Origin: Erythrobacter sp. BLCC-B19
GTDB taxonomy: Bacteria > Pseudomonadota > Alphaproteobacteria > Sphingomonadales > Sphingomonadaceae
Assembly (NCBI RefSeq): GCF_028621955.1
Contig: NZ_CP117516.1
Span: 828,001 to 892,000, forward strand
Direction: 5' to 3'
Length of the DNA stretch: 64,000 bases
A program made the position numbers and the translations under genes. Positions 1-64,000 of this stretch are shown piece by piece; position 1 is the stretch's first letter, and each line of letters opens with the position of its first letter. The notes under the pieces are model-generated. The model was given only the letters and a program-made list of their open reading frames with translations. It was not told where the DNA came from and ran no database searches.

Positions 1-424
1 AGGAGCATGGCCACCGGCCATGCGGGACAGAGCGCGCCCTCCGGGAACTCCCGCTCCGCTTGCACCCGCTCCTGATCGTCACCCGGATGGGCCGGGACTA
101 CAGGCCCGGTCCGCGCCAGCGGATAGAGCAGGTTGCCCGGCAGGGTAGCGCTCTGAACTGCTTGAAGTTATTGACCGTCAAGCGGCTTTGACGCGCGGGC
201 AGCAATGGTGCACATGAGCAGGCGCCAAGACCAAATTCGGACGATGTGAGGGCCCATGAGTTTCGCGCTTTTGCCGACACCCAACGAACTACATACCGCT
301 TAAAAGTATGAGAAAATCGACTCGAACTTGCATGGCCCGACTTATTGCCTGATGCAGTATCGCCTCTGCGGAATACGCTGCGGAAATCGCGAAGCAAGAG
401 CAGTATGGAACAAAGATTTTTGTA
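1..424. other. Left edge and upstream region of the methyltransferase operon
   Basis: No complete gene can be supported here. On the minus strand a frame open from about 167 to the window edge reads LARTGPVVPAHPGDDQERVQ and onward in a protein-like way, so the end of a gene lying to the left may be cut by the window, but it has no clear start and I do not recognise it. The part from about 180 to 424 is more AT-rich and presumably holds the promoter of the operon starting at 425. No convincing -35/-10 pair could be fixed by eye. Confidence 0.3.
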
Positions 425-1777
425 ATGCAGTCAGGAATCAATGCGCCAGTGAAAGCATATAACTTCGTTGATTTGTTCGCAGGATGCGGCGGTTTGTCGC
501 TCGGTCTTTCTTATGCTGGCTTAACAGGTCGCTTCGCAATTGAGCGTGACGCCATGGCATTTGAAACGTTCCGAATGAATTTTTTGGACAACCCGCCATA
601 TTCCATCGGCTTCAAATGGCCGAACTGGCTTGCGGCGAAAGCCTGGGACATCGAAGTTCTGCTAGATCAGCACAAGGACGACCTATTGAGTTTGCAAGGT
701 CAGGTCGATGTTTTGGCTGGCGGGCCACCCTGCCAAGGCTTTAGCTTTGCAGGGCGACGTGTCGAGGCCGACCCCAGAAACTCGCTTTTCGAAAGGTATG
801 TCGAAGTAGTCAGTGTGCTGCAGCCCCAAGCGCTAATTTTAGAAAACGTACCAGGAATGCGCGTGGCACATTCTAAAAAAAGTTCTGTCGATCTCGAAGG
901 GTCTAGAAAAAACAATCCTAGACCTCTATCCTACTATGATAAACTTGTCTCAAGTCTAGATAAGGAAGGCTATCAGATCGACGCGATGTTGGTCGATTGT
1001 TCGAGGTTCGGCGTACCTCAGCGGCGATCGCGATTGATTGCTATTGGTATTCGGAAAGACCTCTCCCCATGGATTGAGGGCGGGATATCACGTGTTTTCG
1101 AACTTCTTGAACAAGCTCGTGTTGCCCAGCTGGCAGAATTCAGACTTTCCGATTCAGTGAGCGCTAAGTCCGCTATTTCTGATCTCGAAATTGCTGGTCA
1201 TGAACTAATCGCAAGCACCGACCCCGACTTGTCGAGGCCCTTTCAAGAAATAAGCTATCGTCGCCCCAGAACGGCTTATCAAAAATTGATGCATGCAGGT
1301 CATGTCGGGCGGATGGATAGCATGCGACTCGCTCGACATCGCGACGATGTGCGCGATCGATTTGCGCGCATATTGGTTGAATGCCGCAAGGGTGTTCGGA
1401 TGGATGACGAGAGCCGAAAGACGTATGGGCTCAAAAAGCATCGGATCTACCCCATGGCTAGTGATGAGCCTGCCCCAACGGTCACGACCTTGCCTGACGA
1501 CATCTTGCACTACTCCGAGCCACGAATCCTGACGGTGCGAGAAACCGCCCGTCTCCAGTCATTTCCCGATTGGTTTAAGTTTAAAGGGAAGTTTACGACT
1601 GGAGGAGAGCGCCGAACAAAAGAGTGTCCCCGATACACACAGGTTGGGAATGCCGTGCCCCCCTTTCTGGCGCGTGCGATCGGCATGGCTATTCGCCAAC
1701 TTTTGGATGAGGTCGCCGTAGCGCGATCTATTTTCGATGAGGACGTAAGAAAACAGGCATCGGCGCGGGAGCGTTAG
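425..1777 (+). CDS. DNA (cytosine-5-)-methyltransferase
   Basis: The 450-residue protein carries the ordered motifs of C5-cytosine methyltransferases. Motif I is VDLFAGCGGLSLG (residues 15-27), motif IV is GGPPCQGFS (99-107) with catalytic Cys103, motif VI is ENVPGM (140-145), motif VIII is QRRSRL (199-204), and motif X near the C-terminus is QVGNAVPP. It transfers a methyl group from S-adenosylmethionine to carbon 5 of cytosine; the recognition sequence cannot be read from the protein. Length and motif completeness indicate an active enzyme. The next gene begins 9 bases after its stop and the two after that overlap, so it is the first gene of a four-gene operon. In that setting it probably marks self DNA for the downstream ATPase/nuclease proteins rather than acting as an orphan regulator. 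No strong ribosome binding site precedes the ATG. Confidence 0.93.
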   Translation: MQSGINAPVKAYNFVDLFAGCGGLSLGLSYAGLTGRFAIERDAMAFETFRMNFLDNPPYSIGFKWPNWLAAKAWDIEVLLDQHKDDLLSLQGQVDVLAGGPPCQGFSFAGRRVEADPRNSLFERYVEVVSVLQPQALILENVPGMRVAHSKKSSVDLEGSRKNNPRPLSYYDKLVSSLDKEGYQIDAMLVDCSRFGVPQRRSRLIAIGIRKDLSPWIEGGISRVFELLEQARVAQLAEFRLSDSVSAKSAISDLEIAGHELIASTDPDLSRPFQEISYRRPRTAYQKLMHAGHVGRMDSMRLARHRDDVRDRFARILVECRKGVRMDDESRKTYGLKKHRIYPMASDEPAPTVTTLPDDILHYSEPRILTVRETARLQSFPDWFKFKGKFTTGGERRTKECPRYTQVGNAVPPFLARAIGMAIRQLLDEVAVARSIFDEDVRKQASARER

Positions 1778-1786
1778 GGGGACGTA

Positions 1787-3898
1787 GTGACGGAAGAAAA
1801 CATCGCAGCGCCATATCCGGCGCAGCTGTTGAATTGGGCGGGCAACCGTTCTGGCGGCGTCCGCCGTCTCTTTGATAGTACAAGCGGGCGCCCAGGTGGA
1901 GCGGTGTTTCAGACGAACCTCCTGCACCGCCTCAGGTCTTGGGCTGAATCTATCGCTGCAGGAGGGCACGACGTTCCGCGAATACTGCTGCTGGTAGGAG
2001 GCCCAGGAAACGGAAAGACTGAAGCGATTGAGTCAACTGTCGGCTGGATCGATGAGGCCCTTAGCGCTCGAGGCGCGCTCAACGATGCATTCCGAAAGTC
2101 ATTTCTGCCGAGCGACGGCGCCGCTGTGCCAAGACTGGTTCGTGTCGATGTCCATACTGAAGGGTTGTCATCAAGACCGCTAACGTTGTCCCTTGTTCAG
2201 GATGCGTCAGCGGTAGTTGGCTCAAGCGGGAAACAGGCATCACAGCTATTGCTGGACGAGCTAGACGCAATTCAGAGTAAGGGAGCGAAAGAGGCATACC
2301 TTTGCTGTGTGAACCGCGGCATACTTGACGACGCCTTGATCGAGGCCATCGACACTGATCGAACCAACATCCGGCGTTTACTTGAAGGTGTCACACGAGC
2401 GGTGAGCCTAGCTCCCGATGCACCGTCCTGCTGGCCGTTGGCAGGTCATCCCGAAGTTGCTGTCTGGCCAATGGATTCGGAGTCTCTACTGCGCGCTCCG
2501 GCAGCAGGCGGAGAGGTGCCTGCGAGGGCAGTATTGCAAACCGCACTGGATGAGCAGCAATGGCCGGAGGCGGGCTCATGCGCAGCCGGCACCGCATGCC
2601 CCTTCTGCGGGAGTCGGGAACGCCTTTCGCGCGACCGCGAGCAGACATCGTTCCTTCAAATCTTGCGGTGGTTTGAGGTGGCTAGTGGCAAACGCTGGAG
2701 CTTCCGCGATCTTTTCTCACTAATGTCCTACCTTTTGGCGGGACACAGAGTCTCCTCACGAGAGGCGACCCTAGATCCATGCGAATGGGCAGCAAAGCTT
2801 GTCCAAAAGGACGCGATTGCCCAGCGCGGCGGCAAGCCATCAAAGGACCATTCAACAGCCATATTTGACTTGGTTGCGTCACAATATCAGCATGCGCTTT
2901 TCCACAAGTGGGATCGAGATGCGGGCCCTTCACTGCTGCGTGAGATCAAGGAGCTTGGGCTAGATGACGACAACACTGCAATGGGATTGCAGTGGTTTCT
3001 TTCATCGCGGAGGACTTCTTACTTGCCGGCGATGATAAGCAGTTCGCTTGAAGGTATCGCGGAACTTCTGGACCCAGCCCTCACAGACCCTAACATTGAA
3101 GTTCAAGCCACTAACAACAACAGCTTCGCGCTACGCGAGCTCGACGTTCGTTTCAGTCGTTCGGTTACTGAGGGCCTTGATTATATTCGAAAATATCGAA
3201 TTCTCTCGAAGATAGAAGTCGAATTGATCGAGAGATTGGCCAAACTTGACGCAGACCTGTCTATTGGCGCGATACGCCGGAGACGTCCTGCATCCGCTTC
3301 AAATGTCCAACGCTTCATACGAGACTTTGCGGGCCGCCTGACCAGGCGCGCGCTCGGCACCAAGGCGGCTGGAGTGCTTGACGCAGCGATCCTTGCAGAC
3401 TTTCAGCGGGTCATCGAGGATGCTGCGGGGGACGACTTATACGACGTTGCTCAGGAAGTACGGCAGTTGCTCAATCACAACCAAGACTTCGAGATTTCGC
3501 TCACCACGACATTCGGCCAACCACTGCCTCCTTCGATCCGTCGTGCGACACTTGTCGTGCCCTCTCGCCCCGTGCAGCCGCTAGAGGGGGATAAAGATGG
3601 CCGACCTGCTTCGCCGATTTGCTTCCTGCGAGTGGGTGACAGCAAATCGAGCCAACCAATTGCGCTAACCTATGACCTCTTCAAGGCTGTGAAAGAACTC
3701 GAAAAGGGAATGTCCGTAGCATCCCTGCCTCGGTCTGTGCTCGCGCTGCTCGATACGACACGAGCGCGCTTGTCAGGTCCAATTGTTAGGGACCGGCTCG
3801 TCCTAGATCAGGCACGGATCCGGATCGGCACAAGCGGGCAGGAGGTTGTTCAGCGACGTGCGGGATTTGCTTCTCGCAAGGAAGGCACTGGCCGATGA
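1787..3898 (+). CDS. P-loop ATPase, DndF/DptF-like restriction component
   Basis: The 703-residue protein starts at GTG after a purine-rich AGGGGG stretch, 9 bases beyond the methyltransferase stop. A Walker A motif GGPGNGKT lies at residues 71-78. Possible Walker B candidates are LVRVDVH (about 117-123) and LLLDELD (about 154-160). CCVNRGIL near residue 173 looks like a sensor strand. A cysteine cluster at C265, C271 and C274 (CPFCGSRE) could bind a metal. By its place before an unknown about 500-residue protein and a giant HerA/FtsK-type ATPase with a nuclease-like site, it resembles DndF (DptF), the NTPase of the phosphorothioation-dependent restriction set DndFGH. That homology is inferred from gene order, size and motifs, not from an alignment. 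A generic AAA ATPase of an unnamed defence system remains possible. Its stop overlaps the next start as ATGA. Confidence 0.6.
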   Translation: MTEENIAAPYPAQLLNWAGNRSGGVRRLFDSTSGRPGGAVFQTNLLHRLRSWAESIAAGGHDVPRILLLVGGPGNGKTEAIESTVGWIDEALSARGALNDAFRKSFLPSDGAAVPRLVRVDVHTEGLSSRPLTLSLVQDASAVVGSSGKQASQLLLDELDAIQSKGAKEAYLCCVNRGILDDALIEAIDTDRTNIRRLLEGVTRAVSLAPDAPSCWPLAGHPEVAVWPMDSESLLRAPAAGGEVPARAVLQTALDEQQWPEAGSCAAGTACPFCGSRERLSRDREQTSFLQILRWFEVASGKRWSFRDLFSLMSYLLAGHRVSSREATLDPCEWAAKLVQKDAIAQRGGKPSKDHSTAIFDLVASQYQHALFHKWDRDAGPSLLREIKELGLDDDNTAMGLQWFLSSRRTSYLPAMISSSLEGIAELLDPALTDPNIEVQATNNNSFALRELDVRFSRSVTEGLDYIRKYRILSKIEVELIERLAKLDADLSIGAIRRRRPASASNVQRFIRDFAGRLTRRALGTKAAGVLDAAILADFQRVIEDAAGDDLYDVAQEVRQLLNHNQDFEISLTTTFGQPLPPSIRRATLVVPSRPVQPLEGDKDGRPASPICFLRVGDSKSSQPIALTYDLFKAVKELEKGMSVASLPRSVLALLDTTRARLSGPIVRDRLVLDQARIRIGTSGQEVVQRRAGFASRKEGTGR

Positions 3899-5406
3899 CA
3901 CTCGAAAAATTCCGAGACGATCCTTGGCGAAACTCGCACCGCGCGTATCAAGACTCGGCTCTCGCGATGTCTCCTGCTCCTGAATATGCGAGCTCGGAGG
4001 TCATTCTTTCGTCGCTATACCGGCATATTGGACTTGAAGGAGCGTCCGAGCGAACCGTGCCGCAAAGTGGACGCGAGCTAGACAGAACGGTGCAGAAAAG
4101 TCGCGACCGCTCAAGGAAACCCGACGCTGCTGCCATGGATGCCGACACATTTCATATGATGCTGCATGCAGTGCTCGAGAGTCCCAAGCTACCGAACCAG
4201 TCATCAAAGCGCTTCGTGCAAGTGACGCCCTTGGTACCACAAGCCGCAATCTTCTCGGGTTCGGCCCGGCTGAGCAGCAATTCTTGGCCAGCAGGATCAT
4301 TGATCCGGCGCATGGTTTGGTTGGGATCGCCAAATAGCCAGTCGGCGGTCGCAATGTGGCAAAGGCTGTTCGATGCTTTAACCGTCACCGAAACCGATGA
4401 TGTTTTTGCTCGTTTTCTCCAATCTGAAATCGAAGCGTGGTCTCCCACCCCCAAATGGGCACCAGTCGATCCCGAAGAACAACCACTACTCGATCCATTG
4501 GACGCGAGAGGGCTAAGTTATCCGGCAAAGCGCTTCGTTCGCGATCTAGATGCCGTTATCGCTGCTAAGGGATCCATGACGCGGCGACAGTGGACGAGCC
4601 TGCTCGAAGCCATAATCAGGCTGGCCTCCGTGGCACACGTTGCATGGCTGTGCGATGTCCACGCCAAATCGTGGGAATGCATCCGCGCGGCAATGAAAGG
4701 GGTCGGGCCAGCGGACGAAGAGGAAGTCAGGGCAACAATCTTCCCAAGGTCATTCGACTTCCTCTCCTATGGAGATCGAGCCTTGCCTGGGATCAAGGAC
4801 CGCGCTTCGGCTTTCCTCCAAGCACGCCTTGGCATTAATGCAGCTTTATGGGCGCTAGAGGCGATTGGCGTTGAACCCAATTCGATCTCATCGTCTAAAG
4901 CCATCGCCGAAGTTTGCCATCAATTGAGAGAGAATTCTGACGCGCTCGCTTCCCTGAAGATTAGCCACATCATGAGTGAGGTGGACGAGCGAGAAACCCG
5001 AGCCCTGCTTTGCAAGAAGGGCATCGGGTCAAACATTATGGAATTTGCACGACATGTCCTCGGGCAACGACAGGCTGCTAATCCTGTACTGCGTGGCTAC
5101 GATCAAGGCTTTGTGCTCCGCAAGCGTGGCACGCACAATTCAAGCCCCTGGGTGGTGGGCCTCGGGCCGGTCAGCGTTCTCGCACTCGTTCATTGCGCGC
5201 TTGCGGGAACCACAGGACCGAGGTCGGTCCGGCGGCTTACGCAGCATCTTGGTGGCTATGGGGTAATTGTGGATTATCAGGACATCCCAACAAACGATCT
5301 CGGTCACCAGCTGAGGATGTTGGGTCTAGTGCTAGATAGCCCCGACGCTGAGAGCGGAATGCTACTCGTGCCACCATTCCCTAACGCTCAGGAGGAAGCG
5401 GCATGA
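3895..5406 (+). CDS. Unknown protein between two ATPases, DndG/DptG-like by position
   Basis: The 503-residue protein has no motif I can name. It lacks a signal peptide and membrane segments. The C-terminal part (about residues 415-495) alternates short helices and strands, with LGPVSVLALVHCALAG followed by RSVRRLTQHL and a turn before YGVIVDYQDI, which could be a winged-helix fold. It overlaps both neighbours by four bases (ATGA at each end), so its synthesis is coupled to that of the two ATPases. It sits where DndG (DptG) sits in DndFGH operons and has a comparable size. Assignment by position is inference; nothing in the sequence proves relationship. Confidence 0.5.
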   Translation: MTLEKFRDDPWRNSHRAYQDSALAMSPAPEYASSEVILSSLYRHIGLEGASERTVPQSGRELDRTVQKSRDRSRKPDAAAMDADTFHMMLHAVLESPKLPNQSSKRFVQVTPLVPQAAIFSGSARLSSNSWPAGSLIRRMVWLGSPNSQSAVAMWQRLFDALTVTETDDVFARFLQSEIEAWSPTPKWAPVDPEEQPLLDPLDARGLSYPAKRFVRDLDAVIAAKGSMTRRQWTSLLEAIIRLASVAHVAWLCDVHAKSWECIRAAMKGVGPADEEEVRATIFPRSFDFLSYGDRALPGIKDRASAFLQARLGINAALWALEAIGVEPNSISSSKAIAEVCHQLRENSDALASLKISHIMSEVDERETRALLCKKGIGSNIMEFARHVLGQRQAANPVLRGYDQGFVLRKRGTHNSSPWVVGLGPVSVLALVHCALAGTTGPRSVRRLTQHLGGYGVIVDYQDIPTNDLGHQLRMLGLVLDSPDAESGMLLVPPFPNAQEEAA

Positions 5407-8400
5407 GCCGATTGGCGACGATCATTGCCGAAATCGTTCGAGATAAACTGGCGCAGGCACCTGATGAGGCACGCGGCGAAATCCGACTAATCTTCCATGG
5501 CCCTCAGCGAGAAATCTTGGATCAAGTCTTTCTCGAGCTGACCGCGGACTCCGCTGAGAATCATGGCGTGCCGATCTTATTGCAGCTGCCGATCTTACCA
5601 GAAGGCCAAGAAAATCCAGCAATTGGCGTCTCAGGCTACTGCAACGATACGCACCTGCTCAATCTGCGGAATTCACCAGCACAGCCGACATTCTTGGCGT
5701 TAGTCCCTCCGGGCCAGCACAGCATGCGCTCCGTCACGTCGACCACCGACGAATTTGGAGTCTCTGCCGTTAACAATGGCGGCAACGTGCCCTTCGAAGA
5801 TTGGTGGGCCGATGAGTTCGTCCAACATTTGGTTAGCCTAGCCATCCGCCAAGCAGGTATTCCTCTCCAGCAGCAAGACGAGGCTCGCTCCCTGATCGGC
5901 AAGGCAGCCGCAGCTGCGGATGAGATGGACCAGCGAAAGCATGAGCGTTCGGCTGTTTGGCGACTTCTAGCACGCTTGTTCTCGATCGAATCAGGGCTGC
6001 ACGGCCTTGGTTCTGGAAGCTTGATTAGTCTAGCTTGCGGGGCGCCTCCGACGCGCGATGGCTCGATTTCATCGCGCGAGCAGATGGCCATTCTGGAGAA
6101 AATTGCTGACGCAATGTCCGATGGCTTTGCCCCCGGTATCCGCCGCGCCCAAGACAATGCCGACGAGGAAGACATTCGTCACCTCGAAGCGTTTCTGGCA
6201 CATCTAAAGGAAGCATGTGATCTTCCGACCGCGTTCGAAAGAGCGACAAGTGCCTTTTATGCACCCGAAAATGGATCGACGGTGCCCCCTCCACCTGATT
6301 GGTGGCGCGGACTGACGACCGAGAAGTGGTCCGAGCTTCTTACCGAGGAAACTGTCGCCCAAGGCGACATCCGTATGGGTTGCACCAACAGCCTCATCCC
6401 TACTGGGAAGGGAATGCCGGTGCTTGTCGAAAGCAAAGTCGCTCTTTCATTCGAAACAGTAGGACCAGACGCCACAGGCACAGTCGTCTGCATCGATCGC
6501 GGCAAGAACAATAGGCTCGGCGAAGTAACTGTCGGCGAAGAGGAGGCCATATTCGTAGATGGTACTCCACCCATCCACAAAGCACCCATCCGCTATTCCG
6601 CTACGGCGGACGGATTCAAGCCGGGAGCGATCAAGGTCATTTCGCTAGCGAGCTGGCACGCTGGAATCTTTGTCACCTGCAGACTGGCTAAGAAACTAAC
6701 GCCGCCCAAGAAGCCTACTGGTCGCGTTAGAGGTGGCCCAGACCTCGTTACGACCTTAAACGTGCCGGGGAGTGGCCGATACGAGCTGCTGATCTTCACT
6801 TCCCCAGGAGTTGAACTGGACGAAACGGCCATAGGCACCTTGGAAGATGGGCAAGACCGCGAAGATGCTCGCCAAACGCTTATGGTCCGACCCGTACGGG
6901 ATGGCTTCCATCAGCTAGAGATCGAAGCCGAGACAAACTATCAAGCCGATATCAGTTTCAGGCGAACTGCTGCAGACGGTTCTGAAACACACGGTACATG
7001 CCGAGTGCTCGTCACTGTTGAAGACGTGGTGGAGCAGGGCTGCCGAAGCGAGTTCGAACGCCTCATTCGCGCAAATCGCCGTGTGATTGAGCCCTCAGAA
7101 GCCAAACCTGTCGTGCAGCTCAACCGTAGTGCCCGATCCTCTAGCCTTCAGGATTGGATGCTATCGGAGGAGTCCGTTGGCCAATCCTATCTTCCGATCG
7201 TGCTGGCTGACGATTATGTCGATGCGTGGGTGCAGCCGAATTGGAGTCAGGACAACGGCCCTATCTTCTCCCGAGGACGGTTTCTGCAGGATCCCCGTCC
7301 GCTTGCTTCTGAGTTTATTCCGCCAGCAGGGTTTGTTGAGGCGCGTCAGAAATTGGCAGCCCGCGTCCGAGGTAGCGGCGATCAAAACGGACTCGTCGAG
7401 TCCGCTGAGCTCGGAAAATGGCTTGCGGCCGACCAAGATTTTCGCGCTCTGGTCGAGCAATATTTGGATTCCTATCAGGCATGGCTCGCCGCCGAGCCAG
7501 ATGTTGCGTGTTGGGTTGACGTAGCGGTTGTGACCTCACTTGAGGACGATCGCAGAACCATATCGCGTGTTCCTGACGCTATACTGCTTTCCCCGCTTCA
7601 TCCGGTCCGGATTGCCTGGCACGCGGTTGCGCAAGGGGTTCTTGTCGAAGCTGAAGCGGGCGGCAATCCCTGTCCCGCAGTTAGCGTCCTCGACCCGGAT
7701 TGTGTGCCAGACCTCATAACCCTTTCGTTGCGTTCGCCGGGAGGAATCGAGAAGGTCGACTTCCTCGCGGTTGAGAATGGCACGGACTATTGGTCAGTCT
7801 TGTGGAACGGCGATCGGCTTGGGCGACTTCCCAGTCGTTCCAGACTTGCGCCGTTTGGTGACGGGTTCGGCATCTCGGTCGGTGGTATTTCGGTCGGTTT
7901 CAGCGCGGCCCAAGTCGGCAGGGCCCTTGAGGACGTCTCTGGACTTTTGGCCGCCAAGCCCGTCGTGGGCGTTGTTGTAGCAAGTGCAGGCGGGACAACG
8001 GATGCCTGCAACGAAGGCCTCATTGAATGGTGTTCTAGCAAGTATCGCGATGAAGACACCCGTACACTGCGTCAGGCTGCAGGTCCTCGGTTCATTGAAA
8101 TTTATGACCACCGCGACGGCGAAGCCAAACCAGACGACGCTACCATCGCCAACTTGGCAGAAGATACGCGCAACGGCGTGCGCTGGTTTGTCGGTCAGCC
8201 AGCCAACGCGCAGCCAGATCTAGGCATCATAGCCCAACTCGACATGTCTGAACCGAGCGCTGCGCAGGTGGAAGGCCGCTCACCCTTGGGACGAGGCGGA
8301 CTACTCCGGCATCGTATCCGCCGCCAGCTTCCGGGAGCTTTCCTAAGCGAGACCAGACAAGCATTGCCTTCTGCTGCATCGGGAGATGTTCTGGCCGACA

Positions 8401-10862
8401 AGGTAGCGAATTGTATCGGTACGTTGGAAAGCCTTGGTGAGCGCCGCACCGGGCTGCGCTTTGCCCCGAATGTCAATGCTGTTCGCGACATGCTCGAGAC
8501 GCGCCGGACCGATTTTGTCGCGGCATCATCGTCTGCGATTGATCCCGCTTGCTTCCTTGGTGGTTGGCTGGAGGAAGCATACCTCTGGGATTACGACATG
8601 CCGTCCTATTCGCACCGAGCGGGTGATACGAATGGCTACTACCTTCTGTCTCGCGTCAAGCAGGCGGATCGCGAGGCGCTTTCGAAAGCACTAGCGCGGT
8701 TGCCGGGATGTACATCGATCACCCCCAACCAAGTTCAGGATGTGCTGCTTGAAATCGCTCGCCGAGGAATTCCCACGATCCGGGGTCTAGCGGGCGACAA
8801 TGCCGGAGCCACCGGTGATCTTGGGCTCTTTGTAGCTGTCCGGATGTTGCAGGATCGGTTTCGGCTCTCGAACATCGGGGAAAGCCTGATCCCCGTAATC
8901 GAGGGAAGCGGTGACGAACTTTCTGTCTGCATCATCGTGCCTGTGGATCCTTTTCGAGGCTATTTTTCCGATCTCGCGAAGTCACTTGGAAAGGATCGAA
9001 AGGACACCTCCCTGTCGCGCCCTGACCTGTTGGTTGTCGGCGCGAAGGTGGGGCAGAGCGGCGTCCGGATCCATTTGACACCCGTTGAAGTGAAGTGCCG
9101 ACCGGGATCGATTTTTCCGGCCTCTGAAGTCGACGACGCGCTAGAGCAGGCCAGAACCTTCTCAAGGCTCCTGACCAGCATGCTACCGCACGACAAGCAG
9201 CCAGTCGCCTGGTCGCTAGGTTTCCAGCATCTGTTGCTGTCAGTTATTGGCTTCGGAATGAGGGTCTACAGCCAACATCCCGACGTAAAGGGACGTGAGG
9301 GACAATGGTCCTTACTGCACGAACGCCTTGCATCAGCGATCCTTGGTCCCGATCCCTGTGTCTCGATTGACCAACGCGGCCGACTCATCATTGTCGACGA
9401 CAGTCCGCGCAGCGGGGTTCGGGACCGCGATGAGGACGGCTTCGACGAAACCATTACGATAGGCAGCGCCGATGCCGGTGGTGTCGTGGCTGGTGATCCT
9501 CTTACGTTTTACGATAGCGTTCGAGCTAAAGTTGGCTCGTGGGGCTTTTTCCCGGATGGAGCGGCCCAACTCATCAGCGAAGCGCGACCGCCGGCAACCG
9601 ATTCAGCTGAGAACGTCTCTGGAGATACAGTTTGCCTAGACGACGTCGCCGAACGGCCTGCACCGCCCTCCGGTGATGCGGCTGGTCCCGCCGGTCCGGA
9701 ACGCCATGTTGAGGCAGACGCTTCGTCAGGAATCGCTCTTTCTATTGGCTCCACCGTAGACAGCTTCAAAACGAGTGAAATCGTATTGAACATCTCGGAC
9801 ACACGGCTGAACCAACTGAACATGGGCGTCGTTGGTGATTTGGGAACTGGCAAGACGCAGCTGCTTAAGTCGTTAATCCTTCAGATCTCCGATGCTGCGG
9901 CCGCCAACCGGGGCATTCGCCCTAGGTTTCTGATCTTCGATTACAAGCGAGATTACAGCAGCCCGGATTTTGTCGAGGCGACTGGCGCACGCGTCGTCAA
10001 ACCCTATCGCCTTCCACTAAATCTCTTTGATACCAGTACGCTCGGCGACGCTGCAGCTCCATGGCTTGATAGGTTCCGCTTCTTTGCCGACGTTTTAGAC
10101 AAGATATACAGCGGGATCGGTCCGGTACAGCGAGACAAGCTCAAGAAGGCTGTGCGCGCTGCCTACGAGTCCTGCCTCTCTGGCGAGCAGCCAACATTGT
10201 ATGATGTGCATTCGGCCTACGCCGAGCTGCTCGATGGCAAATCAGATTCGCCAATGGCGATCATAGACGATCTGGTAGACATGGAGGTATTTGCTGCCAA
10301 GACGAGCGATACCCAGCCGTTCGACGAGTTTCTTGACGGAGTGGTCGTAATCTCTTTGGATGCTCTCGGTCAGGACGACCGCAGCAAAAACATGCTCGTC
10401 GCCGTGATGTTGAACATGTTCTATGAAAATATGCTCCGCACCCCCAAGCGGCCATTCATCGGCTCGGATCCGCAGCTGCGCGCAGTTGATTCCTACCTAC
10501 TGGTCGATGAAGCAGACAACATCATGCGATATGAATTCGACGTCCTGAGAAAGCTGCTGCTGCAGGGTCGCGAGTTCGGGGTCGGCGTCATACTTGCCTC
10601 ACAATACCTGCGTCACTTCAAAGTGAACGCGACCGACTATCGCGAGCCGCTCTTGAGCTGGTTCTTACACAAGGTGCCCAACGTTACCCCGGCAGAACTC
10701 TCCGCCCTTGGCCTAACGGGAAGCGCAGCTGAGTTGGCCGAACGTGTGAAATCGCTTCAGGTGCACCAGTGCCTATACAAGTCGTTTGACGTTTCAGGGG
10801 AGGTCGTTCGAGGACTGCCATTTTTCGAACTGATGGCACAGCGAAAGCGCGATTCAAGTTAA
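5403..10862 (+). CDS. Giant HerA/FtsK-type ATPase with PD-(D/E)xK-like site, DndH/DptH-like
   Basis: This is an 1819-residue protein. The C-terminal third holds a HerA/FtsK-type P-loop domain: Walker A GDLGTGKT at 1478-1485, FLIFDYKRDYSS shortly after, and Walker B LLVDEADN with D1702 and E1703. Upstream, PDLLVV at 1207 and VEVK at 1228-1231 form a PD-X20-ExK pattern (D1208, E1229, K1231), typical of restriction-type nucleases. The N-terminal about 1000 residues are unassigned, with alternating hydrophobic strands and a WHAVAQGVLVEAEAGG helix. Residues around 1400-1460 are low complexity and probably a linker before the motor. Length, a FtsK/HerA C-terminus and the company of a smaller ATPase match DndH (DptH) of phosphorothioation restriction. 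It is the last gene of the operon and would be the DNA translocating or cutting subunit acting on DNA without the cognate 5-methylcytosine mark. The nuclease call rests on a short motif. Confidence 0.65.
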   Translation: MSRLATIIAEIVRDKLAQAPDEARGEIRLIFHGPQREILDQVFLELTADSAENHGVPILLQLPILPEGQENPAIGVSGYCNDTHLLNLRNSPAQPTFLALVPPGQHSMRSVTSTTDEFGVSAVNNGGNVPFEDWWADEFVQHLVSLAIRQAGIPLQQQDEARSLIGKAAAAADEMDQRKHERSAVWRLLARLFSIESGLHGLGSGSLISLACGAPPTRDGSISSREQMAILEKIADAMSDGFAPGIRRAQDNADEEDIRHLEAFLAHLKEACDLPTAFERATSAFYAPENGSTVPPPPDWWRGLTTEKWSELLTEETVAQGDIRMGCTNSLIPTGKGMPVLVESKVALSFETVGPDATGTVVCIDRGKNNRLGEVTVGEEEAIFVDGTPPIHKAPIRYSATADGFKPGAIKVISLASWHAGIFVTCRLAKKLTPPKKPTGRVRGGPDLVTTLNVPGSGRYELLIFTSPGVELDETAIGTLEDGQDREDARQTLMVRPVRDGFHQLEIEAETNYQADISFRRTAADGSETHGTCRVLVTVEDVVEQGCRSEFERLIRANRRVIEPSEAKPVVQLNRSARSSSLQDWMLSEESVGQSYLPIVLADDYVDAWVQPNWSQDNGPIFSRGRFLQDPRPLASEFIPPAGFVEARQKLAARVRGSGDQNGLVESAELGKWLAADQDFRALVEQYLDSYQAWLAAEPDVACWVDVAVVTSLEDDRRTISRVPDAILLSPLHPVRIAWHAVAQGVLVEAEAGGNPCPAVSVLDPDCVPDLITLSLRSPGGIEKVDFLAVENGTDYWSVLWNGDRLGRLPSRSRLAPFGDGFGISVGGISVGFSAAQVGRALEDVSGLLAAKPVVGVVVASAGGTTDACNEGLIEWCSSKYRDEDTRTLRQAAGPRFIEIYDHRDGEAKPDDATIANLAEDTRNGVRWFVGQPANAQPDLGIIAQLDMSEPSAAQVEGRSPLGRGGLLRHRIRRQLPGAFLSETRQALPSAASGDVLADKVANCIGTLESLGERRTGLRFAPNVNAVRDMLETRRTDFVAASSSAIDPACFLGGWLEEAYLWDYDMPSYSHRAGDTNGYYLLSRVKQADREALSKALARLPGCTSITPNQVQDVLLEIARRGIPTIRGLAGDNAGATGDLGLFVAVRMLQDRFRLSNIGESLIPVIEGSGDELSVCIIVPVDPFRGYFSDLAKSLGKDRKDTSLSRPDLLVVGAKVGQSGVRIHLTPVEVKCRPGSIFPASEVDDALEQARTFSRLLTSMLPHDKQPVAWSLGFQHLLLSVIGFGMRVYSQHPDVKGREGQWSLLHERLASAILGPDPCVSIDQRGRLIIVDDSPRSGVRDRDEDGFDETITIGSADAGGVVAGDPLTFYDSVRAKVGSWGFFPDGAAQLISEARPPATDSAENVSGDTVCLDDVAERPAPPSGDAAGPAGPERHVEADASSGIALSIGSTVDSFKTSEIVLNISDTRLNQLNMGVVGDLGTGKTQLLKSLILQISDAAAANRGIRPRFLIFDYKRDYSSPDFVEATGARVVKPYRLPLNLFDTSTLGDAAAPWLDRFRFFADVLDKIYSGIGPVQRDKLKKAVRAAYESCLSGEQPTLYDVHSAYAELLDGKSDSPMAIIDDLVDMEVFAAKTSDTQPFDEFLDGVVVISLDALGQDDRSKNMLVAVMLNMFYENMLRTPKRPFIGSDPQLRAVDSYLLVDEADNIMRYEFDVLRKLLLQGREFGVGVILASQYLRHFKVNATDYREPLLSWFLHKVPNVTPAELSALGLTGSAAELAERVKSLQVHQCLYKSFDVSGEVVRGLPFFELMAQRKRDSS

Positions 10863-10937
10863 ACATGTCCGCACAAAATCCGACGCGGGCGTCTTCCGCA
10901 CATATTGGCTGGAGAAAGCTCTTTCTTCGTTAGGTTT

Positions 10938-11834
10938 TTACAGGCAGTGAAAGATCCCCCAACCACTCCGCAGCCTTGGCCGCCGCGCTGGCAGCGGTGA
11001 AGATCGCGCGGTTGTCCCCTTTGAGCCTTTCAGCCAACTTGCGAGGTAGCAGGCATGATCCGGACGCGGGGTGACCGACAAGCCAAGGTCGCCGCAGAGG
11101 AAGGCTGAGCCAAGTTCGGCGACCAGCTCCTCCATGGCATAGGCCTCGTCACCGAAGCGCTTGCCAAAGGTGCGGGCTAGGCGATGATCAGCCCCGGTCC
11201 AGTGAACCAGCTCGTGGAGCAGGATGGCATACCAGTTCTGCTCGGCGCTGGCGGTGGTGGTGGTAAAAAACCGCTCGCGATCAGGCATGGTGATCGTGTC
11301 GGTCGAAAGGGTGTAGTGAGCGCTGTCGCCCTGAATGCGGATGGCAGCCCCTGTGGCGGCGATGAAGGCCTCGACATCGGAGATGGGATCGAAGGCCTCG
11401 GCTTCGGGCACTTCGGGCACTCCGGGCAAGGCGTAGCCTTCGACCTGTGCGATGTTGAACACATGCGAGCCCTGCGCGAAGATCCGGCCCGCGCCCTCGC
11501 GCGCTTCGTCTTCGCCGCCCTCGGCCTTGTCCAGCACCTTGTAGAACACGATCGGCGAGGCCTTCTCGCCCTTGCGCACCTGCGCGCCCAGAGACTGCCA
11601 CTGGCGGTAGGTTGCCCAGAGACCGTGCCCGAACTCCTGCGCTTCGGCGCTGGCCCAGAGGGCAAGGACATTGACGCCGCGATAGGCCTTGCGGGTGACC
11701 GCATTGACAGGTCGGGTGAGCGGGGCGCTGCTGCGGTGCCAGGGAAGGGTACAGCCGCCGGTGCCGCGCTCCAGCGCGGCGATGATCTGGTTGGTGATGG
11801 TGTCGTAGATGCTGGCGGTTGCGGAGCTGGCCAT
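10938..11834 (-). pseudogene. ardC: ArdC-type antirestriction zinc protein, C-terminus frameshifted
   Basis: From ATG at 11834 the protein begins MASSATASIYDTITNQII and shows the ArdC layout: an N-terminal ssDNA-binding domain of about 130 residues and a zincin-like C-terminal half with HELVH at residues 207-211 followed by the helix AYAMEELVAELGSAFL that supplies the third ligand. ArdC protects incoming DNA from host restriction. After WL at residues 267-268 the frame turns into Arg/Pro-rich sequence. Reading one base differently from 11030 gives RLKGDNRAIFTAAS and AAEWLGDLSLPVKT with a stop at 10930-10932, matching the usual end of this family (WLxxLKxDxRAIFTAAS). One base therefore seems to be missing, either as a mutation or a sequencing error. 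Zinc-binding residues are intact, so function may survive. It lies next to and convergent with the restriction-like operon, and after the relaxase gene in the transfer block. Confidence 0.75.
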
Positions 11835-12055
11835 GGTGGTAATCCTTCGTCCTGTCGTTGGGAACGCGGATGAAGGGACGGGCCGGATGGCCGGGTGGGT
11901 CAGCGCGAAGCGCGGAACAGCCAACACGGGAGGGCAAAGCCCGAATGGAGCGGGCAGGCTGTTGATCCCGCCCGGCACGGGCCGTCACTCAGGGAGCAGT
12001 TCATTCCATTGGCAGGGCGAAGGATGTCATGGCCCTGTATTCACGCATCATCCGA

Positions 12056-14803
12056 TCAGCCGAGACCAGCACCCAGAGACTTTGCCTTGGACGCGGCTGG
12101 AGCACTCACCTCCATGGCCGTCTGCTTCTCGCCCGCGCGCTCATGGATGGCGCTAATCAGCCGCGCCTTGTCGTCGGTCACGACAATAGCCTCCGACCTC
12201 GCACGCGAGAGCGCGACGTAGAGCATCTTCTGATCGACCAGATTGGCAGAGCGACTGTCGGCGTGGATCAGGACGCGCTCGGCAGTCTGGCCCTGCGCTG
12301 CGTGGGCGGTCTGGACATAGGCATGGCGCAGATGGGCGTCGCGGGGGTCGATGAGATCAAGCCGCTGCTCCCGGCCATTGGCCAGCGCGATGGTCGCCTG
12401 CTGCCGCTCAGTATCGATCCTGGTGATGGTGCCGCGCAACCCGTTGATGCGTCCTGCCTCGCGGTCGTTGCGGGTGAACTGCACGCGGTCGCCCGCCTGC
12501 AATTCCATCGCCTTTGGCTCGAACACCTCGACCTTGCCCGCGCCCCATTGGCGCAGCCGCCAGTCGACGGCTGACCCGTCGGGGGCCTTCAATGCAATAG
12601 CGGCCTTGTCCGGATCGATCTTCTCGACCCGGTAGGCGGCCCCGCGCGAGACGCCCTTGTCGGCATAGTCGCGGGCAAAACGGACGACATCGCCGATGGC
12701 ATAGCTTGCGGCTTGGCGGGTTTCAGCACGGGTCAGGCCTTTGGCTTCCAGCGCCTCGAACCGGACGGCTGCTGCTGACAGCTCACCGCGCTGCGCCAGT
12801 TGCTGGCGGACCATACCGGTGAGAGTATCGCGCCCATCGCGCGAGGGCTCGATCACAAGGGTGCGGGCACGCTCCGCAGGGCTGAGAGCAACGTAGCGCT
12901 GCGCCATCTCCGCAAGCCGTGCATCTCGGCTTGCACCTTCGACCACTTCGCCCCCACCCCGCTCCAGCGCGGCAAGCGCGTTGCCGGCATGGCCCTCGAT
13001 TGACGCCATGACGGCTTCGCGGGTGTCGGCATTTGTCTGCCGCACGACGCTGGCAAGCTTGGCAGTGGCCATGCCAGCCTGCTGCAGTTGAGCAAAGGCA
13101 GCTCCCGCGCCCACCGATCCGAGCTGCCGGACGTCGCCGACCAGGACAAGCCGCGCACCGGCCTTGTCGGCGCTGGCCATCAGCGCCGCCATGTCGCGCG
13201 CAGACAGCATCGAAGCCTCATCGACGATCCAAACCGCGCCCTTGCCGAGGCCCTTGGCTTCCGGCGACACGAGATGCCGCGTCACCGTATCACCGCGAAG
13301 CCCCAGAGCCTCTCCCAACACAGTCGCCGCCGACGCAGTCGGCGCGAGTGCGGTAACCTCTAACCCACTCTTCGCCGCCTCGCGGGCATAGGTCGCCAGC
13401 ACGGTAGTGGTCTTGGCGGTCCCGGCATAGCCCTGCACGGCCGCCACACGGTCGCGCGATGTCAGCAAAGCAGAGGTGGCGCGCTTCTGATCGTCGGTCC
13501 AGGCAAACCCCGCGCGCGCGGATTGCCGCGCGGCGCGCTCGATCACGCGTGCAGCGGCTAGCGGCGAAGCCAGCGGCGCACTAACGCCGCGCCCGGTAGC
13601 TTCAAGGCGCAGCATGGACTGTTCGGTTGCGATCGCGTCGGGCGTGGTAAACCCCGCAAACTCTGCCCCGCGCCGGTCGAGAAAGGCGCGCGGCACTAGC
13701 GCACCGCGCTCGCCCGCTTCGGCAATGGCAGAGCTGATGGCGCTGTGGCTGAGCCTGCCAAAGGCATAGTCGCCCGCCTCACGCGCCAGCGTGCTGGCCG
13801 GGAACACGGCCTGACGCTCGGACAGCTTGGCGGCAGCCCAGGCGACAGCGCGCGCTGCGAGCATCTCAGGGCTCGCTGCCAGTTCGCCTGTCTTTGCCCG
13901 CTCTTCGGCCTCGGCGATGACGCGCGCCTGCGCCGCCTCGCCAAAACCTTTGGCCTCGGCGGTGGCGCGCCATTCTGCCCGTAGGGTCTTGTGATCTACT
14001 TGGCTCTTGGCCTCTCGGGTATCAAGCGCGGCGATCTGCTTTTCGGCGGCGCTGGCCTCCTCCCGGCTCGTGCCGCGCTCGGCAAGCCGCGCATCGATGG
14101 CAGCCGTGCGCTGGCTGAGGGCCTCGATCACCTTGTCAGGAACGCCTGTGATCTCGAACATGGCATCCCTGGCAGCCTCGATCCGGTACCCCAGCTCAGC
14201 TGCACCGTGCGCAAGCTCCTGCCGGTAGATCGCCCCGATCTCCTTCTGCAGTTGGTAGAGCGCGCGTGGCTCAAGGCTGCGCCAGTTACCGTCCTTGTCC
14301 TGTGTCGCATTGAGGATCACCGCATGGGTGTGCAACTGCGGGTCCTGCGCGCGGCTTGTGGCATGACGGAAGGTGGCGATGGTGAGGTTGCCGGTTTCCT
14401 CCCGCCGCACCTCCCCGCCCTCGCGCACCCGGGTTGCCGCCATGTGCTGCTCGACATGGCCAAGCGCGGCTTTGACCGCTGCCGCATGCGCAGCGATCAG
14501 CCGCTTGTCGCCCGCAACCTCGGCCATGATCGAGACCGACTTGGGCGCGGAAAAGGTGATATCCCAACCCGGTCGGTGCTCGATCTTGCCATCGCGGGTG
14601 GTGCCAAGCTGCTGCCCGGCAACGCGGCCTTCGAGCAGCTCGGCAAACTCCACGCGGTCTACTTCGCCAGACAGGCCCAGCGCAGCTGAGGCCTCTCCGA
14701 ACCACTCCGAGGGCGCAAAGCCGCCCTCGGCATAGTAGTCATCGGCCTCGTAGTAGCTGGCTGCCTGACCGGCGCTGGTGAGCGAGGAGACCGAAGCCAC
14801 CAT
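12056..14803 (-). CDS. MobF-family conjugative relaxase with helicase domain (TrwC/TraA-like)
   Basis: The 915-residue protein nicks the transfer origin and unwinds the strand to be moved. The N-terminal relaxase domain has the paired tyrosines of MobF enzymes (Y17-Y18 and Y23-Y24 in SYYEADDYYAEGG) and the three-histidine metal site H147, H158, H160 (DPQLHTHAV). A SF1 helicase follows, with TDDQKRA (about 436-442), Walker A GYAGTAKTT (458-466), Walker B WIVDEASML, and late motifs TAHAAQGQTAERV and YVALSRARSE. The length suits complete relaxases of this clade and no frameshift is seen. Its ATG shares one base with the stop of the coupling-protein gene (TGATG), so the two are co-translated. It belongs to an integrated mobilisable or conjugative element. 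No Mpf/T4SS gene is present in the window. Confidence 0.93.
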   Translation of the reverse strand: MVASVSSLTSAGQAASYYEADDYYAEGGFAPSEWFGEASAALGLSGEVDRVEFAELLEGRVAGQQLGTTRDGKIEHRPGWDITFSAPKSVSIMAEVAGDKRLIAAHAAAVKAALGHVEQHMAATRVREGGEVRREETGNLTIATFRHATSRAQDPQLHTHAVILNATQDKDGNWRSLEPRALYQLQKEIGAIYRQELAHGAAELGYRIEAARDAMFEITGVPDKVIEALSQRTAAIDARLAERGTSREEASAAEKQIAALDTREAKSQVDHKTLRAEWRATAEAKGFGEAAQARVIAEAEERAKTGELAASPEMLAARAVAWAAAKLSERQAVFPASTLAREAGDYAFGRLSHSAISSAIAEAGERGALVPRAFLDRRGAEFAGFTTPDAIATEQSMLRLEATGRGVSAPLASPLAAARVIERAARQSARAGFAWTDDQKRATSALLTSRDRVAAVQGYAGTAKTTTVLATYAREAAKSGLEVTALAPTASAATVLGEALGLRGDTVTRHLVSPEAKGLGKGAVWIVDEASMLSARDMAALMASADKAGARLVLVGDVRQLGSVGAGAAFAQLQQAGMATAKLASVVRQTNADTREAVMASIEGHAGNALAALERGGGEVVEGASRDARLAEMAQRYVALSPAERARTLVIEPSRDGRDTLTGMVRQQLAQRGELSAAAVRFEALEAKGLTRAETRQAASYAIGDVVRFARDYADKGVSRGAAYRVEKIDPDKAAIALKAPDGSAVDWRLRQWGAGKVEVFEPKAMELQAGDRVQFTRNDREAGRINGLRGTITRIDTERQQATIALANGREQRLDLIDPRDAHLRHAYVQTAHAAQGQTAERVLIHADSRSANLVDQKMLYVALSRARSEAIVVTDDKARLISAIHERAGEKQTAMEVSAPAASKAKSLGAGLG

Positions 14804-16647
14804 CAGACCGGTCCCGCCTCATGGCCGTCCTTGGTACCTGACTCCGGTTCGGAGTCAGAGGGGACGGCAATCACGCTGACCCGGCTCCACAAGGTGCTCG
14901 CCGGATCGCCCGCGATAAAGGCAGGCTGGCGCGGCGAGCCCCGCCGGGCGATGTGCTCAGCCGTGAGCCCGATCCGCGCAACCGGAAGGCCGTCGGGCAG
15001 CAGCAGAAAGCCCTGATGCGGAGGAAGACGCAGTTCGCTTTCGAGTACGGCCGCGCGGAACTGGCGCTGCGTGGCAATGGCGGTGCGGGGTACCTCCTTG
15101 CCGACCATCAAGGTGTCGGTTGCCATCCGCATTTCGACTTCGCACTGGCCGATCGTCTCGCTCGCCCACTGGCGGGTTTCGCGGTCAACGGTCTGCAAGA
15201 ACAGCTTGGTGTTGCAGCAGGCGAGCATGGCCTCGGCGATGTTGTCACCATAGCGATGACGCATCTGCCCCAGCGCCTGAAAGGTGAGGGCGATCGCCGC
15301 GCCAAACTTGCGACCTTCGGGCAGAAGGCGCGCGAGGTTTTCGACGCGGGGCAGGTCCGCAAGCTCATCGAGCACAAACCAGATGCGCCGCTCGGGCGAT
15401 GGCGAGAGGCCCAGCACGGCGCTCGCCGCGCATTCGAGCCAGCATGCCTTCAGCGGCTTGGCCGCCTCGAAATAGTCCTCCTTGCGCGGCACGAAGATCC
15501 AGGGTTTGGCACCCTCGATCCGGTCCAGCCCGACAATGAAATCGCGGAAGGCAAAGCGCGCCGCGTTCTCCTGTTCGACCTTCAGGAACTGGATCAGGTT
15601 GGCCGCCTTGGCGAGCATGAAGAGCACGCTGCCGGTGGCGCGGTCGGCGTCATCGGCGAAGGTGCGGGCGGAGGATGTATGCCCGAGCCAGGCCTTCAGC
15701 TGTTTCTTGCTCTTGACCTGTAAGGCATCGAGCAGGGCCTCGAGACTGCCGTTCTTCTCAGCCCAGAGCGAGCGCATCATATTGGCGACCAGAATGCGGC
15801 TCGTCTCGAGCCAGACATCATCATCCTGACTGCCGGTTTCGGAGACCAGCTGGCGCGCGATCCGGTCGGCATCGGCGGGGTGCGATATCTCGTCGAAGGG
15901 CGACCAGAAGGCGCAGCGGGCATCGAAGGGATTGAGGATAATGTCGCCGCGCGCAGGGTTGTAATAGTGCGCGATGAACTCGCCCGATGTGTCGTAGACG
16001 AGGGCGGCTTCGCCGCGCGCTTCGATACCGTCGAGCATCTGACGCAGGACCGTGGTCTTGCCGCTCCCTGTGGTACCGAGTAAGGCAAAATGCCGGGTCT
16101 CGATCCGCTGCGGGATGGGGACCGGCCCGATCTGGAGCGCACCCCCGCCGGACATCGAGCGGGTCCGCGCGGCAACCTCTTCCTGGCGCGCCAGACGGGT
16201 ACCGCCGATCACCCTGTCGGCCAGCGTATCGCGCCCTTGCGAGGACATGGTGCGCTGGATCAGCCAGACCACCAGAAGCCCCAGGGCGCAGCCCAGAACT
16301 GCCCCGATGATGAGCACAGCGACAGCCTTGGAGAAGGTTCCTGCGATGAATGGCTCGTTGGCAAAAGCAGCCGCTGAGACGGTAGCACGGTACCCCTCCA
16401 GCGACACGTTCATCATCAGGTCCCTGCCCGCTATCTCGCCCAGAATGACGAGGGCCTTGGCCATCAGACATTGCCCCGCCACCTTGAGCTCGGGAGCGCT
16501 CATGACGAACTGCGGCGCGATGATTGCGCCTGCGCCGCCTGACAGCAGAACGAGCTTCGCAAAGAACCCGAAACGCTGCTGCCACTGCGCCATGCGCACG
16601 CGCCACAGCGCGTGGGCACGGGTGATGAAGTCGTTGCCTGCCGTCAT
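14803..16647 (-). CDS. Type IV coupling protein (TraD/VirD4-like ATPase)
   Basis: The 614-residue inner-membrane ATPase brings the relaxase-DNA complex to a type IV secretion channel. Two hydrophobic segments near residues 28-50 and 107-130 anchor it. The cytoplasmic motor has Walker A GTTGSGKT (191-198), the strand ALVYDTSGEF, and the Walker B-like WFVLDELADLPRV further on. The phrase GGTRLARQEEVAARTR before the motor is typical of TraD-type proteins that recruit DNA. It overlaps the ribbon-helix-helix gene upstream by four bases and the relaxase gene downstream by one, so the three form one operon. No gene for the channel itself lies nearby, so the element either uses another element's channel or carries its own beyond the left edge. 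Confidence 0.9.
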   Translation of the reverse strand: MTAGNDFITRAHALWRVRMAQWQQRFGFFAKLVLLSGGAGAIIAPQFVMSAPELKVAGQCLMAKALVILGEIAGRDLMMNVSLEGYRATVSAAAFANEPFIAGTFSKAVAVLIIGAVLGCALGLLVVWLIQRTMSSQGRDTLADRVIGGTRLARQEEVAARTRSMSGGGALQIGPVPIPQRIETRHFALLGTTGSGKTTVLRQMLDGIEARGEAALVYDTSGEFIAHYYNPARGDIILNPFDARCAFWSPFDEISHPADADRIARQLVSETGSQDDDVWLETSRILVANMMRSLWAEKNGSLEALLDALQVKSKKQLKAWLGHTSSARTFADDADRATGSVLFMLAKAANLIQFLKVEQENAARFAFRDFIVGLDRIEGAKPWIFVPRKEDYFEAAKPLKACWLECAASAVLGLSPSPERRIWFVLDELADLPRVENLARLLPEGRKFGAAIALTFQALGQMRHRYGDNIAEAMLACCNTKLFLQTVDRETRQWASETIGQCEVEMRMATDTLMVGKEVPRTAIATQRQFRAAVLESELRLPPHQGFLLLPDGLPVARIGLTAEHIARRGSPRQPAFIAGDPASTLWSRVSVIAVPSDSEPESGTKDGHEAGPV

Positions 16648-17015
16648 CGCTCGCTCTCCTCTGCCAGCTTGCGCTGGCGCGCGAATGCGGCCCGCGCTTC
16701 GGCGGCAATGACCTCGTCGGATGTGCGTCCGCCGAGCGCTGACGAGCGGGCATAGGCATAGGCTGCGCAGGCCGTGAACAGGGTGCGGTCAAGCACCCGT
16801 TCGGCATCGGCAAGGCGCGCTGATATCGACCCGATCACACTCGCCATTTCGGCAAGATCGGTCTCCCGGTCAGCGTCGTGGATCAAGGCCAGAAGCCCCT
16901 CTTCAACGACGCGGCCAAGCATGGCGTACTGGCTGAGCCCGCGCCGCTGCGCGAACTCGGCGAGCACCCGGTATTGCGACGGATTGAGGCGCACCGTCTG
17001 CACCCGCGCGCTCAT
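16644..17015 (-). CDS. Ribbon-helix-helix-like mobilisation accessory protein
   Basis: The 123-residue protein begins MSARVQTVRLNPSQYRVLAE, a basic strand followed by helices that fits the ribbon-helix-helix DNA-binding fold of relaxosome accessory proteins. The remainder is predicted helical (DLAEMASVIGSISARLADAERVL), suited to oligomer formation or contact with the coupling protein. It is the first of three overlapping genes leading to the coupling protein and relaxase, and a possible transfer origin lies immediately upstream. These facts suggest it binds oriT and may regulate the operon. The fold is inferred from the N-terminal pattern only. Confidence 0.65.
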   Translation of the reverse strand: MSARVQTVRLNPSQYRVLAEFAQRRGLSQYAMLGRVVEEGLLALIHDADRETDLAEMASVIGSISARLADAERVLDRTLFTACAAYAYARSSALGGRTSDEVIAAEARAAFARQRKLAEESER

Positions 17016-17040
17016 TGCACCGCCTCCGGGGCGATGCGAT

Positions 17041-17062
17041 CCGCCATCGCGAAAAATGGCGG
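17041..17062. repeat. Inverted repeat, candidate transfer origin (oriT)
   Basis: CCGCCAT and ATGGCGG form a perfect 7 bp inverted repeat around an 8-base spacer, 26 bases upstream of the accessory-protein start codon. An imperfect repeat rich in GATGC/GCATC lies about 110 bases further on. Relaxases of the MobF family recognise a hairpin next to the nick, and oriT is usually just before the mobilisation operon, so this is a reasonable place. No known nic consensus could be matched; a regulatory operator is an alternative. Confidence 0.3.
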
Positions 17063-17219
17063 AATTGCGTGGGCGCCGGGAGATAGGCGGAGACGAGATG
17101 CTATCCGCATCCCGTCAAACCCGCAGAAATCCTCGCTGCACGCGTGCGTGGGGTGTGTATCCCTTTTCCGGGCCCGATGCATCGCATCGTGGCCCTTCAT
17201 GGTTCCCGCTTTTCCGAGG

Positions 17220-17732
17220 TTACTGGTCATCGGCGGCTTGCTCCTCGTGACGGACGGGAGGCGTCGCAAGCCGGATCTGGGTCCTGGCGAGATGGTCATC
17301 GAAGAACCGCTCGCGCGGCTGTCGTGACGACGTCTGGCGAGGCACCATGGCGGGGTCCGTGAACCAGCGCATAAGCACCAGATCGATCGCAGCGCGGAGC
17401 TCATCGATGAGCTGACCGGTCTCCACCGGGGCAAGCGCGAGCCAGCCAAACTCGGTCTGCATCTGGCTTCCCAGAGGATAGCCAAAGCCGTCCTTGAGGT
17501 AGATCGGACCTTCGATGGTGAGGATGCAGGTCTCGCCCAGAAAACGCGCGATGACAGGGCGCTCAAAGGTCAGCCAGGACGCAAGAGCGAAGCGCCGCGC
17601 GCGTCCGTCCGCGTTGTCCTCGGTAAGAAGGTCGACGAGCTCGGCCGCGTGCAGCTCGTCATCTTCAGGGACGCGGGCGAGGATCCAGCCTTGCGCGCGC
17701 AAGGCGGCCTTCAACATGGAATAGATGGACAT
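17220..17732 (-). CDS. Hypothetical protein of the transfer element
   Basis: The 170-residue protein MSIYSMLKAALRAQGWILARV... is not recognised. It is soluble by appearance, with no signal peptide or membrane segment. A central block (LASWLTFERPVIARFLGETC) and a later helix (LIDELRAAIDLVLMRWFTDP) look like a folded domain, and the last 35 residues are polar and charged. It lies between an AlpA-type regulator and the mobilisation operon on the same strand, with about 200 bases to the next gene downstream. I take it for an accessory gene of the element. Confidence 0.65.
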   Translation of the reverse strand: MSIYSMLKAALRAQGWILARVPEDDELHAAELVDLLTEDNADGRARRFALASWLTFERPVIARFLGETCILTIEGPIYLKDGFGYPLGSQMQTEFGWLALAPVETGQLIDELRAAIDLVLMRWFTDPAMVPRQTSSRQPRERFFDDHLARTQIRLATPPVRHEEQAADDQ

Positions 17733-17777
17733 TGTGAGAGTGCTTTCTGCGGGCCACTGCCCGCCAATTGAGGGGGG

Positions 17778-17969
17778 TCAGTAGCGGCGCAGCGGAAGGG
17801 CGTTGATCCATTCCGAGATGTCGGCGGCGCGCCAGCGAATACGGCCCCCACCGATGTCGACAGGGTGGGGGAAGCCCCCCTTGCGCATCTTTCTCCAGAT
17901 GGTGGAGCGGCTGCGGATGCCGGTGAGGCGCAGCACCTCCTGGCAGGTGATCAGTTCGGTATTCGACAT
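17778..17969 (-). CDS. AlpA-type helix-turn-helix regulator / excisionase-like protein
   Basis: The ATG at 17969 is chosen because GAGGAA stands seven bases upstream and the protein then begins MSNTELITCQEVLRLTGI. The 63-residue product has the small winged helix-turn-helix of the AlpA/MerR-excisionase group: CQEVLRLTGIRSRSTIWRKM as the helix pair, GGFPHPVDIGGGRIRWRAADI as the wing, and a C-terminal EWINAL helix. Such proteins control integrase expression or excision of integrative elements. No integrase gene is found next to it in this window, so its partner is outside or lost. It marks one end of the transfer block. Confidence 0.85.
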   Translation of the reverse strand: MSNTELITCQEVLRLTGIRSRSTIWRKMRKGGFPHPVDIGGGRIRWRAADISEWINALPLRRY

Positions 17970-18565
17970 GACAGATTCCTCATGGTTCAAGGTTCTGCCA
18001 CTGGCGCCGTCGTCCCCTTCCTGAGTGGCGGGTCGAACGTCGCGCGGCGAGCCGCACGACGGTCCTGTATTCAACCCGACGCCCCTGCCTGAGCTTCAGT
18101 GACCATCAGAAGCTATGTGCGACGTCCGGCTGTTGGAAAGAACAAAACAGGATCAAATGGCGTTCCGTTTGGCGCGCGGACAGCTGTGGACGCAGCGAGA
18201 CGGATCGCGTCCGGAACAGATCTCACGAATGGGAAGCCAAGGCTCGGTTTCGTCGATGATCGGCAGCATCAGTGTCGCATTTTGGCGGCGCTTATGGCCG
18301 AAATCTGCGCGACTCGCAGCATGGCGACATCGCTCTTCACCAACGTCTCTATCTCGGGGTGTTTGCACACGCCGCGCAGATGCTGACCTGTTTGCTCGTC
18401 CATTCGGGTTCGTCGGTCATTAAGTTCCAATCCAAGAAATGTTTGATTGCTAAGCCAGATGCCGCGCGGGTCGTACCATGCAAATCCGGTTAGGTCTGAA
18501 GGCCAAGCTTGAAAGAGATATGATAGAAGGGCAATGACACAGTGTTCTTGATGGAGAGAGTTGCT
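17970..18565. other. Intergenic region between transfer block and HNH-ATPase operon
   Basis: No gene can be supported in this roughly 600-base stretch between divergent operons. Short frames on both strands lack start signals and recognisable motifs. A minus-strand frame in about 18270-18540 reads protein-like (GFAWYDPRGIWLSNQTFLGL) but runs into the HNH-ATPase gene on the opposite strand and ends abruptly; it may be a relic. The sequence becomes AT-richer near 18505-18550, where TATGAT at about 18519 could be the -10 of the plus-strand operon. Confidence 0.4.
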
Positions 18566-20860
18566 GTGCGTTTCGTCGATCGCTCGTCCTTCGCGGAGCC
18601 TCAAATATTCTACTCGAAGCGGGCCGAAGAAGCGCGCCGGCAGTTGCAAGAATTCGTTTTCCAGGCGGACGAGAAGCTGCGCTCGCAAAGTCGCTTCTTT
18701 TTCGACCAAGAATTGATCGACGGAGCGGAGGTCCGGGGAGCTTTGCTGGAGCTATTCTGCTCCGTCTGCGCATATTGCGAGACGCCGGTCCACGCGTTCT
18801 CCGACAAGCGCTTGGACGTCGCGACCGATCATTTCCGTCCGCGCCAGAACGCGTCCGACCACCGCGGAAAAAGCGAATTTATCTATTACGCTTGGCTGGC
18901 CTATGAGTGGGACAATCTGGTCTTGGCTTGTCCTTCGTGCAACCGCGCCAAGCGCAACCAGTTTCCGCTCCGCGACAAGCGGCGCGGCAGGATCGGAGCT
19001 CCGATCGCCGAGCTGCGCGAGATCGAGCGCCCCCTACTTCTCGACCCCTGTCATTCGGATATTGCGGCGAGCCTGTCTTTCTCTCCCGACGGTTCTGTCG
19101 AGGGCCGCAACGAAATCGGCGACGCCACTATCCGGATCCTGCAGCTTGATCGCTCGCAGCTCGTCGAAAGTCGCCTGAGGGCGTTCCGCGCTTATGCAGT
19201 GGCCCTAATCGATCACCACCAACGCCCGCATGTCGAAGACACCGGATGGGGCGACGGTTGGGGATCGCATGTCGCCCGCTTTCCTGATCTGGAACACGGT
19301 CACTTGGGTGCATTTGCACTAAGCTTGAGGAACGTGCTCTCACCTCTCGATCGCAAACTCAGGGATCTGCCCGACGCGCTCAATCTCCTCGATCGTCTGA
19401 CCGGGGCTCAAAAGCTTGATGTACTTGCCCGTTATTTCGGTTCCGCGCGCGATTTCGAGAGTCGCTACAAGGCAGTCCTTCTCGAGGCTTCGCCGAAAGA
19501 CGGGCTGGCGCGTCCTTACGCCCCGTCGCGGGCCTTAGATCCTCGCGCGCTAAAGACTGCCAACTTCCCGATCGCGCGCGTATCGATTGAGAACTTCAAG
19601 GCGTTGAAGCGGATCGAGTTTAACCTGCCCGCTGTAGTTGAGAACCCCCAACTTGCCCCCTGCATGCTCGTTCTTGGCGAAAACGCGACGGGCAAGAGCA
19701 CCGTGCTCGAAGCGATTACCCTCGCGCTTATCGGGACCGACGAGGCCCAGCAGCTCGATTGGTTGCTTGAAGACGAGCAGATAGAGCCCAGTGCCTTTAT
19801 CCATCGCCCCGATGTCGGAAATTGGGAGGTTCCCAGCAAGCAACCACTGCGCGTCGAGATCGGGTTCGCGCATTGCGAGGAGAAGGTGGAACTCAGCGGG
19901 CATGCCGGAGATGACCTGTTCGAAGGCACCCCCTTTCCATCCACGATCGTATTGGCGTACGGGCCTCGACGGTTCTTCCGGAAGAAACCGATGCGCCGTT
20001 TTCGGGCACCCGCCTACCGTGTCCGTTCGCTGTTCGATCCGATGGCCGTGATCCCCAACCCGATGCAGTGGCTCCTCGAGCTGCGCGACGAGGGCCGCTT
20101 CGATGCGGCAGTCAGGGCGCTGCGCTCCGTGCTGATGCTCAAGGCTGATGCCCGCGTGCTGCGCGGCGAGAACATGATCCTGGTCGATACGCCGCAGGGC
20201 AGCGTCCCGATGTCGCGACTGTCGGTTGGTTACAAGTCGGTCGTCGCGATGGCGATCGATATCATCCGCGAGATGTTTTACTACTTCGACAATCTCGAGG
20301 AGGCCCGCGCGGTCGTGATTATTGACGAGATCGAGACGCACCTTCATCCGCGCTGGAAGATGCAGATCGTTAGCTCCTTGCGGGAAGCCTTCCCGCAGAT
20401 CCAGTTCATCCTGACGACGCACGATCCGCTGTGCCTGCGTGGCATGTACCAAGGCGAGGTGTTCGTACTCCAGCGCAACACCGATGATGCGGCGGTAGAA
20501 TCGCTGCAAGAGCTTCCTGATGTGCGCGGCATGCGCGCCGAACAGATCCTTACTTCGGAATTCTTCGGACTGGGCTCGACCGATCCGGAAACCGACGCGC
20601 GCCTGATGCGCTACCAATTCCTCGTCCGCAAGGACGAGCTCAGCGCCACCGAAAAGGACGAAAAGGAGCTGCTCGCATCCGAGCTCAAACGGCGAATGGC
20701 TGTCGGAGAATCGGTCGAAGAACAGGCCGAGGCCGTGGCCATGCGCGCCTTTACTGACGAGCGCGAGGATGTACCATTAGTGCTCGATCCCGACGCCCGG
20801 CCGGGTCGCAAAGCAATGGTCGAGCAGGCACTGGCCAAGCTTCGGTTGAGCGTGGACTAA
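18566..20860 (+). CDS. HNH nuclease fused to SMC/ABC-type ATPase, Septu-like
   Basis: GTG at 18566 is preferred because GGAGAGAG lies seven bases before it; GTG at 18542 and ATG at 18551 are in frame and possible. Counting from 18542 the N-terminal 150 residues are an HNH nuclease with CAYC (C76, C79), DHFRP (D96, H97) and CPSCN (C130, C133, N134). From about residue 343 there is an ABC/SMC-like ATPase: Walker A GENATGKST (379-387), signature-like LSVGYKSV (560-567), Walker B VVIIDEIETH (591-600), and the H-loop THDPL. In Septu systems PtuA is such an ATPase and PtuB an HNH protein; here both are in one chain. The stop is four bases from the next gene, which encodes another HNH protein. The architecture suggests an anti-phage nuclease gated by the ATPase. 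Confidence 0.85.
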   Translation: MRFVDRSSFAEPQIFYSKRAEEARRQLQEFVFQADEKLRSQSRFFFDQELIDGAEVRGALLELFCSVCAYCETPVHAFSDKRLDVATDHFRPRQNASDHRGKSEFIYYAWLAYEWDNLVLACPSCNRAKRNQFPLRDKRRGRIGAPIAELREIERPLLLDPCHSDIAASLSFSPDGSVEGRNEIGDATIRILQLDRSQLVESRLRAFRAYAVALIDHHQRPHVEDTGWGDGWGSHVARFPDLEHGHLGAFALSLRNVLSPLDRKLRDLPDALNLLDRLTGAQKLDVLARYFGSARDFESRYKAVLLEASPKDGLARPYAPSRALDPRALKTANFPIARVSIENFKALKRIEFNLPAVVENPQLAPCMLVLGENATGKSTVLEAITLALIGTDEAQQLDWLLEDEQIEPSAFIHRPDVGNWEVPSKQPLRVEIGFAHCEEKVELSGHAGDDLFEGTPFPSTIVLAYGPRRFFRKKPMRRFRAPAYRVRSLFDPMAVIPNPMQWLLELRDEGRFDAAVRALRSVLMLKADARVLRGENMILVDTPQGSVPMSRLSVGYKSVVAMAIDIIREMFYYFDNLEEARAVVIIDEIETHLHPRWKMQIVSSLREAFPQIQFILTTHDPLCLRGMYQGEVFVLQRNTDDAAVESLQELPDVRGMRAEQILTSEFFGLGSTDPETDARLMRYQFLVRKDELSATEKDEKELLASELKRRMAVGESVEEQAEAVAMRAFTDEREDVPLVLDPDARPGRKAMVEQALAKLRLSVD

Positions 20861-20864
20861 CGGC

Positions 20865-21770
20865 ATGATCAAGGTTGATCGCCAAGGTCTTCCCGCTTCG
20901 CTCGATCTCGACGATCCGGCGAGTCCGGCCAGCCGAGAACTCGCGCAGATCGTCGACTTTCTCGGGGAGAACGGCGTGCTGCCCGCCAAGATGGATTTCA
21001 ACGCCTACTCGAATCACGACGTCAAGGAGATGCTGAAAGACGTCTTTAGCCGCAAATGCGGCTATTGCGAAACCTTTGCAAGCGCCGGCCACGATAGCGA
21101 CATTGAGCACTACCGTCCCAAGAAGGGCGTCACCGAGGCCGACGAGGCGGGTATCGCCCATCCCGGATACTGGTGGCTCGCGATGCGCTGGGATAACCTT
21201 CTGCTAAGCTGCCAGCATTGCAACCAGTATCGCAAGCAGGTTATTATACCGCACGGCGCCACGAGCGAGGAAATCGAAGCGATCCTGCGCGGAGGTCAGC
21301 TCGTCACCTCGGGCAAGAAAAACCGCTTCCCGGTCGAGAACAATGGCTGGATCGTCGATCATACGCAGGACGTCGCTAATGAGGCAGCTTTGCTGATCGA
21401 TCCTTGCGTGACTGATCCCGAGGATCTACTCGAATGGGAATTCGATGACGCGCTTTCGACGGTCAAAGCGCGGGCCAACGATCCGCGCGGCGAGGCGACG
21501 ATCGATATTCTCGGCCTGAATCGCCGCGATTTGACAGAAACGCGCGTGACCGTACTCAACGCCCTGCGCAAAAGGCGCACCCGTATTCGGTCACGTTTAA
21601 GGAAGATAATCGACGCCGATACCGAGGTGGCAGCCAGCGAGGCACTACAGATCGTTCTAGAGGATATCGAAGACCTCAAGGCGAGCTGCGGAAAGGACCA
21701 GGCTTTTGCCGGAATGGCCCGCGCATTCTGCAAGCAACTGGAAGATGAAGTGACCACGGCGCTGCAATGA
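20865..21770 (+). CDS. HNH endonuclease, PtuB-like
   Basis: The 301-residue protein has an HNH domain with CGYC (C65, C68), EHYRPK (E81, H82) and CQHCN (C116, C119, N120), the same arrangement as in the preceding fusion protein but in a different sequence, so it is a diverged paralogue or independent recruit. The C-terminal third is helical and charged (ALRKRRTRIRSRLRKIIDAD). The ATG follows the upstream stop by four bases, giving a tight operon. It resembles the PtuB effector of Septu systems, which cuts DNA when the partner ATPase releases it. Its role beside an ATPase that already carries an HNH domain is unknown. Confidence 0.85.
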   Translation: MIKVDRQGLPASLDLDDPASPASRELAQIVDFLGENGVLPAKMDFNAYSNHDVKEMLKDVFSRKCGYCETFASAGHDSDIEHYRPKKGVTEADEAGIAHPGYWWLAMRWDNLLLSCQHCNQYRKQVIIPHGATSEEIEAILRGGQLVTSGKKNRFPVENNGWIVDHTQDVANEAALLIDPCVTDPEDLLEWEFDDALSTVKARANDPRGEATIDILGLNRRDLTETRVTVLNALRKRRTRIRSRLRKIIDADTEVAASEALQIVLEDIEDLKASCGKDQAFAGMARAFCKQLEDEVTTALQ

Positions 21771-22036
21771 GCCGTAGGCCGGATGGCTCATTCGTACGAT
21801 CCACCTCAAACTTTTGCGGTGTCGACAAGGGCGAGGTCATCAGCGGTTCGAGCTACGAACGGGTTGAGGCGCGCTGCAAGCTTCTCAGCATTCTGAAAGA
21901 TCGAAGTCCAGTCTTTCATATCAATATAGCTAAGAGCGAGCAGATAAAGGTCCAACCTAGTCCCTTCCTTCGTACGCGCTTAATGATGCTGTCGGCAAAG
22001 GCGGCCACCGACTCATTTCTTTCTGTTAGAAATTAG
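21767..22036 (+). CDS. Small coupled open frame after the HNH genes
   Basis: An 89-codon frame starts with ATG overlapping the HNH stop (ATGA), which favours coupled translation. The product MSRRPDGSFVRSTSNFCGVD... is basic, has no motif I know, and has no good match to a fold by eye. The start geometry is the only positive evidence; a downstream chance frame is equally likely. Confidence 0.3.
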   Translation: MSRRPDGSFVRSTSNFCGVDKGEVISGSSYERVEARCKLLSILKDRSPVFHINIAKSEQIKVQPSPFLRTRLMMLSAKAATDSFLSVRN

Positions 22037-22155
22037 CCTCATTTTTTCTAACGAGTGAGCTTGGCCAAATCCCGACGATTATGTTATGTTTTTAGTGAAT
22101 TTTTGACACCATCATGAAATCATCCTATTGGCTCACAGGCCGTAGCTAGACGCAA

Positions 22156-22950
22156 TCATGGACGCCCGCTTCCCAGGTCAGACGGAACGGTTATCTGGTA
22201 GGTGGGATCGAGCTTACCGCCTTTCACGAGAACGCGCTTGCCCGTCCCTAGATCGACCCGTTCCATGTCGAGCCGCGATCGCCAAGCATGGCGGTGCCGG
22301 TCAGCAAAGAAGAAGAAAAGCCGCTTCACCTTCACGCTTGCGCAGGCCTCGAGCAGGGTCTGCAATCGACGCGGACTGAGGTCAGCCATGCCCTCCATCA
22401 ACATATCGACCTGATGGAAGCTTTCGCGGTGCGGGAGCTCGTCGAGAAGTTCGAGCAGCGCACGCTCCTTGCTGGAATATCGTATTGGGAGGCTCATGCC
22501 GGCAGCACTGTACATCACAGGTTGCGGCGCTGGTGGGGCATCAGCATCGCTCGGAAACAGGCGCAGGCTGTTGTGCCACTGGAAGTCTATATCGAGGGGC
22601 AGGTCGGCCAGCCAGGTCGGGGCGCGTGTCGGTCCATAAAGGTGGACCTCGCGCATCCGCGAGGAGAGATAATGCGCATAGCCAAGCTCCTCGAGCGCAG
22701 TGCGCCCGCCTACGGTGAGCGGCAGATCCATGAGGTATTGAAGCGATATGACGACCTGTTCCCAGGTCAGCGGGGATTGGGATCGGCGATAGACGCGGCG
22801 CGCTGGGCTATGGAGCCATCCTGCACGCACATATTGGCTGCGCAGTGCAGAAGAATAGCCTTGGTCCTCTAACCAGGCAGCATCCACTAGCAGCCCATCG
22901 GGGAGCTTTTGCTGCAGCTGGTTTAGTTTTCCCTCAAAACACGTAGCCAT
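22156..22950 (-). CDS. AbiEi-family antitoxin, without its toxin
   Basis: The 264-residue protein matches the AbiEi group of type IV toxin-antitoxin systems: an N-terminal winged helix (LLVDAAWLEDQGYSSALRSQ, then GWLHSPARRVYRR) and the C-terminal antitoxin domain with VGGRTALEELGYAHYL and SSKERALLELLDELP. AbiEi represses its own promoter and counteracts the nucleotidyltransferase toxin AbiEii, whose gene normally overlaps the abiEi stop. Here the stop (22156-22158) is indeed part of an ATGA, but the frame that starts there closes after eight codons at 22133. The toxin gene has therefore been lost or was never here. Low-G+C non-coding sequence follows. The remaining protein may act only as a DNA-binding regulator. 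Confidence 0.8.
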   Translation of the reverse strand: MATCFEGKLNQLQQKLPDGLLVDAAWLEDQGYSSALRSQYVRAGWLHSPARRVYRRSQSPLTWEQVVISLQYLMDLPLTVGGRTALEELGYAHYLSSRMREVHLYGPTRAPTWLADLPLDIDFQWHNSLRLFPSDADAPPAPQPVMYSAAGMSLPIRYSSKERALLELLDELPHRESFHQVDMLMEGMADLSPRRLQTLLEACASVKVKRLFFFFADRHRHAWRSRLDMERVDLGTGKRVLVKGGKLDPTYQITVPSDLGSGRP

Positions 22951-23023
22951 GCTTAGCCTTATGGCACATTCTCAAACCAACGTCGAGTTTAAGTTTAGTC
23001 GATTTCGCTAAGCTATGCTTAGC
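22949..23023. promoter_or_regulatory. Candidate AbiEi operator
   Basis: A perfect 7 bp inverted repeat GCTAAGC-TAT-GCTTAGC lies at 23007-23023, and the nine-base half ATGCTTAGC recurs at 22949-22957, overlapping the abiEi start codon. AbiEi proteins are known to bind repeats in their own promoter, so these two sites are good candidates for autoregulation. The hairpin is followed by ATTTTTT on the plus strand and could also serve as a terminator, but no plus-strand gene ends close by. Confidence 0.45.
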
Positions 23024-23115
23024 ATTTTTTCTCATTGTTAAACCAGAGGCATCGGCGTCATGGTTCTCGATGCCCCACAGATTGGGGTGCGCGCCGAAGA
23101 CTCGGCAACCTCGAG

Positions 23116-23736
23116 TCAGATCAATTGACCCTGTCGCTCAGGCAACTTGCTCCGACGTCTCTGCCGACGCTTGAAGCTCCATGGCGGCTCGGGATTGTCC
23201 ATCGCCCAAAGGCCTCGCCGATCACGCCGGGCATCGTCTTGCGCCGCAAAATACTCCGTCTCACGGTCGAACGTGTATTGCTCGGCTACCCAAGCCCAGC
23301 CGTTCACAATCATCTCGAGCTCGATGTTGCGCGTGACGGGACGCGCTCGCTTGACCAATCCGCCGCCCCGCTTGCCCTCGTGATAATAGTCAACCGTCCC
23401 GACATCCATCTGCTCCGTCAGGAATGCCATGCACAGCACCCGCTTGTAAAAATCGATGGGCATGTAGCCGGTCGACTCCTTGCCGACCGGGTCGAGTCGC
23501 AGCTCCTTGTCCGCGATGAGACCGGCCAGAAAGTCCTTGGCTTCCTGACCGAATGGTTGCGCCATTTCGGGCGCATCGATGAACGCAAAGCGGAACGGAA
23601 CGCGCTCAACCCAAGCCTGGCGGTAGGGATGCCAGACGCTTGCCAGAAAGCCATCGCCGTCGAAGACTTTTCGGACGGCCGCCTTGAAGACGTCGTCGGG
23701 ACCTGCAGGGCCCGGATCATCGGGAACGATGATCAT
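23116..23736 (-). CDS. Thermonuclease-family (staphylococcal nuclease-like) protein
   Basis: Starting at ATG 23736 the protein is about 206 residues. It carries the SNase fold signature: VFDGDGF with the first aspartate ligand, then FRFAFIDAPEMAQPFGQEA, which supplies the equivalents of Arg35, Asp40 and Glu43, and DFYKRVLCMAF with the equivalent of Arg87. The active site thus looks complete and cleavage of DNA or RNA is expected. No signal peptide is seen, unlike secreted family members, so it would act inside the cell. Its start lies within the last 20 bases of the upstream repeat-protein gene, so the two are co-translated. The basic tail (FKRRQRRRSKLPERQ) may bind nucleic acid. Confidence 0.85.
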   Translation of the reverse strand: MIIVPDDPGPAGPDDVFKAAVRKVFDGDGFLASVWHPYRQAWVERVPFRFAFIDAPEMAQPFGQEAKDFLAGLIADKELRLDPVGKESTGYMPIDFYKRVLCMAFLTEQMDVGTVDYYHEGKRGGGLVKRARPVTRNIELEMIVNGWAWVAEQYTFDRETEYFAAQDDARRDRRGLWAMDNPEPPWSFKRRQRRRSKLPERQGQLI

Positions 23737-24862
23737 GCTGACCTGCCTCGACAAATGCGGTGTCGTTTCTTCTCTTTATCGAGTGTGCGGACTTTGGACG
23801 CGAAGGCGATTGACCGGTCCCAGGCCAACGCCGGAGCCAAGCAAAGCGCTGAGGATCATGCTGGAGAAGGTATTCGCGGATGCGATGCTGCTCCTCAATG
23901 GGGGAGCGCATCAGCAGCCCGCGCAAATCATTGTCGATCGTTTGGCGCGAAGCGCCAAGGCTCTCGGCCTTGGCATACCATTCGTGCCCTGCCAGGAGGT
24001 CACCAAGCTCGATGTGGACTGCGCCCAACAATGTGCAGGGCCTGTAGTCGCTCGGGGTCAATCGATGCGCGTCGTTTGCCAATGCCTTCGCGTCGTCGAG
24101 GCGGCGCAGGTCACGCATTGCTCCGCCACGCGTTGTTGCAAGGGCCGAATGTAATTTGGGATTTGGCCCGATCTGCGCCCGCGCCGCTTCGGTCAGACGC
24201 AAGGCTTGCTCGGGTTCATCTGCCTTGCGCCAATGCGCGCTCGCGTTCACGGCATCCCAGGGATCACCGCTGGTTTCCCATGCTTTTGTGACGGCTTCGG
24301 CTTCCAATGCATTGAAGGCTTTCTGCAGCGAGTCTGTCCAGCAGTAATCGGCCTCAGTCTTCAGCCATGCGACGTCCTCGGCCTTGAGGCGCTGCCGATT
24401 GGCGACTTGCCTGAGAAGCGCCATCACGCGCGGATAGTCCTCGCTTTCGACATATCCTATGCCGAAGCGCTGCCGCAGCTCCCTTGCTTCCCGCTTCCGG
24501 CGCAGCACGGGATCATTCGCCATGGCGGCAAAGGTCTCCCTGATCGCAGCGGCTTGTGCCTCATCGCATGCCGCCTTTTCGGCCGCATCCTTCACGGCCT
24601 TGGCCGAAGCTTCCTCAATGCGCGCTGCCTGCTCCTGCTCGGCTTGGGGGCGAAACTCTCCTTGAGTGATCTTGCCATCGGACAAGGCGCAGAGGGCGTG
24701 AAGACCCGACGCGACGAGAAACTGTCGCTGCAACGCGGTCAATTGCTCGCCAGAATCGATCTTCAACAAGATCCCGTTCAAGCGAGCTCCCAATTGAGAC
24801 GCGCCGGGCAGGTCTTCCAGAAGATAGCGTTTCGCCAAATCGCCGCGCAGAGATTGTGTCAT
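23717..24862 (-). CDS. TPR-like repeat protein coupled to the nuclease
   Basis: The 381-residue protein is predicted almost entirely helical. The second half shows TPR-like helix pairs (AWETSGDPWDAVNASAHW, EPEQALRLTEAARAQIGPNP, DLRRLDDAKALANDAHRLTP, LGAVHIELGDLLAGHEWYAK). The first half contains a charged coiled-coil-like stretch around residues 74-130 (EQEQAARIEEASAKAVKDAA). It has no signal peptide or membrane segment. The stop overlaps the start of the nuclease gene by 20 bases, suggesting that the protein binds or restrains that nuclease. I do not recognise a named family; function is unknown. Confidence 0.7.
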   Translation of the reverse strand: MTQSLRGDLAKRYLLEDLPGASQLGARLNGILLKIDSGEQLTALQRQFLVASGLHALCALSDGKITQGEFRPQAEQEQAARIEEASAKAVKDAAEKAACDEAQAAAIRETFAAMANDPVLRRKREARELRQRFGIGYVESEDYPRVMALLRQVANRQRLKAEDVAWLKTEADYCWTDSLQKAFNALEAEAVTKAWETSGDPWDAVNASAHWRKADEPEQALRLTEAARAQIGPNPKLHSALATTRGGAMRDLRRLDDAKALANDAHRLTPSDYRPCTLLGAVHIELGDLLAGHEWYAKAESLGASRQTIDNDLRGLLMRSPIEEQHRIREYLLQHDPQRFAWLRRWPGTGQSPSRPKSAHSIKRRNDTAFVEAGQHDHRSR

Positions 24863-25043
24863 GGCCCTCCGCTACGTCTGGGGTTATGCGCACTGATGGT
24901 ATCTACAACTCAGATATCCCGCAGCTTTCTATGTGGCACACCGATCTTTTGGATCTCTTAATGTCTCTCCGTTGAGTCACAGCTTGAGCGGGACGCTGCA
25001 GCGGGCGCGGGAAGGAGCTGCAACGCAAAGCTATCGAATGTCC

Positions 25044-25289
25044 TTAGAAAACATCCTCAATGGCAGGGCCACTCTCTCGCGGCCCGATCTTCATATCGAG
25101 ATCGAGGCTCGCGATCACGCGGAGCAGCGTGCCGAGCTTTACTCCGACGCTGCCGTTCTCGATGCCTGATATGGTTTTCTGCTGTGTGCCGGAGATACCG
25201 GCCAGGTCTGACTGGGTCATTCCCTGCCGCACACGCGCGCTCTGGATGATTGCACCTAGCTGCCTCGGCAGTCGTACAAGCTGATCCAT
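25044..25289 (-). CDS. HipB-like XRE-family DNA-binding protein
   Basis: The start ATG at 25289 gives MDQLVRLPRQLGAIIQSA and an 81-residue protein; the frame extends further upstream, but that part is not protein-like and contains the operator. The helix-turn-helix is RVRQGMTQSDLAGISGTQQKTISGIENG, followed by LGTLLRVIASLDLDMKI, which is the typical HipB ending. HipB proteins neutralise the HipA kinase toxin and repress their own operon. No hipA gene follows on this strand: the next gene downstream is the TPR-like protein, so this is an orphan or its partner was lost. Confidence 0.85.
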   Translation of the reverse strand: MDQLVRLPRQLGAIIQSARVRQGMTQSDLAGISGTQQKTISGIENGSVGVKLGTLLRVIASLDLDMKIGPRESGPAIEDVF

Positions 25290-25310
25290 CACTGCCTCCG
25301 TTGGCCACTC

Positions 25311-25328
25311 TATACCCTGGAAGGTATA
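25311..25328. promoter_or_regulatory. Palindromic operator upstream of the HipB-like gene
   Basis: TATACC-CTGGAA-GGTATA is a perfect inverted repeat located 22 bases upstream of the start codon. A second half site TATACC occurs at about 25338-25343. The layout resembles the E. coli HipB operator (TATCC-N8-GGATA), so autorepression is likely. Confidence 0.6.
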
Positions 25329-25633
25329 AACCCGCAATATACCCTGCGGGGGGTCAGCGTGCCCCTTTCGACAGCTCTTCGACTGGGGGAGCATGGTCAG
25401 CGGCTCATGGCCGAAGGCGCCATGCCATGGCGCGATCGACCCGCAAGGACACAAAACCTGTACGTATTGCAACAAGTAGGCACAAATAAATCGGACCAAG
25501 AAACTTGCATTGGAACGATACACCGTGCTATATGATGAATGTGCCTGAAACAGCGCTTAGAGACCCAAATCTTGTAAGCAATTCAGACTTGGGGGCATGA
25601 CAAGTGGCATTTCAATATTCGAAATGTGTAGAT

Positions 25634-25660
25634 AGTAAGTATATAAAATACTTACTTTTT
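25634..25660. repeat. AT-rich inverted repeat followed by T-run
   Basis: AGTAAGTAT and ATACTTACT are a perfect 9 bp inverted repeat around ATAAA, followed by TTTT on the plus strand. It lies in about 525 bases without a gene (25290-25814) between the island and the high-G+C core. It may be a weak terminator, an operator or part of an integration junction; the sequence alone does not decide. Confidence 0.4.
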
Positions 25661-25711
25661 ACTTGTTTGTCCTCTTCTGCACCATTTCTTCCCCACGCAT
25701 TCACCAACCTA

Positions 25712-25733
25712 CAGGAAAGCTTCGGCTTTCCTG
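25712..25733. terminator. Strong hairpin with TTCG loop downstream of the catabolic operon
   Basis: CAGGAAAGC-TTCG-GCTTTCCTG is a perfect 9 bp stem with a tetraloop, placed about 80 bases beyond the end of the minus-strand methyltransferase gene at 25815. It is well placed to end that operon, though the T-run that a classical intrinsic terminator would have is poor on either strand. Confidence 0.45.
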
Positions 25734-25814
25734 CCGGCTTGCTGACGTGGGAACTGCGCTGGGGTGGGACTGCTCGGAGGGCTTCTGTCCGGCACCGCTG
25801 TCCGGCAGCGTTTC

Positions 25815-26936
25815 TCAGTAGCGGCGGCTGGCGATTTCCGCGCCTTCGGCCAGGGCGGCGAGTTTGGCCCAGACGATTTCGGGGTCGAGCGCGTTGCTGC
25901 CCGCGTGGACTGAAAAGCCGCAGTCCACACCTGCCATCACGCGGCTTGCCCCAAGCAGGTCGGCATAGCGGCCGATGCGCTGGGCGATGAGTTCGGGGTG
26001 CTCGATATAGGGGCTCTGCGGCTCGACCATGCCAGGGCACAGGACCTTGTCGTCCGGCAGAGGATTGCGCTCGAAGAAGGCGAATTCGTGGGCGTGGCGG
26101 GGGTTGGCGCCTTCGAGCAGCACGGTCTGCGGCTTCGCTTCCCACACGATGTCGGCGATTTCGTCCAGCGCGACGTCGCAGTGATGCGGGCCGGGGTAAT
26201 TGCCCCAGCACAGGTGCATGCGCAGCTGTTCGGCGGGGATGTTCTGGAGCGCGTGGTTGAGCGCTGCGATGTTCATGCCGATGCGCTTGCGGAACTCCTC
26301 GGTCGAGAGATGCGTGAACTGCACGTGGCGGCCCATCGCTAGGTCGGGGCAGTCGACCTGCAGCGTGATGCCCGCAGCGGCGATGGTCTCGTATTCGTGG
26401 CGCAGGCCTTCGGCGAGGGCGAAGACATATTCCTCGTCGCTGGCATAATACTGGTTGGGGAAGAACAGCGCGGTCACGCCCGGGCTGGCGGCGGACATGA
26501 AGGTGGCGTGGCCGTTCGCCAGCCGCTTCAGGCGTTCCGCGTCGATCCGCGGGGCTTCCATGTCGATCACGGTGATGGGCGCGGTGCAGGCCGGGGCGGA
26601 GCGCTTGGCGCGGCCCTTGTTGCCGAACACCTGGGCCTTTGCGCCCGGGAAGGCTTCGAGGTCGGCGAATTCGTACTGCCCCGCCTCCCCGCCGAAGCCC
26701 GAGAGCCGGTGCTTGATATAGGTGGCGTAGGAGGGCTTGGACTGCTCGCCATCATTGACGATCGCAATGCCCGCCTCGATCTGGCGGCGGATGACATAGG
26801 CCGTGGCCTCCTCCACCGCTGCGTCGAAATCGGCCTCCGACACGGTCTCGCCGCCCTCGCGCGCGAAGACAAGGTCGAGCAGGGCTTCGGGGCGCGGCAG
26901 GCTGCCGACATGGGTGGTGCGGAAGGTGGTGGTCAT
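25815..26936 (-). CDS. MetE C-terminal-like zinc methyltransferase
   Basis: The ATG at 26936 overlaps the upstream stop as ATGA and gives a 373-residue protein beginning MTTTFRTTHVGSLPRPEALL. It matches the catalytic barrel of cobalamin-independent methionine synthase without the N-terminal half. The zinc ligands of MetE are all present: H241 and C243 in MHLCWGNYPG, E275 in LLEGANPRH, and C339 in MAGVDCGFS. The family transfers a methyl or alkyl group to a thiol. Since it ends an operon with a TonB receptor, WrbA, a VOC protein and a hydrolase under a probable IclR regulator, a catabolic demethylation or a coenzyme-thiol alkyl transfer is more likely than methionine synthesis. The acceptor is unknown. 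Confidence 0.85.
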   Translation of the reverse strand: MTTTFRTTHVGSLPRPEALLDLVFAREGGETVSEADFDAAVEEATAYVIRRQIEAGIAIVNDGEQSKPSYATYIKHRLSGFGGEAGQYEFADLEAFPGAKAQVFGNKGRAKRSAPACTAPITVIDMEAPRIDAERLKRLANGHATFMSAASPGVTALFFPNQYYASDEEYVFALAEGLRHEYETIAAAGITLQVDCPDLAMGRHVQFTHLSTEEFRKRIGMNIAALNHALQNIPAEQLRMHLCWGNYPGPHHCDVALDEIADIVWEAKPQTVLLEGANPRHAHEFAFFERNPLPDDKVLCPGMVEPQSPYIEHPELIAQRIGRYADLLGASRVMAGVDCGFSVHAGSNALDPEIVWAKLAALAEGAEIASRRY

Positions 26937-27748
26937 CGGCTGGCCTTTGGCTGAAGGAACTGGACGAGCGCGGCGTTGAAGGCTGGCCCGTTGTCGGCAT
27001 TGGCAAGGTGGCCGGCGGCGAGAATCTCGAGGTGCCGCGCGCGCGGAGCGAGGCTCGCGAGCACGCGCGCACATTCGCGCCGCCACAGGGTGTCGTGCGC
27101 ACCGGTCATGGCCAGCACCGGCATGGCGAGCAGCGCCGCCGCCTCGCGCGGAAAGCCGGGGACGGGGCTGGGATTGAGCAGATCGCGGCCGTCGTAATCG
27201 GCGAGCATCTCCAGCATCAGCGCGCGCGCCGCGGGCGTATGGGTCTCCATCAGCGGATGGCGCGACCATTCGGCACGCAGCCGCTCAAGATCACCGGCAG
27301 CGGCAAGCGCGCGGAAGCGGTCGAGATCGATCACCTCCTGCCGCTCCACCAGCGCGGGCAACGGGGCGCCCGAGACCACCAGACCGGTCAGGCGCGAGGC
27401 GAACTTGCGCGCGACATCGAGCGCCACCACCGCGCCCTGCGACAGGCCGACGAGGGCGAACCGCTCGAACCCCAGGAAATCGGCGATGGCGATGACGTCA
27501 TCGGCCTCGCGCGCCAGATCGCTGGGCGCGGTGGCACGCCCGCAGCCGCGCCGGTCGGGCATGACGAGGAAGAGGTCTGCGGCCAGCCCTTCAACCTGCG
27601 GCGCCCACATTCGGTGATCGAGTGTCCAGCCGTGGAGCAGGATGGCAGGCGCGCCCTCCCCCGCCATCGCGACCGGAAGGGTTCCGCCCGCCACGGCGAC
27701 TTCGCCATAGGACAGTTCGGCCGGGGAAGGGACGCGCGCGGCAAGCAT
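26933..27748 (-). CDS. Alpha/beta hydrolase
   Basis: The 271-residue protein shows the alpha/beta-hydrolase fold: oxyanion strand LLHGWTLDHRMW, nucleophile elbow GLSQGAVVA with serine, acid on the strand preceding GAHDTLW, and catalytic histidine in AAGHLANADNG. It resembles 3-oxoadipate enol-lactonase-type hydrolases in spacing (PDRRGCGRA after the first helix), so a lactone or ester is a possible substrate. It has no signal peptide. It overlaps the MetE-like gene by four bases and lies 24 bases from the VOC gene. Confidence 0.88.
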   Translation of the reverse strand: MLAARVPSPAELSYGEVAVAGGTLPVAMAGEGAPAILLHGWTLDHRMWAPQVEGLAADLFLVMPDRRGCGRATAPSDLAREADDVIAIADFLGFERFALVGLSQGAVVALDVARKFASRLTGLVVSGAPLPALVERQEVIDLDRFRALAAAGDLERLRAEWSRHPLMETHTPAARALMLEMLADYDGRDLLNPSPVPGFPREAAALLAMPVLAMTGAHDTLWRRECARVLASLAPRARHLEILAAGHLANADNGPAFNAALVQFLQPKASR

Positions 27749-27772
27749 GGGCGGCTGCGTCCCTCCCGTGCC

Positions 27773-28318
27773 TTACGCCGCTTCTGCGGCGCGGAAGGGG
27801 TTGTTATTGTGGTGTTCGCCCGCCAGCCAGCGCTTGAGTTCGGCGTGCGCGCTGGCGCGGCGCTCGGCATCGAGCGGCGCGGCGCGCTCGTCGTCATGGG
27901 TGAATTCGAGGATCATCCCGTTGGGATCGGTGACATAGAGCGAGCGGCAATAGCCGTGTTCGAGCACATAGGTCTGCGGCTCGACGATCCCGGCAGCCGC
28001 GATGCGGCGGGCGAGTTCGTCCTGCCCGTCCTTGTCGACATGCAGCGCGATGTGGATGAAGGGGCTGGAGGGAATGTCGGGGCCGAATTCGGCCTGATCC
28101 TCGGGATCGGCGAACTGGAAGAAGGCGAGCGCGGAACCATCGGCCAGTTCGAAGAAGACGTGGCAATAGGTGCGTTCCTTGCCGAACAGCTCGTCCTTCT
28201 CGCAATAGGTCGCCATCAAGGGGAAGCCGAGCACGTCTTCATAGAAGGCGCGGGTGGCCTCCAGATCCTTGGTCACATAGGCGGTGTGGTGCAGGCGGTT
28301 GGCCAGAATTTTCGTCAT
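27773..28318 (-). CDS. VOC (glyoxalase/dioxygenase superfamily) protein
   Basis: The ATG at 28318 gives MTKILANRLHHTAYVTKDLE and a 181-residue protein. The betaalphabetabetabeta repeats of the vicinal-oxygen-chelate fold are seen: HHTAYVTKDLEATRAFYEDVLGF in the first, and FIHIALHVDKDGQDELARRI with YVTDPNGMILEFTHDD in the second. Metal-ligand candidates are H11 in HHTAYV, the histidine of IHIALHV and the glutamate of ILEF. Such proteins isomerise, cleave or detoxify small organic substrates. A single domain pair and position in a catabolic operon leave the reaction open. Confidence 0.85.
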   Translation of the reverse strand: MTKILANRLHHTAYVTKDLEATRAFYEDVLGFPLMATYCEKDELFGKERTYCHVFFELADGSALAFFQFADPEDQAEFGPDIPSSPFIHIALHVDKDGQDELARRIAAAGIVEPQTYVLEHGYCRSLYVTDPNGMILEFTHDDERAAPLDAERRASAHAELKRWLAGEHHNNNPFRAAEAA

Positions 28319-28344
28319 CGTGCTGTCTCCCTCAAATCCCAAAG

Positions 28345-28947
28345 TCAGGCGGCGAGCTTTGCGGTAATCTGCGCCACATGCGCGCCCTGGAAGCGCGCCC
28401 CGGCCAGTTCGTTGTCGCTCGGCATCCGGCTGCCGTCATTACCCGCCAATGTGCTCGCGCCATAGGGGGTGCCGCCGCTGATCTCGCCCATCTCGGCATT
28501 GCCTTCGAAGGTATAGGGCAGGCCGACGATCACCATGCCGTGGTGCAGGAGCGTGGTGTGGAACGAGGTGATGGTCGTCTCCTGCCCGCCGTGCTGGCTG
28601 GCGGTGGAGACGAACACGCTCCCCACCTTCCCCACCAGCGCCTTGGCGAACCACAGCCCGCCGGTCTGATCGAGGAAGTTGCGCATCTGCGCTGCCATGT
28701 TGCCGAAGCGGGTGGGGGTGCCGAAGATGATCGCATCATAATCGGCCAGCTCGTTCGGGTCGGCAAGGGGGGCCGCCTGATCGAGCTTGATCCCCGCACC
28801 CTTGGCAACCTCTTCGGGCACCAGTTCGGGCACACGCTTCACGGTCACCTCGGTGCCGGGGACGCTGGCTGCGCCCTCGGCCACAGCCGCTGCCATCGCC
28901 TCGATATGGCCATAGCTCGAATAGTAGAGCACCAGCACCTTGGTCAT
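28345..28947 (-). CDS. wrbA: NAD(P)H:quinone oxidoreductase WrbA
   Basis: ATG 28947 gives a 200-residue flavodoxin-like protein of the normal WrbA length. Flavin-binding loops are visible: [12 protein letters not shown] for phosphate binding, [22 protein letters not shown], and [12 protein letters not shown]. It reduces quinones by two electrons with NAD(P)H and FMN. In this operon it may keep a quinone intermediate reduced or protect against redox cycling during breakdown of an aromatic compound. The TonB receptor gene ends 12 bases upstream of its start. Confidence 0.93.
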
Positions 28948-28958
28948 CGTGTCATCCT

Positions 28959-31175
28959 TCAGAACTTGTAGCCGAATTCGATCCCGTAGCGGGCCGGACG
29001 CGCCCGGAACACGAAGCCGCCGGGCGAGAATTCGGCGTTGTAGGTCTCGTCGAACAGGTTCTGCGCGAAGGCGGTGACCGATACGCCGCTGTCGAGCTTC
29101 ACCCCGACGCGGGCATCGACCAGATCGACGGGCTGGCGCACAGTGGTGTTGAACGGCTCCCACCAGGTCTTGCCGATCCGGCGGTAATCGAGCCGCACCA
29201 GCGCATCGACACCGTCGCTGATCGTCCCGGCATACTGCGCGCCAAGGTTGATCGTGTAGCGCGAGATCTGCGGCGCCTCGTTGCCGATCACGGTGGCATC
29301 GGGGAAGGCCTTGATCTCGCTGTCGGTCACGCCGATCGCGGCGTTGATGTCGAAATCAGGCAGCACCTCGGCGGTCGCTTCGAGTTCGAAACCGTTGATC
29401 CGGGTCTCGGGGATGTTGCCGAGGTTCTGGGTCGAGGACTGGGCGAGGAAGACGAAGAAATAGGAATTCTTCGACTTGGTCGTGTAGGCCGCGCCCGCGA
29501 GCCGCACCGGGCCGAGCTGGGCCTTGGCCCCGATCTCGAAGGTGTCGGCGGTTTCGGCCTGGAACAGATCGCCCACGCCGACGATGGCGTTGTTGACCGC
29601 TTCCGCGCCCACGCCGGTCTGGTTGAACCCGCCCGACCGGAAGCCGCGCGAATAGCCGCCATAGATCGTGAGATCGGGGGTCGGTTCATAGGTCAGGGTC
29701 AGCTTGGGCTGCCAGTCGCTGAACACTGCGGTGCGCACCTCGCCGCTCTGCGCCTGCGGCACGCCGGGCACCACCGGCAGGAAGGCCTGCGGGGTCAGCG
29801 TGGTCTGGCGGCGGCGATCACGGTCATAGCGCAAGGAGCCATCGACCCGGAATTCGGGCGAGAATTCATACCCCGCATTCAGGAACACCGCCCAGGCGAA
29901 GTTGTCCTGCCCGTCCGAGAGGAAGCTGAACTGCGGGTTCAGCGGGTTGGTCGAGGGCGAGCGGAACACCGGGAAGACCCCGTTGCCGGTGTCGATCATG
30001 TTGCCGGTGGAAATGAAGCGGTCGGTATCGATCAGATAGGCGCCCGCCATCCAGTTGAAGGCGCGGCCATCCTCGGGCGAGGCGAGACGCACTTCCTGGC
30101 TGAACGCCTTGACGTTCAGATACTGGCTCTGGTTGAGGTCGAACCCGTTGCCCGGGCCGAAGATCGCCTCGAACAGGTTGAAGAAGAAGCTGTCCGGGAT
30201 CGGCTTGAAGTCGAAGGCGTCGCCGGTCAGCACTTCCTTCAGCGTGTCGTAGGACGAAACCGAGGTGAACACCGCGTTGTCGCCTTGATACTCGACCTTC
30301 AAGGCGACGTTGTAGATGTCGCGGTCGTTCTGGCCGGGGTTGTTGACCTCGACATCGGCGATCGTGTTCACATCGCCCACGATGTTGTAATAGAGCCCCT
30401 GCGTGCGCAGCTGGTTGACGCTGGCGCGCACATCGAAGGTCAGCTGGTCGCTGGCCTCGATCAGGAGATTGCCGCGCAGGGAGAAGTCCTGCACCGGGTC
30501 GGCATCTTCGCCGAGGAAGGTGTTGGGGATGAAACCGTCGGTGTCATACCACGATCCGGCGATGCGGAACTTGACCCCTTCGGCCAGCGGGCCGCTCACC
30601 CCGCCGCGCAGGAAATAGCCAAAGCCATTGTCGATCCCGGCGGTGAAGTTGCCGGAGAATTCGTCGGTCGGCTTCTTGGTCGAAATGATGATCGCGCCGC
30701 CGATGGCGTTGCGCCCGTAAAGGCCGCCCTGCGGGCCTTTGAGCACTTCGATCTGCGCAATGTCGAACAGATCCTGATTGAACTGCGCCGGGTTCACCTG
30801 CTGCACCCCGTCGACGATCACCGCGACCGAGGGTTCGGAATTGCGGTTCTGGGTGATGCCGCGGATGATGACGAAGGCGTTGCCCGCGTTCTGGGTCTCG
30901 ACGAGGTTCACGTTGGGGGTCAGCGCGATGAAATCGGCCGGGCGTTCGATCCCGGCATTCTCGATCGTCTGCGAATCGAACGCGGTCACCGCAACCGGCG
31001 TATCCTGCAAGGTCTCGCTGCGGCGCAAGGCGGTCACGACGATGCCTTCATCCGCAACCGTCTCGTCCGCCGGAGCCTCCTGCGCCGCGAGCGGCGTGGC
31101 GGCGAGCGTGGCGATGGCGAGCGCGGTGGTGCTGGCGGCAGTGCGAGCGGCGCGGCTCATGCCCGAAAACGTCAT
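28959..31175 (-). CDS. TonB-dependent outer-membrane receptor
   Basis: The 738-residue protein starts at ATG 31175 with GGGGAGAG upstream. Residues 1-31 are a signal peptide ending PLAAQ. A TonB box-like EGIVVTAL follows at about 43-50, then the plug domain ([16 protein letters not shown], and [11 protein letters not shown]) and a beta-barrel to the C-terminal phenylalanine in GYKF. It imports a ligand across the outer membrane with energy from TonB. Sphingomonads commonly use such receptors for carbon sources rather than iron. As first gene of a five-gene catabolic operon it likely takes up the compound degraded by the genes after it. The operators at 31247-31278 lie 72-103 bases upstream. 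Confidence 0.95.
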
Positions 31176-31246
31176 AATTCTCTCCCCTGTGCGCGCGAAT
31201 ACGCGTCGCTCTTGTGGCGATCCCTCCCGATTGCCGGATTAAGAAC

Positions 31247-31278
31247 TTCGCAATGCGAAGTCAACTTCGATATGCGAA
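31247..31278. promoter_or_regulatory. Paired 13 bp palindromes, operator for the receptor operon
   Basis: TTCGCAATGCGAA (31247-31259) and TTCGATATGCGAA (31266-31278) are two TTCG-N5-CGAA sites with centres 19 bases apart. The same pair with the same spacing occurs at 33561-33592 before the citryl-CoA-lyase-like gene. An IclR-family regulator encoded between the two is the natural candidate to bind both. The rest of the 361-base gap (31176-31536) shows no gene. Confidence 0.65.
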
Positions 31279-31536
31279 ATATGCGACCTGTGGCGCAGAG
31301 GCAACGCAAACCCGGTGCCGGGGCGGCCTGAGAGCGGCGCAGCAGCAGTCGGCGTAGGACTTGGGCGGGCAAAAACGCGCGGCAGAGCGCACCGCGCCCT
31401 TGCACGCCGCCAATGCGCGTCTTGTCGTCTCATCGCGGGTTTTGCGCAGCCGTCACGGCGCTGTGCGATGCGCAATCGCCCCGCAAATGGCGGCCCAGAT
31501 GGCCTACACCGGGCAGGCAGGCGCCTTCCCCGCCCC

Positions 31537-32358
31537 TTACGGGCGCAGCGAGGCTTCCAGCGCGGGCCAGCGCCTGAGCGCCGCCTCGATCTCGCCGGCG
31601 GCGCGGCGCAGCAGGGGCAAGCGGGTGCGCACCAGCTCGTCCTGCGAGATGCGGGTGGTGGAAGTCGAGCAGTTGATGCTCGCAATCACGCGCTTGTCGC
31701 GCCCGAAGATCGGCACCGCGACCGAGACGATCCCGTAATCGAGTTCGTCGAGCGCCGAATCATAGCCCCGCTCGGCGATCAGCCGCAGCCGTTCGGCCAG
31801 CGCGCTGCCCTCGGTGACGGTGCGCTCGGTAAAGCGCTGGAACGGGGCGCTGGCGGTCAGTTCGGCCAGCTCGTCGGCAGGCAGATGCGCCGCAATCGCC
31901 TTGCCCAGCGACGTCGCGTGGAACGGAAAGCGCGTGCCCACCCCCGCTGCCACCCGGAACCGTCGGTCGGTCGAGACATGGGCGACGTAGAGAATATCGG
32001 TGCCCGACAGCACGGCGAGGCTGGCGCTGTCGCCGGTCTGGTCGCGCAAAGATTGCAAGGGCGGCAGCACCACCTGTTCAATCTGCATCGAGGCCAGGAA
32101 CGCCGATCCGATCGTCAGCACCGCCGGGCGCAGCAGGAACTTGCGTTCGTGCTGGCCGACATAGCCCAGCTCCACCAGCGTGATCAGGCAGCGCCGCGCC
32201 ACGGCGGGGGGCAGCCCGGTCTTGGCGGCAACTTCGGACAAGGTCATTTCCGGGTGATCCTCGTCGAAGGCCTTGAGCACGCGCAATCCGCGTTCGAGGG
32301 TCGAGAGGAACTCCGGGTCTTTACTCGTCGTCGCGGCTTCAGCCCCTGCGGATCCCAT
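31537..32358 (-). CDS. IclR-family transcriptional regulator
   Basis: ATG at 32358 (MGSAGAEAATTSKDPEFLST) gives 273 residues, whereas the longer frame adds an Arg/Pro-rich shadow of the CoA-transferase gene. The N-terminal winged helix-turn-helix runs FLSTLERGLRVLKAFDE, then MTLSEVAAKTGLPPAVARRCLITLVELGYV. The C-terminal effector domain has FPFHATSLGKAIAAHLP and GYDSALDELDYGIVSVAVPIF. The form is close to PcaR/PobR-type regulators of aromatic catabolism. Its start lies 20 bases inside the CoA-transferase gene, so the two are co-expressed. It probably controls the flanking operons through the TTCG-N5-CGAA sites; whether it activates or represses is not shown. Confidence 0.92.
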   Translation of the reverse strand: MGSAGAEAATTSKDPEFLSTLERGLRVLKAFDEDHPEMTLSEVAAKTGLPPAVARRCLITLVELGYVGQHERKFLLRPAVLTIGSAFLASMQIEQVVLPPLQSLRDQTGDSASLAVLSGTDILYVAHVSTDRRFRVAAGVGTRFPFHATSLGKAIAAHLPADELAELTASAPFQRFTERTVTEGSALAERLRLIAERGYDSALDELDYGIVSVAVPIFGRDKRVIASINCSTSTTRISQDELVRTRLPLLRRAAGEIEAALRRWPALEASLRP

Positions 32359-33499
32359 GCACCGGCCTTTCGATGGAGCGGCGGATCGCCGCATCGTCTG
32401 CCCCCAATAGGGGCGGCGCGGTGACAGAGTCCATCCGTGCGCCGTCGAAGGACACAGGGAAGCGTATGGTGCGGAACGCGCCCTTGGGCCCATCGGGATC
32501 GGTGACTTCGAGCCCCAGCACCCGGGCCTGCTCGGTCTGGAGCACCTCGGTGGTGTCATAGACGGGCGAATTGGGGACTTCGAGCCGGGTCAGCGTCTCG
32601 GCCCATTCGGCCCGGGGCTTGGTGGCGAAGATCGGCGCGAGGAAAGCGACGACATCCTCGTAATGCGCGATCCGGGCCTCGCGGCTGGCGAATTCCGGGC
32701 GCTCCAGCATATCGGGGACGCCCACCGCGGTGGCCAGATTCTCCCAGAACTTGGGCGGCGAGGACATATGCAGCGCCAGCCACTTGCCGTCAGCGCACTG
32801 GAACACGTAGCTCTGCGAGACGTGCGGGCGCGAATAGGGGCCCATCACCTGGTCGGCCGAGAACAGGTGGGTGAAATCGTCGAGATTGAAGTGGCACATC
32901 GCCTCGAACATCGAGGTTTCGACCACCCGGCCCTTGCCCGTCACGTGCCGTTCGTTGAGCGCGGCGAGGATCCCCAGCGCGGTGTAGAAACCCGTCATCG
33001 CATCGGCAATGGCCGGCCCGACGACGCGGGGGTGTTCGGGGTTGACCAGCAGCCTGAGGAAACCCGATGCTGCCTGCGCGACAGTGTCGAAGGCGGGACG
33101 ATCGCGCTCCGGCCCCTCGCTGCCGAAGCCGGAGATCGAGGCATAGACCAGCGCCGGATTGATGCTCTGGAGGCGCTTGGCATCGACCTTCAACCGGTCA
33201 GCCACGCCCGGACGGAAATTCTGGATGAACACGTCCGCATCCTCGACCAGCCGGTCGAGCACCAAAAGATCGCTTTCCTTCTTGGGGTCGATCGTGATTG
33301 AACGCTTGTTGCGGTTGTATGTCTGGAAGTGCGGCGAATAGAGTTCGCCCTTGAAGCTGCGGAACGGATCGCCCGTGCCCGGCTGCTCGACCTTGATGAC
33401 ATCCGCGCCGAGATCGGCCAGCAGCATCCCGGCAGCCGGCCCGGTGATGAAGGTGCCCATCTCGAGCACGGTCACGCCCTGTAGGGGTCTTGCGGTCAT
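32339..33499 (-). CDS. CaiB/BaiF-type (class III) CoA-transferase
   Basis: From ATG 33499 the 386-residue protein begins MTARPLQGVTVLEMGTFITG. The family hallmarks are GPAAGMLLADLGADVIKVEQ near the N-terminus, NRNKRSITID, GFGSEGPERDRPAFD, and GPAIADAMTGFYTALGILAA containing the catalytic aspartate. It moves CoA between a donor thioester and a carboxylic acid through an enzyme-bound anhydride. The gene is divergent from the citryl-CoA-lyase-like gene and precedes the regulator in one transcript. Together they suggest that a branched or substituted dicarboxylate is activated and then cleaved. Confidence 0.92.
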   Translation of the reverse strand: MTARPLQGVTVLEMGTFITGPAAGMLLADLGADVIKVEQPGTGDPFRSFKGELYSPHFQTYNRNKRSITIDPKKESDLLVLDRLVEDADVFIQNFRPGVADRLKVDAKRLQSINPALVYASISGFGSEGPERDRPAFDTVAQAASGFLRLLVNPEHPRVVGPAIADAMTGFYTALGILAALNERHVTGKGRVVETSMFEAMCHFNLDDFTHLFSADQVMGPYSRPHVSQSYVFQCADGKWLALHMSSPPKFWENLATAVGVPDMLERPEFASREARIAHYEDVVAFLAPIFATKPRAEWAETLTRLEVPNSPVYDTTEVLQTEQARVLGLEVTDPDGPKGAFRTIRFPVSFDGARMDSVTAPPLLGADDAAIRRSIERPVHGIRRG

Positions 33500-33560
33500 C
33501 CAACACATCCCATCTGCTTGCCTGACGATCTTGCCAGCCTGCCGATGTGATACTATATTC

Positions 33561-33592
33561 TTCGCATAACGAAATCAACTTCGAATATCGAA
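33561..33592. promoter_or_regulatory. Paired 13 bp palindromes in the divergent promoter region
   Basis: TTCGCATAACGAA (33561-33573) and TTCGAATATCGAA (33580-33592) again have centres 19 bases apart. They lie 12 bases before the lyase-like start codon and about 62 bases before the CoA-transferase start, so one binding event could act on both directions. The ribosome binding site AAGGAAG follows directly. Confidence 0.65.
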
Positions 33593-33603
33593 AAGGAAGA
33601 TTC

Positions 33604-34383
33604 ATGCGCATCGGCAAGCAGGACAACGCCGTCACTTCGATCTGCACCTCCGATGCCACCAGCATCACCGTGCGAGGGCTCGACCTGTGTTCCGAGGTGA
33701 TCGGCCATGTCGACTTCACGAGCTATTTCTGGCTGCTGGTGACGGGCACCATGCCCACGCCGCCGCAGAAGGCGCTGGCCGATGCGGTGCTGTGCGCCAT
33801 CGCCGAACACGGCCTCGTGCCCTCCGTCGTCGCCACCCGCATGACCTATGCCGCCGCGCCCGAAGCCTTCCACGGCGCGGTTGCCGCAGGGCTCTTGGGC
33901 TGCGGCAGCGTGGTGCTGGGCAGCGCCGAAGTCGCGGGCCGGTTCTACGCGCAGCTTTTGACCGACGCCGAGGGCGGTGATCCCGCCGCCACTGCAACGG
34001 CCGCCATCAAGGCACTGCGGGCCGAAAAGAAGGCGATCCCCGGCTTCGGCCATCCCCAGCATTCGGGCGGCGATCCCCGCGCGCACCGCCTGCTGGCGCT
34101 CGCGAGGGAGCACGGGATGGAGGGCCAGCATATCGCCATGCTGCGCACGATCGAAAGCGTCCTGCCCGAGGCGATTGGCCGCTCTCTGCCGATCAACGTC
34201 AACGGCGCGATCCCTGCGGTGATGCTCGATGCAGGCTTCCCGCTGGCAGCGCTGAAGGGCATTTCGCTCCTCGCCCGCACCGCGAGCCTCATTGCCCACC
34301 TTCAGGAAGAGACCGAGCGCCCGATCGGCTTCATCATGTCGGGCGCGGCCGCCGAGCGCATCGGGTTCGAGGCGGCAGAGTAA
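33604..34383 (+). CDS. Citryl-CoA-lyase-like / short citrate synthase-family protein
   Basis: ATG 33604 with AAGGAAG upstream gives a 259-residue protein, far shorter than citrate synthases of about 430 residues but equal to stand-alone citryl-CoA-lyase-like enzymes and the C-terminal domain of ATP-citrate lyase. Signature stretches are EAFHGAVAAGLLGCGS and GFGHPQHSGGDPRAHRL with the two histidines expected to handle CoA ester and carbonyl. The usual third catalytic element NVDG reads NVNG here (INVNGAIPAVML), so an asparagine replaces the aspartate. The enzyme would be expected to make or break a carbon-carbon bond in a CoA thioester. With the divergent CoA-transferase it forms a likely activation and cleavage pair. 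Activity is uncertain because of the substitution. Confidence 0.8.
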   Translation: MRIGKQDNAVTSICTSDATSITVRGLDLCSEVIGHVDFTSYFWLLVTGTMPTPPQKALADAVLCAIAEHGLVPSVVATRMTYAAAPEAFHGAVAAGLLGCGSVVLGSAEVAGRFYAQLLTDAEGGDPAATATAAIKALRAEKKAIPGFGHPQHSGGDPRAHRLLALAREHGMEGQHIAMLRTIESVLPEAIGRSLPINVNGAIPAVMLDAGFPLAALKGISLLARTASLIAHLQEETERPIGFIMSGAAAERIGFEAAE

Positions 34384-34504
34384 GGCCGAACCGCGCAACC
34401 CTGCCAGCCGCGCCCTCGCCCAAAGGCCGGAAAAAATCAGTCTGCCACGATTACCTTGGCTGACAGCCACGCTTTTTTAAGGGCTTGGGCTGCAAAGGGC
34501 GAGC

Positions 34505-36700
34505 GTGCCAAGTGATATCCGCCTCGACGCGATCCGCAGTCTCGGGCTTGAGGCGATTCCAGACCGGGATCTGTTTTCGCGCATCACCCTGCTGGCCGCG
34601 ACGATGGCCGGCGGGCCGATTGCGCTGCTCTCGGTGGTGGAGAAGGAGCGCCAGTGGTTTCTGGGCCGCACTGGCACTGATCTTGATGAAACCCCGATCG
34701 ACGATTCGTTCTGCGCCGTCTGCGTGCTGGGCGAAGGGCCGCTGCTGATCGAGGACGCCCAGGCCGACCCGCGCCTCAGCAACAATCCGCTGGTGACCGG
34801 CGCGCCCTTTATCCGCTCCTATCTCGGCGTTCCGATCCGCACCGATGACGGGGTGGTGATCGGCGCGCTGTGCGTGATCTCGCCCGAGCCTGACGCCTTC
34901 AGTCCCGAACAGATCGCGCCCCTGGCGATGCTGGCGGAGCTGGCGGAAAAGAGCATCGCGCTCCACGCCAGCACCCGCGCGCTCAGCCTTGCCAACGCCG
35001 CGCTCCAGCAATCGAGCCAGATCTTCCGGCAGGCCGAACGCGCGGTCAATGTCGGCAGCTGGTGGGTCGATCTCGAAACGCGGCAGCTGCACTGGTCGGA
35101 TCAGGTCTATGCCATTTCCGGGCTGGAGCCGGGCCTCTCGATCGACGTGCGCGATGTCGTGCAGCTTTACCAGCCGCAGGATCGCGCGATGGTCAGCAAG
35201 GCGATGGACGACACCATCGAGGGCGGCAAGCCGTTCATGTTCGAGACCACGATCCACCGCCGCGATGGCGAGGCGCGGCGGATCCGGGTGGTGGGCGAGC
35301 GGGTCGATGTCGACGGCAAGCCCGATTGCGTCGCCGGGATCATTCTCGACTGCACCGAGGAGCACCTGCGCAATGTCGCGCTCAAGCGCGCGGCGGAACG
35401 CGACCGGCTGACCGGGCTCTACAACCGTGCGAGCTTCGACCGGCGGCTGGCGCAGGCGATGCAGCGGGTGGAAAGCGAGCCGGTGACGATCGCCCTGCTC
35501 GATCTCGACGGGTTCAAGGATGTCAATGACACGCTCGGCCATCTGGTGGGCGACCGGGTGCTGGAAACCATCGCCGAACAGCTCAAGCTCAAGACCGCGC
35601 CGGGCGTGTTCCTGGCGCGCTGGGGCGGGGATGAATTCGCGCTGCTGTTCCCCCCGACCATGTCCCAGCGCGACGTCACCCGGCTGCTGGATGATCTGCT
35701 GATCGACCTCAGCAATATGCCGCCGCTGGGCAATTCGCTGCTGCGGATCGGCGCGACCTGCGGGGTGGCGCGCATGACCAGCCGGGCCAGCAGCGAAGAG
35801 ATCATGCGGCGCGCCGACCTAGCGCTGTACCGCGGCAAGGAGGCCGGGCGCGGCGCGGTGGTGTGGTGGGATCGCCAGATCGAAGCGCGCCAGTCCGAGC
35901 GCCAGCGGGCGATTGCCCAGCTGCGCGGCGCGCTGAACGCCGGGCGGGCGACCGCCGCCTACCAGCCGATTGTCGAGCTTGAGACGGGCCGGGTGGTGTC
36001 GGTCGAGGCGCTGCTGCGGCTGCGCGACGAGAACGGCGATCTGATCGCGGCGAGTCAGGTCTTCTCCGCGCTGCTCGATCCCGAATTGTCTCGCCGGGTC
36101 AGCCGGGTCATGCTCGACTGCGTGATTGCCGATGGCCCCGCGATCCTCGCCTTGTTCGGCCCTGACACGCGGATCGGCCTGAACCTGTCCGATGCGGATT
36201 TGCGGCGCGGCGATTTCGTGCGGCACATGATCGACGTGATCGACGACAGCGCGCTCACGCCGAACAACATCACCATCGAAGTGACCGAGACGATGCTGCT
36301 CGATGCCGGCGGCAATCTCCACGCCAGTCTCGCGATGCTCGATGAATGCGGCTTCACGATCTGCCTTGATGATTTCGGGACGGGCTTTTCCTCGCTCACC
36401 CACCTGCGCGCCTTCCCGATCCACAAGGTCAAGATCGACCGCGATTTCATCGCGGGGATCGGTGAGGATCACCAGTCACGCCTGATCATTCAGGCAATCG
36501 TGCAGATGGGCCACTCGCTGGGCCTCAGGGTGGTCGTCGAAGGGGTGGAGACCGAGGAGCAGGAGACCTTCCTGCGCGGCATCGGCTGCCGCCATGTCCA
36601 GGGCTATCGCTATGGCAAGCCGGCGCTGCTCGGCGATCTCACGGCCCGCTTTGCGACCCACACCGTCACCGGCACCGGCACCGAGCGCCGCCGCGCCTGA
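34505..36700 (+). CDS. GAF-PAS-GGDEF-EAL cyclic-di-GMP protein
   Basis: A GTG start at 34505 gives 731 residues. The order is GAF domain (about 20-165), PAS domain (about 180-295; GSWWVDLETRQLHWSDQVY), GGDEF domain with intact GGDEF at 384-388 and the substrate helix LDLDGFKDVNDTLGH, then EAL domain with EALLRLR at 501, DDFGTGFSSL and KIDRDF. Both synthase and phosphodiesterase motifs look complete, so it could make or degrade cyclic di-GMP according to signals at GAF and PAS. No RxxD inhibitory site stands before GGDEF (APGV there), so product feedback is not expected. It stands alone between the catabolic locus and a convergent operon whose stop is two bases away. Confidence 0.93.
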   Translation: MPSDIRLDAIRSLGLEAIPDRDLFSRITLLAATMAGGPIALLSVVEKERQWFLGRTGTDLDETPIDDSFCAVCVLGEGPLLIEDAQADPRLSNNPLVTGAPFIRSYLGVPIRTDDGVVIGALCVISPEPDAFSPEQIAPLAMLAELAEKSIALHASTRALSLANAALQQSSQIFRQAERAVNVGSWWVDLETRQLHWSDQVYAISGLEPGLSIDVRDVVQLYQPQDRAMVSKAMDDTIEGGKPFMFETTIHRRDGEARRIRVVGERVDVDGKPDCVAGIILDCTEEHLRNVALKRAAERDRLTGLYNRASFDRRLAQAMQRVESEPVTIALLDLDGFKDVNDTLGHLVGDRVLETIAEQLKLKTAPGVFLARWGGDEFALLFPPTMSQRDVTRLLDDLLIDLSNMPPLGNSLLRIGATCGVARMTSRASSEEIMRRADLALYRGKEAGRGAVVWWDRQIEARQSERQRAIAQLRGALNAGRATAAYQPIVELETGRVVSVEALLRLRDENGDLIAASQVFSALLDPELSRRVSRVMLDCVIADGPAILALFGPDTRIGLNLSDADLRRGDFVRHMIDVIDDSALTPNNITIEVTETMLLDAGGNLHASLAMLDECGFTICLDDFGTGFSSLTHLRAFPIHKVKIDRDFIAGIGEDHQSRLIIQAIVQMGHSLGLRVVVEGVETEEQETFLRGIGCRHVQGYRYGKPALLGDLTARFATHTVTGTGTERRRA

Positions 36701-36702
36701 TT

Positions 36703-37230
36703 CTAGCGCGGCAAATCGCCCTCGGCAGGCGCGTCGCCGCCATGAAAGATGAGGGTGTCGACACTGGTGCCGTTGCCGAGGTTGACCCGATTTTCCTGCC
36801 GCGCCCAGACATCGGTGAGGATCTGCGAATTGACCCGCAGGCGCAGCGCGCCCTCGGCAGGCGCCGGGGTCTCCTGATAGACGAACAGGCTGCCGCCGAC
36901 GATCTCGCTGCCGACATAATCGGGGGTGATGATCGCGCCGTTCAGCTGGAACAGGAACCGCCGCGTGACATAGCGGGCAAAGGCCTCGCGGCTGTCTTCG
37001 CTGCCGATGATGTCGGGCGTGTGGATGTCGGCATTGCCCGTGCGCTGCACCACCAGCGCGTGTTCGGCATCGTGCACCGGCACTTGATGGATGATCTCGA
37101 TCATGCCTGTGCGCGGGTTATGCGCGATGGTGCTGATCGTGATCTTCTGCTGGTGGCCCAGCGCCGTGCCAGCCCCGGCAAGCGGGGCCAGCACCAGCGC
37201 CAGGAGCACCAGCCAGCGGCGCAGGATCAC
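36703..37230 (-). CDS. Secreted DUF6702-like protein
   Basis: The 175-residue protein starts with a signal peptide (MILRRWLVLLALVLAPLAGAGTALG) and continues HQQKITISTIAHNPRTGMIE, then beta-rich sequence of the kind found in the DUF6702 family. The exported part has no catalytic motif. The ATG overlaps the stop of the upstream M1 peptidase gene by four bases, a pairing common in this group of bacteria. It may act on the cell envelope or help the peptidase, but the function is unknown. Confidence 0.7.
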   Translation of the reverse strand: MILRRWLVLLALVLAPLAGAGTALGHQQKITISTIAHNPRTGMIEIIHQVPVHDAEHALVVQRTGNADIHTPDIIGSEDSREAFARYVTRRFLFQLNGAIITPDYVGSEIVGGSLFVYQETPAPAEGALRLRVNSQILTDVWARQENRVNLGNGTSVDTLIFHGGDAPAEGDLPR

Positions 37231-39662
37231 TTCTTCTTCTTCTCCGGCTCGGCCCCGGCAGCCTCGCCCATCAGGTCGCGGCTGACGCGGCTCTTGCTGG
37301 CTTCGTCCTTGAAGGCCTCGATCCGGCTCGGGATGATGCGGCGCGGGTAGTGGTTGTTCTCAAGGTCGGCATCGCCCGTTTCCCAATCGGGATCGACTAT
37401 CACCGAAACCAGCTCCTTGCCCTTGGGATAGACCAGCAGCTTGGCCACCTCACGGCTGTTGCGGCGCCAGATTTCGGCCGGGATGTTGAGCTTTTCCTTC
37501 GACCCATCCTTGAAGGTCAGGCCGAGGATGATCGGCATCACCAGCCCGCCCTTGTTGCTGAAGTTGAGGACGTAGTAATTGGCATCCTCCTTCACCGCGC
37601 GGTCAAAGGCGGCGCGTTCCCACGGCAGCAGGCCATCGAGGAAATCCTTGTAGCCCTTGGTGTCCTTGGGGGTGACGGTGAATTCGTCATTCTTGTCGTA
37701 GAAGTCCGTCACGCCCGGGTTTTCGAGCACCCAGATCGGCAGACCCTGCTGCTCGTTGATGCGGATGCCCACCGGGGTCGGCTCATCGGCCCGCTCCTGC
37801 CGCCGGCGCGGCAGGTCGATGTCGGGGTCCTTGCTGTCCATCTTGAGGCGGTAGATCGAATCGAGGCTGATATCGACGTGATCGGTGGTGTAGAACCACC
37901 CGCGCCAGAACCAGTCGAGATCGGTGCCCGAAGCCTCTTCCATGGTGCGGAAGAAGTCCGCCGGAGTCGGCCGCTTGAACTTCCAGCGGCGGGCATATTC
38001 CTTGAGCGCAAAGTCGAACCGCTCGCGCCCGATCACCGTGTCGCGCAGGACGTGATAGGCCGCCGACGGCTTGCCATAGGCATTGGAGCCGAGGTCGGTG
38101 ATCGAATCCGACTGGGTCATGATCGGCTGCTGGGTGTTCGACACCATGTAGGGCACCAGATCGCGCGCGAGGCTGCGCGTCCAGGGCATATTCGGATCCC
38201 ATTCGTAGCCCGCGACCGAATCGAGGAAGGAGTTGAGGCCTTCGTCCATCCAGGTCCACTGACGCTCGTCCGAGTTCACCGTCATCGGGAAGTAGATGTG
38301 CCCGATCTCGTGGATCACCACGCCGACGAGGAACATCTTCTCGGCCAGCGAATAGGTCCGCGTGCCGTCCTTGTTGAGGGTGGTGCGCGGGCCGTTGAAG
38401 GTGATCATCGGATATTCCATCCCGCCGACCGGCCCGTTGACGGACTGCGCGGTGGGATAGGGGTAATCGAAGCTGAAGCGCGAATAGACCTTCAGGGTGT
38501 GGACGACGGCAGCGGTGGAATACTTCTTCCACAGATCGCCGCCTTCCTTGGGCCAGAAGCTCATGGCGAGCACGGTTTCATGCTCGGCACCCGGCTGCTT
38601 CACCCCTTGCGCGTCCCACATGAACTTGCGGCTGGAGGCCCAGGCGAAATCGCGCACATTGGTGGCGGCGAACTGCCAGGTCTTGGTGCCCTTGGGGTTG
38701 CCGGCCTCGGCAGCAGCGGCTTCGGCCGGGGTGACGACGAACACCGGCTCCTTGGCGTTCTTCGCGGTCTCAAGCCGCTGGCGCTGGACGGCGGTCAGGA
38801 CGACGTCGGGGTTCTGGATCGTGCCGGTGGCGGCGACGATGTGGTCGCTCGGCACCGTCAGATCGACCGTATAGTCCCCGAACTCCAGCGTGAATTCCCC
38901 GCGCCCGAGGAACTCCTTGTTGTGCCAGCCTTCATAGTCCGAATAGACCACCATGCGCGGGAACCACTGGGCGAGCAGGAAGATGTCGTTGCCGCCCTTG
39001 CGCGGATCATCGGGGAAATGTTCGTAGCCCGAACGCGCGTTGACCGCGTCTTCCTCGACGATGTTGAACGCCCAGTCGATCGCGAATTCGACCGTCTGGC
39101 CGGGGCCAAGCGGCTGGGGCAGGTCGATCCGCATCAGCGTGCCGACGATGGTGTGCGGCAGCTTCGCACCGTCCATGCTCGTCACCGCGTTGATGTCATA
39201 GCCATAGTCATTGTCGGCCATCGACTGCTGGCGGCGCAGCTCGTCGAAGGAGAGCTTGGTCGGCTCGCTCCCGCTGCCCAGCGTGACCTTGGGCCCGCGC
39301 CGGCCGGGGCCGCCGAAAGCATCGGTCAGCTCGGCCATCGAATCGCGCTTGAAGATGTTCTGGTCGAGCTGCATCCACAGCCACGGCAGGCTGTCGGGCG
39401 AATTGTTGGTGTAACGCACCGTGGCGCGCGCGGTCAGGCGGCGCTTGGCCTCGTCCAGCTCGGCCTTGATCGAGTAATCGACCTTCTGCTGCCAATATTC
39501 ATGCCCCGGAGCGCCGCTGGCATTGCGGGTGCTGCTGGGGTCAGGCAGCACTTCATCGAGCTGGCGGAACTTGTCCTCGTAATTGCCTTTGGTCTGCTGG
39601 ATGCCCTGCGCACTGGCAGGAACGGCGAAAAGCAGGGCGGCGACAAACAGCACGAAACGCAA
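37227..39662 (-). CDS. Secreted M1-family metallopeptidase
   Basis: The 811-residue protein has a signal peptide (MRFVLFVAALLFAVPASAQG) and a gluzincin active site: HEIGH at 451-455 and Glu474 in WMDEGLNSF complete the HExxH-x18-E zinc site. The exopeptidase motif usually written GxMEN reads GGMEY (in PVGGMEYPMITF), so the amino-terminal recognition differs from classic aminopeptidase N. A leucine-rich C-terminal region follows, and the chain ends EPEKKKK. It is expected to cleave peptides in the periplasm or on the surface. The downstream DUF6702-like gene is translationally coupled. Confidence 0.92.
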   Translation of the reverse strand: MRFVLFVAALLFAVPASAQGIQQTKGNYEDKFRQLDEVLPDPSSTRNASGAPGHEYWQQKVDYSIKAELDEAKRRLTARATVRYTNNSPDSLPWLWMQLDQNIFKRDSMAELTDAFGGPGRRGPKVTLGSGSEPTKLSFDELRRQQSMADNDYGYDINAVTSMDGAKLPHTIVGTLMRIDLPQPLGPGQTVEFAIDWAFNIVEEDAVNARSGYEHFPDDPRKGGNDIFLLAQWFPRMVVYSDYEGWHNKEFLGRGEFTLEFGDYTVDLTVPSDHIVAATGTIQNPDVVLTAVQRQRLETAKNAKEPVFVVTPAEAAAAEAGNPKGTKTWQFAATNVRDFAWASSRKFMWDAQGVKQPGAEHETVLAMSFWPKEGGDLWKKYSTAAVVHTLKVYSRFSFDYPYPTAQSVNGPVGGMEYPMITFNGPRTTLNKDGTRTYSLAEKMFLVGVVIHEIGHIYFPMTVNSDERQWTWMDEGLNSFLDSVAGYEWDPNMPWTRSLARDLVPYMVSNTQQPIMTQSDSITDLGSNAYGKPSAAYHVLRDTVIGRERFDFALKEYARRWKFKRPTPADFFRTMEEASGTDLDWFWRGWFYTTDHVDISLDSIYRLKMDSKDPDIDLPRRRQERADEPTPVGIRINEQQGLPIWVLENPGVTDFYDKNDEFTVTPKDTKGYKDFLDGLLPWERAAFDRAVKEDANYYVLNFSNKGGLVMPIILGLTFKDGSKEKLNIPAEIWRRNSREVAKLLVYPKGKELVSVIVDPDWETGDADLENNHYPRRIIPSRIEAFKDEASKSRVSRDLMGEAAGAEPEKKKK

Positions 39663-39695
39663 GGGCGCTCTCCGGTATCAATGGCAGGCGCGTGA

Positions 39696-39983
<288 letters not shown>

Positions 39984-40037
39984 CACTTGCAAAGCTGCAC
40001 ACCTGCGGGAATAGGCGGACGCAAAGGAGTTCCGCCC

Positions 40038-41150
40038 ATGAAGACCCGCGCCGCCGTTGCCTTTGCCGCCAAGCAGCCGCTCGAAATCGTCGAGCTCGAT
40101 CTCGAAGGCCCGAAGGCGGGCGAGGTGCTGGTCGAGATCATGGCGACGGGCATCTGCCATACCGACGCCTATACGCTCGACGGGTTCGACTCCGAGGGCA
40201 TCTTCCCGAGCGTGCTGGGCCATGAAGGCGCAGGCATCGTGCGCGAGGTCGGCGCGGGGGTGACCAGCGTGAAGCCGGGCGATCACGTGATCCCGCTCTA
40301 CACCCCCGAATGCCGCCAGTGTAAGTCGTGCCTCAGCGGCAAGACCAACCTGTGCACGGCCATCAGGGCCACCCAGGGTAAGGGGCTGATGCCGGATGGC
40401 ACCACCCGCTTCAGCTACAAGGGCAAGCCGATCTACCACTACATGGGCTGCTCGACCTTCTCGAACTTCACGGTGCTGCCCGAAATCGCGGTCGCCAAGA
40501 TCCGTGAAGACGCGCCGTTCCAGAGCGCCTGCTACATCGGCTGCGGCGTCACCACCGGGGTCGGCGCGGTGACCAACACCGCCAAGGTGCAGGTCGGCGA
40601 CAATGTCGTGGTCTTCGGCCTCGGCGGGATCGGCCTCAATGTCATCCAGGGCGCGCGGCTGGCGGGCGCGAACCTCATCATCGGGGTCGACATCAACCCC
40701 GCGCGCGAGGAATGGGGCAAGCGCTTCGGCATGACCCACTTCCTGAACTCCAAGGGCATGAGCCGCGAGGAGGTGGTCGCCAAGGTGGTCGAGATGACCG
40801 ATGGCGGCGCGGATTACACCTTCGATGCCACCGGCAACACCGAAGTGATGCGCACGGCGCTCGAAGCCTGCCACCGCGGCTGGGGCACCTCGGTCATCAT
40901 CGGGGTCGCCGAAGCGGGCAAGGAAATCGCCACCCGCCCGTTCCAGCTCGTCACCGGGCGCAACTGGCGCGGCACGGCGTTCGGCGGGGCCAAGGGCCGC
41001 ACCGATGTGCCCAAGATCGTCGACATGTACATGACCGGCAAGATCGAGATCGACCCGATGATCACCCACGTCATGGGCCTCGAAGAGATCAACACCGCCT
41101 TCGATCTGATGCACGAAGGCAAGTCGATCCGTTCCGTAGTGGTGTTCTGA
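40038..41150 (+). CDS. frmA: S-(hydroxymethyl)glutathione dehydrogenase / class III alcohol dehydrogenase
   Basis: ATG 40038 with AAAGGAG upstream gives a 370-residue enzyme of normal family length. The catalytic zinc ligands are in [12 protein letters not shown] and LGHEGAGIV, and the structural zinc cysteines in [17 protein letters not shown]. The NAD-binding loop is [15 protein letters not shown]. It oxidises S-(hydroxymethyl)glutathione formed from formaldehyde and glutathione, and can reduce S-nitrosoglutathione. No frmR or frmB neighbour is present; the gene appears housekeeping. Formaldehyde released by a demethylation in the nearby catabolic locus could be one source of substrate, but nothing in the sequence links them. 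Confidence 0.96.
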
Positions 41151-41249
41151 GCCTGCGTCCCCGCCCCTGCCGGGGGCGTGGTTAACCCGCTGGTTACACC
41201 GTATCACTATAGCCTGTCCCGAGCCCCAAACCGGCGCCCGGGACACGTA

Positions 41250-42362
41250 ATGTACGAAAGCAGGATTGCAGCCGACCATCTGACGGTCACGGCGGTTGAG
41301 GGCTTTCCGCCCGAACTCAACACGCTCGCCGCCTGCAATCTGGCAGGGCATGGCTTCCTGCGCGCGGCATGGTATGCGGCCCGCTCTCCGCAACAGGGCC
41401 GCACGCTGCTGCTGCGGCGCGAGGATGACGGCGCTGCGCTCGCGGCGATCCCCACGATTGCCTTCGGCCCGGTGATCGGCCGCGCGCGCAAGGTGCCGGG
41501 TTCCTACTGGCCCTTGCGCAGCCCCCTGATTGCGCCGGATTGCGATGTGTTCGAACTGGCCCACGCGCTCGACCATCCCGCCGCCGCGCGCTGCCTTGGC
41601 GGGGTGTGGCGGGTCGGCCCGGTGCGGGGCGATGCGCCCGCCACCGAGCTCCTGATCGCGGCCGCCCAGCTCGCCAATTGGGCGGTGCTGTCGCGGCCTG
41701 CCGGGACAAGCTGGGTGATCGACCTTGATGCCGCCCGCGCGCGCGGCTGGCCGAGCAGCGCCACCGCCCGCAAATTGCGTGCGGTGTGGCGCAAGCTTGA
41801 AGAACAGGGCACGCCCAGCTGGCGCTATGTCAGGGGCGCGGAATGGGACACCGCCGCGCTCGAGGCGATGGGGACGGTCGAGGCAGGCAGCTGGATCGCG
41901 CGCCTTACCGATGGCAGCGGGGCGAAGTTCATGACCTCGGCCCAGCGTTCCTTGTGGAGCTATGCGCTGACCGATCCGATGCTGGCCGAGATGCTGTGCG
42001 CCACCATCCTGATGCTCGATAACCGCCCGATCGCCTTCAGCTTCGATCTCGACGATGGCGCGCTGCAATATGGCATTGCGGGCAGCTATGTCGAAGCGCT
42101 GGGGCACCTCGGGATCGGCAAGCTCACCAATTACCGCGCGATGGAAGATGCGATCGCCGATGGGCAGAGCGTGATGGACATGGGCGTGGGCGATACCGGC
42201 TACAAGCAGGCGATGGGCGCCCTCGAGGGCTATGCGATGTCCGACCTGCTGTTCGTGCGCAATCGTTCCGCTGCAATGATGCTGGCGCAGGCCTGGGGGC
42301 CGGAGCTGCTGCCGACCGCCGCCACGCGGGCGCTGATGCCGGGCAGGTTCCCCTATGGCTGA
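41250..42362 (+). CDS. GNAT-like (BioF2/CelD-type) acyltransferase
   Basis: ATG at 41250 (MYESRIAADHLTVTAVEGFP) is favoured over an in-frame GTG at 41178, though neither has a clear ribosome binding site. The 370-residue protein has the double GNAT fold of Acetyltransf_6/BioF2-type proteins, with FSFDLDDGALQYGIAGSY and GHLGIGKLTNYRAMEDAIA at the second acyl-CoA site. Such proteins are often coded with polysaccharide or cell-surface genes. It overlaps the flippase gene by eight bases, which supports a role in modifying an exported sugar polymer or lipid. Confidence 0.8.
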   Translation: MYESRIAADHLTVTAVEGFPPELNTLAACNLAGHGFLRAAWYAARSPQQGRTLLLRREDDGAALAAIPTIAFGPVIGRARKVPGSYWPLRSPLIAPDCDVFELAHALDHPAAARCLGGVWRVGPVRGDAPATELLIAAAQLANWAVLSRPAGTSWVIDLDAARARGWPSSATARKLRAVWRKLEEQGTPSWRYVRGAEWDTAALEAMGTVEAGSWIARLTDGSGAKFMTSAQRSLWSYALTDPMLAEMLCATILMLDNRPIAFSFDLDDGALQYGIAGSYVEALGHLGIGKLTNYRAMEDAIADGQSVMDMGVGDTGYKQAMGALEGYAMSDLLFVRNRSAAMMLAQAWGPELLPTAATRALMPGRFPYG

Positions 42363-43869
42363 CCCGACCGAAACCCCCGCCCCCCGCCCCTCGCTCGCCG
42401 CGCAGGTGCGAACCGCGGTGATCTGGCGATCGGGCAGCCAGGTGCTGACCCAGATCGTGTCATGGGCCTCGACCCTGATCGTGATCCGCCTGCTCGCGCC
42501 GGAGGATTACGGTCTGTTCGCGATGGCGCAGGTCATGCTGACGCTGCTCAGCACCATGAACGGCTGGGGTCTCGCCAGCGCGCTGATCCGCGAGGACGAG
42601 GTCAGCGAGGAACGGCTGCGCCAGACGCTCGGGATGCTGATCCTGCTCAATGGCGGCCTTGCCCTCACCCAGTTCATCGCCGCGCCGCTGGTGGCCGCGT
42701 GGTTCGAACAGCCGATGGTGACGCAGCTCCTGCGGGTGCAATCGCTGCTTTACCTCGCGGTGCCGTTCTGTGCGCTGCCGCACGCGATCCTTTCGCGGCG
42801 CATGGACTTCCGCCGCCCGGCGCAGGTGCGCCTTGCCGCGGCGCTCGCAGGGGCGATCACGGCGCTGACGGGGGCGCTGAGCGGCTGGGGCGTGTGGACG
42901 CTGGTGAGCGCGCCGATGATGATGCTGCTGACCGAAGCGGTCGGCATGACCTGGGCCGCCCGCGCGCCGATCCGTCCCAGTTTCCGCTTTACCGGCGCGC
43001 GCCATATCGCGGGCTTTGGCGGGGTGATGACGGCGACCCAGATCTTCTGGTTCGTCCAGAGCCAGGCCGATGTGATGATCGCCGGGCGCGTGCTCGATCC
43101 GCACAGTCTCGGGGTTTACACCACAGGGCTGTTCCTCGCGCAGCTGATGGCGGCCAAGTTCGTGCCGCCGATCAACGAGGTCGCCTATGCCGCCTATTCG
43201 CGGCAGCAGACCGAAGGGCAGGCCGATCAGATCGCCCCGGCCCTGCTGGCGACCGTGCGGCTGGTGATGCTGGTGGGCCTACCCGCCTATGCCGGTCTGG
43301 CCGTGGTCGCGCCGGTGCTGGTGCCGGTGCTGCTGGGCGACAAGTGGGTGGGGATCGTCCCGCTCTTGCCGATCCTGGCGGGCGCAATGGCGATGCTGAC
43401 GCTGCAAATCCTGTTTTCGCCCGCCACAAACGCGCGCGGCTTTCCGGGGATTGCGCTGAAGGTGACGATGCTGGGGAGCGTGGTGATGCCGCTCGCCTTC
43501 TTCACCGGATCCTATTGGGGCGTCGCGGGGTTCGTCTGGGGCTGGGTCGGCGGAATGGCGGTGCTGCTCGCGGCGACCATCGCGCTGTCGCGCGGCGTGC
43601 TGGGCTTCAGCCTGGCCGGCCTTGGCCGCGCGATCCTGCCGCCGCTGGCCGCCGCGCTGGTGATGGCGGGGGGCGTCGCGCTGATGCTGCGCGCGCTCCC
43701 TCAGACGCTGCCGCCGCTCGCAGCGCTGGCCTCTGCGGTGGCGCTGGGCGTGGCGCTCTACCTCGGCGCGCTGCACCTGATCGCGCCGGATCGCCTCGCC
43801 GAAGCGCTGCGCTTCGTGCGCAATCGCGGGGCCAGCGAGGATGCGCCGGCACCGCTTCCGGCGGAGTGA
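42355..43869 (+). CDS. Polysaccharide/lipid-linked oligosaccharide flippase (Wzx/MOP superfamily)
   Basis: The 504-residue membrane protein has twelve to fourteen hydrophobic segments. The start RTAVIWRSGSQVLTQIVSWA with LIVIRLLAPEDYGLFAMAQV is typical of the Wzx/lipopolysaccharide-biosynthesis flippase family, as is DVMIAGRVLDPHSLGVYTTG. It moves undecaprenyl-linked sugars across the inner membrane. It is co-translated with the GNAT-like gene. No glycosyltransferase gene lies next to it. Confidence 0.9.
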   Translation: MADPTETPAPRPSLAAQVRTAVIWRSGSQVLTQIVSWASTLIVIRLLAPEDYGLFAMAQVMLTLLSTMNGWGLASALIREDEVSEERLRQTLGMLILLNGGLALTQFIAAPLVAAWFEQPMVTQLLRVQSLLYLAVPFCALPHAILSRRMDFRRPAQVRLAAALAGAITALTGALSGWGVWTLVSAPMMMLLTEAVGMTWAARAPIRPSFRFTGARHIAGFGGVMTATQIFWFVQSQADVMIAGRVLDPHSLGVYTTGLFLAQLMAAKFVPPINEVAYAAYSRQQTEGQADQIAPALLATVRLVMLVGLPAYAGLAVVAPVLVPVLLGDKWVGIVPLLPILAGAMAMLTLQILFSPATNARGFPGIALKVTMLGSVVMPLAFFTGSYWGVAGFVWGWVGGMAVLLAATIALSRGVLGFSLAGLGRAILPPLAAALVMAGGVALMLRALPQTLPPLAALASAVALGVALYLGALHLIAPDRLAEALRFVRNRGASEDAPAPLPAE

Positions 43870-43936
43870 TCCATCCTCCTCTCGCTATCAAAGCTGAGCA
43901 ATTGACACCCCGCCTGCGATGCTCTTGGGGCAGGGG

Positions 43937-44809
43937 ATGACCACGCCCCGGCCCGCTCCCGTCACCCGCACCTATCCCGTCAACGGCATCGATCTTGCCG
44001 TCCACCAATGGGCCTCTGACGGAGCGGGCGTGCCGCTGGTGTTCGCCCACGCGACCGGGTTTCATGGGCGCGTGTGGGGCGCTCTGGTCGACCATTTCGC
44101 CGATCACCCGGCCTATGGCATCGATATGCGCGGCCACGGCCTGTCGCGCGCCGCGCCGATTGCGGACTGGCGGGTGCTGGCGAGCGATGTTGCTGAATTT
44201 CTTGCACAATCCGGCCTCTCCGGGGTGGTCGGCATCGGCCATTCAATGGGCGCGCACACCCTGCTCCAGACCGCCGCGGATCATCCCGAGGCCTTCAGCC
44301 GCCTCGTGCTGTTCGACCCCGTGATCCTCGCGCCCGATTACTACGGCGATGGCACGCCGATCTTCACCGCCGACAACCCCCACCCCGCGATCCGCCGCAA
44401 GCGCGACTTCGCCAGCGCCGAGGCGATGATCGAACGCTTCCGCGCCCGCGACCCCTATGACCTGTTCGACGCCCGCGTTTTCGCAGATTACTGCCGCTAC
44501 GGCCTCGTCCCCGCCGCCTCGGGTGAGGGAATGGAACTCGCCTGCCCGCCCGAAGTCGAGGCCAGCGTCTATGCCTCAAGCCGCAGCAATGGGGCCATTC
44601 TGGATGCCGCCCGCACGGTCGATATTCCGGTGCTGGTGGTGCGCGCGCAGCACACCAATCTCAACGATTTCAAGAGCTCGCCGACCTGGCCCGAACTGGC
44701 AAATGTCCTGCCGCAGGGGACCGACCTCTACCGGCCGGACATGACCCACTTCCACCCCTTCCAGGATCCGGCGGATGCGGCCAAGATCATCGCGGAATTT
44801 ATTGTCTAG
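43937..44809 (+). CDS. Alpha/beta hydrolase
   Basis: ATG at 43937 (MTTPRPAPVTRTYPVNGIDL) is taken as start. The 290-residue protein has the oxyanion strand FAHATGFHGRVW, nucleophile elbow GIGHSMGAHTLL, an acid on the strand VLVVRAQHTN and catalytic histidine in MTHFHPFQDPADAA. The strand DMRGHGLS marks the first crossover. The substrate is unknown. A hairpin directly follows its stop. Confidence 0.85.
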   Translation: MTTPRPAPVTRTYPVNGIDLAVHQWASDGAGVPLVFAHATGFHGRVWGALVDHFADHPAYGIDMRGHGLSRAAPIADWRVLASDVAEFLAQSGLSGVVGIGHSMGAHTLLQTAADHPEAFSRLVLFDPVILAPDYYGDGTPIFTADNPHPAIRRKRDFASAEAMIERFRARDPYDLFDARVFADYCRYGLVPAASGEGMELACPPEVEASVYASSRSNGAILDAARTVDIPVLVVRAQHTNLNDFKSSPTWPELANVLPQGTDLYRPDMTHFHPFQDPADAAKIIAEFIV

Positions 44810-44824
44810 GCCACCTTTGGTGGC
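44810..44824. repeat. Short hairpin after the hydrolase stop
   Basis: GCCACC-TTT-GGTGGC is a perfect 6 bp stem starting right after the stop codon at 44807-44809. No T-run follows, so it is at best a weak terminator. Confidence 0.35.
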
Positions 44825-44859
44825 GCAGACCCCCCGCCCCAAAGTCCATGTTCGCAGAA

Positions 44860-44875
44860 TGTTTCACGTGAAACA
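44860..44875. promoter_or_regulatory. parS centromere site (ParB binding site)
   Basis: TGTTTCACGTGAAACA is a perfect 16 bp palindrome identical to the consensus of chromosomal ParB-binding parS sites; the dyad extends to 20 bases with the flanking AA/TT. It sits in a 77-base gap between two convergent genes, where a parS site would not disturb coding. Its presence suggests that this part of the chromosome lies in the ParB-bound domain, usually near the replication origin. A single site was found by eye in this window. Confidence 0.85.
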
Positions 44876-44886
44876 TTGGCGATTCC

Positions 44887-45282
44887 TCAACCCGCCGCTT
44901 TCAGCACATCGCTGATATCCTGACGGATTTCGGCCATTTTCCTAATGTCCCGGTGAAGGATCTGCTCGCCGACCTGCCCCGCCAACCCGCCATAGAACGC
45001 CTTGAGGCTCGCCCCGAGCGGGTGGTCCGGGGCGACCGATCCGGCCAGCCACAGCAGGATCGTCTGCGCGCGCGTCAGCGGTTCACGGCTTGCGCAAGAC
45101 CCGCCCAAAGCCTGTCTGCGATCGGCCAAAGACCGTTCAATCGCGATCACCGCCTGCCCGAGCGCGGCCTGCGCCTCTTCCAGACAGATCCGCGTCAGAT
45201 CGGCCCCGCCCGAAGCCTCGATCCGCGCTTCGAGCGCGACCCGGCGATAGGCGGCGGCGGGGTTGCGGCTGAGCATCTGCAT
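44887..45282 (-). CDS. fliS: Flagellar export chaperone FliS
   Basis: The 131-residue helical protein begins MQMLSRNPAAAYRRVALEAR, the FliS N-terminus that seals the flagellin groove. It binds newly made flagellin and keeps it unfolded for export. The middle reads TRICLEEAQAALGQAVIAIE, and the end (IRQDISDVLKAAG) is helical. It is the last gene of the long minus-strand flagellar operon, 15 bases after fliD. Identification rests on the N-terminus and position; sequence similarity is moderate. Confidence 0.85.
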   Translation of the reverse strand: MQMLSRNPAAAYRRVALEARIEASGGADLTRICLEEAQAALGQAVIAIERSLADRRQALGGSCASREPLTRAQTILLWLAGSVAPDHPLGASLKAFYGGLAGQVGEQILHRDIRKMAEIRQDISDVLKAAG

Positions 45283-45297
45283 CGCGCGTCACTCCCC

Positions 45298-46728
45298 TCA
45301 ATTATCGCTGTTCGACCAGATGTCGACCTGCTGGCGCAGGAAGGCGAGCGTCGATTGCGAGGCCGCCACCCGGCGTTCCGAGGCAGTGAATTCGCGCGTC
45401 AGCCGTTCGCGCAGGGCTTCCTGCTGCTCGGCAATCCGGGTCAGGCGCTCGTCACTGGCCGCCAGCTGCTTCTCGTAGCGGCTGAGCGACCCGCCGAGCG
45501 AGACCGGATCGGTCACCAGGCTGCTTTCGCGCGCGAAGCGATCGACCGTCGCGAACACCCCGTTGACCCCGGTGGTGAACATCGCCGCGACCGCATCGGG
45601 GTTGGTTTCGAGCGACCGGTTGAGCCGCGCGGTATCGAGCTTGAAGGTGCCGTCGCGGTTGAGCGCGAGGCCGAGATCGGCGAGCGTGCGCGGGTCATTG
45701 GTTCCCGCGCCCGGCATGACCACGCGGCCCGACAGCCCAGCCAGATCACGCCGGAACTCGCGCGCGCCCGGATCATTGCCCAGCTCGCCGCCAATCGGCG
45801 CGGCCAGATCATTGAGCTGGCCGACGATATCGTTGAGCGCGACGACGAAGTCTTCCATCACGCTGGTGATGGCGGTGGTGCTGGTGCCGAAGCTCAGCGT
45901 CGTCGGCGCGCCGGTGTTGGTGGCGGCAAGATCGAGCGTGAAGCCGCCCGGCAGGCCGGTCACCCGGTTGGTCGGGCTGGTCATCGCCACGCCATCCAGC
46001 GACAGCGTGGCATTGCGCGCGGTGGATTGCAGCAGCGCGCCGCCGCTGGCGGGCGTCCAGCCGAGATATTCGAGATCGCCCGCAACCGGCCCGCCGCCCA
46101 TGCCGGTCGCTTCGAGCTGGAAGCCGTTGGCCGCGCCTTCGCGCCCCTTCATCACCAGCTGCGCGCCATTGGTGCCGGTGGCGACATAGGCCTGCACCGC
46201 GCCGCCGCTGGCCGTGTTGATCTTGCTCGCGAGCGTGGCGAGGGTGTCGGTATCGGTCACGGCAATGTCGATCCCCGCCCGCGCGGCATCGGGGGTGAAG
46301 CTTGTGCCGCTGACCGTGCCGAAGCGCAGGGTCAGCGTGCCCTCCCCCACCAGCGCATCGCGGCTGGCGAGCGGGCGTGAAAGCAGCGTCTGGCTGCGGG
46401 CGAGCTGCGTGACTTCAAGGCTGAAACTGCCGCGCGGAGACAGGCCGGGGGGCACGGTTACCGTCGCGACAGCAGGGTTGGCGAGCGTGCCCTTGGGGGC
46501 CAGATCGCCGGTGCGCACGCGGTCGCCCAGCGCGCTGGCAAGGCCGGTGATCGCGCCGCGCAGCTGGCTGGCAGCGGAAACCTGCGCCTCCAGCGAGGTC
46601 TTGCGCGCGGTGATCTGGTTGCGCTGCGCCGCATAGGTCGCAGCGGAGATGTCCGAGGCGAGCTTGGTGAAATCAACGCCGCTACCGGCGCCGAGCGCGG
46701 AAATGATCGATGAGCCTGCGGTTTCCAT
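45298..46728 (-). CDS. fliD: Flagellar filament cap protein FliD (HAP2)
   Basis: The 476-residue protein has FliD coiled-coil ends: the N-terminal GSGVDFTKLASDISAATYAAQ with ARKTSLEAQVSAASQLRGAI, and the C-terminal SLSRYEKQLAASDERLTRIA region. The middle is beta-rich. It caps the growing filament and lets flagellin insert. It lies between flhB and fliS; its start is 30 bases from the flhB stop. Confidence 0.93.
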   Translation of the reverse strand: METAGSSIISALGAGSGVDFTKLASDISAATYAAQRNQITARKTSLEAQVSAASQLRGAITGLASALGDRVRTGDLAPKGTLANPAVATVTVPPGLSPRGSFSLEVTQLARSQTLLSRPLASRDALVGEGTLTLRFGTVSGTSFTPDAARAGIDIAVTDTDTLATLASKINTASGGAVQAYVATGTNGAQLVMKGREGAANGFQLEATGMGGGPVAGDLEYLGWTPASGGALLQSTARNATLSLDGVAMTSPTNRVTGLPGGFTLDLAATNTGAPTTLSFGTSTTAITSVMEDFVVALNDIVGQLNDLAAPIGGELGNDPGAREFRRDLAGLSGRVVMPGAGTNDPRTLADLGLALNRDGTFKLDTARLNRSLETNPDAVAAMFTTGVNGVFATVDRFARESSLVTDPVSLGGSLSRYEKQLAASDERLTRIAEQQEALRERLTREFTASERRVAASQSTLAFLRQQVDIWSNSDN

Positions 46729-46758
46729 GATCGTCAGAACGGGCCTTTGCGCCGGTGA

Positions 46759-47898
46759 TTAAGGGTGATCCTGTGGTCTTCCATCGCCATCGAAGCGCAG
46801 GGCTTGCGGCACCTCCACCACCGGGCGGCGCGGGCGTTGGCCGCGCTTCAGCGCCATCACGAAGGCCACGAGGGATGCGAGCGCGACATAGAGTTCCTCG
46901 CGCACCATCTGATTGGGGCGGGTGGTGAAATAGACCGCACGGGCAAGGCTCGGGTATTCCAGCACCGGCAGGCCGCTTTCCGTCGCGATCTCGCGCATGG
47001 CGAGCGCCGTCTCCCCCCGCCCCTTGCACAGCAGCAGCGGCGCGGGCGCGCGGGCCGGGTCATAGGTCAGCGCCACCGCAAAGTGCAGCGGGTTGACGAT
47101 GATGAACTGCGCCTCCTGCATCGCCTTGGCCACACCCCCGCGCGCCAGATCGCGCTGGCGCTGGCGGCGGGCCGATTTCATCTCGGGCGAGCCTTCGGAT
47201 TCCTTGTTCTCCTCGCGCATGTCCTGAAGGCTCATCTTCAGGCGCTTGTCGCGCTGGAAGCGTTGCAGGGGGTAGTCGATCCCGGCGATGATCAGCAGGC
47301 CGATCAGCAGCGCGCCGACAAGGCTGGCGATGGCATCGGTCGCAACGCCCAGCTGGCCTTCGAGCGTCAGCGTGCCGAGCGCGAGCAGTTCGGGCAGGCG
47401 GTCCTTGGCCCACACCCATGCAATCCCGCCCAGCAGCGCCAGCTTGGCCAGCCCCTTGCCCAGTTCGATCAGCCCCTGCCAGCCGAGGATGCGCTTGAAG
47501 CCCGACAGGGGATTGATGCGCGATCCCTTGAACCCCGCATTGCCCGCGACCCAGCGCCCGTCCTGCCCTAGCGCCAGTTGCGATATCGTGGTGACCGCGG
47601 CGACGATCAGCCCCAGCGCCAGCACCGGCGGCAGCGCGGCGAGCGCGGCATCGCCCATCGCCGCGCCGGGGGTGAAGCCGTCCAGCGCCGCCCGGTCGAA
47701 GTGGAAGCCCGCGCGCGCGACCTGCCCCAGCCCCTCGTTCAGCCACGCCCCCAGCCCCCACAGCCCCAGCGCCCCCGCGCCAGTGGCGGCGGCGGTGGCG
47801 AGTTCCTTCGACCGCAGCACGTCGCCCTTTTTGGCGGCGTCCTGACGGCGTTTGGCGGTGGGGGCGAAGGTCTTTTCGCCAGCGGTTTCCTCGGCCAT
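46759..47898 (-). CDS. flhB: Flagellar export apparatus protein FlhB
   Basis: The 379-residue protein has four membrane segments and a cytoplasmic C-terminal domain. The autocleavage site, usually NPTH, reads NPLH in IIVNPLHFAVALTYDP; cleavage between Asn and Pro should still occur since the third residue varies, but it is a change at a conserved place. FlhB switches export specificity from rod/hook to filament proteins. The linker MSLQDMREENKESEGSPEMK is typical. It directly follows fliR with one base between. Confidence 0.95.
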   Translation of the reverse strand: MAEETAGEKTFAPTAKRRQDAAKKGDVLRSKELATAAATGAGALGLWGLGAWLNEGLGQVARAGFHFDRAALDGFTPGAAMGDAALAALPPVLALGLIVAAVTTISQLALGQDGRWVAGNAGFKGSRINPLSGFKRILGWQGLIELGKGLAKLALLGGIAWVWAKDRLPELLALGTLTLEGQLGVATDAIASLVGALLIGLLIIAGIDYPLQRFQRDKRLKMSLQDMREENKESEGSPEMKSARRQRQRDLARGGVAKAMQEAQFIIVNPLHFAVALTYDPARAPAPLLLCKGRGETALAMREIATESGLPVLEYPSLARAVYFTTRPNQMVREELYVALASLVAFVMALKRGQRPRRPVVEVPQALRFDGDGRPQDHP

Positions 47899-47899
47899 G

Positions 47900-48688
47900 T
47901 CAGCGCGCCTCGATAAGGGCGGAGGATTGTTCGAGCGCGCTCTCGATCACGCCGCGCAGCTGGCCGACCATCACCGGCATGGCGATGATCAGCGCGGCGA
48001 TCCCCGCGAGCACTCCGGCAGGCAGGCCCAAGGCGAAGAGGTTCAGCGAGGGGGCGGAGCGGGCGATGAGGCCGGTGACGATCTGCACCAGCAGCAGCAC
48101 CAGCACCACCGGCAGCGCGATGGCGGCGGCGGCGGCAAGGCCATATCCCATGAACATCACCACCGCCTCGGCCCGCCACGCGCCGAACGCGAATTGTCCG
48201 GCAGGCAGCAGGCGGTAGCTCTCGATCAGCAGCTCGAACCACAAGAGATGCGCGCCCGTGGCGTAGAACAGCAGGCTGAGGACAAGCCCGAAGAAGGTGC
48301 CCAGCGCGCCCGATTGCGCGCCGCTCGCCGGGTCGATCGAGGTGGCGATGGCAAGGCCCATGGTGCCCGAAATCTGCTCGGCGGCGATCAGGGGAATGGC
48401 GAAGGCGAGTTGCAGCACGAAGCCGAGCATCAGGCCCACCGCGATCTCGGGCAGGATGGCGAGGATGGCGGCGATGCTCAGCATTTCGGGCGGCGGGGCG
48501 GAGAGCGGCACCCAGGTGGCGATGAAGAAGCCCAGCGTCAGGCTGAGGAGGATGCGCAAAGGCGCGGGCACCGCCGTGCCGCCCACCATCGGCGCGGCCA
48601 TCAGGGCAGCGCCGCAGCGGATCGACAGGAAGAATATCTGCCACAGCTGCGCCTCAAGGCTGCCGAAGCCGAAATCGAGGACGTTCAT
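47900..48688 (-). CDS. fliR: Flagellar export apparatus protein FliR
   Basis: The true start is ATG 48688 (MNVLDFGFGSLEAQLWQIFF), overlapping the fliQ stop by four bases; the longer frame upstream is a shadow. The 262-residue protein has six hydrophobic segments, including GFFIATWVPLSAPPPEM and EQISGTMGLAIATSIDPASG, which is the characteristic FliR loop. It forms the export gate with FliP and FliQ. Confidence 0.95.
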   Translation of the reverse strand: MNVLDFGFGSLEAQLWQIFFLSIRCGAALMAAPMVGGTAVPAPLRILLSLTLGFFIATWVPLSAPPPEMLSIAAILAILPEIAVGLMLGFVLQLAFAIPLIAAEQISGTMGLAIATSIDPASGAQSGALGTFFGLVLSLLFYATGAHLLWFELLIESYRLLPAGQFAFGAWRAEAVVMFMGYGLAAAAAIALPVVLVLLLVQIVTGLIARSAPSLNLFALGLPAGVLAGIAALIIAMPVMVGQLRGVIESALEQSSALIEAR

Positions 48689-48957
48689 GCCGACAAATTG
48701 GCGACCTGCGCCATGATCTCGCGGGTGAAGTCCGCCAGCAGCCCCATCATCGCCGCGCCCAGCACCACGAAGACCAGCGCGGTGATCGCGAGCTTGGGGA
48801 TGAAGCTGAGGGTCTGTTCGTTGACCGATGTCGCGGCCTGGATGATGCCGACCACAAGGCCCACCACCAGCGTCGCGATCAGCACCGGCCCGGCGATCAG
48901 CGCGGTCACCCACAGGGTCTGATCGGCCAGCGCAAGGAGGGCGGCATCCTCGGTCAT
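48685..48957 (-). CDS. fliQ: Flagellar export apparatus protein FliQ
   Basis: The 90-residue protein has two membrane helices (VTALIAGPVLIATLVVGLVV and KLAITALVFVVLGAAMMGLL) with the loop GIIQAATSVNEQTLSFIPK, which is the FliQ signature. It is part of the FliPQR export gate. Start and stop overlap its neighbours by four bases each. Confidence 0.96.
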   Translation of the reverse strand: MTEDAALLALADQTLWVTALIAGPVLIATLVVGLVVGIIQAATSVNEQTLSFIPKLAITALVFVVLGAAMMGLLADFTREIMAQVANLSA

Positions 48958-49763
48958 GTGGCGAAACTCAGCGCAAGACTGCCCATCAAGAGCGCCCAGC
49001 CATCGACCAGCACGAACAGCAACAGCTTGAACGGCAGCGAGATGATTGTCGGCGAGAGCATCATCATGCCCAGACTCATCAAGACGCTCGCCACCACGAG
49101 GTCGATCACGAGGAAGGGCAGGAAGATCATGAAACCGATCTGGAAGGCCGTCTCCAGCTCGCTGGTGACGAAGGCCGGGAGCAGGATCGAGAAGGGCACA
49201 TCCGCACCATTCTGGAAGGTGCCGCCGCCAGCAATATCGGTGAACATGATGAGGTTGGCTTCGCGGGTCTGGGCCATCATGAAAGCGTGGAACGCCTCGC
49301 CCGCCTTGCCGATGGCGGCATCGGCCGACAGGGCTCCGCTGGCATAGGGGGCGATCGCCTGCACGTTCACCGCGTCCAAAGTCGGGGCCATGACGAACAG
49401 GCTGAGGAACAGCGCCAACCCCGCCAGCACCTGCCCCGGCGGCGATCCTTGCAAGCCCAAGGCCTGCCGCAGGATCGCGAGCACCACCAGAATGCGCAGG
49501 AAGCTGGTCATCATCAGCACCAGCGCGGGCAGGATGGTGAGCAGGCCCATCACCACCAGCAGCTGGAGCGAGGTGCTCAGGGGGCTGTCCTCTCCCGCAC
49601 CATCATTGCCCAATGCGCGTTCGATCGCGGTGCCGACGCCTGCCGCGACCGGATCAGGCGCGGCGGGCGGCGCGGCGGCCATGGCGGCCTCAGGCGAGAG
49701 AAACATGGTTAACGCGAGCGCGCACAGGGCGGCCCACAGGCGAAGCGGCAGGCGCGGCATCAC
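48954..49763 (-). CDS. fliP: Flagellar export apparatus protein FliP
   Basis: The 269-residue protein has a cleaved N-terminal signal (LWAALCALALTMFLSPEAAM) and the FliP hallmarks FLRILVVLAILRQALGLQGS, DVPFSILLPAFVTSELETAF, and IGFMIFLPFLVIDLVVASVL. It builds the core of the FliPQR gate. An exported loop contains PDPVAAGVGTAIERALG. Coupled to fliO and fliQ by four-base overlaps. Confidence 0.96.
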   Translation of the reverse strand: MMPRLPLRLWAALCALALTMFLSPEAAMAAAPPAAPDPVAAGVGTAIERALGNDGAGEDSPLSTSLQLLVVMGLLTILPALVLMMTSFLRILVVLAILRQALGLQGSPPGQVLAGLALFLSLFVMAPTLDAVNVQAIAPYASGALSADAAIGKAGEAFHAFMMAQTREANLIMFTDIAGGGTFQNGADVPFSILLPAFVTSELETAFQIGFMIFLPFLVIDLVVASVLMSLGMMMLSPTIISLPFKLLLFVLVDGWALLMGSLALSFAT

Positions 49764-50047
49764 TCGGACTCCGGCTGCGCCATCGTCGGCACGGCAGCCT
49801 CGCCGAGCCGCACCATCCCCTGCCGGGTGCAGCCCAGCAGGATCTCGCGATCATGGAACCGCACCACGGCGAGCTTCATGCCGGGTGCGATCAGGCTGGT
49901 TTCGACCAGCTGCATCCGCCGCCCGCCACCATCGGCGGCGGTGTGGCCAAGCCGGGTCTGGAGCCAGCGGGTCAGCCACAGGCTCCCCCAGATCAGCCCC
50001 GCCAGCACCGGCAGCAGCAGCGCCAGCCGCAGGAGATATTCGAGCAT
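49760..50047 (-). CDS. fliO: Flagellar biosynthetic protein FliO
   Basis: The 95-residue protein has one N-terminal membrane segment (LRLALLLPVLAGLIWGSLWL), followed by a basic stretch and a small soluble domain with RRMQLVETSLIAPGMKLAVV and REILLGCTRQGMVRLGE, as in FliO. It helps assemble FliP. Short and divergent, as is usual for FliO; placement between fliN and fliP supports the call. Confidence 0.85.
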   Translation of the reverse strand: MLEYLLRLALLLPVLAGLIWGSLWLTRWLQTRLGHTAADGGGRRMQLVETSLIAPGMKLAVVRFHDREILLGCTRQGMVRLGEAAVPTMAQPESE

Positions 50048-50063
50048 CGCCCCGCCCCGCCGC

Positions 50064-50489
50064 TCAGAGCAGATCGTCGAGCGCGCTGGTCAGCGGATCG
50101 ACCGGGGGCGCGGCAGGGGCGGGCGCCGGGGCAGGCGCGGCGGGCGCCGCTTCGACAGGTGGCGGGGCAAGGTCGTCGGCTGCGCCATGGTCGGGCGTCG
50201 CAGCCGGGGCAGCGCCGGGCATCGGCGGCACGTCCTTCCCGTCCTCGCCCACCAGACTGACGATCCTGAGGGCAAAGCGGCCTTTCTCGGCCACCACCTC
50301 GCCACGCGCGATCACGCGGCCATTGGCGGTGACATCGAGCAATTCGTCGGTCAGCCGGTCGAGCGCCACGGTGCTCCCCTCTCCCAGCATCAGCACATCG
50401 CGCAAGGGCAGTTCCGTGCGGCCCAGTTCGACCGAAAGGCGCACGGCAACATCGCCGAAACGGGAAAAGGCAGCGGGCTGGAAAGTCAT
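50064..50489 (-). CDS. fliN: Flagellar switch protein FliN, with Pro/Ala-rich C-terminal tail
   Basis: The 141-residue protein starts almost directly with the SpoA domain (VAVRLSVELGRTELPLRDVL, VALDRLTDELLDVTANGRVI, RGEVVAEKGRFALRIVSLVG; about residues 14-82). The last 55 residues are a Pro/Ala-rich acidic tail ending LTSALDDLL. Most FliN proteins have the extra sequence at the N-terminus instead. It forms the C-ring rim with FliM and takes part in switching and export. Coupled to fliM by four bases. Confidence 0.88.
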   Translation of the reverse strand: MTFQPAAFSRFGDVAVRLSVELGRTELPLRDVLMLGEGSTVALDRLTDELLDVTANGRVIARGEVVAEKGRFALRIVSLVGEDGKDVPPMPGAAPAATPDHGAADDLAPPPVEAAPAAPAPAPAPAAPPVDPLTSALDDLL

Positions 50490-51445
50490 GGTGCGAACCC
50501 TTCGGCAGAAGCGGAAACAGGAAGGCGGGTCAGGCGGAGCGCCATGCGGTTCTCGCAGGTGCCGACCGCGCCGTGGGCGAGGATCGTCTCGCCCACCATC
50601 AGCGGCACTTGCCGGCCCATCGCGAGCGGAATGGTATCGCCGGGGCTCAAGGTCTGGAGCCGGGCGAGCGACAGGTCGAACTCCGCCAGCACCGCGTGCA
50701 GCGGCAGCGGCATTGATGCAAAGGGCGCCGCCATGCCGGTCGCCGGTGTGCGCGGCACCCGGACGCGGGGACGGCGGCCACCGCCGGGGAGCAGGCGCGG
50801 CAACTTGTCCGACGCCACCGCAAGGCTCGCGCGCCAGGTGCAGCCCTGGCGGTTGGCGATGTCGATGATGAAGACCAGCGCCTCGGCATCGAGCGCAAAG
50901 GGCTTCAGCCGGGCGGCGCTTTCGCTGCGCACGATCACTTCGCCGCCCTGCGCCTTGCCGCGCAGCGATGCGCCCGCAGGCGGGGGCATATCGCCAAAGC
51001 TGGCGCGGGTGATGGCACCGGCGATCATGGTCGCGGCTTCCTCGACCAGCAGCGCGGCGGAGCGCGGCAGGGCATCGGGCACGCTGCCGGTGGTGCGACC
51101 GTCACCGCCGAAGCTGCGGTCAGTGAGCGCAATGGCGGTGGCGAAATCGAAGCTGAGGAGCGCAGTCTCGGCGCTCGCACCCACCCGCAGCAGCGAATTG
51201 GCCGCGACCTGCCCGATCCGCCGCAGCGCATCCGCGCCGCTGACACGTTCGGGCTCGGTAATGCTGACGTCGAGCCGGTCGCCCGACAGCAGGCCGGACA
51301 GATCATCGGCGAGCAGCCGCGCCAGATCGCGCCGCCATGCCGCCATCAGCGCCGCGCTTTCTTCAGGGCGCGGGCCGCGATTGGTCAGCTCGGGGCAATG
51401 CACCGCTGCGGCCCGCGCGGGCTGGAAGCTGTGGCCCATCCTCAT
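50486..51445 (-). CDS. fliM: Flagellar switch protein FliM, divergent N-terminus
   Basis: The 319-residue protein has a FliM-like middle domain (RRIGQVAANSLLRVGASAET) and a C-terminal SpoA domain (LHAVLAEFDLSLARLQTLSP, PLMVGETILAHGAVGTCENR). The N-terminus MRMGHSFQPARAAAVHCPEL lacks the LSQxEIDALL peptide by which FliM usually binds phosphorylated CheY. It lies between fliL and fliN and overlaps both. The missing peptide suggests a different way of receiving the chemotaxis signal or none. Confidence 0.82.
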   Translation of the reverse strand: MRMGHSFQPARAAAVHCPELTNRGPRPEESAALMAAWRRDLARLLADDLSGLLSGDRLDVSITEPERVSGADALRRIGQVAANSLLRVGASAETALLSFDFATAIALTDRSFGGDGRTTGSVPDALPRSAALLVEEAATMIAGAITRASFGDMPPPAGASLRGKAQGGEVIVRSESAARLKPFALDAEALVFIIDIANRQGCTWRASLAVASDKLPRLLPGGGRRPRVRVPRTPATGMAAPFASMPLPLHAVLAEFDLSLARLQTLSPGDTIPLAMGRQVPLMVGETILAHGAVGTCENRMALRLTRLPVSASAEGFAP

Positions 51446-52041
51446 TGGACGAGGAACCCGCGGAAGTGGACGGCATCGATCCCGCCGAAGCCCTCGTTCT
51501 CCTCCAGCACGGCATTGACCGCCTTGGTCAACCGCTGGCCGAGCCGCTTCTTGCCCTCGACGTCATAGACCTCCGCCTCGGTGGTGGCGGCCAGCTGGGC
51601 GAGGATGGCGGAACGGATCGCGAGTTCGTGGTTCTTGACCCATTGCAGCACCCGGCCATCGCGGCGGGTGGAGACTGCCAGTTCGACCTGGATCAGACCC
51701 GGCGAATCCGCAAGGTTCGAGGTGAAGCTGTCGGTGAAGCTGTAATAGACAGTGCGATACTTGCTGCCGCCCTCGCCATAGACCGGGGCGGCTGCATCCT
51801 TTTCCTTCTCCGCACCGGGCAGGGTATAGGGGTCTTCCTCGCCCTTGAGCACCAGCTTGGGCTCGTCAGGCTTGTGCTCGGCGGCCTCGCCCAAGAGGCC
51901 CATCGCGAAGGCGCCATAGGCTCCGCCCGCGCCGACACCGAGCAGCAGCACCGCGCCGAGCGCGAGCTTGATCACCCCGCCCTTGCCGGACTTGCCGCCG
52001 CCCTCGCCTGCGCTCTCGGCCTTGTCCTTTCCCTTGGCCAT
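51442..52041 (-). CDS. fliL: Flagellar basal-body protein FliL
   Basis: The 199-residue protein has a cytoplasmic charged N-terminus, a single membrane helix (GVIKLALGAVLLLGVGAGGA) and a periplasmic FliL domain (YRTVYYSFTDSFTSNLADSP through FGGIDAVHFRGFLVQ). It stabilises stators around the rod. The upstream fliK gene ends 36 bases before; the downstream fliM start overlaps. Confidence 0.92.
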   Translation of the reverse strand: MAKGKDKAESAGEGGGKSGKGGVIKLALGAVLLLGVGAGGAYGAFAMGLLGEAAEHKPDEPKLVLKGEEDPYTLPGAEKEKDAAAPVYGEGGSKYRTVYYSFTDSFTSNLADSPGLIQVELAVSTRRDGRVLQWVKNHELAIRSAILAQLAATTEAEVYDVEGKKRLGQRLTKAVNAVLEENEGFGGIDAVHFRGFLVQ

Positions 52042-52076
52042 GCCCCGTCAGCTCCTTCGTCGTGTTACGCTTGCGA

Positions 52077-53609
52077 TCAGGCGAACAGGCCGCCCGGTGA
52101 GGCACTGCGGCCGGCAGACCCCTCGTCGTCCACCTCGGTGCGCGCGGCCAGAGCAGCGGCGGTCGAGGGGCGGCGGTGGTCCGGCGCAGCCTCGCCGTCA
52201 CGGCCACCCGAATGGCCCAGGTGTGGTGAATGGCCCCCTTGCCCCCCATTAGGGGAAGCCCCGTAACGTTGCTCCGATGTGCCGTTTTGGGCCGCAGAAC
52301 TGTCAGCCGCAGCGGTGATCGCCCGGTCGGCAAGCGCCGCCTGAACAGCGGGCACGAAGCCCGGATCACGGCTCGCCAGCACCGCGCGCCACTGGTCGGG
52401 TGCGGCCTGTTCGAGCCGCAGCGAGACGAAGCCGAACTCGGCATGGCGCATCGTCATTTCCGGCCGCGCGGAACGCAGCGCCTCGCGCAAGCCGTCGACC
52501 TGGGCGATGGATTGCTCCTGCTGCGCCCCAGTGGCGGCAGCGGCGCGCGGGGTCTCGACCCGCTCGCCTCCGGTCGCCGCAGCCACCGGCGCAGCGGCAG
52601 CGAGCGGCGGGGGAGCAGATGCGGAGGCGGAGGCGGCGGCAAGAGCAGGCGGAGCGGCCGGCTCGGCCGGTGACCCGGAAGGCGGAGCGGCAGCGCTGGC
52701 GGGCGAAGCCGAGCCGGGCGGCGCATCGCTCGCCTCGCTCGGCGCGGCATCGGGCAGCGCGGGTGCGGCGGGCATCGGCGCAAGGGCGGCACGCACCGGC
52801 GGCGGGGCGCTCTGCACGGGGAGCGTGGGCGAGGCGGGAAGCGGCAGTGCGGCGAGCGTGCGCGCGGGCACAGCGGGGGCGAGGGCGAGGACTGCCGCCG
52901 GATCGAGCGCATCGGGCACAGCGGTGGGGGCGGGGGTGGCTGGCGTGGGCTGAGGCGGATCGGATCGGCCGGACACGAGCGCCGTCAGCGGCACCGGCGC
53001 GGCGATAGCGGGGGGCACCAGCGCCTGCCCCGGCATGGGCTCAGCCGCAGACGCATCCGCGTCCGCCTGAAGCAGGGCAGGCTCGCCGGACTCCTCTTCG
53101 ATCGCGTCGGCAGCCTCGCCTGCACCCAGACCGCGCCCCGCGACCTGCTCTGCGACCGGCACTGTCGCCGCCATACGCGGGGCTTCCGCGAGCGTCTGTT
53201 CGCGCCCGAGCCACGCGGCTGCGCCCGCAGCAGGTGCGCGTGGATGCAGCCGCGGCGCGGCCAGGGGATCGGCTTCGGCGAGAGGCTCGGTCGTCTCGGC
53301 AGGCCCGGCCAGCGGCAAATCCGCGCCCGCAGGCGGCAAGCTCTTGCCGCCCGGCAAGGCAGGCAACACGGCGACGCGCGCGCTGTCCGGGGTGGCCGGA
53401 TCGGGGGCGGCAAGCGGCATGGCAGCACCCGGCACCGGGCCTGCGGGATCGCCCGGCACCGGGAGCAGCGCCGCGCCGAGCAATCCGGCAAAGTCGCTCC
53501 CCGCCCCTGTTCCCGCGCTGCCAGCACCGGGCGCAGCCGCTGGCAAAAGCCCGCCACCGGCGGCAAGCGGGCTGGCGGGGCTGGGCATTTCGGGCAGGAA
53601 CGGGATCAT
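52077..53609 (-). CDS. fliK: Flagellar hook-length control protein FliK
   Basis: The 510-residue protein is very rich in Ala and Pro over residues 1-370, as expected for the elongated ruler part. The C-terminal Flg_hook domain is recognised by MRHAEFGFVSLRLEQAAPDQ followed by WRAVLASRDPGFVPAVQAAL. It measures the hook and triggers the FlhB switch. Sequence outside the C-terminus is not conserved, and the call rests on that domain and gene order. Confidence 0.85.
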   Translation of the reverse strand: MIPFLPEMPSPASPLAAGGGLLPAAAPGAGSAGTGAGSDFAGLLGAALLPVPGDPAGPVPGAAMPLAAPDPATPDSARVAVLPALPGGKSLPPAGADLPLAGPAETTEPLAEADPLAAPRLHPRAPAAGAAAWLGREQTLAEAPRMAATVPVAEQVAGRGLGAGEAADAIEEESGEPALLQADADASAAEPMPGQALVPPAIAAPVPLTALVSGRSDPPQPTPATPAPTAVPDALDPAAVLALAPAVPARTLAALPLPASPTLPVQSAPPPVRAALAPMPAAPALPDAAPSEASDAPPGSASPASAAAPPSGSPAEPAAPPALAAASASASAPPPLAAAAPVAAATGGERVETPRAAAATGAQQEQSIAQVDGLREALRSARPEMTMRHAEFGFVSLRLEQAAPDQWRAVLASRDPGFVPAVQAALADRAITAAADSSAAQNGTSEQRYGASPNGGQGGHSPHLGHSGGRDGEAAPDHRRPSTAAALAARTEVDDEGSAGRSASPGGLFA

Positions 53610-53638
53610 CGGCGCCTCCTTGGGCGAGCGGGTCGGGA

Positions 53639-54076
53639 TCAGTCTTGCGAGGATCTGTGCAACTTGCGTGCCAGCGGCAGCGCGCGGGCCGCCTCGCGCC
53701 GGGCCAGCGCGGCGGCAAGGTCGGCGCGGGCTTCGGCGGTGCGCTCGGCCAGACGCCTGGCGCGGGCCTCGCTGGCGGCGAGCGCATCTACCTGCCAGGC
53801 GCGCTGCAAGGCCGAATCGCGCGCCGTGTCCGCCGCCTGCCGCGCAATCTGAGCCAGTCCGGCAGTGAACCCGGCGCGCGCCTGCAAGGCAGCGCCCACC
53901 GTCACCCCCGCCGTCGGCGCAGCAGCCGCCACCAGCGCCTCGGCGCGCGCGGCGAGCGCATGGTGGCGCGCCTCGGCCTCGATCGCCTCGGCCAGCGTGC
54001 GCAGCGCCTGCTTGCGCGCGACCTCGGCAATCAGGCTCTGCCGTCGCAGCAGCGCAAGGCGGCGGGCCTCACGCAT
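53639..54076 (-). CDS. fliJ: Flagellar export chaperone FliJ
   Basis: The 145-residue protein is one long alpha-helical coiled coil rich in Ala, Arg and Glu (ALRTLAEAIEAEARHHALAA, AERTAEARADLAAALARREA). This composition and its place after fliI fit FliJ, the stalk of the FliI ATPase ring. It overlaps fliI by eight bases. Such helical proteins are poorly conserved, so the call depends on context. Confidence 0.8.
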   Translation of the reverse strand: MREARRLALLRRQSLIAEVARKQALRTLAEAIEAEARHHALAARAEALVAAAAPTAGVTVGAALQARAGFTAGLAQIARQAADTARDSALQRAWQVDALAASEARARRLAERTAEARADLAAALARREAARALPLARKLHRSSQD

Positions 54077-55403
54077 GGGTCGGCGGGATCAGCTGGAGCA
54101 GCGCCGCATGGCTCGCGGCCAGCGCCACAGCCTCACCGCGTGGCTGCGTCAGGAACGCATCAATCGGCCCGCTGAGCGCCAGCGCTTCATCAAGCAGCGG
54201 GTCGCCGCCGGCGCGGTATGCCCCCATCATCACCAGATCGCGCCCGCTCTCGCGCGCGGCGATCAGCGCCCGCAAGTGGCGCGACGCCGCCCGCACATCG
54301 CCGGGCACCAGATCATCCATCACCCGGCTGAGGGATGCGGGAATGTCGATCGCGGGATAATGCCCGCGCGCCGCCAGCTCGCGGGAGAGGACGATGTGCC
54401 CGTCGAGAATGGCGCGGGCGGTGTCGACCACCGGATCATTGGTGTCGTCGCCATCGGCGAGCACGGTGTAGACCCCCGTCACCGCCCCGCCGGTGCGCGC
54501 CGAATTGCCCGCGCGCTCGACAAGGCGCGTGATCGCGGCGAGCGCCGAGGGCGGATATCCCCGCGCTGCGCCCGGCTCGCCCAGCACCAGCCCCAGCTCG
54601 CGCGCGGCGTGGGCGACGCGGGTGAGGCTGTCGAGGATCAGCAGCACCCGCTTGCCTGTGCTGCGGAAGTATTCGGCGATGCTGCTGGCATATTGCGCGG
54701 CGCGCAGGCGCAGATTGGGAGCATGGTCGGCGGGCACCGCGACCACCACGATCCCCCCGCGCCGGTGCCCGGCCATGTGCCGATTGACGAAGTCCGAGAC
54801 TTCGCGCGCCCGTTCTCCGATCAGGGCAACCACGGTGACATCGGCGACCGCGTGGCCCGCAATGGTATCGACCAGCACCGATTTGCCCACGCCCGATCCC
54901 GCCATGATCCCGAGCCGCTGGCCGACGCCCATGGTGGCCAGCGCATTGATCGCGCGCACCCCGCAATCGAACGGCACCGCGACGCTCGCCCGCTCCAGCG
55001 CGCCTTCGCGCTTGCCCGCAAGCGGCCACGCGTGCGGCAGATCGAGCCGCGGGCCGCCGTCAATCGCCTCGCCAAGCGCATCGACCGCGCGGCCCAGCAA
55101 CGCATCGCCGACCCGCACCTCTCCCGGAGCGCCGAGCGCGCGCACCCGCGCCCGGGGCCGCAGCAGCATCGCATCGCCCAGCAGCATCATCAGCGAGTGT
55201 CCGGCGCGAAAGCCGATCACTTCGGCAAGACATTCCGAGCCGACTTCGTTTTCGATCAGGCCCAGCGAGCCGACCGGAAGCGGCAGGCCTTCGACTTCTA
55301 TCAGCCCGCCATCACAGGCGACCACCCGGCCCGTCAGCACCGGCCCGGCGCTGACCGGCGCGGCGCGCATCCGCGCCAGATCGAGCTGCAATTCGGCAAT
55401 CAT
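54069..55403 (-). CDS. fliI: Flagellum-specific ATPase FliI
   Basis: ATG 55403, overlapping the fliH stop, gives a 444-residue F1-beta-like ATPase. Walker A is AGSGVGKS at residues 168-175; Walker B is LLILDSLTR at about 253-261. Other family stretches are IGERAREVSDFV and GYPPSALAAITRLVERAGNS. It energises unfolding and entry of export substrates together with FliH and FliJ. Confidence 0.96.
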   Translation of the reverse strand: MIAELQLDLARMRAAPVSAGPVLTGRVVACDGGLIEVEGLPLPVGSLGLIENEVGSECLAEVIGFRAGHSLMMLLGDAMLLRPRARVRALGAPGEVRVGDALLGRAVDALGEAIDGGPRLDLPHAWPLAGKREGALERASVAVPFDCGVRAINALATMGVGQRLGIMAGSGVGKSVLVDTIAGHAVADVTVVALIGERAREVSDFVNRHMAGHRRGGIVVVAVPADHAPNLRLRAAQYASSIAEYFRSTGKRVLLILDSLTRVAHAARELGLVLGEPGAARGYPPSALAAITRLVERAGNSARTGGAVTGVYTVLADGDDTNDPVVDTARAILDGHIVLSRELAARGHYPAIDIPASLSRVMDDLVPGDVRAASRHLRALIAARESGRDLVMMGAYRAGGDPLLDEALALSGPIDAFLTQPRGEAVALAASHAALLQLIPPTHA

Positions 55404-56065
55404 CCGCGCAGCGCCGCCGCAATCGCCCGGCGCCATTCCTCCGGGCCATCGCTGATCGTGCCCTCCCCGCCCTCGATCACGAGGCTGCCGGGTTCAAGCG
55501 CAGGGTCGGGCACCAGCCGCATCCCGGCCAGCGCATCTTCGCCCAAGAGAGCGATGTCATCGGGGTGGAGGTGCAGCAGCAGACTGTCGGCCGCCCCGCC
55601 GATCCGGCGCGCGGCAGCGATGCAGCGGTCGCGCAAGCCAGCAGGATCGCGCGCCGCCTCTGCCAGAACGCTATCGCACAGGTGCCGCACGGTCGCTTCG
55701 AGATCATCGGCCAGCACGCCAAGCGCGGCTTCATCGAGCGACCGGAACGCAAGCCGCAGCGCGCGTTGCCGCGCCGTGCGCGCCTCGGCTTCGGCGGCGG
55801 CAGCAGCGCGGCCAGCAGCCTCGCCCTCGGCATAGGCGCGGGCCAGCGCTTCGGCGTGAGGGTCGGGCACGGCGTCATCCGGCACGGCATCGGGCGTGGG
55901 CGGCGGCGGGGCGGACTCCTCGGGCTCGCCGAACAGCGGGGCTTCGCGGAAAGCCGCCGCGTCCGTCTCGTCCAGCAGCGTCAGCCAGCCGGGCGCGGTG
56001 TCTGCGGCAAGGTCAGGCCCGGGCGCGGCGACCAGCGCGCCGAGCCAATCAGACGAATTCACCAC
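55400..56065 (-). CDS. fliH: Flagellar assembly protein FliH
   Basis: The 221-residue protein has an acidic, Pro-rich N-terminus, a middle Ala/Glu helix (AEALARAYAEGEAAGRAAAA) containing small-residue repeats typical of FliH, and a C-terminal domain (EEWRRAIAAALRG). It holds FliI at the export gate. The start lies 17 bases inside fliG. Divergent, but the middle repeats and position fit. Confidence 0.82.
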   Translation of the reverse strand: MVNSSDWLGALVAAPGPDLAADTAPGWLTLLDETDAAAFREAPLFGEPEESAPPPPTPDAVPDDAVPDPHAEALARAYAEGEAAGRAAAAAEAEARTARQRALRLAFRSLDEAALGVLADDLEATVRHLCDSVLAEAARDPAGLRDRCIAAARRIGGAADSLLLHLHPDDIALLGEDALAGMRLVPDPALEPGSLVIEGGEGTISDGPEEWRRAIAAALRG

Positions 56066-57092
56066 TGCCGCTTCCGATCACGATTTCGCCCGCATCGGCA
56101 AGACCCCGTGCGATTTCGACGATGGCCTTCTGCGCTGCGGCAACCTCGCTCTTGGCGAGGCGTCCGCGCAGCTCGATCTCGTCGCGCACGCCGTCCGCCG
56201 CGCGGCTCGACATCGCGGCGAAGAAGGGCGCGCGGTCGGGTTCCTTGAGACCCTTCAGCGCATCGACCAGCTTCTCGTTGTCGACATCGCGCAGCAGGCG
56301 GCCCATCGACTGCGGATCGAGCGCGAACAGCATCTCGAAGGTAAACAGCTCCTCCTCGATCTGTTCCGCGAGCGGTGCATCGCGCTCGGCGATGGCGGGC
56401 AGCACGGTGTTGCGCATCTCGCCCGCGGCCAGGTTGATGAGGTTCGCAGCCTCCCGCGGCCCGCCCAGCATCAGCGGCGCGGTGCCATAGGTCGCGGTGA
56501 TGCGCTGGGTCAGCAGCGTGTCGATGGTGGCGATGGCCCGGGCCGAGATCGCGCCGCTTTTCGCCACGCGCTCGACCACCAGCGATTGCAGTTCGAGCGG
56601 GAGCATGGCGAGCACTTCGGCAGCGGGTTCCGGCTCGATCAGCAGCAACAGCGCGGCGATCACCTGCGGGTGTTCGTCGAGGATCAGGCGCACCAGCACG
56701 CCGGGGGCGAGCCATTGCGCCAGTTCAAGGCTGCGGGGCGGCGCATCGGGCTCGATCCGCTGCATCATGCTGTCCGCGCGCGCCGGGCCCAGCGCCTTGT
56801 CGAGCAGGGTGCGCACCCGATCGGTGCGGCCACGCCTGGGCAGCATTTCCCGCGCCGCCTCACCCGCGAAGTCGGCGAGGGCTTCGACCATGTGCGGCTG
56901 TTCGATCTCGCCCAGCGCCATCATCGCGGCGCCCAGCTTTTCCAGCTCGGCGGGGCTGAGGCGGGCGAGCAGGTTGGTCGCCTCCTCGTCGCCGAGCAGC
57001 ATCAGGAACACGGCGGCGCGGTCGACCCGGCTTAGCAGCGGGGCGGGGACGGCGTCCGTGACGGCATCGCCAAGGGGTGCCTCAAGGCTCAT
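56049..57092 (-). CDS. fliG: Flagellar motor switch protein FliG
   Basis: The 347-residue protein has the three FliG domains. LSRVDRAAVFLMLLGDEEAT opens the N-terminal FliF-binding part, the EHPQ motif occurs in LILDEHPQVIAALLLLIEPE, and the C-terminal torque domain reads EEELFTFEMLFALDPQSMGR with charged residues on the helix facing the stator. It couples the rotor to stator torque. Coupled to fliF by four bases. Confidence 0.95.
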   Translation of the reverse strand: MSLEAPLGDAVTDAVPAPLLSRVDRAAVFLMLLGDEEATNLLARLSPAELEKLGAAMMALGEIEQPHMVEALADFAGEAAREMLPRRGRTDRVRTLLDKALGPARADSMMQRIEPDAPPRSLELAQWLAPGVLVRLILDEHPQVIAALLLLIEPEPAAEVLAMLPLELQSLVVERVAKSGAISARAIATIDTLLTQRITATYGTAPLMLGGPREAANLINLAAGEMRNTVLPAIAERDAPLAEQIEEELFTFEMLFALDPQSMGRLLRDVDNEKLVDALKGLKEPDRAPFFAAMSSRAADGVRDEIELRGRLAKSEVAAAQKAIVEIARGLADAGEIVIGSGSGEFV

Positions 57093-58792
57093 GGTGCACC
57101 TGCCCCCGCAGCGCGCGGATCGGGCGCTTCGAGCATCCGCTGGAGCGCCTCGAGCGCGCGTTCGGGCTGCTGTGCCGCAAGCCTGCGGGCGAGTTCGACC
57201 TGCCGCGGGAGATCATCGAGCGGAACGCCATTGTCGCTGGCGGCCATCGGGCTTGCGGCGGGATCATCGCTCGCCGCATCGGCAGCCGGCGTTTCGGCCT
57301 CGTCGTCCCTGGCGAGGCTGTCGCCCGCGCCATCCGCCTTGCCCCGGGCTTTCGCCTTGGCCTTGCCGGTGCCCGTCAGCTTGCCCACCAGCGGCCGCAC
57401 CGCCAGCAGCAACACCAGCAGCACCGCGATCAGCGCCGTGCCATAACGCACCAGCATCGCGAACCACGGCTCTTCATAGAAGGCAGGCGGCGCGAGGTCG
57501 GCGGGCTCGAACTTGCTCGCGACCACCTGCACCATATCGCCGCGCTGGGCATTGGCGCCGACCGCCGCGCTGACCAGTTCCTGCAATTGCTGGCGGGTCA
57601 GAGGCGCGGCAGCCTTGAGCGCCGCATCGCTGACCGCGACCGCGACCGACAGCTTCTTGAGCGCGCCCGGCCCGGCGGTGGTGACGGCGACCTCGCGCCC
57701 CAGTTCATAGGAACGGTCGGTCGCGGTCTCGGTGTCGGTGCTGGTCGCCGCTGCGGGCGGCTGCGGATTGGGCGCGCCGTCAACCAGCTGCGCCTGCGGG
57801 GGCGGCGTGTTGGCCGGAACCCCCGGCACCCCGCCTGCGGGCGCTGCTCCGGTGCGCTGCGCATTGCGCGCGCTTTCGGCCCGGATCGCGCCTTCCTTCT
57901 CATAGGTCTCGCGCGCGGTGGTGACCTCGGCTGTGTCGAGCTCGACCTGCACCTGCGCGCTGTAATTGCCCTCGCCCAGCAGGGGGAGCAGCAGCGCGTC
58001 GATCTGCTGGGCGAGCTTGGCTTCGTGCTCGCGTTGCAAGGTCAGCCCTTCGCCCGCCGCCTCGCGCGGGTCGGACAGAAGGCGGCCGTTCTGGTCGACC
58101 ACCCGCACCGCATCGGGGCTCATGCCCGGAACGCTGGCGGCGACCAGATTGACGATCGCGCCGACCTGATCGGGCGAGAGGCTGCGTCCGGCAACCAGCC
58201 GCACCATCACCGAGGCGGACGGCGGATTGTTCTCGCGCACGAAGACCGATCGTTCGGGCGTGGCGAGGTGGACGCGCACGCTTTCGATCCCGTCGATCTC
58301 CTTGATCGTCAGCATCAGCTCGCGTTCACGCGCCAGCCGCAGGCGTTCGCCCTCCAGCGTGCGCGAGGTGCCGAGCGGCATCGCGTCGAGCATCGCCTCG
58401 GCCCCTTCGGGCGCGGCGATCCCGGCGTTGCTGGCAACCAGCATCTTGGCGCGGTAAAGGTCTTCCTCCGCGACCGAGAGCGCGCCGGTGCCGCTGTCGA
58501 TCGAATAGGCGATCCCGCCGCCCTCCAGCGCCTCGACCACCTTGGCGCGGTCAGCGTCGGTGAGGCTGGTATAGAGCACCCGGTCAGGGCCGGAGGCGAG
58601 CGTCATCCACAGCGCCGCGGCAGCCGCAACTGCGCCCAGCCCGGCGAGTGCCGGCAGCGAACGGGCAAGCGCGGGCTGGCTGACGAAGCCCTGCATTTGC
58701 GGCGGCAGCATGGTGCGCCAACCGCTGGCCGCACCCTGTGGCGCGACCGGCAGGCCGGGCGGATCGGTGGGAACGGGCAAGGCGTCAGCCAT
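57089..58792 (-). CDS. fliF: Flagellar MS-ring protein FliF
   Basis: The 567-residue protein has membrane helices near residues 45-65 (LPALAGLGAVAAAAALWMTL) and 455-475 (GTALIAVLLVLLLAVRPLVG). Between them are ring-building domains with ARERELMLTIKEIDGIESVR, VHLATPERSVFV and NLVAASVPGMSPDAVRVVDQ. The cytoplasmic tail with a helical end (ALEALQRMLEAPD) binds FliG. It forms the MS-ring, the base for assembly. fliE ends four bases upstream. Confidence 0.95.
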   Translation of the reverse strand: MADALPVPTDPPGLPVAPQGAASGWRTMLPPQMQGFVSQPALARSLPALAGLGAVAAAAALWMTLASGPDRVLYTSLTDADRAKVVEALEGGGIAYSIDSGTGALSVAEEDLYRAKMLVASNAGIAAPEGAEAMLDAMPLGTSRTLEGERLRLARERELMLTIKEIDGIESVRVHLATPERSVFVRENNPPSASVMVRLVAGRSLSPDQVGAIVNLVAASVPGMSPDAVRVVDQNGRLLSDPREAAGEGLTLQREHEAKLAQQIDALLLPLLGEGNYSAQVQVELDTAEVTTARETYEKEGAIRAESARNAQRTGAAPAGGVPGVPANTPPPQAQLVDGAPNPQPPAAATSTDTETATDRSYELGREVAVTTAGPGALKKLSVAVAVSDAALKAAAPLTRQQLQELVSAAVGANAQRGDMVQVVASKFEPADLAPPAFYEEPWFAMLVRYGTALIAVLLVLLLAVRPLVGKLTGTGKAKAKARGKADGAGDSLARDDEAETPAADAASDDPAASPMAASDNGVPLDDLPRQVELARRLAAQQPERALEALQRMLEAPDPRAAGAGAP

Positions 58793-58795
58793 CTA

Positions 58796-59161
58796 TCAGC
58801 CCCCCATCCGCATGATGTCTTGATAGGCGGTGAGCAGCTTGTTGCGCACCTGCAAGGTCGCCTCGAACGCGACGCCTGCTTCCTGCCGCGCGAGCATGAC
58901 CTGCGCGATGTCGGTCACCGCCCCGCGTTCATAGGCGACCTGCATCGCGCTCGAATGTTCCTGCACCGCGCTGACCTGCTTGAGCGCCGTGTGGAGCGTG
59001 TCGGCAAAGCCTGATCCGGGCGCCTGTACGGGGGCACCAAGGGCACCGGGGGCCCGCCCCGCCTCGCTCGCCGCGCGCACATCGCGCAGGGCCGCACTGC
59101 GAGCGAGCACCTGGCTGCGCAGCGCCATGACATCGGCAACGCCGAAGCTCACCGGGCTCAT
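58796..59161 (-). CDS. fliE: Flagellar hook-basal body protein FliE
   Basis: The 121-residue protein has the FliE C-terminus: SGFADTLHTALKQVSAVQEH, then VMLARQEAGVAFEATLQVRN and KLLTAYQDIMRMGG. It joins the MS-ring to the rod. Its start overlaps the activator gene stop by four bases, so the structural operon continues directly from the regulator gene. Confidence 0.94.
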   Translation of the reverse strand: MSPVSFGVADVMALRSQVLARSAALRDVRAASEAGRAPGALGAPVQAPGSGFADTLHTALKQVSAVQEHSSAMQVAYERGAVTDIAQVMLARQEAGVAFEATLQVRNKLLTAYQDIMRMGG

Positions 59162-60483
59162 GCCGCGCCTCCTGCGGCCGAAGCCAGCATTCCGGCCCCG
59201 CGCATCGAAGCGAGGCGGTAGCGCAGGGTGCGTTCGGAAATGCCCAGACTGCGCGCGGTCGCGGCGCGGTTGCCGCCGTTGCGCGCGAGCGTTTCAAGGA
59301 TCGCGCGCGCCTCGGAGGCGAAAGCGACGTCGGAAAGCGAGGGCGTGGTGCCGGCCGCCTTGCCCTGCATCCGGGGCGCCGCGGCGGCTTCGGTTACCGG
59401 ACGCACGGCCGTGTCGAACACGATCTGCGCAGCGCCGATCGCGCCCGCGCCGTCCGCCAGCAGGATCGCGCGGCGGATGACATTTTCCAGCTCGCGGACA
59501 TTGCCCGGCCAGGCGTGCCCTTCAAGCTGGGCGAGCGCGTTTCGGTCGATCCAGCCCGGCAGCCCCGGTGCGCGCGCATGGCGCAGCAGCATGGCAAAGG
59601 CGAGCGGGGCGATGTCGCCGGGCCGGTCGCGCAAGGCGGGCAGCCGCAGCGGGAAGACATTGAGGCGGTAGAGCAAGTCCTCACGAAAGCGCCCGGCGCT
59701 CGCCTCTTCGGCAAGGTCGCGGTTGGTCGCGGCGATGATCCGCACGTCGACCGTCACCGGCTTGGTCGCGCCCAGCGGCAGGATCTCGCCCTCCTGCAAC
59801 GCGCGCAGCAGCTTGGATTGCAGCGCCAGCGGCAGTTCCCCGATCTCGTCGAGCAGCAGCGTCCCGCCATCGGCGGCGCGGAACAGCCCCTCGCCCGCTT
59901 CGGCCGCGCCGGTGAAGGCGCCCTTCTTGTGGCCGAACAGCAGGGCTTCGAGCATCGCTTCGGGCATGGCGGCGCAATTGACCGCGACGAACGCCCCCTC
60001 GCGGCGCGCGGACAGGCGGTGGACGAAACGCGCCAGCACTTCCTTGCCGGTGCCGGTCGGGCCTTCGAGCAGCACCGGGATGTCGGAGGCGGCGATGCGC
60101 TCTGCCAGCGTCAGCAGCGCCAGCGATTGCGGATCGCCCGCGACCGGCCAGCCGCCCTGCGCCGCCGCCGCGATCAGTGCCGGGCGCGCGGTCTCGGGGG
60201 CCGCCGTGTCATAGCGGAGGCTTACCCGGTTGGCCCCATCCAGCGCGATGGCAGGCGTGCTGGCATGGGCAAGGGCAATCGCCAATTTGCCGCTGCGCGC
60301 AATCCCGGCAGCCATCGCGGGCGGCAGGGAATCGCCGATCACGATGCGGTCGCGCTGCCAGCTGCTGCCCATCAGCGGCACGGTCATGCCGATCAGAATG
60401 TCATGCGCGCCGCTGGCGCCGCAGACCGGGGCAAGCTCGCCCGCGACCCTGCGCCCCGCTGTCATTGCCGGTTGAATCATCAT
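59158..60483 (-). CDS. RpoN-dependent flagellar activator (FlbD/FleQ-type)
   Basis: The 441-residue protein is a bacterial enhancer-binding protein. Walker A GPTGTGKE is at residues 141-148, the RpoN contact loop GAFTGA at 188-193, Walker B LLLDEIGE at about 209-216, and NVFPLRLPALRDR with WPGNVRELENVIRRA follow. A Fis-type helix-turn-helix ends the chain (NRAATARSLGISERTLRYRL). The N-terminal 110 residues lack the receiver phosphorylation motif and are of unknown type, so it is probably controlled by binding rather than phosphorylation. It heads the flagellar operon and likely activates it or flagellar operons elsewhere from RpoN promoters. Confidence 0.9.
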   Translation of the reverse strand: MMIQPAMTAGRRVAGELAPVCGASGAHDILIGMTVPLMGSSWQRDRIVIGDSLPPAMAAGIARSGKLAIALAHASTPAIALDGANRVSLRYDTAAPETARPALIAAAAQGGWPVAGDPQSLALLTLAERIAASDIPVLLEGPTGTGKEVLARFVHRLSARREGAFVAVNCAAMPEAMLEALLFGHKKGAFTGAAEAGEGLFRAADGGTLLLDEIGELPLALQSKLLRALQEGEILPLGATKPVTVDVRIIAATNRDLAEEASAGRFREDLLYRLNVFPLRLPALRDRPGDIAPLAFAMLLRHARAPGLPGWIDRNALAQLEGHAWPGNVRELENVIRRAILLADGAGAIGAAQIVFDTAVRPVTEAAAAPRMQGKAAGTTPSLSDVAFASEARAILETLARNGGNRAATARSLGISERTLRYRLASMRGAGMLASAAGGAA

Positions 60484-60562
60484 TGCCCCTGTGGTCTGGC
60501 CCGGTGGTCAATTCCGCGCCCTGGTCTCGGCAAAGCTCTGCCGCATACAGGCTGGACGGGAG

Positions 60563-60577
60563 GCAAATTTAAGCCCC
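60563..60577 (-). promoter_or_regulatory. Candidate RpoN (sigma-54) promoter of the flagellar operon
   Basis: Reading the minus strand, GG-GCTTAAATTT-GC gives the GG-N10-GC spacing of -24/-12 elements with a good TTTGC at -12, about 80 bases upstream of the activator start. The -24 element departs from TGGCAC after GG. Auto-activation of the operon by its own first gene would be the consequence. Confidence 0.4.
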
Positions 60578-60691
60578 CGTAGCTTCCCCTAGAAACCCCG
60601 CGGCCAACACCTAGCGACGTTCCCTTGCCCATCACCATGAGGGCGGGGATCGCCATTCATACCATTGTTTTTCCGAATGAATATTTCCGGC

Positions 60692-60718
60692 TTAAACATT
60701 TCCGGCGGCGGCCGCTCT
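60692..60718 (+). promoter_or_regulatory. Candidate FliA (sigma-28) promoter of flagellin
   Basis: TAAA at 60693-60696 and GCCGCTCT at 60711-60718 are spaced 14 bases apart, near the TAAA-N15-GCCGATAA of flagellar class 3 promoters, and lie 57-83 bases before the flagellin start. ATTTCCGGC occurs twice close by (60683-60691 and 60698-60706). The match to the -10 is partial. Confidence 0.4.
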
Positions 60719-60774
60719 TAGGGCCAGCAGCGACGGGCCTGTTCGTCCTGCCTGACCATTCGGGAGTTTGAACA

Positions 60775-61605
60775 ATGAACGTGATCAACACCAACACCTC
60801 GGCGATGCGCGCCACCAACTCGGCTGTCGCTGCCGGCAAGATGCTCGGCACCGCGATGGAGCGCCTGTCGAGCGGCAAGCGCATCAACAGCGCGGCTGAC
60901 GACGCCGCCGGCCTCGCCATCGTCAACTCGATGACCTCGCAGATCAAGGGGATGCAGCAGGGCATCCGCAACGCCAACGACGGCATCAGCCTCGCCCAGA
61001 CGGCGGAAGGCGCGCTGAACGAAGTGACCAATATGCTTCAGCGCATCCGCGAACTGGCGGTGCAGGCCGGTTCGGACACCTACGCCGACACCGACCGCGA
61101 CAACATCCAGGTCGAAGTTGACGAACTGACCGCCCAGATCGGTCAGGTCGTCTCGAACACCGAGTTCAACGGCGTGGCCCTGTTCGACGGTTCGCTCACC
61201 ACCGTGACCGTGCTGGCGGGCGCCAATGATGCCGACACCGTCGACATCACCCTTGACGACCTCACCGCGCTGACCGCCGGTGGCGGCGCTGCCGGTTCGT
61301 TCGACGTGACCGGCACCGACGGTTCGGCGGCCCGAACCGCGCTGACCGACATCGATGCCGACATCGAATCGATCTCGACCACGCGGGCGACGCTCGGTGC
61401 CAGCCAGAACCGTCTGCAATCGGCGGTGAACAACCTCACCAACGTGTCGACCAACCTGTCCGACGCCCGTTCGCGGATCCAGGACACCGACTACTCGGCC
61501 GAAACCACCGCGCTCGCCAAGGCCCAGATCCTCGGTCAGGCCTCGACCGCGATGCTCGCCCAGGCGAACCAGTCGCAGCAGAACGTGCTGTCGCTGCTGC
61601 GCTAA
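60775..61605 (+). CDS. fliC: Flagellin
   Basis: The 276-residue flagellin begins [20 protein letters not shown] and ends [15 protein letters not shown], the conserved D0/D1 helices that build the filament core. [20 protein letters not shown] is the classic N-terminal stretch. The variable middle is very short (about 60 residues), as in many alphaproteobacterial flagellins. GGGAG stands before the start. It is divergent from the flagellar operon. Its export would need FliS from the end of that operon. Confidence 0.97.
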
Positions 61606-61651
61606 GCCGCCCCTTCCTGCGCCGCCTCACCCCCTGAGGGCGGCACCACCA

Positions 61652-61681
61652 GCCCGGAGCCGCAAGGCTCCGGGCCTTTTT
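61652..61681 (+). terminator. Intrinsic terminator after flagellin
   Basis: GCCCGGAGCC-GCAA-GGCTCCGGGC is a perfect 10 bp G+C-rich stem followed by C and TTTTT, 46 bases after the flagellin stop. It ends only three bases before the ATG used for the transporter gene. Confidence 0.93.
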
Positions 61682-61683
61682 CG

Positions 61684-63075
61684 ATGGGTGACACACAAGC
61701 CGTGGCGAGTGCGCTGGACAAGCGCGCACAAACCGCGATGCTTGGCCTGATGCGCGCCTTTCACCTGATCCTTGCCAATGCGCTGGTGCAGAACCTCGTC
61801 AATCTGACCGTCTGGTTCGCGCTGATCTTCTGGGCATTTCTCGAAACCCGCTCGGTGTTCGTCACCGGGGTGATCGGGGGCATCTATCTGGTGCTGGGGG
61901 CGAGCCTTGCGATCTGGTTCGGCTCGCTGGTCGATCACCATCGCAAGCAGCGCGTCATGCTCGCCTCGAGCGCGGGGTCATTCGTGCTCTACGCCGCCGC
62001 GCTGGCATGGCTGCTGGCCGTGCCCGAAGCGGCGCTGACCCGGCAGGACAGCGCGGTGCTGTGGGGCTTCATGACGGTGGTGATGATCGGCGTCATCATC
62101 GGCAACCTGCGCCTTATCGCCCTGCCGACGCTGGTGACGGCGTTGATCGCCCCGGAAGAACGCGACAAGGCCAATGGCAAGGTCGGGATGGTGTCGGGGA
62201 TCGGGTTCCTGCTCACCTCGGGAATCAGCGGCTTTCTGGTGGCGTGGGACGGGATGCGCGGCACGCTGGTGCTGGCGCTGGCGGGGACGGCGCTGGCCTT
62301 TGCGCATCTGCTGACACTGCGGCTCGACGAGCCCGCACCCCAGCGCGCCGCCACGGGCGAGCCGGGCCGGATCGACCTTGCCGGCACGCTCGCAGTGATC
62401 GCGGCGGTGCCCGGATTGGGCGCGCTGATCGTGTTTGCGTGCCTCAATAACCTGCTTGGCGGTGTCTTCATGGCGCTTATGGACGGCTATGGCCTGTCAT
62501 TGATGAGCGTGGAGGCGTGGGGCTTGCTGTGGGCCGCTGCTTCGACCGCCTTCATCGCGGCGGGCCTCATCATCGCCCGGATGGGCCTTGGCGCCAATCC
62601 GCTGCGAACGCTGATGCTGGTCAATGTGGTGGTGTGGCTGGTGGCCGCGCTGTTCGCGATCCAGTCCTCGATCGTGCTGCTGGCGCTGGGGAGCACGCTG
62701 TGGCTGCTGCTCAGCCCCTTTGCCGAAGCCGCCGAGCAGACCACCTTGCAGCAGGTCGTCCCCTTCGAGCGGCAGGGCCGGGTGTTCGGCTTTGCCCAGA
62801 GCGTCGAGCAATCCGCCGCGCCGCTGACCGCCTTCCTGATCGGGCCGCTGACGCAATTCTGGGCGATCCCGTTCATGTCCGATGGCGCAGGCGCGGACTG
62901 GATCGGCAGCTGGTTCGGCACCGGGCCGGAGCGCGGGATGGCGCTGATCTTCGTGGCGACGGGGGTGCTCGGCATGGTGCTGACCGCCGCCGCGTGGAGC
63001 TCGCCCGCCTACCGCAAGCTGTGCGCCGCACTGGCACAGGCCCAAGCCGACAGGACGCAGGCACCGCCCGCCTGA
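61684..63075 (+). CDS. MFS transporter
   Basis: The 463-residue protein has about twelve membrane segments, the MFS loop LVDHHRKQRVMLASSAGSF between helices 2 and 3 (a D-x3-R-K variant of GxLaDrxGrr), and a glycine-rich helix 5 (GMVSGIGFLLTSGISGF). It is close to drug-export type permeases, substrate unknown. The ATG at 61684 lies in the shoulder of the flagellin terminator without a ribosome binding site; ATG at 61738 or 61750 might be the true start and would leave a normal first helix (MRAFHLILANALVQNLVNLT). Confidence 0.88.
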   Translation: MGDTQAVASALDKRAQTAMLGLMRAFHLILANALVQNLVNLTVWFALIFWAFLETRSVFVTGVIGGIYLVLGASLAIWFGSLVDHHRKQRVMLASSAGSFVLYAAALAWLLAVPEAALTRQDSAVLWGFMTVVMIGVIIGNLRLIALPTLVTALIAPEERDKANGKVGMVSGIGFLLTSGISGFLVAWDGMRGTLVLALAGTALAFAHLLTLRLDEPAPQRAATGEPGRIDLAGTLAVIAAVPGLGALIVFACLNNLLGGVFMALMDGYGLSLMSVEAWGLLWAAASTAFIAAGLIIARMGLGANPLRTLMLVNVVVWLVAALFAIQSSIVLLALGSTLWLLLSPFAEAAEQTTLQQVVPFERQGRVFGFAQSVEQSAAPLTAFLIGPLTQFWAIPFMSDGAGADWIGSWFGTGPERGMALIFVATGVLGMVLTAAAWSSPAYRKLCAALAQAQADRTQAPPA

Positions 63076-63300
63076 GCGCCCGATGCCCCCTGTCGCAGCG
63101 GCAGGCTCATAAAAGCAGGAGTGGTGCCTTTTTCGCGCTTTACGCCCTGTTAACTACGCGTAAGGTGCCCCGCATAACAAAGACGTCGAGTCGCGCCTCG
63201 CACCAACTCAGACCATTAAGGCTCGGATGATGTGCGGCATTGCGTGGGAACATACGCAAGCCAGCCCTTCAACCGGCAGCCCGCAAGGGGGGGAACTAGA

Positions 63301-64000
63301 ATGAAGGCTTACTTGCTGCCCAGCGCATCGGCGCTGGCGATGATTGCTGCTGCGCCCGCACTGGCACAGGACAACGAATCGAACGTCACCCAGACCGGCT
63401 CCAGCGCGATCGCCACCGTCACCCAGACCGGTGCGAGCGGCGAATCCACGATTTTGCAGGGCGGCGTAGCTGCGAATGCGAAGTTGACGCAGGACGGCAC
63501 CGACAACATCTCGACCATCAACCAGGGTGGCAACACGAATAAGGCCACAGTCGACCAGTCGGGCAACGACAACGAAAGCACGGTCAATCAGGACGACGGC
63601 ACCGGCAGTTCGGACGACAACAACACCGCGAATGTCACCCAGAGCGGCAGCGACAACATCTCGGTCGTCACGCAGACCAATGACTTTTCGACCGCCACCG
63701 TGATTCAAGAGAATGTCAGCAACGACTCCGACGTATTGCAGTCGGGCGATCTTGATGTCGCGTCGGTGACTCAGGACGGGTCTGACAACGAATCCGACGT
63801 CGACCAGGCCGGCAACCTCAACACCGCAACAATCGCGCAGGGCGGGGACGGCAACACCTCCGATCTCACCCAGACGAGCGGCCTCAACACAGCCATCATC
63901 CGCCAGCCCGGCAGTGACAACACCGCCACCGCGCTCCAGGCAGGGGTCGGTGCCAACACCCTGAACGTGCTGCAGGACGGTGACGGCAACACCGCCAGCG
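63301..64000 (+). CDS. Curlin-like repeat protein, cut by the window end
   Basis: ATG 63301, with AGGGGGGG upstream, opens a frame that continues past the window (233 codons seen). A signal peptide MKAYLLPSASALAMIAAAPA ending ALAQ is followed by about eighteen tandem units of roughly 11 residues with a V/I/L-x-Q-x-G core and N later in the unit, e.g. VTQTGSSAIAT, INQGGNTNKAT, VDQSGNDNEST, VDQAGNLNTAT. This is the half-repeat pattern of curlin-associated proteins (CsgA/CsgB). The chain is rich in Asn, Asp, Thr and Gln and would form an amyloid surface fibre after export through a CsgG-type pore; export genes may lie to the right. Confidence 0.88.
   Translation, partial: MKAYLLPSASALAMIAAAPALAQDNESNVTQTGSSAIATVTQTGASGESTILQGGVAANAKLTQDGTDNISTINQGGNTNKATVDQSGNDNESTVNQDDGTGSSDDNNTANVTQSGSDNISVVTQTNDFSTATVIQENVSNDSDVLQSGDLDVASVTQDGSDNESDVDQAGNLNTATIAQGGDGNTSDLTQTSGLNTAIIRQPGSDNTATALQAGVGANTLNVLQDGDGNTAS

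Follow-up and report, generated by a model that had tools for sequence, protein, structure and literature searches.

Introduction

How might an FGH-type restriction complex tell host DNA from foreign DNA when its genes stand not beside those for phosphorothioation, but behind the gene for an ordinary C5-cytosine methyltransferase? The two characterised complexes depend on phosphorothioate as a mark: DndFGH, as a passage of PMC11662687 describes it, is a translocating 2:2:1 assembly with nicking activity, in which phosphorothioate represses ATP hydrolysis, and SspFGH, in an excerpt of PMC8092258, damages phosphorothioate-free DNA and is toxic in cells that lack the modification. The discrimination of self from non-self by phosphorothioate-linked FGH complexes is a matter of debate, as parts of PMC10853773 and PMC12707154 attest. 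An FGH branch equipped with a single C5 methyltransferase makes the question simple, the mark being easily written, mapped and erased.

The locus that raises this question lies in Erythrobacter sp. BLCC-B19, whose genome is one contig of 3.6 Mb, at the start of a stretch of 64,000 nucleotides (contig positions 828001-892000), which was analysed as a whole and is called the window here. A sequence-only reading had described four genes in a row, one for a C5 methyltransferase (M) and three for proteins likened to DndF, DndG and DndH (F, G and H). From homology and by analogy, we regard M-F-G-H as probably a restriction-modification system based on 5-methylcytosine (5mC), with a translocating nuclease of the Dnd/Ssp-FGH type as its restriction part. 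We discuss below the composition, kinship, recurrence and likely working of this module, together with the alternatives to this view.

A compact operon in a defence-rich setting

The four genes were said to overlap or nearly touch, and they do: all are intact open reading frames (ORFs) on the same strand (Table 1), with 9 bp between M and F and 4-bp overlaps at both the F/G and G/H borders, as given by the ORF coordinates. M-F-G-H is a genuine operon and far from a chance arrangement, given the catalytic residues conserved across 48-50 aligned sequences and the recurrence of the set across proteobacterial records. Its G+C content is 56%, against 66-67% in the flanking DNA, and among named organisms the closest versions of the cassette are carried by Porphyrobacter sp. 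IPPAS B-1204 and a Sphingomonas sp. Of possible phosphorothioation partners, SspBCD genes were not found among the operon genes and ten scanned neighbour proteins, and DndC and DndD have no match anywhere in the genome, which agrees with the earlier description of an FGH-type set without the key genes for that modification.

Upstream of the cassette are a gene for a tyrosine integrase (Table 1), one for a protein of 1453 aa whose start resembles a P-loop (L090:6249-10610), and two minus-strand ORFs (L090:11097-12674), one of them with a ThiF-like glycine-rich stretch recognised by eye; neither the large protein nor the two ORFs match Pfam or PADLOC. Immediately behind H, and convergent with it, an ArdC gene (window 10938-11978, minus strand) places anti-restriction beside restriction, and an ArdC-like gene, apparently the same by eye, also follows H in L006. 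Behind ArdC come genes for a TrwC relaxase and a TrwB coupling protein. Further along the window lie a Septu-like pair (18542-21770), made up of PtuA (772 aa, N-terminally PtuB/HNH-like) and then a separate PtuB (301 aa), and a gene of the AbiEi antitoxin family (22156-22950, minus strand). The cassette sits in a defence-rich island, which is probably mobile.

Table 1. Coordinates of the cassette genes, of predicted functional sites within them and of an upstream integrase gene. Positions are those of the window unless a locus handle precedes them.
Feature	Position	Strand	Remarks
M	425-1777	+	450 aa, intact ORF; C5-cytosine DNA methyltransferase
M, catalytic PCQ	728-736	+	catalytic Cys in 47/48 aligned sequences; the remaining one a gap (L005, broken frame)
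F	1787-3898	+	703 aa, intact ORF, GTG start; SspF/DndF-like P-loop protein
F, Walker A GGPGNGKT, residues 71-78	1997-2020	+	five positions tested, invariant in 50/50
F, Walker B-like strand CVNRG, residues 174-178	2306-2320	+	N176, R177 and G178 in 50/50
F, Cys cluster C265/C271/C274	2579-2608	+	50/50; aligns with the SspF Cys cluster
G	3895-5406	+	503 aa, intact ORF; DndG/SspG position, no family assigned
G, C-terminal region, residues about 420-497	5152-5385	+	candidate winged helix
H	5403-10862	+	1819 aa, intact ORF; DndH-like, predicted nuclease plus HerA/FtsK
H, PD-(D/E)xK site D1208, E1229, K1231, Q1249	9018-9149	+	49/49 H proteins; D-x20-ExK spacing
H, HerA/FtsK ATPase domain, residues 1469-1811	9807-10835	+	Walker A 1479-1485; Walker B D1702/E1703
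H, segment 1541-1580 of the HerA domain	10023-10142	+	sole segment with raised divergence at each of the three swaps of M; tentative
Tyrosine integrase	L090:3826-5127		upstream of the cassette

Kinship of the four proteins

M matches PF00145 of Pfam with 196 bits and TIGR00675 of NCBIfam with 150 bits, and is the sole PF00145 protein across the 3.6 Mb genome. It also scores against the DrmMII and DruM2 models of PADLOC, always beneath generic type II C5 methyltransferase models. Some motif positions vary among its aligned relatives, R200 and S202 being examples of those tested. The conservation alignments, for M as for the other proteins, include the window and exclude L001, L053, L054, L057 and rows that are too short.

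The kinship of H is clearest in its C-terminal ATPase domain, which matches DptH of known structure (PDB 7es4) at E 2.8e-44, the PADLOC DndH model with 231 bits (residues 1471-1810) and, as HerA, the mad8 model with 47 bits. Of five copies taken from the plasmid collection and located in dpt loci, four share 33-34% identity with the domain and one, from Priestia, 26%. The Walker A positions tested are kept in 49 of 49 sequences and the Walker B D/E in 48, with one gap. When the HerA part is left out, the region of the nuclease site is colinear with DndH at E-values of 8.7e-4 to 1.6e-3, depending on the piece used, and aligns at the same site with the H proteins of a third FGH family at 2.9e-4 to 4.7e-4, and with SspH at a non-significant 0.061-0.092; residues 1-640 have no profile similarity to any of the three H families (E at least 0.16). 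By these comparisons H is homologous to DndH, plainly in the HerA domain and weakly at the predicted nuclease site. A tree of HerA domains places most H proteins of the 5mC type together, with two FtsK-type SspH rows among them on a branch length of 10; owing to these misplaced rows and to long-branch warnings it is not taken as evidence, and it gives no direction to the exchange of the self mark that the sequence-only reading had thought probable. HerA domains 36% (L066:8111-11047) and 34% (L067:8141-11152) identical to H also occur beside conjugation genes on Vibrio plasmids; one of these two proteins is annotated with a UvrD-helicase domain, and they are candidate kin of a captured HerA.

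F by itself finds nothing usable in Pfam, NCBIfam or PADLOC (PADLOC-DB 2.0.0 has no dedicated F model), and meets the PADLOC SspF model at E 0.06. A profile of 50 sequences reaches E 4.8e-6 against SspF (residues 55-344 of F), 2.1e-4 against the third F family and 1.3e-3 against DndF, where the best wrong-family control is 9.4e-3, and a deeper profile gives 6.1e-6, 1.2e-4, 1.8e-3 and 9.3e-3, respectively; these profile-profile (hhalign) values refer to single pairs and not to a database search, and the SspF (3 sequences) and DndF (6) profiles are thin. The stretch aligned with SspF covers the Walker A motif, the Asn strand, the Cys cluster and an R-D-L motif. One of 38 F relatives scanned with PADLOC, that of L048, matches the SspF model at E 1.4e-6, and the DptF of Priestia matches it at E 1.5e-9, and through these two matches F, SspF and DndF are connected via SspF. 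On this evidence F is homologous to SspF, and its kinship to DndF is weaker. The Asn that F has at the Walker B position is likewise carried by DndF, according to a passage of PMC10853773, and annotated DptF proteins show, by eye, GIN.GM or similar at the place that matches CVNRG. R307 is kept in 50 of 50 F sequences, where an R-D-L-F motif is present, and the Cys cluster is possibly a zinc site in a lid.

G is the most elusive of the four, with no Pfam, NCBIfam or PADLOC family above chance (PADLOC-DB 2.0.0 has no model of its own for G) and no sequence match in the PDB, and 33 of its relatives, when scanned, gave no PADLOC match and a best Pfam match of only E 0.059. Relatives at E<=1e-3 number 1088 among 8000 scored candidates. 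Its best alignments are to SspG (E 0.026), the third G family (0.094) and DndG (0.11), with a best control of 0.039, and all three lie at the C-terminal region and are colinear with the C-termini of those proteins; the resemblance to DndG and SspG is suggestive only, its E-values falling inside the control range. The claimed match to DndF, DndG and DndH in order, size and key motifs therefore stands for the HerA domain of H, weakly for its nuclease site and weakly for F, which is closer to SspF, and does not extend to G, where the similarity is non-significant.

A recurrent module linked to a C5 methyltransferase

A survey of genomes for the four-gene order had been proposed along with the sequence-only reading. 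Scanning species genomes with G gave 49 loci, to which three of four plasmid matches were added (that on a Shinella oryzae plasmid is not among them), making 52 loci examined; L001, which is the window itself, is excluded from all counts. A C5 methyltransferase gene adjoins FGH in 49 of the 52: in 46 it lies upstream, no more than 470 bp away and on the same strand, in L002 it lies downstream on the same strand, and in L012 and L045 it is downstream and convergent. The three loci that lack it (L049, L051 and L052) are all cut by contig ends. The records that hold the gene set bear the labels alpha-, beta-, gamma- and deltaproteobacteria, and the single Gemmatimonas locus has an H that is cut early. 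Not every locus is independent, since Bordetella hinzii (L021) and Solimonas variicoloris (L023) carry near-identical M-F-G-H cassettes, which reflect either recent transfer or contamination. When 369 genomes from a different class in the same phylum were searched later, one divergent locus emerged, L093, with the order M-F-G-H and identities of 36% (F), 42% (G) and 34% (H). The module is rare: of 385 genomes sampled from the window's class, one (its own) has a G relative, and of the 369 from the other class, one does. The same methyltransferase queries found no C5 methyltransferase at any of 11 control loci (six DndFGH, three SspFGH-like and two of the third FGH type); one of the controls, the Priestia locus L070, has an adenine methyltransferase gene and an AlwI gene upstream. 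M-F-G-H is thus a recurrent module whose linkage to a C5 methyltransferase is constant, and the coupling to a 5mC enzyme that had been read from this one locus is upheld.

A gene for the Vsr endonuclease is present in 40 of the 52 relatives, after H within 59 bp in 37 and directly before M in 3, and 5 of the 12 loci without it are cut by contig ends. Vsr repairs the T:G mismatches that arise by deamination of 5mC, and its position in these relatives argues for active methyltransferases there. No Vsr was found in the window, in its two closest relatives or in the whole window genome, nor did L093 give a match across 19.9 kb.

Several loci depart from the common layout. In L053 (Arenimonas daejeonensis) the coding sequences of F, G and H are broken up over several frames, but M and Vsr are single open frames. 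L002 (Pseudoalteromonas) has an extra gene for a 165-aa protein between G and H (10525-11019) and M at the far end, with an HNH gene and a gene for a SAM-dependent methyltransferase upstream. The viral contigs searched held no G relative, and the DNA of the G gene of P. aeruginosa PA7 went unmatched in E. coli genomes. A 10.8-kb phage record from human faeces, MT836369.1, encodes at its end the last 99 residues of a G with 76% identity; it may stem from a transducing particle or be bacterial DNA that was binned wrongly.

Replacement of the methyltransferase

The M tree and the F+G tree are largely congruent, with clear exceptions; the former leaves out L005, L043 and L053 and carries long-branch warnings, including one for L030 with L002. 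L012 is nested beside L010, with 91% (F), 92% (G) and 91% (H) identity, and its M is just 32% identical, lies on the other side of H and groups with that of L045. In L034, the sister of L033, M is a third, very distant C5 enzyme (34%), and L018, sister to L017, has an M from another clade (45%). By these placements M was swapped for a different C5 enzyme at least three times; L030 may be one more instance, left out of this number since two long branches determine where it falls in the M tree. Beside the M genes of L012, L034, L018 and L045 no restriction gene of their own is evident among the ORFs inspected by eye, within contig ends that limit L012 and L045. The M of L093 is of the L012/L045 type (49% identity) and stands upstream of its FGH, so that this type is itself an FGH partner. 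The substitute is always another C5 methyltransferase, which fits a nuclease that requires 5mC in the cell. Such replacement, the usual fifth gene Vsr in relatives and the greater closeness of F to SspF than to DndF had all escaped the sequence-only reading.

If FGH read a particular methylated site, a change of M might leave its trace in F, G or H. Among 147 segments of these proteins compared with the target-recognition region of M, the best partial correlation is 0.29 (F 301-340), without a clear peak. The segment singled out in Table 1, H 1541-1580, has z-values of 4.6, 2.2 and 1.9 in the three swapped pairs and a mean z of 2.91, against a null 95% point of 2.5, with 1 in 1000 matched null triples as high, where the H of L018 ends within the segment, the null pool for L010/L012 consists of five pairs, and the divergence baselines leave out the swapped or suspect loci L002, L012, L018, L030, L034 and L045. 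Over the 147 segments and three replacements, nothing as large as a domain was seen to track M in F, G or H. A matched, sequence-specific reader might be expected to show more covariation than this, which counts against a simple matched-site model: the various methyltransferases may have one site in common, FGH may be tolerant of sequence, or the residues that matter may be few.

One doubtful but possible extension is that FGH reads 5mC itself, or its density, and not a methylated motif; C5 methyltransferases unrelated to one another, and perhaps differing in their sites, could then be swapped. It is suggested by the FGH of L012, which remains 91-92% identical to that of L010 despite an M at 32%, and by the lack of domain-sized change in FGH along with M; the H 1541-1580 signal slightly lowers the weight given to it. 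If the extension were true, that segment would reflect tuning of the motor and not a site reader, and the translocating nuclease would be licensed simply by the presence of 5mC. The existence of a branch with an ordinary C5 methyltransferase also suggests FGH as a general restriction engine with interchangeable marks.

Proposed mechanism and its alternatives

In the restriction-modification system that we consider probable, M would write 5mC at a motif in host DNA, and F, G and H would assemble into a complex of the DndFGH/SspFGH type, in which the HerA domain of H would translocate along DNA while its PD-(D/E)xK domain would nick or cut it, G and H would touch the DNA, and F would serve as a nucleotide-binding subunit with a regulatory or sensing part. 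DNA marked by M would hold the complex off, as phosphorothioate does for the DndFGH ATPase, whereas on unmarked phage or conjugating DNA the complex would run and do damage; in most relatives, the adjacent Vsr would repair the T:G mismatches that 5mC deamination leaves behind. The homology of H and F makes it most likely that the 5mC version works like DndFGH and SspFGH, with 5mC as the restraint, and from this kinship we infer complex formation, the reading of 5mC by FGH, the polarity of the nuclease and phage defence. Some observations count against this explanation, namely the absence of Vsr from the window's clade and from L093, the non-significant homology of G and the unlikeness of H residues 1-640 to DndH and SspH. 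The picture of one complex is also weakened by work in Salmonella, where single deletions of dndF, dndG or dndH leave some restriction (a study cited in a passage of PMC12707154).

The mark might conversely activate: host 5mC would license or activate FGH, some other phage cue would be the trigger, and M would be a co-activator and not a shield. SspE and DndI do respond positively to phosphorothioate (in a passage of PMC11662687), and the little covariation of M with FGH would suit such a role; we hold it to be unlikely nonetheless, as both characterised sets, DndFGH and SspFGH, are restrained by their mark and harmful without it, and the constant presence of M agrees with a partner whose toxicity calls for protection. 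If FGH were instead a standalone sensor of invaders, as an excerpt of PMC10853773 proposes for DndFGH, M would be a cargo neighbour that helps to maintain the island. The same paper argues that DndFGH is often decoupled from its modification genes, dndABCDE, and the module does lie inside an apparently mobile, low-GC island, but the contrast between a C5 methyltransferase at 49 of 52 relatives plus L093 and at none of 11 other FGH loci, together with a single C5 methyltransferase genome-wide, is hard to square with a passenger, and the replacing enzymes are again C5 methyltransferases without an evident restriction gene of their own; this account is decidedly improbable.

A module linked to conjugation or phages with some other role, in DNA transfer or incompatibility and not in defence, we judge very improbable, for the nuclease site is kept, defence genes lie nearby, and the homologies lead to SspF and DndH, members of tested anti-phage systems; what speaks for it is that the HerA domain is related to proteins near conjugation genes on Vibrio plasmids and that relaxase and coupling-protein genes adjoin the cassette. 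That the set is a divergent plain DndFGH, using phosphorothioation supplied from elsewhere with M as an incidental neighbour, is scarcely credible in a genome without DndC and DndD and with so constant a linkage of M, even though the HerA domain of H is DndH-like.

Relation to known systems

Comparison with SspFGH relied on L083 and L084 as stand-ins (PADLOC SspF scores of 755 and 747 bits) and on L085 (86 bits, partial). The order F-G-H and the sizes of the proteins are alike (621/510/1784 aa in L083, 703/503/1819 here), F is homologous over residues 55-344, and H is in both cases a large protein with a C-terminal ATPase of the FtsK/HerA class. The mark is phosphorothioate there and, by prediction, 5mC from one C5 methyltransferase here; the SspH ATPase of L083 is of the FtsK/SpoIIIE type, whereas H has a DndH-like HerA domain, and the match of G is non-significant. 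With DndFGH/DptFGH the module shares gene order, the HerA domain of H, the nuclease site of H and a P-loop F with an Asn at Walker B, but there is no dndC/dndD partner in the genome, F is weakly similar and G non-significantly so. The comparison of individual subunits is as follows: DndH has N-terminal SWI2/SNF2-like, beta-sandwich, TRD and inactive methylase domains, for which residues 1-640 of H offer no profile match; DndG is a triple winged helix, with which G aligns colinearly at the C-terminus (E 0.11); and DndF has a P-loop kinase-like core, to which F is linked at E 0.0013 (control 0.0094) and indirectly through SspF.

Type II restriction-modification systems with a C5 methyltransferase and Vsr are a familiar class. 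The module resembles them in its 5mC methyltransferase and, at 40 of 52 relatives but not in the window, the adjacent Vsr, and it shares with restriction-modification in general the linkage of a modification enzyme to a predicted nuclease, in 49 of 52 relatives and L093; its restriction part, however, is a three-protein ATPase/translocase set and not a small endonuclease. BREX, DISARM and MADS are likewise large, multi-gene, methylation-linked defences, and the HerA domain of H scores against mad8, but F and G match none of their PADLOC models, and DrmB-type DUF1998, PLD and PglZ are absent from the Pfam and PADLOC matches of F, G, H and the scanned neighbours; with the low rank of the DrmMII and DruM2 scores of M, the view that this is neither BREX nor DISARM holds by homology. 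MADS, BREX, DISARM and an orphan methyltransferase were considered and dropped, as was Druantia II, where M scores the DruM2 models yet F, G and H match no Dru model.

Precedent for cytosine methylation replacing phosphorothioate exists in the CxC-DndE systems with cytosine methylases described in a part of PMC10853773, which differ in having an ABC ATPase-DndE pair and an HKD/SF2 nuclease, none of which is in this operon. In the portion of that paper examined, no FGH set paired with a C5 methyltransferase is described, and neither "Vsr" nor "SspF" occurs in the main text. Nor was such a system described among the matches listed in a literature search of titles, abstract starts and some passages, a scope outside which supplements, preprints and subscription papers may hold an earlier mention. 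Within that scope the 5mC-linked branch of FGH restriction appears to be new, and the sets so far tied to phosphorothioate are its known kin. A third FGH-like set is seen at L086 and L087, where no C5 methyltransferase was found within the stretch examined; its proteins measure 889/1286 (F), about 600 (G) and about 1670 aa (H), and the C-terminus of its H is DndH-like.
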